Virus record (IMG/VR): IMGVR_UViG_3300009545_000050
Coordinates: 1-30,892 of that record
Strand: one strand, 5' to 3'
Length of the DNA: 30,892 bases
Origin: a virus
In this document: one piece after another, positions 1 through 30,892 of the stretch
Numbering within the stretch: position 1 is the first letter of the stretch
How the letters are laid out: each line of letters starts with the position of its first letter
Position numbers and translations under genes: made by a program
Notes under the pieces: generated by a model
Seen by the model: the letters and a program-made list of their open reading frames with translations, nothing else
The model's database searches: none
What the model was told of the DNA's origin: nothing

Positions 1-381
1 GCTAACCCAGGCCAATCCTCCGGCTCATTGATTCCTACAACATGGAATCATGCTGTATTCTCTTGGGCAATTCAAAATGCTAATGCCACAATGAAAGTTC
101 GTAAATCTGAATACGTTCCTTCTTTGAACTATTTCATCAGAGTAATGAACCGCGATTTCAATTACTCAAATAATCCAACGTATGTTTACGATGGGAGTGA
201 TGGAGTTCACCCAGCAGGATTGATTTACAATCAAGATTTTATTTCAAATCCAACGACTTATGTAACAACCGTAGGTTTGTATAATGATAACAATGAACTT
301 GTTGCCGTCGCAAAATTAAGCCGTCCGGCTTTGAAGACATTTGACAACGAATTGCTCATTAAAGTCAGATTGGACTTCTAA
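1..381 (+). CDS. Virion structural protein, 5'-truncated, C-terminal part
   Basis: The frame is open from the first base, so the gene starts outside the window; the TTG at 28 is not a credible start. The visible 126 codons end in a module that recurs at the end of the propeller gene ending at 7528. A segment with FNYSNNPT is followed by TTVGLYNDNNELVAVAKL and a terminal VRLDF, against FNVSTNPT, TAIGLYDKTDLVAIAKL and VKMDF in the other protein. This shared ending suggests both proteins belong to the same virion substructure, probably tail or baseplate decoration, but the role is inferred. No catalytic motif is visible. The gene that follows starts ten bases after the TAA. Confidence 0.7.
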   Translation, partial: ANPGQSSGSLIPTTWNHAVFSWAIQNANATMKVRKSEYVPSLNYFIRVMNRDFNYSNNPTYVYDGSDGVHPAGLIYNQDFISNPTTYVTTVGLYNDNNELVAVAKLSRPALKTFDNELLIKVRLDF

Positions 382-390
382 TAAAATGAG

Positions 391-2370
391 ATGCTCAAGT
401 TACTCCATAAAGATGATACACAAACTACACCGTTCGCTGTTACAAAAAATTGGGGACTATCCAATGTAACAAATGAGGATTCAATCCTCATGGAACATAG
501 TGGTAGTGATGGTTTGCCTGTTGCTTTAGAATATCTCGTCCTTCTTCCAAATGAAGCAATCACCGCGAGTGCGTGCAATATTGCGTTAGAACAACAAACT
601 GATGATTTAGCAAGATATCGTTCTGGACTAAAATTATCAGGCATTTTTTATCCAAATTTAGAACCTACAAATTTGGATGGAACTTACAAACGTGTTGTAT
701 ATTCACAAGTAGTGAATATGTTTTATAATGATTATCGTGACCCAACAAAAATTTGGGGATTGGAACAAATTGATTTCGATAAATCACAAACAAAAAGATT
801 TCTTTCAGACAAATTTAAAATGTTTGAAATTCCTCAACCAGTCTATGGTGAAAAAATTATACCAAACACGGTTAAAATGGTTGATAGAACTACTGATAAT
901 GATTACACTATTACAGACGATGGACATTGCAATTTGTTTGCAGGAAAAAATATTTTTGCACACCAACAAGAATTAGGAAATTATTCAAATCAATATCTAA
1001 GTGGTAGTAGTGGTTATTGTGATTCTTATTACGATAATACAAGTCCTCCTGACGCTCCTTTGATGGATGTTTTATATTATGGTTGTTTACCTTCTGCAAG
1101 TATTTCTTGGAATGTAAATAATTGGACAGTAACTTCTTACGTTGTAGAAAAATCCACCGACGGTATAAATTATAGCCAGTCATTCAATGGATTAGGATAC
1201 TCATTTAATGATGTAAATATTGATTATAGTGGAAGTTATTGGTATAGAATGTATGCAGTCAACAACAAAGGAACATCTTCATATAGTTCTGTGGCGATGA
1301 TTTTTGCCGAGTCTGTTTATTGGGATACTGATGCTGATTTCTGGGACATCGCAGGAACATATTGTGGCCCCGCAAGTTGGTCAGTATCAAGTTCCGTATC
1401 ATCGTGTATGGTTCTTGACCATTATGTTGATGTTGCTAGTTTTAATTTTCAAATCGGCGCTACAGGTCAAGAAACAAACGGTAAAACAATTATTACAGAT
1501 GGAACTACACACGGTGCAATATTCAATACCGTAACTGAAACTGTTGATGTTGATTTATTTGCCGACAAGGGATTATATTGTCGTGCTGGTATCTATGTTC
1601 AAGCATATGATAAATTCTTTATATCCAATTTAAATTCAAATGTTGACGTTCTTGATGGAAATGGAAATTTGTTAGCAAGTGATATTCTTACTACATCATA
1701 CGAATTAATTTATGATGAAGAAATTTGTTATAATCCAAACAGTAACAAAGTCTATGCTATAATTCAAGATAATCCACACGGAGGAAATTATCAAATAGTT
1801 GAAATAGACCCTGTAACATATGCTACAACATTTACACCTTCTCCTGCTACAGGAAATTCAGATGTGATTACTGGTGGAAATTATATAGCATTATTTGACG
1901 TAGGAAATTATGTAATTGATATAGTATCAACATCAAATCTTTCTGCTATACACAGTTCTGTAGATGTTTCTATGTATCCTTATGGTGTAGGATTTGGTAA
2001 CTGTTATGCCACATCAAATGGAAAAATGTATTTTCCGGTGTATAAAAATATAACCGATTCTAATGCTAGTGCTGTGATAGAAGTAAATCCGGCGACTGGC
2101 ACAATTGATTATGAATACGATTTTGGTTCAAGTAATGATGGAATTTATGGCTTATCTTATAACTCCGTCACAGATAGAATTGTTACTGTATTTAACGGAA
2201 GTTATAACGGCGGTTGGGCTATAAATCCTATAGCAAGAACTACGTGTTCAATATCAATTCCGTTATATTCTAATTCCGCGTATGCCGGCCCTATAGTCAG
2301 CGACGTAGCAACAGGAAAAACTTTTGTAGTATTGAGTAATGGAACCAATGGATTAGGTGTATTGGTATGA
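391..2370 (+). CDS. Large virion/adhesin-like protein with FN3 domain and beta-propeller-like C-terminus
   Basis: This is a 659-residue protein of unassigned function. Residues 1-205 are paralogous to the N-terminus of the next gene, with shared blocks such as TPFA.TK.W, GLP.ALE, ALEQQT and NLFAGKN.F.HQQELG. Residues about 218-305 look like a fibronectin type III domain (PPDAP start, SYVVEKSTDG, YWYRMYAVN). The remainder has repeated strands with NPNSNKVYAI, EVNPATGTIDY and NSVTDRIV, resembling a YVTN/NHL-type beta-propeller. This architecture suits a tail-fibre or baseplate-attached receptor-binding or decoration protein, which is an inference. The ATG at 391 is chosen because the paralogy begins at its first residues. 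Its stop overlaps the next start (ATGA). Confidence 0.75.
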   Translation: MLKLLHKDDTQTTPFAVTKNWGLSNVTNEDSILMEHSGSDGLPVALEYLVLLPNEAITASACNIALEQQTDDLARYRSGLKLSGIFYPNLEPTNLDGTYKRVVYSQVVNMFYNDYRDPTKIWGLEQIDFDKSQTKRFLSDKFKMFEIPQPVYGEKIIPNTVKMVDRTTDNDYTITDDGHCNLFAGKNIFAHQQELGNYSNQYLSGSSGYCDSYYDNTSPPDAPLMDVLYYGCLPSASISWNVNNWTVTSYVVEKSTDGINYSQSFNGLGYSFNDVNIDYSGSYWYRMYAVNNKGTSSYSSVAMIFAESVYWDTDADFWDIAGTYCGPASWSVSSSVSSCMVLDHYVDVASFNFQIGATGQETNGKTIITDGTTHGAIFNTVTETVDVDLFADKGLYCRAGIYVQAYDKFFISNLNSNVDVLDGNGNLLASDILTTSYELIYDEEICYNPNSNKVYAIIQDNPHGGNYQIVEIDPVTYATTFTPSPATGNSDVITGGNYIALFDVGNYVIDIVSTSNLSAIHSSVDVSMYPYGVGFGNCYATSNGKMYFPVYKNITDSNASAVIEVNPATGTIDYEYDFGSSNDGIYGLSYNSVTDRIVTVFNGSYNGGWAINPIARTTCSISIPLYSNSAYAGPIVSDVATGKTFVVLSNGTNGLGVLV

Positions 2371-3524
2371 TAAAATTATTGAAACAATATCAAGTTCAAG
2401 TGACGCCGTTTGCAGCGACGAAAGATTGGAATTTGAATAATAGTGACAATGATAATCTTCTACTGTTTGAATCAACAGGCTCGGAAGATGGATTGCCTAT
2501 TGCGTTAGAATTTTTAGATTATGGTGATGGTAGTGGATATCCTGTAGAAAATGCTCTTTGTGATATTGCCCTTGAACAACAGACGAATGATTTGGCAACA
2601 AGTCAAACCGGATTAAATGTAAAAGGCATTGTTAATGTAGATACGGAACCTTTAAATGATGACGGAACATACAAACGTTCAATCTATCATCAAGTCAAGA
2701 CAATGTTTTATAACAGTTATTTAGACCCATCAAAAATTTGGGGCATAGAAAATATTGACTTTACATTATCACAAACCCAAAGAAATTTATCAGACCAGTT
2801 TAGATTAATTGATGTCCCTAGAAGTGTATATGGTGATAAGATTGTTCCAAAATCTGTCAGAGTGTATGACAATACGCTTGATAATGTGTATTTGATTCAA
2901 GATGATGGTAATGGAAATTTATTTGCAGGTAAGAATTTATTCTCACACCAACAAGAATTGGGTGAATATATCAATGAATTTATATCACATCTTTCATCAT
3001 CTTATTGTGATGATTATTGGGCAAATCACGACCACGTTACAACGGAAACGGCAAGTATGCAAATCGCATTCTTTGGCGGTAGAATTGAAAGTCAATTACA
3101 CACCGATACGGCAAGTATGCAAATTGGATTCGTGTATGGTAGCACTCAATTGATGCCTCCATTGATTGATTATCCGGTATTTAATGGAATTTTGTTTGTA
3201 TCAGGTTCTACTGTAAATACCGTCATAACTGACAGTAGTTCAGTTGATTATCCAACTATGACTATGAACTTTGTATCAGGTTCTACTGTAAATACCGTCA
3301 TAACTGACAGTAGTTCAGTTGATTACCCTGTATTTACAAGTATGTCATTTGTATCGGGTTCATTGATAACTACAACTATATTTGATAGTAGTTCAGTTGA
3401 TTACCCTGTATTTAATAGAATATTCTTTGTATCTGGCTCGCAAGTTACTACGACATTCTTAGTGACTATGAGTTTCAATCAAATGAATTCCAGCATCGGA
3501 TTTGTGGGTGGAAATGTAATATAA
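2367..3524 (+). CDS. Fibre-like virion protein, paralogue of the preceding gene, with C-terminal tandem repeats
   Basis: This is a 385-residue protein. Residues 1-205 align with the previous gene at roughly half identity by eye, including the YKR..Y.QV..MFYN and IWG.E.IDF blocks. The C-terminal domain is unrelated to that gene. It has two TASMQI units near residues 228 and 248, then four units of 25-26 residues starting DYPxx and containing FVSGS and DSSSV. Such short beta-rich repeats are typical of fibre shafts or binding domains. ATG 2367 overlaps the previous TGA, so translation is probably coupled. A conserved attachment N-terminus with a different distal part in each copy points to a duplicated virion anchor with exchangeable tips. 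The exact role is unknown. Confidence 0.75.
   Translation: MIKLLKQYQVQVTPFAATKDWNLNNSDNDNLLLFESTGSEDGLPIALEFLDYGDGSGYPVENALCDIALEQQTNDLATSQTGLNVKGIVNVDTEPLNDDGTYKRSIYHQVKTMFYNSYLDPSKIWGIENIDFTLSQTQRNLSDQFRLIDVPRSVYGDKIVPKSVRVYDNTLDNVYLIQDDGNGNLFAGKNLFSHQQELGEYINEFISHLSSSYCDDYWANHDHVTTETASMQIAFFGGRIESQLHTDTASMQIGFVYGSTQLMPPLIDYPVFNGILFVSGSTVNTVITDSSSVDYPTMTMNFVSGSTVNTVITDSSSVDYPVFTSMSFVSGSLITTTIFDSSSVDYPVFNRIFFVSGSQVTTTFLVTMSFNQMNSSIGFVGGNVI
3168..3476 (+). repeat. In-gene tandem repeat, about 75-78 bp units x4
   Basis: Four units start at 3168, 3246, 3321 and 3399 with lengths 78, 75, 78 and about 78. Bases 3195-3250 and 3270-3325 are identical over 56 bp. All units keep the reading frame and encode the DYP...FVSGS...DSSSV repeat of the fibre-like protein. 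The last unit diverges after the FVSGS segment. Confidence 0.85.
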
Positions 3525-3547
3525 CAAATATGTATTGAGGTAAACGT

Positions 3548-4810
3548 ATGAATAATCAAGAATCAAATAATGTAAAACTCCAAGCCTCTGTGGCACAGTC
3601 ATTAAGCGGTAAATATAAACTATTTGTTATAGGAGCCGATGAAGAAGTTGTATGGGAACAGCCAGATTGGCAAAAGAATTTAATTTTGAATCAAGGAATG
3701 GATGCTTTGGCAACTCTTGATTATGGTAGTATAATGAACAATGCCTTTGCAGGAAATGGGACTAGAACCAATTCAATATCATCAGGAGATTCATCAGGCT
3801 CAATTTCAACTTCTATATTTACATTATTTCCAGGTGTCACCGGTCTTCAAGCATTAACAGGTTCAAATTCCGGTTATACAAATGCTCTTGAAGTTGGTGA
3901 TATGATTAAATTTAACGATTCATCAGAAGCCAGAGTATTGGCAGTATCAGGTATTTCAGCATCAGTTACACCATCTACAGGAGTTGCACAACAACCATTT
4001 ACAATCTGGAAAACATCACAAGTTGGATTAAATTCTCCACTTCATGTTGTTGGAACAGGAAATTGGTTCACTGGAAATCAAGATGGAACATATGCCGGAA
4101 CAACAATTGTTGGCAATCTTCAAAAAAATCGAAGAAGTTGGGATTTCAATTATGAAACTTCTTCTGTAGTATTTACAGAAGTTGGTGTGGGTTGGGGAAC
4201 ACTTCAATCAACTGTTTTTAGTCGTGTATTATTACCATTTACACAATCAATTGGCGTTGGACAAAAATTAAGATTATTGTATGAATTGGATATTGCAATG
4301 TATCCTACAGCAAGTTCTCCTGGTCTTCCTGCTACGGCATCAATTTCTGGATGGCCGGTTGCGCCCTCAACAGACACAGGATTTTACTACAATTTACAAA
4401 AATGCGGTGTCATCAATGGTTGGGTAACCAGTATAGCCACAAATGCAGGTGCTGATACTAGAGGATGTGACCCTGGAGTAGGATTTACTGCGTGGGTATC
4501 AAACAGTTCATCATCAAATGCAAATTATGATAGTGCAACAAATAGAACTTCTGGATGGAGCACGTATAATGCCAATATGAGCACACAAACATATACACCA
4601 TTAAGTTTTACACTATATCGTGATGTCACATTTGATGTAGCCACTGCTGTTAGAAATGACCTTCGTTCTATGGGAGTAGGAAATAACTGGAGAAGCAATG
4701 GAGCCGCTGACCAATATTTTTCATGTGTTTTTAATCAGAATCAAACAAAAACAAACATTCAAACTTTAAGTTTAACATTCGTTTGGAACTGGGGAAGAGT
4801 GTTAGCCTAA
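3548..4810 (+). CDS. Structural (tail/fibre-like) protein, unassigned
   Basis: This 420-residue protein is rich in Ser, Thr, Gly and Asn with regular beta-type hydrophobic spacing. It has no signal peptide, membrane segment or catalytic motif. The N-terminus has KYKLFVIGADEEVVWEQP followed by NLILNQGMDALAT, and aromatic-rich strands continue to the end (TLSLTFVWNWGRV). The composition and its place among adhesin-like genes suggest a virion surface protein. GAGG at 3537-3540, seven bases before the ATG, is a reasonable ribosome site and supports this start. I do not recognise a specific family. Confidence 0.65.
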   Translation: MNNQESNNVKLQASVAQSLSGKYKLFVIGADEEVVWEQPDWQKNLILNQGMDALATLDYGSIMNNAFAGNGTRTNSISSGDSSGSISTSIFTLFPGVTGLQALTGSNSGYTNALEVGDMIKFNDSSEARVLAVSGISASVTPSTGVAQQPFTIWKTSQVGLNSPLHVVGTGNWFTGNQDGTYAGTTIVGNLQKNRRSWDFNYETSSVVFTEVGVGWGTLQSTVFSRVLLPFTQSIGVGQKLRLLYELDIAMYPTASSPGLPATASISGWPVAPSTDTGFYYNLQKCGVINGWVTSIATNAGADTRGCDPGVGFTAWVSNSSSSNANYDSATNRTSGWSTYNANMSTQTYTPLSFTLYRDVTFDVATAVRNDLRSMGVGNNWRSNGAADQYFSCVFNQNQTKTNIQTLSLTFVWNWGRVLA

Positions 4811-4826
4811 ACTTGCATTCTCGACC

Positions 4827-4834
4827 TATTTATA
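4827..4834 (+). promoter_or_regulatory. TATTTATA motif just before the propeller gene start
   Basis: GACCTATTTATA ends four bases before ATG 4838. If it were a -10-type late promoter, transcription would begin at or inside the start codon, giving an almost leaderless mRNA. A translational role is therefore also possible. Confidence 0.35.
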
Positions 4835-4837
4835 GTC

Positions 4838-4978
4838 ATGATTGCACAGGTTTATAATCAAAACTTCGGTTGGTCGGTTACTTGCGACGGCCCTTGGGCC
4901 GCAGTCGGTAATCCAAATCCATTTAGATTTGACCCGTTAACTGCAAGCATAAACAGAACAGGGTCAGTTGAAGTTTAA
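4838..4978 (+). pseudogene. 5' fragment of the FG-GAP propeller gene, ending at in-frame TAA
   Basis: ATG 4838 opens a 46-codon frame whose residues 10-26 form an FG-GAP-type motif (FGWSV, then WAAVGNP). It ends at TAA 4976-4978. The same frame continues without another stop to 7528. The residues on either side of the stop (GSVEV, then KYN) resemble the end of a blade, where another blade has AVFMFRKYN, so the TAA stands where an aromatic residue is expected. The fragment therefore looks like the true start of the following gene rather than a separate peptide. It may be a real nonsense mutation, a readthrough site or a sequence error. Confidence 0.65.
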
Positions 4979-5152
4979 AAATATAACATCAATACCGACG
5001 TTCACGATTCTAAAACAACTCTTTATAGACCGCCTACATCAATTGAACAAGTCATTCTTTCTACGGAAGATAATAACATAGCACCAACTGGTCCAGATTA
5101 CTATCTTCACACTGAATACACAGGTTCAATTCCATATACAGCAGATAAAGAT

Positions 5153-7528
5153 TTGTTGGTTGATGCTGCTCAATACTACACATCGTCCGAAGATGGTTAT
5201 GGTTGGGCAGTAGATGTAAGAAATGCGTTATTGGCAGTAGGCAATCCATATTACAGAAATATATTTACTTTTTCATCTTCATCTTTAGTATTTTCTGGTT
5301 CAGGATACGTAGATTTATTTGATTTATCTGTATTGGATATTGACCCATATGCAAATAGAATTCCTCCAACTATTATAGGAACTGGGTCTATTGGAGCATA
5401 CATTTCAATTAATGTAAGTGTTCCAGCATATCAAAATTATTCCTATGTAATTTTTCAAACAAAAGATTCATTACCAACTTCAAACTGGTTGAATGTTGCT
5501 GTAGGTTCAACATCTAATAGTGGTGGCGATATAACAATTCCTACCTATTATACAACATCTAGCATCGTTGGATTGAGTATGAGAGCAGTCGGTGTAGTCG
5601 GAACAAACCCATATCTTACCACAATTTACAATCCCGTTACAACAACAACGTCTTCATTTGGATATTCTCTATCAATCAATGATGAATGGTTGGCTGTTGG
5701 TTCGCCGGAAGAATCATCAAGTGTTGGTGCAGTATTCATGTTTAGAAAATACAATGGTAATAATTTGAGTTGGTCATTTGTTCAAACGTTACCTACGCCT
5801 CCTGGATTAGGTTCCGGCGATGAGTTTGGTTCTTCGATTGGATTAAATAAGGCATCATCTTCATTTAGTTGGAGTATGGTAGTTGGTAGTTCAAAAATAA
5901 GCAGTTCAAATGCTTACGTCTATGAATTTGACGGAACACAATGGAATAATACATTTACATTGAAACCAAATAGTAGTTCAATTTATCCATTACCATTCTA
6001 TCCTACATTACCAATCATAAACAATTATCCAAACAACTACGATTCATTTGGTCATTCAGTTGCAATGTATGGAAACAGTGTAATGGTTGGTGCTCCATTT
6101 GATAGAACCATTCAAGAATATACAGGGTCATTACAATACAGACAAGGTGCAGTATATTTCTTTGAACGTTGTGCTAATAGAGACTATGGTTATTATTTAG
6201 CAAGAAAATCATATGGCAACGAAAAGATAATGAACAACAATGAACTCGGTTGGTCTGTTAGTATTTTTGACCAATATGCCGTTGCCGGAGTTCCGAAACT
6301 TAATGCTCTATCTTCTTCTATCTGTTATTTAAGAGCCTCATTATTTCAAGAAAATTACTGTGGCGATGAAAGTGAAAACGCTTTGTGTGGACAATTTGTT
6401 TTATTCAACAAAGCCACAGGTTCAATTCCTGATACTACAAATGTCGATTGGGATATCACCAACGTTTATCAAGTAAAGAAACGTCTATTATCTCCATATC
6501 GCGTATATGGATGGGACGCTTGTGTGTCAGGCCAATTTGTTACAATCGGTGCTCCAATGTTAATTTCCGGGTCATCAACCGAAATGGATTTGAATGCTTT
6601 GACAGGAAGTTTTACTGGTAGCGTTTCAAATCTAGGAGATTTAAGCGGTAAAGCATACATTTACAATTTAAAGAATCTTCGTGAACAATTCTATGTTGGT
6701 AACATTTTTTACCGTAACGGTAAAATTGTAATCATGACTTCTGGTTCTAATTTTGAAGGATTACAATTAAACAGTGTAGCAACAAATGAATATGAATATG
6801 AAATTGATTTCAAATCAAAACAAACAGTATTTGAAAAACAAGTCGTATGTCCTGTGGAACCAGGTGAGTTCAATGTTAGCACAAATCCAACATCAATTGT
6901 ATTACCAAATGCAGTATTTGATATAAATAACAATGGCAAATTTGATTTTCAAGATGTTGATGTATTGTTGAGATACATGGCATATAAGAGCACCGAAACA
7001 AGTGGAGCGCCTAATACTGATTGGACATCTTCAATTCTCGACACAACCACCGACGAGGAAACGTCTGTTTACAATATGTATTCGTCGTCTTGGTCTGGAA
7101 CTGACAGTCTATTTTCATCAAGTTATTCTACTATCAATAATACCTTGTATAACAGTCTGGATTTCAATAATGACAATAAGATTAACTACAATGATATGAA
7201 CATCTTGTGGAAGTATTTTATCTATCGTTTGACTCAAAAGAACTACGATTCTTATATTACTCCAAATTCTCAAAATAAATATTTGAGCAGTATTCTTGAC
7301 TATATGAATGGATTGACTCTTCGTGGTCAACCGCCTATGATTGATGGTAATTTCCTACAATATGCCGCTTTAAGTAAAACCGACCCAACAGGCTCGTATC
7401 TGGCGCCTACTGTGACGGCTATTGGACTCTATGACAAGACCGACCTTGTTGCTATCGCTAAATTGGGTTCACCAATCAAGATAACTCCAGATTTTCCAAT
7501 TAATTTTGTTGTGAAAATGGATTTCTAA
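5153..7528 (+). CDS. FG-GAP beta-propeller virion protein with dockerin-like EF-hands (downstream of an in-frame stop)
   Basis: The frame is open from 4979; TTG 5153 is only the first listed start and has no ribosome site, and the first in-frame ATG is far inside. The 791 residues hold six FG-GAP-like blade motifs, at 5198, 5657, 5825, 6047, 6245 and 6506 (for example FGHSVAMYGNSVMVGAP). The seventh lies upstream of the TAA at 4976. Between the first two of these motifs sits an extra Ig-like stretch. After the propeller come an EFNVSTNPT segment, two dockerin-like EF-hand loops at 6920-6955 and 7160-7195, and a C-terminal module shared with the gene at 1-381. FG-GAP propellers mediate adhesion in other proteins, often with Ca2+. 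A host-binding or baseplate role is inferred. Confidence 0.75.
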   Translation: MLVDAAQYYTSSEDGYGWAVDVRNALLAVGNPYYRNIFTFSSSSLVFSGSGYVDLFDLSVLDIDPYANRIPPTIIGTGSIGAYISINVSVPAYQNYSYVIFQTKDSLPTSNWLNVAVGSTSNSGGDITIPTYYTTSSIVGLSMRAVGVVGTNPYLTTIYNPVTTTTSSFGYSLSINDEWLAVGSPEESSSVGAVFMFRKYNGNNLSWSFVQTLPTPPGLGSGDEFGSSIGLNKASSSFSWSMVVGSSKISSSNAYVYEFDGTQWNNTFTLKPNSSSIYPLPFYPTLPIINNYPNNYDSFGHSVAMYGNSVMVGAPFDRTIQEYTGSLQYRQGAVYFFERCANRDYGYYLARKSYGNEKIMNNNELGWSVSIFDQYAVAGVPKLNALSSSICYLRASLFQENYCGDESENALCGQFVLFNKATGSIPDTTNVDWDITNVYQVKKRLLSPYRVYGWDACVSGQFVTIGAPMLISGSSTEMDLNALTGSFTGSVSNLGDLSGKAYIYNLKNLREQFYVGNIFYRNGKIVIMTSGSNFEGLQLNSVATNEYEYEIDFKSKQTVFEKQVVCPVEPGEFNVSTNPTSIVLPNAVFDINNNGKFDFQDVDVLLRYMAYKSTETSGAPNTDWTSSILDTTTDEETSVYNMYSSSWSGTDSLFSSSYSTINNTLYNSLDFNNDNKINYNDMNILWKYFIYRLTQKNYDSYITPNSQNKYLSSILDYMNGLTLRGQPPMIDGNFLQYAALSKTDPTGSYLAPTVTAIGLYDKTDLVAIAKLGSPIKITPDFPINFVVKMDF
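6920..7195 (+). other. Dockerin-like pair of calcium-binding EF-hand loops
   Basis: Loop 1 (6920-6955) reads DINNNGKFDFQD and is followed by VDVLLRYM. Loop 2 (7160-7195) reads DFNNDNKINYND and is followed by MNILWKYF. Asp or Asn at loop positions 1, 3, 5, 9 and 12 and the following helix with L-[RK]-Y match the dockerin type I pattern. The two loops are 80 residues apart, longer than in cellulosomal dockerins. Confidence 0.7.
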
Positions 7529-7531
7529 CCA

Positions 7532-7539
7532 TATTTATA
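7532..7539 (+). promoter_or_regulatory. TATTTATA motif before the 91-residue gene
   Basis: ACCATATTTATA lies directly after the propeller gene stop and 20 bases before the next ATG, upstream of its AAAGGA ribosome site. The spacing would suit a promoter with a short leader. Confidence 0.35.
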
Positions 7540-7558
7540 ATTAAAGGAATAACAGATT

Positions 7559-7834
7559 ATGCCAATACCAACACCAAGACCATCATTGACAACCGACCTA
7601 GCAACACGTTATGCTACGCAGAGGGTTGGTGGTGCATTTAACGACAGAGATATCATTGTTAATGGTGTTGATGGACTATTTGCCAATTACCAAGCCATTC
7701 AATTTCAGAAAGCAAACGGATTTTTAACCAGAGTTCAACAAGGTGTTTCTGACTTTAAAAATGATGGTAAAGATTTATCATCATATGTTCAAGGACTAAG
7801 CACTACACCTTATGATGCTTCATTTCCTTCATAA
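7559..7834 (+). CDS. Small hypothetical protein
   Basis: This is a 91-residue soluble protein with a Pro-rich N-terminus, no membrane segment and no recognised motif. AAAGGA at 7543-7548 lies about ten bases before the ATG, and a TATTTATA motif sits at 7532-7539, so it may be independently expressed late. It follows the propeller gene by 30 bases and is closed off downstream by the hairpin at 7855. A structural role is suggested only by position. Confidence 0.65.
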   Translation: MPIPTPRPSLTTDLATRYATQRVGGAFNDRDIIVNGVDGLFANYQAIQFQKANGFLTRVQQGVSDFKNDGKDLSSYVQGLSTTPYDASFPS

Positions 7835-7854
7835 TTTATAAAATTACTTTAAAG

Positions 7855-7892
7855 AAAACGATATGTGTATATATTACATATATCGTTTTTTT
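7855..7892 (+). terminator. Rho-independent terminator, abutting the next start codon
   Basis: Bases 7855-7869 pair with 7875-7889 (one G-U pair, 5-base loop), starting AAAACGATAT and ending ATATCGTTTT. A run of seven T spans 7886-7892. The stem is AT-rich but long. The ATG of the next gene is at 7893, so no room is left for a ribosome site outside the hairpin. Confidence 0.75.
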
Positions 7893-8408
7893 ATGTCTAA
7901 AAATATCATTCTTGGCCTCGACGCATCCACTTCAATAGTCGGATGGGCATTTTCTGAAAGTGGTTCTGTTTTGGATGCTGGTTTTTTGAATATCTCCAAA
8001 TTAGAAACTAATAAAGAAAAGGGGAAATTTGTAATATCTTTTCTTAAAGAACACAAACTTACCGATTCTGTAAATCATGTAAATCTTGAAGCCGCTTTAT
8101 CTGGTTTTGGTGGTGGACTGACTTCACAACAAACATTGATTACTCTTTCAAGATGGAACGCAGTATTTGAATACATGATGGGTGAGAGTTTTACCTTTCC
8201 AATCGTTCTATGTAATGTAAATACAATGAGAAAAAAGGTGTTTGGTAAGGCTAGAATTCCAGGAATAAAACCGAAAGAATACGTCAAATCACAAGTTCCT
8301 CTTTACGTTTCAAATATCAAAGAATTTGAGAAACTTAACAGAAATGGTGATTGGGATGCTCATAATAGTGATATGTATGACGCAATTGTTTGTTCTTTAT
8401 ATGGATGA
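7893..8408 (+). CDS. RuvC-like Holliday junction resolvase
   Basis: This is a 171-residue RNase H-fold protein. Asp10 lies in ILGLDASTSIVGWAF, Glu66 in VNLEAA, and Asp160 and Asp163 in SDMYDAIVCSLYG. Their spacing fits the four acidic metal ligands of RuvC-type resolvases, and the length is close to the 170-175 of bacterial RuvC. It would cut four-way junctions made during recombination-dependent replication and trim branches before packaging. T4 uses the unrelated endonuclease VII for this. ATG 7893 is preferred over the frame start at 7863, which lies inside the terminator stem. The ATG directly follows the T run, leaving no normal ribosome site, so translation may be weak or controlled. 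Confidence 0.85.
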   Translation: MSKNIILGLDASTSIVGWAFSESGSVLDAGFLNISKLETNKEKGKFVISFLKEHKLTDSVNHVNLEAALSGFGGGLTSQQTLITLSRWNAVFEYMMGESFTFPIVLCNVNTMRKKVFGKARIPGIKPKEYVKSQVPLYVSNIKEFEKLNRNGDWDAHNSDMYDAIVCSLYG

Positions 8409-8414
8409 AGGGTA

Positions 8415-8422
8415 TATTTATA
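8415..8422 (+). promoter_or_regulatory. TATTTATA motif before the first Ser/Ala-rich gene
   Basis: GGTATATTTATA follows the resolvase stop by six bases and lies 27 bases before ATG 8449. It separates the resolvase from the fibre-like genes. Confidence 0.35.
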
Positions 8423-8448
8423 AATGACAACTTTTGACTAAAAAACAT

Positions 8449-9009
8449 ATGGCATATCCAAAATATACCCTCACAGGAAAGACACCGGCACAAACTTACG
8501 AGAATCTCGTTCAGTTTAACTCTGAATCATCATCTTTAGTCAATGGCGATGGAAATGACATAACGGCGTCATTAAATCTCACTGTGGCAAATGCCGTATC
8601 CGCATCATGGGCACCCACCAATTCAGTAGGTGTAATAAGTTCTAGTTGGGCATCTAGTTCTTTAAGTTCAAGTAATACATTAGGAATTGATGCTGGTTCG
8701 GATGTTTTTATCCATTCACACCAAGGTTCAATTAGCGTTCTTGCCACTACTAACGTATTTCTTAGTGCTACTGGCGCAATGTATATGGAAGCCGCAGGTG
8801 GTAATATTGAAATGTATCCAACTACAACAGTCAAAGTATTTGGAGAAATTGATTCATTAGGAGCCATAACCGCATCAAATGGATTTGTTGGAACTGCATC
8901 TTATGCTACGGCTTTAACCTCTACGGCAGGTTTGACGGCTACCGTGTATTTGACGGCCAGTGTAACAACAATGAGTTTCGTAAACGGATTGTTACAATCT
9001 GTATCATAA
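8449..9009 (+). CDS. Ser/Ala-rich fibre-like protein
   Basis: From ATG 8449 the protein has 186 residues. It begins MAYPKYTLTGKTPAQTYENL. A Ser/Ala-rich stretch (VSASWAP, SSSWASSSLSSSN) is followed by beta-rich strands such as DVFIHSHQGSISV and VYLTASVTTMSFVNGLLQSV at the end. These short S-A-aromatic motifs are also found in the next gene and are common in fibre or bundle-forming phage proteins. TTG 8434 would add five residues, but ATG 8449 is more natural. A TATTTATA motif lies at 8415-8422. It is probably a virion protein; no specific family is recognised. Confidence 0.65.
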   Translation: MAYPKYTLTGKTPAQTYENLVQFNSESSSLVNGDGNDITASLNLTVANAVSASWAPTNSVGVISSSWASSSLSSSNTLGIDAGSDVFIHSHQGSISVLATTNVFLSATGAMYMEAAGGNIEMYPTTTVKVFGEIDSLGAITASNGFVGTASYATALTSTAGLTATVYLTASVTTMSFVNGLLQSVS

Positions 9010-9017
9010 TTTAATCT

Positions 9018-9647
9018 ATGCCAGTTATACCATCATTAGTTTTAACAAATACAAATCCTGTAGTAACTTATACCGCATCGGTGGTTACGTCTGGGTCTGT
9101 TATTGCCGATTCTTTGGGCAATCAAATTACATACTTACAATTGACGTGTTCATTTTCTGAAACGTCCTCTGTTCAGACAAGTTGGGAAATGTCATCATCA
9201 TATGCAAGTGCCTCAACTTGGGCAAATTCATCATCTTATGCTTCTCGTTCTTTTGCATCAACGAGTGCTAGTTTTTCAAGTGCATCAATATCTTCAAGTT
9301 GGGCAAATGTCGCCGGAACAATGACAGCATCTGGATTAATTGGTATGATTACCAATAGTGTTAGTGCTTCAAGTGTAACGGCATCGACTTTTGGAATTCC
9401 ATCTGGCTTATTCAGTGTTGACCCTGCTGGTGATATTATAGGTTGGAATTTGACGGTTAATAAGATTGATTCTGACAGTCATATTATACAAACCGATAGT
9501 CAAGGTAACATTTTTGCTTATGGCATCACCGCATCTGTGGCAAATGCAAAGAACATATCAGTGGTTGCCTGTGATAATCCATCTGTTATATTGTTTTTAC
9601 ACGTCAGTCAATCCGGTCAGTTTAATTGGGATACGACTCCAAATTAA
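9018..9647 (+). CDS. Ser/Ala-rich fibre-like protein with SSYAS repeats
   Basis: The protein has 209 residues. The middle carries about eight short repeats of the type SSYAS, STWAN and SSSWAN between residues about 55 and 100. A more ordinary beta-type domain follows (GLFSVDPAGDIIGWNLTVNK, SQGNIFAYGI). It starts eight bases after the previous stop and shares its composition, so the two are probably partners on the same fibre or decoration. No enzyme motif, signal or membrane segment is visible. Function is inferred from composition and context. Confidence 0.65.
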   Translation: MPVIPSLVLTNTNPVVTYTASVVTSGSVIADSLGNQITYLQLTCSFSETSSVQTSWEMSSSYASASTWANSSSYASRSFASTSASFSSASISSSWANVAGTMTASGLIGMITNSVSASSVTASTFGIPSGLFSVDPAGDIIGWNLTVNKIDSDSHIIQTDSQGNIFAYGITASVANAKNISVVACDNPSVILFLHVSQSGQFNWDTTPN

Positions 9648-9658
9648 CGAGTTTTCAT

Positions 9659-9681
9659 AAAAAGTTGACGTTCTACTTTTT
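9659..9681 (+). terminator. Weak hairpin with T-rich 3' side, possible terminator
   Basis: AAAAAGT at 9659-9665 can pair with ACTTTTT at 9675-9681 around a nine-base loop. It lies between the fibre-like gene and the primase. The stem is short and almost all A-U, so termination is uncertain. Confidence 0.3.
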
Positions 9682-9701
9682 ATAGATTAGCATCCACCAA
9701 A

Positions 9702-10631
9702 ATGCTAAAGGAGTCTCAATTATTTTCCCTTCTTGACAAGGTGTTGACCCAAACTTCTTATATCCGTAAGGGTGAAGAAGCGGTTTATTATTGTCCTTTC
9801 TGTTCCCATCATAAAAAGAAACTTGAAATCAACGTTCGAACTCAAGAATGGCATTGTTGGATTTGCAATGCGCGAGGTAGAACAATCAGTTCACTTTTTT
9901 ATAAACTCAAAACCAAAGCACAGTATTTTGATGAACTCTATAAAATCATCGGAACTGATTGGAAACGTAGTGATGTTGAGACAATCAACAAACAGATTTG
10001 TTCTTTGCCCGACGAATTTATACCTCTTTGGCAGCCATCGGACACAACTGATTATGGTTTGGCAATGTCATACCTTAATAAACGAAATGTGTCTATGGAT
10101 GAAATCATTCGTTACAATATAGGATTTTGTGAAAGTGGGATTTATGAAAAACGAGTTGTTATTCCATCATATGATAAAGATGGCAATATAAACTTTTTTG
10201 CTGCTAGGTCTTATGTAGATACATTTTACAAATATATGTTGCCTCCGTGGCCAAAAACAATGATTGGATTTGAATTGTTTGTAAATTGGAATGAACCGAT
10301 AACTCTTGTAGAAGGAACCTTCGACGCTTTGGCTGTAAGAAATAATTCAATACCTCTATTTGGAACCACTTTATCACTAGGCTTAAAATTGGCAATAGTT
10401 TCAAATAATGTCAAACGTGTAAACGTGGTTCTTGATAATGACGCATTAAGTCAGGCCATAGACATTTATGATGATATTGAAGATTTACAGATAAATAAAA
10501 TTGATATTCATCTTGTAAAATTAGGAGATAAAGACCCTTCCGTATTGGGATTTGAAAAAACACAAGAGTTAATTTTCAATTCAAAAGCATTTGATTTTGG
10601 AGATATAATTAGAGCAAAACTTAATTCATGA
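9702..10631 (+). CDS. DNA primase, T4 gp61-like (zinc finger plus TOPRIM)
   Basis: The protein has 309 residues, near the size of T4 gp61 (342). The N-terminal zinc finger is visible as CPFC (31, 34) with nearby His, and HCWIC (52, 55). The TOPRIM core has Glu204 and Asp208 in TLVEGTFDAL, then the DxD at 245-247 in VVLDNDA, with KLGDKDP following as in DnaG-type primases. It would make RNA primers for lagging strands, working with a replicative helicase that is not in this window. Its TGA overlaps the next ATG, so it heads a coupled replication-recombination operon. ATG 9702 is the only plausible start; an AAAGGAG string lies just inside the gene rather than ahead of it. Confidence 0.88.
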   Translation: MLKESQLFSLLDKVLTQTSYIRKGEEAVYYCPFCSHHKKKLEINVRTQEWHCWICNARGRTISSLFYKLKTKAQYFDELYKIIGTDWKRSDVETINKQICSLPDEFIPLWQPSDTTDYGLAMSYLNKRNVSMDEIIRYNIGFCESGIYEKRVVIPSYDKDGNINFFAARSYVDTFYKYMLPPWPKTMIGFELFVNWNEPITLVEGTFDALAVRNNSIPLFGTTLSLGLKLAIVSNNVKRVNVVLDNDALSQAIDIYDDIEDLQINKIDIHLVKLGDKDPSVLGFEKTQELIFNSKAFDFGDIIRAKLNS

Positions 10632-11107
10632 AATCATTAGAGACAAATTGGATTCGTAAAAAAACCGATAAAACGTTGCCTATTCCTGAAATAATAGAAT
10701 GGCCTCTTGTTGGTGCTGGTGGAGTATATTATGCGCCACAACCAAAAGCCAGAATGTTTACTTTAACAGGAAAACCAATATCAATGAAATATGGTGTTAT
10801 AGTCTTAGGTAATAAACATGAAGATGATGTAAGAGCAGGAATCATTGCCCATGAGTGGCGTCATCATATGCAGCATTTTGCAGGAGTCAAATATGACAAA
10901 CCACAATGTAAGTCACACGAAGCGAAGGGTAAAAAGTATAATGAAATGGCAAGAAAGTATTTTTCAACGTCTCAAGCCGAAATGGATGCGTTAAGATTTC
11001 AATACAAACACGTAGGATTCTTGGGACTTTACAAACAATGGGAAGAACTGTTTTACGATTTTATAGAAGATTTACACGTCAAACCAATCATCAGTTATGC
11101 CAATTAA
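10628..11107 (+). CDS. Putative HExxH zinc metallopeptidase-like protein
   Basis: This 159-residue protein has an AHEWRHHMQHF segment with His75, Glu76 and His79, the HExxH zinc site of metallopeptidases. Glu118 in AEMDALRF is a candidate third ligand, the arrangement seen in gluzincins. There is no signal peptide or membrane segment, so it would act in the cytoplasm or the virion. It sits between primase and recombination nuclease, with a start overlapping the primase stop and an end overlapping the next start, so it is translated with the DNA-metabolism genes. Substrate is unknown. It could process a phage or host replication protein, or be a non-catalytic zinc fold. Confidence 0.6.
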   Translation: MKSLETNWIRKKTDKTLPIPEIIEWPLVGAGGVYYAPQPKARMFTLTGKPISMKYGVIVLGNKHEDDVRAGIIAHEWRHHMQHFAGVKYDKPQCKSHEAKGKKYNEMARKYFSTSQAEMDALRFQYKHVGFLGLYKQWEELFYDFIEDLHVKPIISYAN

Positions 11108-14100
11108 ACAACTACCAACTAACATAAAATTCAGTCATATAATTCATGTAGCCGACATTCATATCAGGCTTACAAGACGCCATGACGAATACAAGACTGC
11201 TTTTAAAAAGTTTTTTGAGGATGTTTATAGTTCTCCATCTACCACGGCAGTTTTCATTTTAGGCGACGTTGTAAATAGTAAATTGGATTTGAGTCCTGAA
11301 TGCGTTGACTTGGCCGCAGAGTTTTTGAAAGAATGTGCCAATCTACGACCAACGATTCTTATCACAGGTAACCACGATACAAATCTCACAAATAGACATC
11401 GTATGGACAGTTTAAGTCCTATCGTAGATGCTATCAATCATCCTAATTTGTTCTATTTGAAAGAGTCTGGATTGTATAGTTTGGGTAATATTTGTATCAA
11501 TAATTACAGTGTATTTGATACACCCGACAAGTATATGAAAGGAATTGACATTCCTGCAATATACAAGAATCAACACGAATATTTAATTGCCACATATCAC
11601 GGACAAGTGGATGGTGCAACTACGGATTTAGGATTTAAGTTGGCGTTTCCACCAATTACAATTGATTTATTTGACAATCATGACATAGTTTTGATGGGTG
11701 ATATTCATAAAAAGCAAGACCTTCAAGCCTACGATTACAACACATTTAAACCAATCATTCATTATTGTGGTTCGATGATTCAACAGAAACATGACGAACC
11801 TTTAAAGGGTCACGGTTACTCATTTTGGAACCTTTCAAGACGTGATTATTCTCACGTTGAAATACAGAATGACTACGGATTTTTTAGTGTGTTAGTTAAA
11901 AATGGTGTCATTATGACCGACACTACTAACATCCCAAAGAAGGCCAGAATTCGTATTCAACATGATAATTGCACTCCATCGGAGATAAAATCCGCAGTCG
12001 TTCATGTCAAAGGATTGACCGAAGTTATTGAAGTCTCATATCAAAAATTAGACGTATCAAAATCTTTAACAAGAATACCATCTGCGTCAGGAAACATAGT
12101 TTTGGGTGACATTAATGACAAAGATTATCAGACAAAACTGATTACAGACTATCTAAAGACTAAATTAAGTGTGACCGACCAAACCATCATTGACGGTGTT
12201 ATTAAGATAAATAACGACGTAAATAATGTGGTTAAGAAAGATGAATTTGCAAGAAACATTCGATGGGTTCCTATCAAATTTGAATGGGAAAATATGTTTT
12301 CTTACGGTGAAGGAAATGTAATTGACTTCACAAAAACGAAGGATTTGGTTGGGTTATTTGCGGCTAATACATCTGGAAAATCAAGCATTTTCTCGGCTCT
12401 GACCTTTTGTTTATTTGATAAATGTGAGCGTGCATCCGGTGCTAAAAGCATCATGAATGACCAAAAAACCACATTTAGTTGTAAGTTTGAGTTTGAATTG
12501 GACGGTAAAAGATACTTCATTAAACGTGATGCCAAGACAGATAAAAAGGGCAAAGCCAAGGTTGATGTCAAGTTCTGGAAGATTGAAAATGGTGAGGAAG
12601 TTGACTTGAATGGCGAACAAAGACGCAATACAAATGAAGTAATTAGAGAATATTTAGGGTCTTATGATGACTTTGTATTGACTTCTCTAAGCGTTCAAAA
12701 TGGTAAAAATAATGCGTCAATTATTGACATGGGTGACACAGATAGAAAAGATTTGTTCGCTCAATTCATGGGTCTTACAGTGTTTGACAGACTCTATACG
12801 GAAGGAAATGAACATCTAAAAGAGTTGTTGGTGATGCTTAAAACCTATAGAAATGATGATTACACAAGCAAACTTGTGGAGTATCAGAATTTCTTAGAGC
12901 AGGCAGAACTCCTATATGAATCAGAACAAAACGTCTTATTAGAGATAGGTAAAAATCGTGATTTATTACAACAAACCGTGTTGGAAACAACTAAAAAACT
13001 CATTAAAATTGATGGGGATATTCCTTTGCTTGGGTATAGTCAGATGTCTTTGGATAAGGCCAAAGTCATATTAGACAATGCCAAAAAAGACATAGACAGT
13101 AGAGAAAAAGGAATTGTAATTGTGTCTGCACAAGTGACACAAATTGAAACTGAGATAACAGAATTGGAGTCAAAAAACGTTTCTGACCTATCTTCTCAAT
13201 TAAGACTGTTTAAAGAAACCAAAAGAAACATTGAAGATAAACGTGAACAATTGAAGGCAAGTTATCTTCGAGACATGAAGATTTTTGACAGGGCGAGAGA
13301 CATTGATTACAATCCTGATTGTGAATTCTGTGTAAAACACGCCGGTGCAATCGCACAAGATGCTAAGGAAGCCAAGGAAAGAATGGAACAAATTCAATCC
13401 GAAGCGACTGAAATAAAAACCAAACTCGACATAGTTGAAGCAAAAATTACTGAAATAGAATGGTCATACGAAGCAAATATTCGATTGACAGGACTGCTTT
13501 CTAAACGAAATACACTAAAAGACAACCGTATAAAACTTACGGACGATATAAATTCTATGCGACAAAATTTGTCTAAATTAGAAGATGACGTTAAGAAACA
13601 TGAAAAGAATATTGAACTCTACAATAAGAATATAGAGTCAATGACATTCAACGAAAACATCAAAAAACAAATAGGAGAATTTGAAAAAGAGTTAGTTCAA
13701 GTTGAACATTCACACAAGACAAAGACGAAAACTTTGATGGATATTAACAGTAAAATGTCTGTATGTAAAAATCAAATAAATGATATCAACAACAAGATTT
13801 CAAAGATTAAACTTGTAGAAGAAGAACATAAATTGTATGAAATCTACTGTCAGGCAGTCAGTCGTGATGGTATTCCATTTGAAGTCATTACTGCGACTGT
13901 TCCTGAAATTCAGAATGAAGTTAATAGCATTTTGAGTCAAGTTAGTGAATTTACCGCTCTATTTGAGACGGATGGAAAGAACATAATTCCATATATAGTT
14001 TATGATGGGAGACAGTGGTTAATGAGTCTCACAAGCGGTTTTGAGAAGTTTGCCTTGTCTCTGGCTATACGTGTGGCGTTGATTAACATATCAAATCTAC

Positions 14101-14306
14101 CAAGACCTAACTTCCTTATCATAGATGAAGGATTTGGTGTTCTCGACGCAGAGAATTTGGCACAAATGAGTTCATTATTTGCCTATTTAAAGAGTCATTT
14201 TGACTTCATTATGATAGTATCTCACCTTGAAGCATTGAGGGATGTGGTAGATAACCACATTGAAATAACTAAAGATAATGGGTTTTCCAAGGTCAATTTC
14301 GTATAA
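11097..14306 (+). CDS. Fused Mre11-Rad50 type recombination nuclease (gp47-gp46 fusion)
   Basis: This 1069-residue chain combines two proteins that are separate in T4. Residues 1 to about 370 are the Mre11/SbcD/gp47 phosphoesterase: VADIH (Asp20, His22), GDVVN (Asp57), GNHD (92-94), YHGQ (His168) and GDIH (201-204). Residues about 390-1069 are the Rad50/SbcC/gp46 ATPase: Walker A in AANTSGKSS (423-431), a coiled coil with a CEFC zinc hook (742-745), a degenerate signature LTSGFEKFALS (from 978), Walker B LIIDEG (about 1007-1012), D-loop LDAE and the switch His about 1043. It would resect double-strand ends to give 3' tails for strand invasion. The start overlaps the preceding gene by 11 bases. 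The frame is unbroken across the junction. Confidence 0.9.
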   Translation: MPIKQLPTNIKFSHIIHVADIHIRLTRRHDEYKTAFKKFFEDVYSSPSTTAVFILGDVVNSKLDLSPECVDLAAEFLKECANLRPTILITGNHDTNLTNRHRMDSLSPIVDAINHPNLFYLKESGLYSLGNICINNYSVFDTPDKYMKGIDIPAIYKNQHEYLIATYHGQVDGATTDLGFKLAFPPITIDLFDNHDIVLMGDIHKKQDLQAYDYNTFKPIIHYCGSMIQQKHDEPLKGHGYSFWNLSRRDYSHVEIQNDYGFFSVLVKNGVIMTDTTNIPKKARIRIQHDNCTPSEIKSAVVHVKGLTEVIEVSYQKLDVSKSLTRIPSASGNIVLGDINDKDYQTKLITDYLKTKLSVTDQTIIDGVIKINNDVNNVVKKDEFARNIRWVPIKFEWENMFSYGEGNVIDFTKTKDLVGLFAANTSGKSSIFSALTFCLFDKCERASGAKSIMNDQKTTFSCKFEFELDGKRYFIKRDAKTDKKGKAKVDVKFWKIENGEEVDLNGEQRRNTNEVIREYLGSYDDFVLTSLSVQNGKNNASIIDMGDTDRKDLFAQFMGLTVFDRLYTEGNEHLKELLVMLKTYRNDDYTSKLVEYQNFLEQAELLYESEQNVLLEIGKNRDLLQQTVLETTKKLIKIDGDIPLLGYSQMSLDKAKVILDNAKKDIDSREKGIVIVSAQVTQIETEITELESKNVSDLSSQLRLFKETKRNIEDKREQLKASYLRDMKIFDRARDIDYNPDCEFCVKHAGAIAQDAKEAKERMEQIQSEATEIKTKLDIVEAKITEIEWSYEANIRLTGLLSKRNTLKDNRIKLTDDINSMRQNLSKLEDDVKKHEKNIELYNKNIESMTFNENIKKQIGEFEKELVQVEHSHKTKTKTLMDINSKMSVCKNQINDINNKISKIKLVEEEHKLYEIYCQAVSRDGIPFEVITATVPEIQNEVNSILSQVSEFTALFETDGKNIIPYIVYDGRQWLMSLTSGFEKFALSLAIRVALINISNLPRPNFLIIDEGFGVLDAENLAQMSSLFAYLKSHFDFIMIVSHLEALRDVVDNHIEITKDNGFSKVNFV

Positions 14307-14307
14307 T

Positions 14308-14326
14308 ATGCCTATTTATTAGGCAT
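14308..14326 (+). promoter_or_regulatory. Hairpin covering the start codon, with TATTTATT in its loop region
   Basis: ATGCCTA (14308-14314) and TAGGCAT (14320-14326) form a perfect 7-bp stem with a 5-base loop. The ATG of the next gene (14325) lies at the 3' edge of the stem. No T run follows, so it is more likely a translational or promoter element than a terminator. Confidence 0.4.
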
Positions 14327-16571
14327 GGCATTGAATCTATTGGACAGTTTTGGCGTCACCGGCGTCAGTTACGGCCTATACACCAAACAAGCAGACGTGA
14401 TTGATACAGAGTATCTTTCACGTTACTTTGTTGTATCGGAATTTAACTCTACTTTAACCGCCGGTAAGAATCCTATTGCTATAAATGGTTCTCCATTTTT
14501 AGCCCAAGACAGTGAAATTTTTATAGAATGTCTTGATGCTCAAGGCGATAATTTATTCATAGAAATGGCAACTTATTCCGATGATTCTACAATCGGAAAT
14601 ACTTACAAAGAAGGGTCGGCAACAATAGTTTCTATTCACGTTTACGGAGATACGGCAGATGGTGTAGGTCGTCTAATCATTTACGGAACTCTTGTTGATG
14701 GTAGGTCTGTCAAATGGATTCAAAATGTAGTCATAAATAAGACTCTAAAAAATCACTCAAGAGTTCGATTTTATCAGACTCCAACACTTCAAGTAAACTC
14801 GGCCGATTTGCCTGTTTTAAGTTCTGATATTTCTCAAAATTTAGTTAGTAATCAAAATTTTACAGGAAAAGTTACAGGACTTGCCGTAACTCCTGTAAAA
14901 AATACTAATCAAGCAACGATAAATAAATCTAACGTTAACATTGATTATCGTCTTATTTTAACGAATCCGTTAGTAGTGAATTCTACACCGGCAATCAGTT
15001 CATTTAATTCACAAATGATTGGTTCGACGATTAATTTATACATTAATACCATACAATCTCCAACGTCACTAACAGAAATTCCAGTTTCAATTACATCATC
15101 TTACACCATTAAAAATGTATTAAATAATGGAACCGTTCAAGTTGACCGACCATTTTATTATTTGGATGGATTTGGAAATAATTCAATAACAAACATTATT
15201 GATGCGGATTTTTCTCTTGAATACTCATTTATCAATTATAATGATTCATCTGCTAGTTACCAAACTACTACTATCGGTGGTATAACTTACATTGTTAAAC
15301 AATCATATGCCGACATATCATACAAAAACATTAGAACGTTTTCTGGTTATGTTGCTAGACATAAAATTTATAGAAAGAGTCTTCTATCCAATGCGGATTT
15401 TTCTGTAATTTCGGATGAACCTATTCAGCCAAATCAAGTTTTGATTGACGATTTAACTCAAAATAAATACTATGATTTGGTTGGTAAATTTTACAATCAA
15501 CAACATATAAACCGATATTGGTTTACAAGTTCGAACAATATTACTCTGACACATACGCCAAGTTATGCTATTAATAGTATGTTGGTTTCCGCAACAACAC
15601 CACCAACAGGCACAGATTATTTCATAGTAAAAAATGATTCGTCTCCAATAAATCGTAATGCAAACTACATTCCATTTGACATGGATGAATTTTTATCTGA
15701 ATCCGGTTCTGCTTATGATTCTAATTTCATGGCATTCAAATCGAATGTTCAATATTCAATTGACATATCGGCAGTTGTTCAAAAAGTTCCAACGGAAATG
15801 GGAGCAAAACTATCATTTTACATTACAAGTTCATATCCTACGGCAACTCAAGAACACAATTACACCCCAAATTACGGTATTAAAATTGCTGAAATTATAG
15901 CAAATAAGAGTGGTTCAATTGTAGATTTTACAAATTCATATACATTTTATACTCCACAAAATGACATTTATGGAACTCTGGTTGTCGTTCCAACTTTGTG
16001 TAATGCTTACATAAAAGACATAGAAGTTGCCGTTTATGGTGATGATGGATTTTCTCCAGATATCTACAATACAAAAATTCCTTGGCCGATAAGTGTTGCA
16101 AATGAAACCTTTCAAATCAAAGCAGAACTGTTCGACATCAATAACAATTTGATTTATTCAGATTTGAATGTGTTTCAAAATTTTGACCCGTCTGGAAGTT
16201 CATTGGTTCCATACATTCCAGGCGGCGGTGGATATCAAGATTTATACGTGTCAGGAAGTTTGTATGTATCACAAAGCATCATAGTTCAAGCCGGAGACAT
16301 ATATCTTCCTAACATAGTCGCTAGACCAGGCAATCCAGCAATAAGTCAGAGTAGAATCGTTTCTGTTAGAGCAGACGGTGCATTAGTATTTGACCCAATT
16401 GTTGATATAGACGGTGATAGTGAATATTTATATCTCTCACTTGGAGACGGAAGTAATAGATTAGCCACAACAATTACCACAAGAAAATCTTTAGCCTCTG
16501 AATATGATTCTTTGGCCGGCAGAAAAATATACTGGGTGACAGGTTCAAAAGTAATAGAAATGAGTCCATAA
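14325..16571 (+). CDS. Large virion structural protein, unassigned
   Basis: The protein has 748 residues, is beta-rich and Asn/Ser/Thr-rich, and has no membrane segment or catalytic motif. It opens MALNLLDSFGVTGVSYGLYT. Residues 1-170 look like a compact beta domain, and later parts carry repeated SY/SS strands. Near residue 630 a Gly-rich hinge (PGGGGYQDLYVSGSLYVSQS) leads into a C-terminal domain resembling the attachment or chaperone region of fibre proteins. The likely location is tail fibre, baseplate or neck. It begins 18 bases after the recombination nuclease, with a TATTTATT motif just upstream and the ATG in a small hairpin. This suggests a switch from replication to late expression. 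Confidence 0.65.
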   Translation: MALNLLDSFGVTGVSYGLYTKQADVIDTEYLSRYFVVSEFNSTLTAGKNPIAINGSPFLAQDSEIFIECLDAQGDNLFIEMATYSDDSTIGNTYKEGSATIVSIHVYGDTADGVGRLIIYGTLVDGRSVKWIQNVVINKTLKNHSRVRFYQTPTLQVNSADLPVLSSDISQNLVSNQNFTGKVTGLAVTPVKNTNQATINKSNVNIDYRLILTNPLVVNSTPAISSFNSQMIGSTINLYINTIQSPTSLTEIPVSITSSYTIKNVLNNGTVQVDRPFYYLDGFGNNSITNIIDADFSLEYSFINYNDSSASYQTTTIGGITYIVKQSYADISYKNIRTFSGYVARHKIYRKSLLSNADFSVISDEPIQPNQVLIDDLTQNKYYDLVGKFYNQQHINRYWFTSSNNITLTHTPSYAINSMLVSATTPPTGTDYFIVKNDSSPINRNANYIPFDMDEFLSESGSAYDSNFMAFKSNVQYSIDISAVVQKVPTEMGAKLSFYITSSYPTATQEHNYTPNYGIKIAEIIANKSGSIVDFTNSYTFYTPQNDIYGTLVVVPTLCNAYIKDIEVAVYGDDGFSPDIYNTKIPWPISVANETFQIKAELFDINNNLIYSDLNVFQNFDPSGSSLVPYIPGGGGYQDLYVSGSLYVSQSIIVQAGDIYLPNIVARPGNPAISQSRIVSVRADGALVFDPIVDIDGDSEYLYLSLGDGSNRLATTITTRKSLASEYDSLAGRKIYWVTGSKVIEMSP

Positions 16572-16582
16572 ATTCGTGTTAT

Positions 16583-16590
16583 TATAAATA
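16583..16590 (+). promoter_or_regulatory. T4-type late promoter-like TATAAATA
   Basis: TATAAATA in the 63-base gap before the packaging block is identical to the T4 late promoter core, in the correct orientation for the genes downstream. It lies 45 bases before the next ATG. A TATAAT also occurs at 16614-16619 but without a well-spaced -35. Confidence 0.45.
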
Positions 16591-16634
16591 AAATGATGAC
16601 ATTCTGTGAACTATATAATACAAAGGATTAAATT

Positions 16635-17249
16635 ATGGCCAGACGTAAATGGGATTTAAAAACAATTGAACAGGTGGTAGATGGGGAAAACCCATTTATA
16701 CAGGTAGGTTATACGCCGGAATCAGCAACAAAAAAAGAAGGCGAGACGTGGAAAGATTCCAGAGGTAGGAAGTGGCAAAGAAAAAATGGTAGAAATGTCC
16801 AATTAAATTCTTGTGAGACACCAATTCTTGATGCCATCAATAGTGCATCAAAATGTTCAAAGTGTGGAACGAATGTTAGATTGTATGGGGATAGATTAGA
16901 CCAGAAAGTTTTTCCAAAAACTCAAATGTGTTATGAATGTCTTGAAGCCGAAGAAATGTTATATCGCACGAATGGGAAATGGTCAGAATATCAACAGATG
17001 AAAGTTTTAAAAAACCATCGTGGAGCATTAAGAGATTTTAGAGAAAAAGTTTTGGAGGCAATTGATTTTTTAAGTAAAGAAACCGGAAAAATCAGAGAGA
17101 CTATGCCTGATGGTAAAGAGTTGACGTTTTCAGGAAAATCAAATCCACAGTGGTTGGAAGATGCCAAAGAAGACTTAATAAAGGTTGATGCAGAGTTACA
17201 AAAAATTGATAAAGAGATAAAAGACTTTGAATTAACATTGACAGTTTAA
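16635..17249 (+). CDS. Zinc-ribbon, coiled-coil protein next to terminase (possible small terminase, unproven)
   Basis: The protein has 204 residues. Cys74 and Cys77 (KCSKCG) with Cys99 and Cys102 (CYEC) make a zinc-ribbon. Residues about 165-200 are a charged heptad-like helix (DLIKVDAELQKIDKEIKDF). The basic N-terminal half carries GYTPESATKKEGETW and SRGRKWQRKNG and could bind DNA. The gene is immediately upstream of the large terminase, with one base between stop and ATG, which is the gp16 position in T4. However, T4 gp16 has no zinc-ribbon and I see no clear similarity. The ATG has AAAGGA eight bases upstream. Treat the role as open. Confidence 0.7.
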   Translation: MARRKWDLKTIEQVVDGENPFIQVGYTPESATKKEGETWKDSRGRKWQRKNGRNVQLNSCETPILDAINSASKCSKCGTNVRLYGDRLDQKVFPKTQMCYECLEAEEMLYRTNGKWSEYQQMKVLKNHRGALRDFREKVLEAIDFLSKETGKIRETMPDGKELTFSGKSNPQWLEDAKEDLIKVDAELQKIDKEIKDFELTLTV

Positions 17250-17250
17250 T

Positions 17251-18861
17251 ATGGCCAATACACCAAATCTAAGAGACGTAATCCGTGAAGAAACAAAAAG
17301 ATGCATGGAAGACCCAATCTATTTCATGCGTAAGTATGTAAAGATTCAACATCCAAATAAGGGAACCATCCCATTTAATTTGTTTCCATTCCAAGAAGAT
17401 GCCATGCAACATTTTCATGATGACCGTTTTCTTTTGATTCTCAAATCTCGTCAGTTGGGTATTACAACATTAGTTGCCGCTTATTCTCTGTGGTTATCAA
17501 TCTTCAATAGTGATAAGAGTATTTTGATTATTTCTATTAAACAAGAAGTTTCAAAGGAAATTGTAACCAAGGTTCGTTTTGCTAATGAACATCTTCCGTC
17601 GTGGTTAAAAGTAAAGGAAACTACAAATAACCATATGTCATTGAGATTTGAAAATGGTTCACAAGTTGCAGCCACATCATCATCAAGAGACGCAGGACGT
17701 TCAAAGGCATTGAGTCTTTTGATTATTGACGAAGCGGCATTTATTGATGAGGCAGAAGATATTTGGACTTCTTGCTTTAACACCTTGTCAACTGGTGGAC
17801 GTGCCATTGTGCTTTCAACTCCAAATGGTGTTGGTAATTGGTTTCATAAAATGTGGGTTGGTGCTGAGAAAAAGAAAAACGATTTTAAGACTTTAAAATT
17901 GCCTTGGCAATTACATCCTGAACGTGACCAACGTTGGAGAGACGAACAAACAAAACAATTGGGAGTCAAAGGTGCAAATCAGGAGTGTGATTGTGACTTC
18001 TTATCATCAGGAACAAACGTAGTTGATTTGATGATTCTTAAAGAGTATGAAGAAAATCCTGAAATGATTCATGACCGTCTTGAAGCCGAACGTGGTGAAG
18101 AATGGTGGATTTTTAAACGACCGGAAGAAGGACACAACTATATTATCTCTGCTGACGTAGCCCGTGGTGATGGTTTGGATAATTCTGCGGCACACGTAAT
18201 TGATTTGGATTCTCTGGAACAGGTTGCAGAATATTACGGACAACTATCTACAAAAGAATTTGGTAATGAGTTGGTTGCTATGGCAACAAAATATAACGAT
18301 GCTCTTTTGATTATTGAATACACAGGCATAGGTGTCGCTGTATTACAACAAGTTATTGACCGAGAATACAAAAACACATTCTATAGTAGTTTGGATTTAA
18401 AGGTTGTCGATGTCCATCGTCAATTGACTAACAGACATAATGCAGAAGATAAGAAACTAAAACCTGGATTCTCAACAACCATAAGCACACGTCCTGTCAT
18501 TATTTCAAAATTAGAAGCGTATTTCAGAGAACGTGCGGTTACAATTCATTCATCGAGACTTATCCAAGAACTCAAAACATTTGTATGGGAAAATGGCAAA
18601 GCACAAGCAGCCGAAAACTATAATGACGATTTGGTTATGGCCCTTGGAATAGGATTGTGGGTCAGAGATACTGCTTTACGACTTCGTTCAGACGGTATTC
18701 TTTTAAGTAAAACTCTGCTAGATAAGATACACGTTAATCAAAATAATGATAAAACACCAATCTACAGGGCTGGTATGCAGTCAACCGGTAGAGATTCGTG
18801 GCAAATGAAAACAGGCGGAAAGCCTGGAGATGTAACATCTTTAACATGGTTGTTACGATAA
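17251..18861 (+). CDS. Large terminase subunit, T4 gp17-like
   Basis: This 536-residue packaging motor matches the gp17 layout. The ATPase domain has a Walker A-like LKSRQLGITT (64-73), Walker B SLLIIDEAAF (155-164) and coupling motif LSTPNG (188-193). The nuclease domain is RNase H-like, with Asp in IISADVARGDG, Glu in LLIIEYTGIG and Asp pair in NYNDDLVMA. It docks on the portal, cuts concatemers and drives DNA into the prohead using ATP. Ile replaces the T4 Walker A lysine (SRQLGKTT), and a Lys lies upstream at 65, as in other terminase groups with a displaced lysine. T4 gp17 is 610 residues, so this form is shorter. Confidence 0.93.
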   Translation: MANTPNLRDVIREETKRCMEDPIYFMRKYVKIQHPNKGTIPFNLFPFQEDAMQHFHDDRFLLILKSRQLGITTLVAAYSLWLSIFNSDKSILIISIKQEVSKEIVTKVRFANEHLPSWLKVKETTNNHMSLRFENGSQVAATSSSRDAGRSKALSLLIIDEAAFIDEAEDIWTSCFNTLSTGGRAIVLSTPNGVGNWFHKMWVGAEKKKNDFKTLKLPWQLHPERDQRWRDEQTKQLGVKGANQECDCDFLSSGTNVVDLMILKEYEENPEMIHDRLEAERGEEWWIFKRPEEGHNYIISADVARGDGLDNSAAHVIDLDSLEQVAEYYGQLSTKEFGNELVAMATKYNDALLIIEYTGIGVAVLQQVIDREYKNTFYSSLDLKVVDVHRQLTNRHNAEDKKLKPGFSTTISTRPVIISKLEAYFRERAVTIHSSRLIQELKTFVWENGKAQAAENYNDDLVMALGIGLWVRDTALRLRSDGILLSKTLLDKIHVNQNNDKTPIYRAGMQSTGRDSWQMKTGGKPGDVTSLTWLLR

Positions 18862-18869
18862 GTTTGACA

Positions 18870-18877
18870 TATTTATA
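18870..18877 (+). promoter_or_regulatory. TATTTATA motif before the portal gene, candidate late element
   Basis: The site is in the 60-base gap between terminase and portal, within TTGACATATTTATATG. The preceding TTGACA (18864-18869) has no good -10 at 16-18 bases, so an ordinary sigma-70 promoter is not convincing. The repeated motif itself is the more likely signal. Confidence 0.4.
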
Positions 18878-18921
18878 TGTGCCCGAATACACACATACAC
18901 ATTAAAAATAAAGGATAATAT

Positions 18922-20997
18922 ATGCCAGCAAATAGCCCAATGAGACCAGAAACACAGATGGATGGAGACGAGATTGATATTAAACAAAAATCTCTGTTTG
19001 CCCGTCTAAAGAAATTGTTTTCTGCGGGTGTAGTAGTAAGAAACGTCGGTGGCAAGAAACTTAAAGTCAAGGATACCAGCGATTTAATGTATGCCACCGA
19101 TAGAAACAGTCTTCGTGACCGTTTCAACCGAGTTCGTTCTACATCCTATAATGCTTACACAAGAGACTTTTCACTGGCCTATCAGGCTGCTCGTATTGAT
19201 TTGTTCAGAGATTATGATACGATGGACATGGACCCGATTTTGGCTTCTGCTTTGGACATCTATGCTGATGAATCCACCACCGTAAATGAATTGGGTAAAA
19301 TTTTGGTCGTTCAAGCCGAAGACGATAATATCAAAGGAATTCTTGAAAATTTGTTCTATGATATCTTAAATATTGAACATAACATCTGGTCTTGGACTAG
19401 AAATCTTTGTAAGTATGGTGATTTTTACATGAGACTTTATGTATCACCTGAATACGGTGTTTATCAAATTGAACCGATTTCCGCCTACAATGTTGAACGT
19501 CTTGAAAACACAGACCCACTTAATAAGAACTACGTCAAGTTCCAAATCCGCCCAACCGATACATCCCAAGTAGAAACCTTGGAATTTTTTGAGTGTGCTC
19601 ACTTTAGATTACTTTCCGATTCAAATTTCCTTCCTTATGGTAAAGCCATGATTGAAGGCGCACGTCGTGTTTGGAAACAATTGTCATTGATGGAAGACGC
19701 TATGTTAATCCATCGTATCATGCGTGCTCCTGAAAAACGTATTTTCAAATTGGATGTTGGTAACATTCCACCACAAGACGTTGATAGTTTCATGGAAAAG
19801 GCAATTTCCAAGATGAAGAAGGTTCCTTATATTGACCCACAAACCGGTGATTATAACCTTCGTTTCAATCTTCAAAACATGGTGGAAGATTTCTATCTTC
19901 CTGTTCGTGGTAGTGATAGCGGAACATCCATTGAAACCTTGTCTGGTATGGAGTTTACAGGTATTGATGATATTCAATATCTCCGTAATAAATTGATGTC
20001 TGCATTGAAAATTCCAAAAGCATTTTTGGGATATGAAGAAGAACTTTCCGGTAAGGCCACATTAGCATCAGAAGATGTTCGTTTTGCTAGAACTATTGGG
20101 CGTATTCAAAGAGTAGTTGTTTCAGAATTGGAAAAGATTGCTATAGTCCATTTGTATTCACAAGGATATCGTGACGAATCATTGGTCAATTTTAAATTAG
20201 AATTGACAAATCCTTCCACTATTTTTGAAAAAGAAAAGATTGAAGTCTGGGGTAATAAGACAGAACTTGCTAAAAACATGATGGAAAACAAATTGTTTTC
20301 AAAGGCATGGATTTACAAAAATGTGTTTAACCTTTCTAAAGATGATTCAAATGAATTGCTTGACCAAATTGTTGAAGATTCCAAACAAATGTGGAGATTC
20401 AAATCAATTGAAGAAGAAGGCAATGACCCTGCCAAACCATTTCAAAAAATTAATCCAAACCAAGAAGGCGGCGGCGATGGTGGAGGACTTCCTGACTTGG
20501 GTGGTGGCGGAGGACTTCCTGACCTTGGTGGCCCGTCTGGAGGCGATTTGCCTGACTTAGGCGGTGGCCCAGGAGGCGGTTCATTACCTCCACTTCAAGA
20601 AGCCAAAATTAAAGGAAATGTAAACCATGCCAAGTGGCATCAAATGACTGACGCAGATAGAAGTGGAAGTCTTGATGAAGAACAAGGCGAACACGCTGAT
20701 GATTATGAAAGACCATCACAAGAGGGCGAACATGATGCCCGTGCGCAACATCCATTTGGAGAAGACCCATTAGGAAACCTAGAAAATAATAGGAAACCTC
20801 ACAAGGGACATGATTCATTAACGCCAAAATGGACAAAAAATTCACCGTTGAGTCTTGAAACTATGGAGAGAGGAAGTTTACTCCAAAGTCTCAGTTCTTA
20901 TTTGAAATCTAAGTCAGAAAAAAAGGAATTAATCAAGGAGTCGGTAGAGGCGGGTGGAACGTCTTTATTAGACGAAAGGAACATAATTAGTGAATAA
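18922..20997 (+). CDS. Portal vertex protein, T4 gp20-like, with Gly-rich C-terminal extension
   Basis: The protein has 691 residues against 524 for T4 gp20. Residues to about 510 show the portal core: RDYDTMDMDPILASALDIYADEST, the NLCKYGDFYMRL segment, APEKRIFKLDVGN and the FLGYEEELSGKATLASEDVRFA stretch typical of gp20. It forms the dodecameric head-tail vertex and terminase dock. After about residue 515 comes an unusual tail. A Gly/Asp/Pro-rich part repeats LPDLGG three times (20470-20590) and is followed by PLQEAKIKG, then an EF-hand-like DADRSGSLDEEQ (20650-20685) and a charged helical end. The ATG is preceded by AAGGA. The gene follows the terminase by 60 bases with TATTTATA at 18870. 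Confidence 0.92.
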   Translation: MPANSPMRPETQMDGDEIDIKQKSLFARLKKLFSAGVVVRNVGGKKLKVKDTSDLMYATDRNSLRDRFNRVRSTSYNAYTRDFSLAYQAARIDLFRDYDTMDMDPILASALDIYADESTTVNELGKILVVQAEDDNIKGILENLFYDILNIEHNIWSWTRNLCKYGDFYMRLYVSPEYGVYQIEPISAYNVERLENTDPLNKNYVKFQIRPTDTSQVETLEFFECAHFRLLSDSNFLPYGKAMIEGARRVWKQLSLMEDAMLIHRIMRAPEKRIFKLDVGNIPPQDVDSFMEKAISKMKKVPYIDPQTGDYNLRFNLQNMVEDFYLPVRGSDSGTSIETLSGMEFTGIDDIQYLRNKLMSALKIPKAFLGYEEELSGKATLASEDVRFARTIGRIQRVVVSELEKIAIVHLYSQGYRDESLVNFKLELTNPSTIFEKEKIEVWGNKTELAKNMMENKLFSKAWIYKNVFNLSKDDSNELLDQIVEDSKQMWRFKSIEEEGNDPAKPFQKINPNQEGGGDGGGLPDLGGGGGLPDLGGPSGGDLPDLGGGPGGGSLPPLQEAKIKGNVNHAKWHQMTDADRSGSLDEEQGEHADDYERPSQEGEHDARAQHPFGEDPLGNLENNRKPHKGHDSLTPKWTKNSPLSLETMERGSLLQSLSSYLKSKSEKKELIKESVEAGGTSLLDERNIISE

Positions 20998-21028
20998 TGA
21001 AATAATACATTTTCACGTATTATGGACA

Positions 21029-21036
21029 TATTTATA
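21029..21036 (+). promoter_or_regulatory. TATTTATA motif, candidate late element
   Basis: GACATATTTATA occurs in identical form here and before the portal gene (18866-18877). Related sites are 4827-4834, 7532-7539, 8415-8422 and 14313-14320 (last base T). It lies 26 bases before the next ATG. Confidence 0.4.
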
Positions 21037-21061
21037 AATTATAAGTGGAAGAGTTGAATAT

Positions 21062-21955
21062 ATGCTTAAAAAATTGCGCCATTCAAAGTTTAAAAACACC
21101 GGCATTTTGTTTGAACTGTTGACACGACAGATAACTGCGGACATTATTGCCGGACGAGAAGGCTCCGAAGCCAAGGATTTGCTCTTCAAGTATTTCAAAG
21201 AAAATACCGAATTGGGTAGGGAATGGCGTCTTTACAATTTTCTTTTATCGGAAAAGAAAAGAGACAATTCCGATGCTGATAGATTTTTGTCGGTCATTGT
21301 TGAACAACGTAAAAAACTTAGCAATGCAAAATTGGCTAAAGAGAAATACGAATTAATTAAAGAAATTAAAGAACTTTACCCCATTGACGATTTCCTGAAA
21401 TCAAGTATTAAGGATTACAGAAGTTTGGCCTCTATATTCAAACTCTTCGAGGATGCATCTTCAAAAGACCTTAAATTTGATGTTCAGGAAATTTATCAGG
21501 CTAAAACCTGTATTATTGAAAACATCGTCAATAAACCAAAGAGGGCAGGAGAAGAAGAAGATATCCTAAGTTTCTACGCGCAACAGAACGAAGATATCCG
21601 TTTATTATCCTATCGTATTTTGGTTGAAGGAATGAACAAGAAATACAAAGACTTGGATGACAATCAAAAGAATGTTCTCCGTGAATACATCAACAATATT
21701 TCTAATACTAATTCCTTGGGGACATTTATTACATCACAAGTAGATAATGTCAAGTCACAATTGAATGGATTATCATCCAAAATTAAAGACAATGACGTAA
21801 TTCAAATTAAGATTAATGAAGTAGTTCGTCAATTGGATAAAGTAAAACCACAGTCAAATAAAGTAGTAAAAGATAATCAAGTAATGGTCGTATTACTTTC
21901 ATATGAACTGTTAAAAGAAATTAAAAATCAAGTCAATGAAAAAATCAAATCTTAA
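21062..21955 (+). CDS. Helical protein downstream of portal, unassigned head-assembly candidate
   Basis: The protein has 297 residues, is highly charged and is predicted by eye to be almost wholly helical, with Lys/Glu-rich amphipathic stretches (KLSNAKLAKEKYELIKEIKEL, and near the end INEVVRQLDKVKPQ). There is no membrane segment or catalytic motif. It opens MLKKLRHSKFKNTGILFELLTRQI. Position between the portal and the prohead protease suggests a role in head assembly, and a scaffold or core protein is conceivable, but I do not recognise the family. Its 3' end overlaps the next gene by 20 bases. A TATTTATA motif lies upstream. Confidence 0.75.
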   Translation: MLKKLRHSKFKNTGILFELLTRQITADIIAGREGSEAKDLLFKYFKENTELGREWRLYNFLLSEKKRDNSDADRFLSVIVEQRKKLSNAKLAKEKYELIKEIKELYPIDDFLKSSIKDYRSLASIFKLFEDASSKDLKFDVQEIYQAKTCIIENIVNKPKRAGEEEDILSFYAQQNEDIRLLSYRILVEGMNKKYKDLDDNQKNVLREYINNISNTNSLGTFITSQVDNVKSQLNGLSSKIKDNDVIQIKINEVVRQLDKVKPQSNKVVKDNQVMVVLLSYELLKEIKNQVNEKIKS

Positions 21956-22679
21956 ATCATTAATCACTCATATAGTCAAAGAGGCCCTTGTTAATAAACT
22001 TGGCGAAGGTCAACCTATTGGCGGAGTTAAAAATGACCACGATTTTGATGCCGGCAGACAGAATGTAATGAAGGCCGTAAACATTGCAGAAAATGAAAGA
22101 CTGTGTAGTTGTGGGAGTGGACTTCCAAGTTACTGGCAAAATGATGGACAAGGAATTCCACTTTGTAGAGTTTGTCCTAAATGCAAGACGGAAAAATTAA
22201 AGAAATATCGTCCAGAAATTTTAAAACCATATAACCAATCCCAAGTTGACGAACCAATTGAACCGGAAGATGATAGATACGAAGAAGGCGTTCAAGAAAA
22301 AGTAGGATTTGATGGAAAATATGTAGATGACATGGAAAGTGGAGTTGCTGTTAAAAAACTTCATAATTTAGATGAAGTCACAGGAATGAATCAACAACGT
22401 GCCGTAGCCATGTTACAAGATTTTGCAAGACGATTGATTTATAGTTTAGGAATTAAAGATAAAAGTTCTTATGTAACTGCCGAAAAAGTAATCAAAGAAT
22501 TTTTACCAACATTTTCAGAATATTTTCCTGATAATGTAAATGAAATGTCCGATTCTGGAGGCGCAGGAGCATATCAAACTCCTTTTGCCTTTTCAAAGAA
22601 TAAACAAGGCAGTAGTCGAGCAATCGCTTCTGCTAAGAAATATGGAAAAGTAGTAAAAAGCATATCCGAAGAGAAGTAA
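21936..22679 (+). CDS. Cys-cluster protein with capsid-targeting-like leader
   Basis: The protein has 247 residues. Residues 1-24 are a basic amphipathic leader (MKKSNLKSLITHIVKEAL) ending in LGE, which matches the (L/I)xE cleavage motif of the T4 gp21 protease. Residues 57-83 carry CSC and CRVCPKC, a likely zinc site of Cys57, Cys59, Cys77, Cys80 and Cys83. A helical region follows (QQRAVAMLQDFARRLIYSLG), and a basic C-terminus. It overlaps the upstream gene and ends one base before the next ATG. By leader and context it may be packaged inside the head and trimmed by the protease; this is inference. Confidence 0.7.
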   Translation: MKKSNLKSLITHIVKEALVNKLGEGQPIGGVKNDHDFDAGRQNVMKAVNIAENERLCSCGSGLPSYWQNDGQGIPLCRVCPKCKTEKLKKYRPEILKPYNQSQVDEPIEPEDDRYEEGVQEKVGFDGKYVDDMESGVAVKKLHNLDEVTGMNQQRAVAMLQDFARRLIYSLGIKDKSSYVTAEKVIKEFLPTFSEYFPDNVNEMSDSGGAGAYQTPFAFSKNKQGSSRAIASAKKYGKVVKSISEEK

Positions 22680-22680
22680 T

Positions 22681-23790
22681 ATGAGCAGAATTAAACTAAG
22701 ACAATTATTGAATTTGACTGAGCAGGCACCACAGCCTCCTATGGGCGACCCATTGGCTCCTGCGCCTGCTCCAGTTGCCCCACCACAAGGCATGAATGCC
22801 GGCGGTCCAGACCAACAAACTCCACCAGCAACACCTGATACTTCTCCTGAACCAGAAGACCCAGGAGAATATGATTTTACAAAAGATTTTAGAGCATTTG
22901 AAGACAAGAAGAACAAGGCAGAAGCAGATGCCAAGAAGGTTCTTTTGGATAAGATGAACGAAAGACTTTTGAACAAGACTATAGTTGCTAATGCTTCCCG
23001 TGGTTACGGTCAACCAAAGACCGACTATACCATTAAGGCTGTAAAGAAAGTCAGTGTAGAATTCTGGTATAAAGATTATGTCGTTATTGTTTCTGATGAA
23101 AACGACAAGAAATATTTCTTGACACCAGGAATTAATATCAAAATTGAGAGTGAAGGTTCAGAACCGGCACCAGGAGCAGAACAACCTCCTGTCCCAGGAA
23201 AAGAAGAACCACAAGCAGACCAAGCAACTGCAGCAAATGAACCAGGAGGACAAGAAACTCCAAATGGAACTCCGCCTCCAACCGAACAACCAGAAGGAGA
23301 ACCACAAGGCGTAACTCCACAGGCCCCAGATGCAAATCCAACGCCTGCTCCGGCTGCCCCAAAATCTGCAACTCCAAGTCCTACGGAACCACAACCAGAA
23401 GTTCCACAAACTGCACCAATTCCACCAAAGAAAAAGAAAAAAGTGGCTCCTGTTGCAGAATGGGTTCAAAATGATTTGAATAGTTTTCTTTTAGAATTTA
23501 TGTCCGATGATGTAAAATCACAAAATGGAAAGGTTAATTTTGTTAGTTACATACAAGACGCATCTAAGATGTTGGCCGAAGGCGTAAATGCTACCAAGGT
23601 TAAAGTTAAGTTGTTAATCCCTGAAAGTCACATGGTAAATGTTGATAACAGAGACATCAAATTAGCCGCCTTAGACGCCATGAGACAGAGAACGTATGGC
23701 GGTCAATATTCAAAAGGTTCCATTGAAATAAACAAAACAGGTAGATATTATCTCTTGGAATACGTAAAAGAGATTGGATGGAGCATTTAA
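22681..23790 (+). CDS. Pro/Gln-rich linker protein with capsid-targeting-like leader
   Basis: The protein has 369 residues. The short N-terminus MSRIKLRQLLNLTEQ contains LTE, an (L/I)xE site. Two Pro/Ala/Gln-rich disordered stretches (about 16-60 and 155-250) flank a folded middle domain (residues about 60-155, with KTDYTIKAVKKVSVEFWYKDY). A C-terminal domain from about 258 (EWVQNDLNSFLLEFMSDD) runs to the end. It ends one base before the protease start. The low-complexity arms would suit an internal or scaffold-associated head protein. I do not recognise a family. Confidence 0.7.
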   Translation: MSRIKLRQLLNLTEQAPQPPMGDPLAPAPAPVAPPQGMNAGGPDQQTPPATPDTSPEPEDPGEYDFTKDFRAFEDKKNKAEADAKKVLLDKMNERLLNKTIVANASRGYGQPKTDYTIKAVKKVSVEFWYKDYVVIVSDENDKKYFLTPGINIKIESEGSEPAPGAEQPPVPGKEEPQADQATAANEPGGQETPNGTPPPTEQPEGEPQGVTPQAPDANPTPAPAAPKSATPSPTEPQPEVPQTAPIPPKKKKKVAPVAEWVQNDLNSFLLEFMSDDVKSQNGKVNFVSYIQDASKMLAEGVNATKVKVKLLIPESHMVNVDNRDIKLAALDAMRQRTYGGQYSKGSIEINKTGRYYLLEYVKEIGWSI

Positions 23791-23791
23791 T

Positions 23792-24424
23792 ATGAGCAAT
23801 AAACAATTATTAGTAGATTGTATAACATTTGAATTCGTCAAGGATAATCTCTTTGAAGAAGCCGTTAAAGATTTGAACAGACGTTTGATTGTCAAAGGCA
23901 TTCTTCAACGTGCAAAAGTAAAAAACCAAAATGGTAGAGTATATCCAAAAGATACCCTCTTTCGTGAATCCAAAAAATACGAAGAAAATTTTATCAAAGA
24001 ACGTAGAGCATTGGGAGAATTAGACCATCCAGAATCATCTGTGGTCAATCTTCAAAACGTTTCTCATAACGTGATTGAAATGCATTGGGAAGGTGATGAT
24101 TTGATTGGAACTGTAGAAGTTCTACCAACTCCTAACGGAAACATCTTAAAGGAATTATTCAAAGCAAATATTAGACTTGGTATTTCTAGCCGTGGACTTG
24201 GAACCGTCAATAAGAGTATGAACGAAGAAGCGGACATTGTTCAAGATGATTTTGAATTAATTGCCTTCGACTTCGTATCAAACCCAAGCACAAGAGGAGC
24301 ATTCATGTTTCCATCAGGAAATCTCCAAGAAGGTGTAAATAAAAACGTCGTCCAAAACCCTGTATCTCATAAGTGGGAAAGAGTTGAAGATATTGTAAGA
24401 GATATTCTAACCGAAATCGGTTAA
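23792..24424 (+). CDS. Prohead core protease, T4 gp21-like
   Basis: The protein has 210 residues against 212 in T4 gp21. The herpesvirus-type serine protease core is visible: the catalytic His79 in GELDHPES, the nucleophile Ser132 or Ser133 in LGISSRGLG, and the preceding KGILQRAKVKNQNGRVYPKD strand typical of prohead proteases. It cleaves scaffold, internal and capsid proteins during head maturation, usually after (L/I)xE, and then itself. ATG 23792 follows the previous stop by one base and is preferred over 23774, which lies inside the upstream gene. Four neighbouring genes have N-termini that look like its substrates. Confidence 0.92.
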   Translation: MSNKQLLVDCITFEFVKDNLFEEAVKDLNRRLIVKGILQRAKVKNQNGRVYPKDTLFRESKKYEENFIKERRALGELDHPESSVVNLQNVSHNVIEMHWEGDDLIGTVEVLPTPNGNILKELFKANIRLGISSRGLGTVNKSMNEEADIVQDDFELIAFDFVSNPSTRGAFMFPSGNLQEGVNKNVVQNPVSHKWERVEDIVRDILTEIG

Positions 24425-24434
24425 TACAATTCAA

Positions 24435-25640
24435 ATGAAAAAGTCACAGTTAAAGTTATTTTTAAAGAAAATTGTCACAGAAGCAAAACTTCTTGAGAAC
24501 ATTCAAGACCCATCTAAAGATGAAATGTTTAACTACCTTCGTCAAATGTATGGGAACGAAGAAGGTTTTAGAGACGACGCCGAAGTAGCAATTTATTGGT
24601 TTGCCAATTTTTATCATGGTGGACAATCAAGTAATCTTTATTCTGTATTAAGCACTTCACGTTTTAGTCCTGGCCCGATTGCTAAAGGCCCTGAACCACA
24701 TTCGTCAGAAGAAATGATGTATGAAGATTTGGTTTTAAAATTTGCTCCTGGAACCGAAGAAGCAAATAAAATTCAACATAAACATAATTCTCTTAATGAG
24801 GCCGTCGATTCAAAGACTCAAGAAAAAATCGAAAAGTGGATACGAGAACTTGGAACAAGAAAGACGGCTTATAAAATTGTTGGTATAATGGTTCGTAAAA
24901 GAACCGGAATAGATATCGAAGATATGGCAGACACGGCAACTCTTGCTAGTGGAGTTGATTCTGTAGAACAAGTTTTGGTTAAAGGTGATTTTGAACAGGC
25001 TTTAAGAGCCGCTTTTGAAGCAGCAAAAGAATTCTTCGATGAAGAAGCCGGAGAAGGATTATTTGAAGGTGAAGAAGGCGATGCAGTAAATGATATGTGG
25101 GCTGGTTCGGATGATGAAATGAGTCAATACAAGCAACCAAGAAATCCACAATCAAAACAAAAATCCAAAAAGTTTTTTAGTAAAAAACCAAAAGCCAAAA
25201 CCGTTCAAGATTTTGATTGGGCATCAATAAAGCAAAACATTGATAAAGGAACTCTAAAAGAAAACGATGGAACTCCGAGTTTGATTGATGGGCAATCAAA
25301 TGCTGTTGCCGCTGGACGAGTGAATAAAGTTTTGGGAGAACTATCAAAAGGAATATTTTCAGATGATAGTTGGCAAGCCATTAATAAAATTTTTGAAAAA
25401 TTAAACCAATTAGGATTGGAAGTTAACATTTTAAGTGCTAAATATGGAGGTCAACAAGACACTTCAAATAATATGCCTAAGTATAAAGAATGGCAAATTT
25501 CAATTCCATTTACAAATAAAGCCGGAAAACCAATGGAATTAGTTGGTCAAATTACAGCACATGGAGCCGGTTCCGTTCAACAACCACTAGACCGTTATGA
25601 TATCACGGCCTATGTATCAGCAATACCTAAAAGGGCATAA
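24435..25640 (+). CDS. Putative internal head protein with capsid-targeting-like leader
   Basis: The protein has 401 residues. The leader MKKSQLKLFLKKIVTEAKLLE closely resembles that of the gene at 21936 and has LLE at 19-21, an (L/I)xE site. The region to about 215 is helical and acidic. Residues about 135-200 hold an amphipathic helical domain (KTQEKIEKWIRELGTRKTAYK). A Lys/Gln-rich linker with KQKSKKFFSKKPKAK follows, then a beta-type C-terminal domain (EWQISIPFTNKAGKP). It has no recognised enzyme motif. It starts ten bases after the protease gene. Packaging in the head with cleavage of the leader is inferred from the motif and the neighbours. Confidence 0.7.
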   Translation: MKKSQLKLFLKKIVTEAKLLENIQDPSKDEMFNYLRQMYGNEEGFRDDAEVAIYWFANFYHGGQSSNLYSVLSTSRFSPGPIAKGPEPHSSEEMMYEDLVLKFAPGTEEANKIQHKHNSLNEAVDSKTQEKIEKWIRELGTRKTAYKIVGIMVRKRTGIDIEDMADTATLASGVDSVEQVLVKGDFEQALRAAFEAAKEFFDEEAGEGLFEGEEGDAVNDMWAGSDDEMSQYKQPRNPQSKQKSKKFFSKKPKAKTVQDFDWASIKQNIDKGTLKENDGTPSLIDGQSNAVAAGRVNKVLGELSKGIFSDDSWQAINKIFEKLNQLGLEVNILSAKYGGQQDTSNNMPKYKEWQISIPFTNKAGKPMELVGQITAHGAGSVQQPLDRYDITAYVSAIPKRA

Positions 25641-26207
25641 ATGAAAAAACTATTTGAAAATATTGGAGGCAATCAATTCAAATTGATTAAAGAATCTGAT
25701 TGGAGAACTACACAAGAACATAATGGTAATATAAATGTGGGTCGTAGAATGTTACGAGCACAGTCACAGTATATTACTGCTGCTGCCGAATCACCAAATG
25801 CCGATGAAGAAGTTAAAACCATTGCCGCAAATGCCTTAAAAGACATTAAGACGATGGACGAAATCATAGCCAAGGGATATCTTAGTAGTGGATATCAATA
25901 TGATGACAATGACCCCCGTAATCAAATGGATATCCACGGTGATAGAATGCAAGACCCTAGCACCGAAAGAGCCAGAACAGGGTCAACCAAAGAAGATGAA
26001 ATTGAAGCAGAAATTAGACACGCAATAACACGAAGACATTTGGATGACCATATGCAAAGTTATAGTGAATTCTTCTCAAGAGAATTGGCAAATAGATTGT
26101 GGCCTAATCCGGGCGATGAACATCATGATGAATCTTTGAGTGACTATTTGAGTGAAGTCGCATATCATGAACAAGATACTCAAGGCGACGACGACCACGG
26201 TTGGTAA
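25641..26207 (+). CDS. Acidic hypothetical protein, head-block member
   Basis: The protein has 188 residues. The N-terminus MKKLFENIGGNQFKLIKE contains IKE at 16-18, again fitting the protease site. The rest is strongly charged and largely helical (EDEIEAEIRHAITRRHLDDHM), with an acidic, His-rich C-terminus ending DDDHGW. The ATG directly follows the preceding TAA. It is the last gene before the terminator at 26223, so it closes the head operon. No family is recognised. Confidence 0.7.
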   Translation: MKKLFENIGGNQFKLIKESDWRTTQEHNGNINVGRRMLRAQSQYITAAAESPNADEEVKTIAANALKDIKTMDEIIAKGYLSSGYQYDDNDPRNQMDIHGDRMQDPSTERARTGSTKEDEIEAEIRHAITRRHLDDHMQSYSEFFSRELANRLWPNPGDEHHDESLSDYLSEVAYHEQDTQGDDDHGW

Positions 26208-26222
26208 TAATATAAAATCTTG

Positions 26223-26270
26223 AAAATCGTTCATAAGTGTGGTATTGTTACCCCTTATGAACGATTTTTT
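26223..26270 (+). terminator. Perfect-stem terminator overlapping the guaC start codon
   Basis: AAAATCGTTCATAAG (26223-26237) pairs perfectly over 15 bp with 26254-26268. A small inner GGTA/TACC stem lies in the loop, and six T follow the C-G-A at 26265-26270. It ends the head-assembly operon. ATG 26257 of the next gene lies inside the 3' arm. Confidence 0.8.
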
Positions 26271-27270
26271 ATTGTCTTACGATACAGTTACACTCTCTCC
26301 ACGTCATTCATCTTTATCCAGTAGAAGTAAAGCAGACCCGTCAGTTAATTTGTGCGGTTGGAAATTTAAATTGCCGATTGTTCCTGCAAACATGGAAGAT
26401 ATTATCGGCGTCAGTAATGCAAAATGGTTATCTGAAAATGGGTTCTTTTATATCTATCATAGATTTGGTAAAGAAAATGAACAACATCCACAATTAACGC
26501 CATATTCATTTGTAGAATTAGCAAATAGAACCGATGAAAATTGGAAACTGATAAGCATATCAACAGGCGTGGGTGAGGATTCTTTATCAGAATTAAAACA
26601 TATGAAAGCCAGAGACTTTCGTATAGATTTTATAACAATTGATGTTGCTCATGCCGACCACGATAATGTAGAACCCATTATCAATTTCATACGACAAAAT
26701 TTTCCACAAACCAAACTCATAGTTGGAAATGTTGCTACCGCAACCGGAGTTCAATATCTTACAAAATTAGGAGTTGATGCAATAAAAGTAGGCATAGGAG
26801 GCGGTTCTATATGCACAACTCGTTATATGACGGGATTTCACGTTCCCACCTTACAGACATTGAGTGATATTATAGAATGGAAAACCCATTCCAGAGACAT
26901 TTTAGGACACCCAATAACCGTCCCACCCATTATTGCCGATGGTGGAGCCAAACACTATGGCGACATTGCCAAAGCGTTAACGTTCGAAGCCACGATGGTT
27001 ATGAGTGGCGGATGGTTCGCATCTTGTATTGATTCTCCTGCCAAAATAGTTAACGGCATGAAAGTTTATCGTGGTTCAACTTCTTATGAAATGAAAGGAC
27101 ACAAGAAAAATGTGGAAGGCCGTGTAGTTGAATTGGTTGAGGGCACAACATATGAACAAAGACTTGCGGAAATAAAGGATTCCCTACAGTCTTCTATATC
27201 ATATGCAGGCGGAAATGACTTAACCGCCTTCAATTCAGTGAGTTGGGGTAGAATTCTACCTTTTCATTGA
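26257..27270 (+). CDS. guaC: GMP reductase (GuaC-like)
   Basis: This 337-residue TIM-barrel enzyme would reduce GMP to IMP and ammonia with NADPH. It lacks the CBS domains of IMP dehydrogenase and matches bacterial GuaC in order: KFKLPIVPANM, FFYIYHRF, FITIDVAH, the Cys loop KVGIGGGSICTTR (Cys186, Thr188), PIIADGGAKHYGDIAKAL, KKNVEG (Glu287) and SLQSSISYAGG. The Cys loop has Gly where GuaC and IMP dehydrogenase normally have Pro (GIGPGS), and AGHEES is replaced by ASCIDS. ATG 26257 gives the N-terminus expected of the family, but it lies inside a terminator stem. In a phage it would shift guanine nucleotides towards IMP and adenine, perhaps for an AT-rich genome. Confidence 0.92.
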   Translation: MNDFLLSYDTVTLSPRHSSLSSRSKADPSVNLCGWKFKLPIVPANMEDIIGVSNAKWLSENGFFYIYHRFGKENEQHPQLTPYSFVELANRTDENWKLISISTGVGEDSLSELKHMKARDFRIDFITIDVAHADHDNVEPIINFIRQNFPQTKLIVGNVATATGVQYLTKLGVDAIKVGIGGGSICTTRYMTGFHVPTLQTLSDIIEWKTHSRDILGHPITVPPIIADGGAKHYGDIAKALTFEATMVMSGGWFASCIDSPAKIVNGMKVYRGSTSYEMKGHKKNVEGRVVELVEGTTYEQRLAEIKDSLQSSISYAGGNDLTAFNSVSWGRILPFH

Positions 27271-27295
27271 CATTAAAAGGATAATGTAGTATAGT
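27267..27295 (+). promoter_or_regulatory. Sigma-70-like promoter
   Basis: TTGACA at 27267-27272, a 17-base spacer and TATAGT at 27290-27295 make a near-consensus promoter. The -35 overlaps the guaC stop codon. It would drive the gene at 27324 and those after it, suggesting early expression by the host polymerase. Confidence 0.75.
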
Positions 27296-27323
27296 CATAG
27301 TGTAACAAAAATTATAAAAAAAC

Positions 27324-27800
27324 ATGAAAATTGAACTTGAAAAAATTGAAACGGCAATGAGTGAAAATGGTATTGATGAAGCAATCATTGCTGCGGTCAT
27401 TACCCAACTTAAATCTGAAATTGCTGAGGAAGAGATTCAACCAGAAGTTGAAGATGAAACTCCTACCAATGAAGATTTGACTGACAATTCCGAAGATTTG
27501 CCAAAGGTCAAGTATGAATATGTGATTGTTCTTGATGATAAGAATGGATACTTGAAAGACAAGGAAATTGCCGGTTGGGTCGTTCAACAAGAAGAAAATG
27601 CCGACGCTGGTTTAATTGTTTCAAGAATCTCCGATGCCGTTAAAGACCAAAATGCCGGAGCCAAGAGAAAGAAACATTCAATGACAAACTTGACTGAAGC
27701 ATTCGAGTCATTGAAGTCTAAGTTTTTGAGTAAGAAGAAAATCAAAATCAAGACCAAGGATTTGACGAGAGTTATTATTTCCGACGGTAAATTGCATTAA
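27324..27800 (+). CDS. Hypothetical protein, first gene of the sigma-70 unit
   Basis: The protein has 158 residues. It has an acidic N-terminal half (EIAEEEIQPEVEDETP) with Asp/Glu-rich linker to about residue 60, a central beta-type segment (KVKYEYVIVLDDKNGYLKDK) and a basic C-terminus with LKSKFLSKKKIKIKTK. The charge reversal along the chain is marked. There is no membrane segment, zinc site or catalytic motif. A 28-base leader follows the promoter at 27267-27295. No family is recognised. Confidence 0.75.
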   Translation: MKIELEKIETAMSENGIDEAIIAAVITQLKSEIAEEEIQPEVEDETPTNEDLTDNSEDLPKVKYEYVIVLDDKNGYLKDKEIAGWVVQQEENADAGLIVSRISDAVKDQNAGAKRKKHSMTNLTEAFESLKSKFLSKKKIKIKTKDLTRVIISDGKLH

Positions 27801-27801
27801 T

Positions 27802-27918
27802 ATGAACGATGCCAAATCATCATATCTATATTCTAAATTACTTGAAGATTACAAGTATGTTCAAATGAGATATTGGATGTTTAGAATGTTAATCTGGAAT
27901 CGTGGATTGAGAGATTGA
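27802..27918 (+). CDS. Small 38-residue protein
   Basis: ATG 27802 follows the previous TAA by one base and TGA 27916-27918 precedes the next ATG by one base, so the frame fills the gap exactly. The peptide starts MNDAKSSYLYSKLL and is rich in Tyr, Met, Trp and Arg (RYWMFRMLIWNRGLRD at the end). It could be a short amphipathic or membrane-touching peptide. Function is unknown. The tight spacing is the main evidence that it is real. Confidence 0.55.
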   Translation: MNDAKSSYLYSKLLEDYKYVQMRYWMFRMLIWNRGLRD

Positions 27919-27919
27919 T

Positions 27920-28441
27920 ATGAAAAAGACGGATAAACTTCGTAAAGAAGCCGAGTTAACCTTATCTAAGATAAGAAGTATTACTCGACATATAAGAAAT
28001 GTCGAAGATAATTGTCTTATCTTAGGTGAGAAGTTAATTCTACAAGGAAGAATTGACCTTGGAAAACAACTCATTGCGAATGGATTCATTCACGACGCCA
28101 GTAAATTTACAGGCATTGAGTTTGAATATCTGTCTCTATACAACCCAACAGAAGAAAATAATAAGTTGAAGATGAAGTTGGCAATCCAACAACACAATAC
28201 TACCAACCTCCACCACGCAGAAGCATGGTCTGGCGGCATCAAAGATATGCCAGATGTCTATCTAGCCGAACTTGTATGTGATATCAAAGCCAGAAGTGAA
28301 GAATTCGGCACATCTTTGATGGATTACATCAATGGAACCGGAATTAAACGTTGGGGTATAACGGAAGATGATGATGTTTACAAAAGAATACTAGGATTTA
28401 TAAATCTCCTTTGTGAGAAGCCATTTGAACAAATTAAATAA
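27920..28441 (+). CDS. HD-type putative hydrolase (DUF5662-like)
   Basis: The protein has 173 residues and is helical. The HD dyad is His58-Asp59 in FIHDASKF. Further His residues at 24, 92, 98 and 99 (QHNTTNLHHAEAW) and Asp121 in ELVCDIKARSEEFG give a set of metal ligands as in the HD phosphohydrolase superfamily. The TRHI...HD.SKF...HH pattern reminds me of DUF5662 phage and bacterial proteins. The substrate is unknown; nucleotides are usual for the superfamily. It sits between the 38-residue gene and two nucleotidyltransferase-fold genes, with gaps of one and two bases. Confidence 0.65.
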   Translation: MKKTDKLRKEAELTLSKIRSITRHIRNVEDNCLILGEKLILQGRIDLGKQLIANGFIHDASKFTGIEFEYLSLYNPTEENNKLKMKLAIQQHNTTNLHHAEAWSGGIKDMPDVYLAELVCDIKARSEEFGTSLMDYINGTGIKRWGITEDDDVYKRILGFINLLCEKPFEQIK

Positions 28442-28443
28442 TT

Positions 28444-29547
28444 ATGAATAATTTCATCTTCGAAAAGAAGAAACTACTTAACCATCTTAACAACATAGAA
28501 CTTGTAAAACTTCTAAAGAAAGCAAATTGTTTTATTGCCGGTGGTGCTGTGACATCATTGTTTTCTGGAAAAGATATCAACGATATTGATGTCTATTTTA
28601 AAGATTATGATTCTTTAAATTTGGTGTTACGAAATTTATTTGGAACTAATGACATGGAAGAATCTGAGTTCTTCGATTTATCTTCCTTTAGTTTGATTTA
28701 TACCAACCACACAAAGAAAAGTATCCTATTTACAAAAGATGGATTGAATCTACAATTGATTTATTTCAAATTCTTCAATGAAGCAAAGGATATTTTTGAT
28801 ACTTTCGATTTTACTATAAATATGGGCGCATATGATTGTGCCAAGGAAGATTTTGTATTCCACGACGACTTCATTAAAGATGTCGCTCAAAGACGTTTAG
28901 TAGTTAATCCAAATACCTCATTCCCAATTATTTCTTTATTGAGAATTGACAAATATAGACAAAGAGGATATCAGATATCTCGAAAAGATTTTGTGAATCT
29001 GTGTCTTGCCACAAACCGTCTCACTATAGACAATTGGGAACATTTAGCAGATGCCATCGGTGGTATGTATGGTTACTCTTACACGGATTTATTTGATACG
29101 ACCAAGGAATTTTCGATTGACGAAGCAATCAATCAATTATTGAAATTAGAAGTTGATTTGGAAAGTAGAGCAACAATTTCTGAATACAGAGATTATTACA
29201 GTTTAATTGATAGTGTTAATATCAATCTAAAAATTCAACCAAAACCAGAAGACGGGACTTTCTACAAGAAAGTTTGGAAGACGGAGTTGCCAGATGTCTT
29301 CACAAGTTACTATTATAAAACATTCAAGTATAAGTTAGGGGAAACTGTGAATGGTGGACAAATGGGTATATGGGCTTACAAATCTATCAGAGCAGCAAAA
29401 CTCCACAGAACTTCTTCATTTGCAGATGATGGTAAATGTGCAATTATTGCCGTTAAGTTAACAACCGACAACACCATTTCCAAAGATTCAAACAATGCTT
29501 ATAGATTGTTTGGTAATATTCAAGTCGTAGAAGAAATTAAATCGTAA
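28444..29547 (+). CDS. Nucleotidyltransferase-fold protein (poly(A) polymerase/CCA-type head)
   Basis: The protein has 367 residues. FIAGGAVTSLFSGKDINDIDVYF (residues 30-52) is the Pol-beta-superfamily signature: a GG turn, then catalytic-type Asp47 and Asp49. FDFTINMGAYD near residue 120 is the family's third acidic strand. The middle (about 150-250) is helical, as in the poly(A) polymerase neck, and the C-terminal part is a separate beta-type domain (DGKCAIIAVKLTTDN). The substrate is not evident; tRNA 3' ends or small metabolites are possible. Its ATG follows the HD gene by two bases, so it is co-expressed. Confidence 0.75.
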   Translation: MNNFIFEKKKLLNHLNNIELVKLLKKANCFIAGGAVTSLFSGKDINDIDVYFKDYDSLNLVLRNLFGTNDMEESEFFDLSSFSLIYTNHTKKSILFTKDGLNLQLIYFKFFNEAKDIFDTFDFTINMGAYDCAKEDFVFHDDFIKDVAQRRLVVNPNTSFPIISLLRIDKYRQRGYQISRKDFVNLCLATNRLTIDNWEHLADAIGGMYGYSYTDLFDTTKEFSIDEAINQLLKLEVDLESRATISEYRDYYSLIDSVNINLKIQPKPEDGTFYKKVWKTELPDVFTSYYYKTFKYKLGETVNGGQMGIWAYKSIRAAKLHRTSSFADDGKCAIIAVKLTTDNTISKDSNNAYRLFGNIQVVEEIKS

Positions 29548-29550
29548 CGC

Positions 29551-29578
29551 TTGACAATTATAAAATAGGTGATAAACT
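29551..29578 (+). promoter_or_regulatory. Sigma-70-like promoter with extended -10
   Basis: TTGACA at 29551-29556 is followed, after 16 bases, by TAAACT at 29573-29578. TG lies one base before the -10. It is placed directly in front of the gene at 29588, leaving a leader of only a few bases. Confidence 0.55.
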
Positions 29579-29587
29579 CTTGAGATT

Positions 29588-30709
29588 ATGAAATGGTTAG
29601 TTCCAAATACAATCTATGTAACTTTACACGGTTCACAGGCTTACGGTTTAAACAACGAACTGTCTGACGTGGACGTGAAGGGTATCGTTATCCCTCCAAG
29701 GGATGTCGAGAACAACCTTTTTCACAAGTTTGAACAGGCGATTGACAACAAGGAACTTGAGGCGTCTTTGGAGCATCTAAAGAACCCCAAGAATCCAAAG
29801 TTTGAATCCTCTCTTTATTCTTTGAAGAAGTTTATGGTCTTGGCTGCTAATGTCAATCCAAACATCATCGAAGTGTTGTGGACAGACCCGGCAGACCATT
29901 TCGTGTTCAAACATCCAATGGAAGTCTTGATGGAAAACAGACATTTATTCTTGTCTTCCAAGGCGAAGTTCACATTCTCTGGCTATGCTTTTGCACAGGC
30001 GGCGAAGATTGAACGTCACCGTAAGTGGATTGTTCGTGGAGAACTTGAAAAGCCTGACAGAGCCAAGTTTGGTCTGCCAGAGGAACGTGCTCCACAGATG
30101 AACGATATCTTTGGTTTAATCAAGTCCGAAGTCGAACGTTGGAATCTTTCACAGTTTCCATTGAACGAGGAAGAACGTGACGAACTCAAGTCAACAATGT
30201 GGGAACTCATTTACAATGTTTCACAGGTGGACGTTAATGAAGGTAATTGGCCGAAGGTTTACGAGGCCGGCGTCATCGAACGTCTTGCCAAGGAATATAA
30301 CTTGAAGGAAGAAGTTGTTGATGTCTTACAGCGAGAAAGATTGTATAAGAAGGAATTAGAATCCTATCAGTCTTGGGTAAACTGGAAGAAGAATCGTAAT
30401 CCTGCCAGACACGCTCTTGAAGTGAAGTCTGGTTACGACACAAAGCATGGTTCACACCTTGTTAGGTTAATGAGGATGGGTCTTGAAATCTTAACAGAAG
30501 GAAAGGTCTATGTGAAGCGTCCTGACCGTGAGGAAATTCTTGCCATTAAGAATGGTGAATGGTCTTACGAACAGGTTATCCAATTCGCCAAGGATATGCA
30601 AGTGAAGTTGGATGAAGCCTACAAGACAACAAAATTGCCTAAGGCAGTTAATTACGAAAAGGTAAATGAACTTTACCACAATATCTACGAAGGATACCAC
30701 TCTGTATAA
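29588..30709 (+). CDS. Predicted nucleotidyltransferase, YcgL/COG3541-like
   Basis: The protein has 373 residues. HGSQAYGLNNELSDVDVKGI near the N-terminus (residues 14-33) has the GS...DxD core of the Pol-beta nucleotidyltransferase fold, with Asp27 and Asp29. IEVLWTDP and a long helical C-terminal domain follow, as in COG3541 proteins of phages and bacteria. The substrate of this family is unknown to me. Codon use differs from its neighbours, with AAG far more common than AAA for Lys and more C in third positions. It has its own promoter and is closed by a hairpin at its stop codon. Confidence 0.8.
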   Translation: MKWLVPNTIYVTLHGSQAYGLNNELSDVDVKGIVIPPRDVENNLFHKFEQAIDNKELEASLEHLKNPKNPKFESSLYSLKKFMVLAANVNPNIIEVLWTDPADHFVFKHPMEVLMENRHLFLSSKAKFTFSGYAFAQAAKIERHRKWIVRGELEKPDRAKFGLPEERAPQMNDIFGLIKSEVERWNLSQFPLNEEERDELKSTMWELIYNVSQVDVNEGNWPKVYEAGVIERLAKEYNLKEEVVDVLQRERLYKKELESYQSWVNWKKNRNPARHALEVKSGYDTKHGSHLVRLMRMGLEILTEGKVYVKRPDREEILAIKNGEWSYEQVIQFAKDMQVKLDEAYKTTKLPKAVNYEKVNELYHNIYEGYHSV

Positions 30710-30724
30710 GGGTGGTATTCCCTT
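30694..30724 (+). terminator. Hairpin terminator overlapping the stop codon
   Basis: ATACCACTCT (30694-30703) pairs with AGGGTGGTAT (30709-30718) over 10 bp, with one G-U pair and a 5-base loop. A short pyrimidine and T stretch follows. TAA 30707-30709 lies in the loop and 3' arm. Confidence 0.6.
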
Positions 30725-30728
30725 TTAT

Positions 30729-30878
30729 ATGAAGAAACTAAAAAGAACCAAAAATAAAAAACTTATCCAATTACGATTGGAATGTTTCGATGTGATAATG
30801 AGAGAGATACGAAAATCGGTAGAAGATGGATATCCAATTCCTGATGTTAGTATCAGTATCAAAGTTCAACCACACTGA
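30729..30878 (+). CDS. Small basic hypothetical protein
   Basis: The protein has 49 residues with a strongly basic N-terminus (MKKLKRTKNKKLIQLR) and a helical centre (CFDVIMREIRKSVEDG). ATG 30729 is chosen over the upstream frame start at 30666, which lies inside the previous gene. It starts ten bases after the terminator stem. Nucleic-acid binding is possible from charge alone. No family is recognised. Confidence 0.5.
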   Translation: MKKLKRTKNKKLIQLRLECFDVIMREIRKSVEDGYPIPDVSISIKVQPH

Positions 30879-30879
30879 T

Positions 30880-30892
30880 ATGTCAGACCTAA
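30880..30892 (+). CDS. Possible start of a further gene, cut by the window end
   Basis: ATG 30880 follows the previous TGA by one base, in the tight spacing usual here. Only four codons (MSDL) are present, so nothing can be said about the product. Confidence 0.3.

Follow-up and report, generated by a model that had tools for sequence, protein, structure and literature searches.

The FG-GAP/Cage motif of integrins consists of an aromatic pair, G, an aromatic residue, X13-20, P, X2-15, and G (PMC3192720), and some integrin blades also carry a calcium-binding DxDxDG loop (PMC3192720, PMC8023676). We analyzed a 30,892-nucleotide viral stretch (IMG/VR record IMGVR_UViG_3300009545_000050; the window) containing a reading frame for a protein that resembles the integrin alpha N-terminal beta-propeller (FG-GAP/Cage, PF01839) in its seven blades, in FG...GxP-like elements in the blades, and in its best structural matches. 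A relaxed Cage-like pattern was found in most blades (5 in the window; as many as 7 true blades among the relatives), but the strict form does not occur in every blade. Unlike the integrin propeller, the phage protein has 10-18% identity to integrins, a dockerin-like tail, and no DxDxDG in its blades; among 13 sequences, this pattern was absent from the propeller and confined to the dockerin-like part. Due to this absence, we consider the protein integrin-like in fold and have not filed it as an integrin domain.

Similarity to PF14312 (FG-GAP_2) repeat proteins was evident in 13 of 13 members of our alignment (A2; best match, 1.6e-31), but in Pfam scans no more than one or two of the seven blades pass singly, the others having diverged. 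Similarity of the propeller by weak sequence match or by fold was also observed to FG-GAP-like proteins of Sinorhizobium phage Phosso, Agrobacterium phage Atu_ph07 (a “hemagglutinin”), and an uncultured member of the Caudovirales (A0A6J5S3H5), but identity is only 14-26% and confined to a portion of the protein, with no common architecture shown. The Phosso protein is a giant hypothetical protein encoded by a gene of ~11 kb (L055, positions 3967-12807). Literature searches combining FG-GAP with either phage tail fibre or dockerin gave no results. The family comprises ~15 distinct members in IMG/VR, with one weak match among 50,697 named phage records; scanning 84,980 bacterial and archaeal genomes yielded none. 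We regard this coherent, little-described family of phage integrin-like propellers, possibly receptor-binding proteins in jumbo phages, as the useful outcome of the analysis.

Propeller, dockerin-like segment, and C-terminal module

The initial annotation described a single reading frame interrupted once by an in-frame TAA, and translation showed this to be accurate: the frame has 896 codons, one internal TAA at codon 47, and a terminal TAA, leaving 849 residues after the internal stop (Table 1).

Table 1. Features of the propeller locus in the window
Feature	Position	Strand	Basis
Gene directly upstream, tail-fibre family	3548..4810	+	PHROG 4176, E=1.5e-15
FG-GAP propeller reading frame, broken once	4838..7528	+	Translation; full-length open homologue L002, 89% identical
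FG-GAP blade motif 1, upstream of the stop	4859..4921	+	Leave-one-out profile (residues 8-28)
In-frame TAA; all relatives have a Tyr or Phe codon	4976..4978	+	Alignment with relatives
FG-GAP blade motif 2	5192..5254	+	Leave-one-out profile
Insert of ~90 residues separating blades 2 and 3, without a Pfam match; largely absent in L034	5369..5641	+	
FG-GAP blade motif 3	5651..5713	+	Leave-one-out profile
FG-GAP blade motif 4, small insertion	5819..5896	+	Leave-one-out profile
FG-GAP blade motif 5, matched by Pfam FG-GAP_2	6041..6103	+	Pfam and leave-one-out profile
FG-GAP blade motif 6	6239..6301	+	Leave-one-out profile
FG-GAP blade motif 7	6500..6562	+	Leave-one-out profile
Dockerin/EF-hand-like calcium loop 1, DINNNGKFDFQD	6920..6955	+	Motif and Pfam
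Dockerin/EF-hand-like calcium loop 2, DFNNDNKINYND	7160..7195	+	Motif and Pfam
C-terminal module of 39 residues, common to gene ending at 381	7409..7525	+	46% identity, E=4e-8

Since blade counts by regular expression were too loose, we used leave-one-out profiles instead. These were applied to intact L004, a homologue that is gap-free relative to the window in the blade parts. A profile built from the other blades found blade 1 (residues 9-27) at E=1.6e-4, and five of the six remaining blades were found again at E<=0.002 when left out; blade 4 carries a small insertion and reached only 0.12. No eighth blade was found by these profiles. These findings confirm the proposed count of seven blades, one upstream of the stop and six downstream.

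For structural modeling of the propeller, we used the intact relative L034, in which the insert following blade 2 is largely missing, and an alignment of 15 sequences. The resulting model had a pTM of 0.73 and a mean pLDDT of 63; an earlier model of the whole intact L004 protein from 7 sequences was poor (pLDDT, 33.7) and was set aside. Integrin alpha chains were the best structural matches to the L034 model (Foldseek E=1.7e-13; VIA Z 30.3 and rmsd 3.8 for 352 residues); WD40 proteins were nearly as good (VIA Z 28.9). A profile search against PDB sequences gave weak matches to integrin alpha-M only (E 0.02). From the structural matches, the propeller ring is well supported; the case for kinship with integrins combines the fold with the FG-GAP motifs. 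The model also refines the location of the stop, which had been placed at the end of a blade. The stop does lie within blade 1, but the aligned residue falls inside the third strand (model residues 43-50), with a fourth strand following (55-62), so that a 46-residue product would be predicted to contain about two and a half strands and no blade. In another homologue (L054, 3625-4182), blade 1 holds an extra domain of ~140-180 residues that weakly matches F5/8 type C (discoidin-like; E=0.004), which suggests sugar-binding inserts.

Downstream of the propeller, the segment with the two calcium loops scored above the Pfam cutoff of 22.9 bits for a dockerin type I repeat pair when analyzed alone (27.1 bits), as did the intact L004 protein (26.7 bits); the 849 residues of the window as a whole fell slightly below it (21.8 bits). 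No cohesin was found among the neighboring genes scanned. Copies of the C-terminal module (window 262-378 and 7409-7525) end two tail-region genes, the first of which (ORF 28-381) is the end of a longer gene (~393 residues in L004) cut by the window edge. The shared module is possibly a common attachment signal. The predicted architecture is therefore that of an integrin-like seven-bladed FG-GAP head followed by a dockerin-like calcium-binding segment and a short C-terminal module, which would anchor the putative adhesin.

Relatives spanning the stop and its probable age

Relatives spanning the stop site were collected by scanning with the sequence downstream of the stop, with a degenerate pattern across the site, and with two profiles. 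We obtained 19 IMG/VR contigs encoding 13 distinct proteins (43-89% identical). In all 19 contigs, a single frame runs open through this point and has Tyr or Phe in place of codon 47, as the initial annotation had expected, and an ATG occurs at the corresponding start place in all of them except L031. None of these relatives has a separate upstream gene of 46 residues, and we found no conserved readthrough or recoding element around the site among them. The degenerate pattern accepted any base at the third position of the site, so that stops could have been caught, and it caught none outside the window. No near-identical record turned up when the database was searched with the stop-site base left open. 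The third base of codon 47 differs among the window, L002, and L004, each having a different base. The homologue alignment thus gives a sense codon in 13 of 13 distinct relatives and supports reading the two open parts as one gene that encodes one continuous protein. The stop itself, which programmed readthrough would need to be conserved, occurs in 0 of the 13.

Comparison of the window with L002, its closest relative, gave a dS of ~0.9 and few coding differences, with a dN/dS of 0.095 before the stop and 0.073 after it. With L004 as the outgroup, 40 nonsynonymous and 128 synonymous changes were assigned to the window branch, and 74 and 114, respectively, to the L002 branch. As judged from these substitution counts, there is no relaxed selection on the rest of the gene in the lineage of the window. 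A long-dead gene would have accumulated a far larger nonsynonymous share than 40:128, which indicates that the stop is either very recent or absent from the phage. On this comparative evidence, we conclude that the stop is private to this contig and very recent, although in principle it could be long-standing in this strain with some rescue.

Interpretation of the stop

These findings make it very probable that the TAA reflects an accidental change in one copy of an otherwise intact gene family, either a fresh nonsense mutation or an error in the contig. One codon, aromatic in every relative, reads TAA in this contig, within the third strand of blade 1. Both readings had been offered initially, and both still stand, since only this contig has the stop; we give a consensus error of the metagenome contig close to an even chance and a real nonsense mutation a substantial probability just short of even. 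If the TAA is real, translation would end after 46 residues and this copy would yield no working propeller. Either way, the stop is ordinary and of little consequence, and annotators should treat both ORFs as one broken gene.

The proposal that programmed or suppressed readthrough sets adhesin copy number, with low-rate passage of the TAA giving a few full-length proteins, did not gain support and appears very unlikely. Strong purifying selection over the entire frame after the stop would agree with it, and an aromatic residue inserted at the TAA would fit, but a very recent stop explains the observed selection equally well. Furthermore, with a sense codon in all distinct relatives, there is nothing conserved to program. 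UAA is generally the least leaky stop, and TAA is the usual stop in the window, ending 23 of 27 genes (TGA ends 4 of 27). A tRNA gene search of the window found none, which likewise counts against suppression. A real TAA retained in the phage population, with weak suppression by the host giving a few adhesins as a strain-specific dose or host-range switch, has only a slight chance of being correct.

We similarly assign little probability to two genes, or to a translation restart at TTG 5153 or later that would produce a six-blade protein. The statement that no good start lies downstream was borne out, as the first in-frame candidates, TTG 5153 and ATG 5579, are both without a ribosome-binding site. 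However, the gene's own start, ATG 4838, is likewise without one, and a weak downstream start therefore cannot be dismissed on that ground; TTG 5153 opens an ORF of 791 residues. Against a restart, every spanning relative encodes one continuous protein, initiation at 5153 would lose the whole of blade 1 and leave a six-bladed propeller, and the stretch from the stop to 5153 is as conserved as the remainder of the gene. Reassignment of TAA to an amino acid in this phage has the open frame in its favor and nothing else, and we consider its probability negligible: the 23 genes ending in TAA indicate that this codon is not reassigned, and no further in-frame TAA occurs in genes comparable with relatives. 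Consistent with an accidental change confined to the propeller gene, no other window gene comparable with L004 is broken.

Phage lineage and neighboring genes

The window carries terminase, T4-type portal, and prohead protease genes, and propeller relatives occur on contigs of 365 and 250 kb, which together point to a T4-like jumbo phage lineage. Among named phages, Microcystis phage Mel-JY01 and Flavobacterium phages have the closest terminases (48%). From 28 to 14306, the genes of the window follow the order seen in L004, with the conserved ones at full length, and the variable tail genes at 391-2370, 8434-9009, and 9018-9647 match L004 partially, as modular fibres would. Considering its fold, its position beside tail-fibre genes, and its variable inserts, the intact propeller protein is probably a virion adhesin.

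Other observations from the window concern the neighboring genes. The genes at 391-2370 and 2367-3524 are tandem paralogues with similar N-terminal parts (~50-58% in cross-matches to relatives) and different C-terminal parts, and are likely interchangeable fibre genes. Scans for consensus promoters and terminators around the propeller gene gave chance-level results only. The + strand of the window contains six copies of the sequence TATTTATA, five of which (4827, 7532, 8415, 18870, and 21029) lie 11-52 bases upstream of a gene start. In L003, L004, and L006, this sequence is likewise found ahead of the homologous start; it is possibly a late promoter or another signal. Finally, we observed an IMP dehydrogenase/GMP reductase-like gene (26239-27270) and an RNA-repair nucleotidyltransferase-like (RlaP) gene (29588-30709) near the phage head genes.
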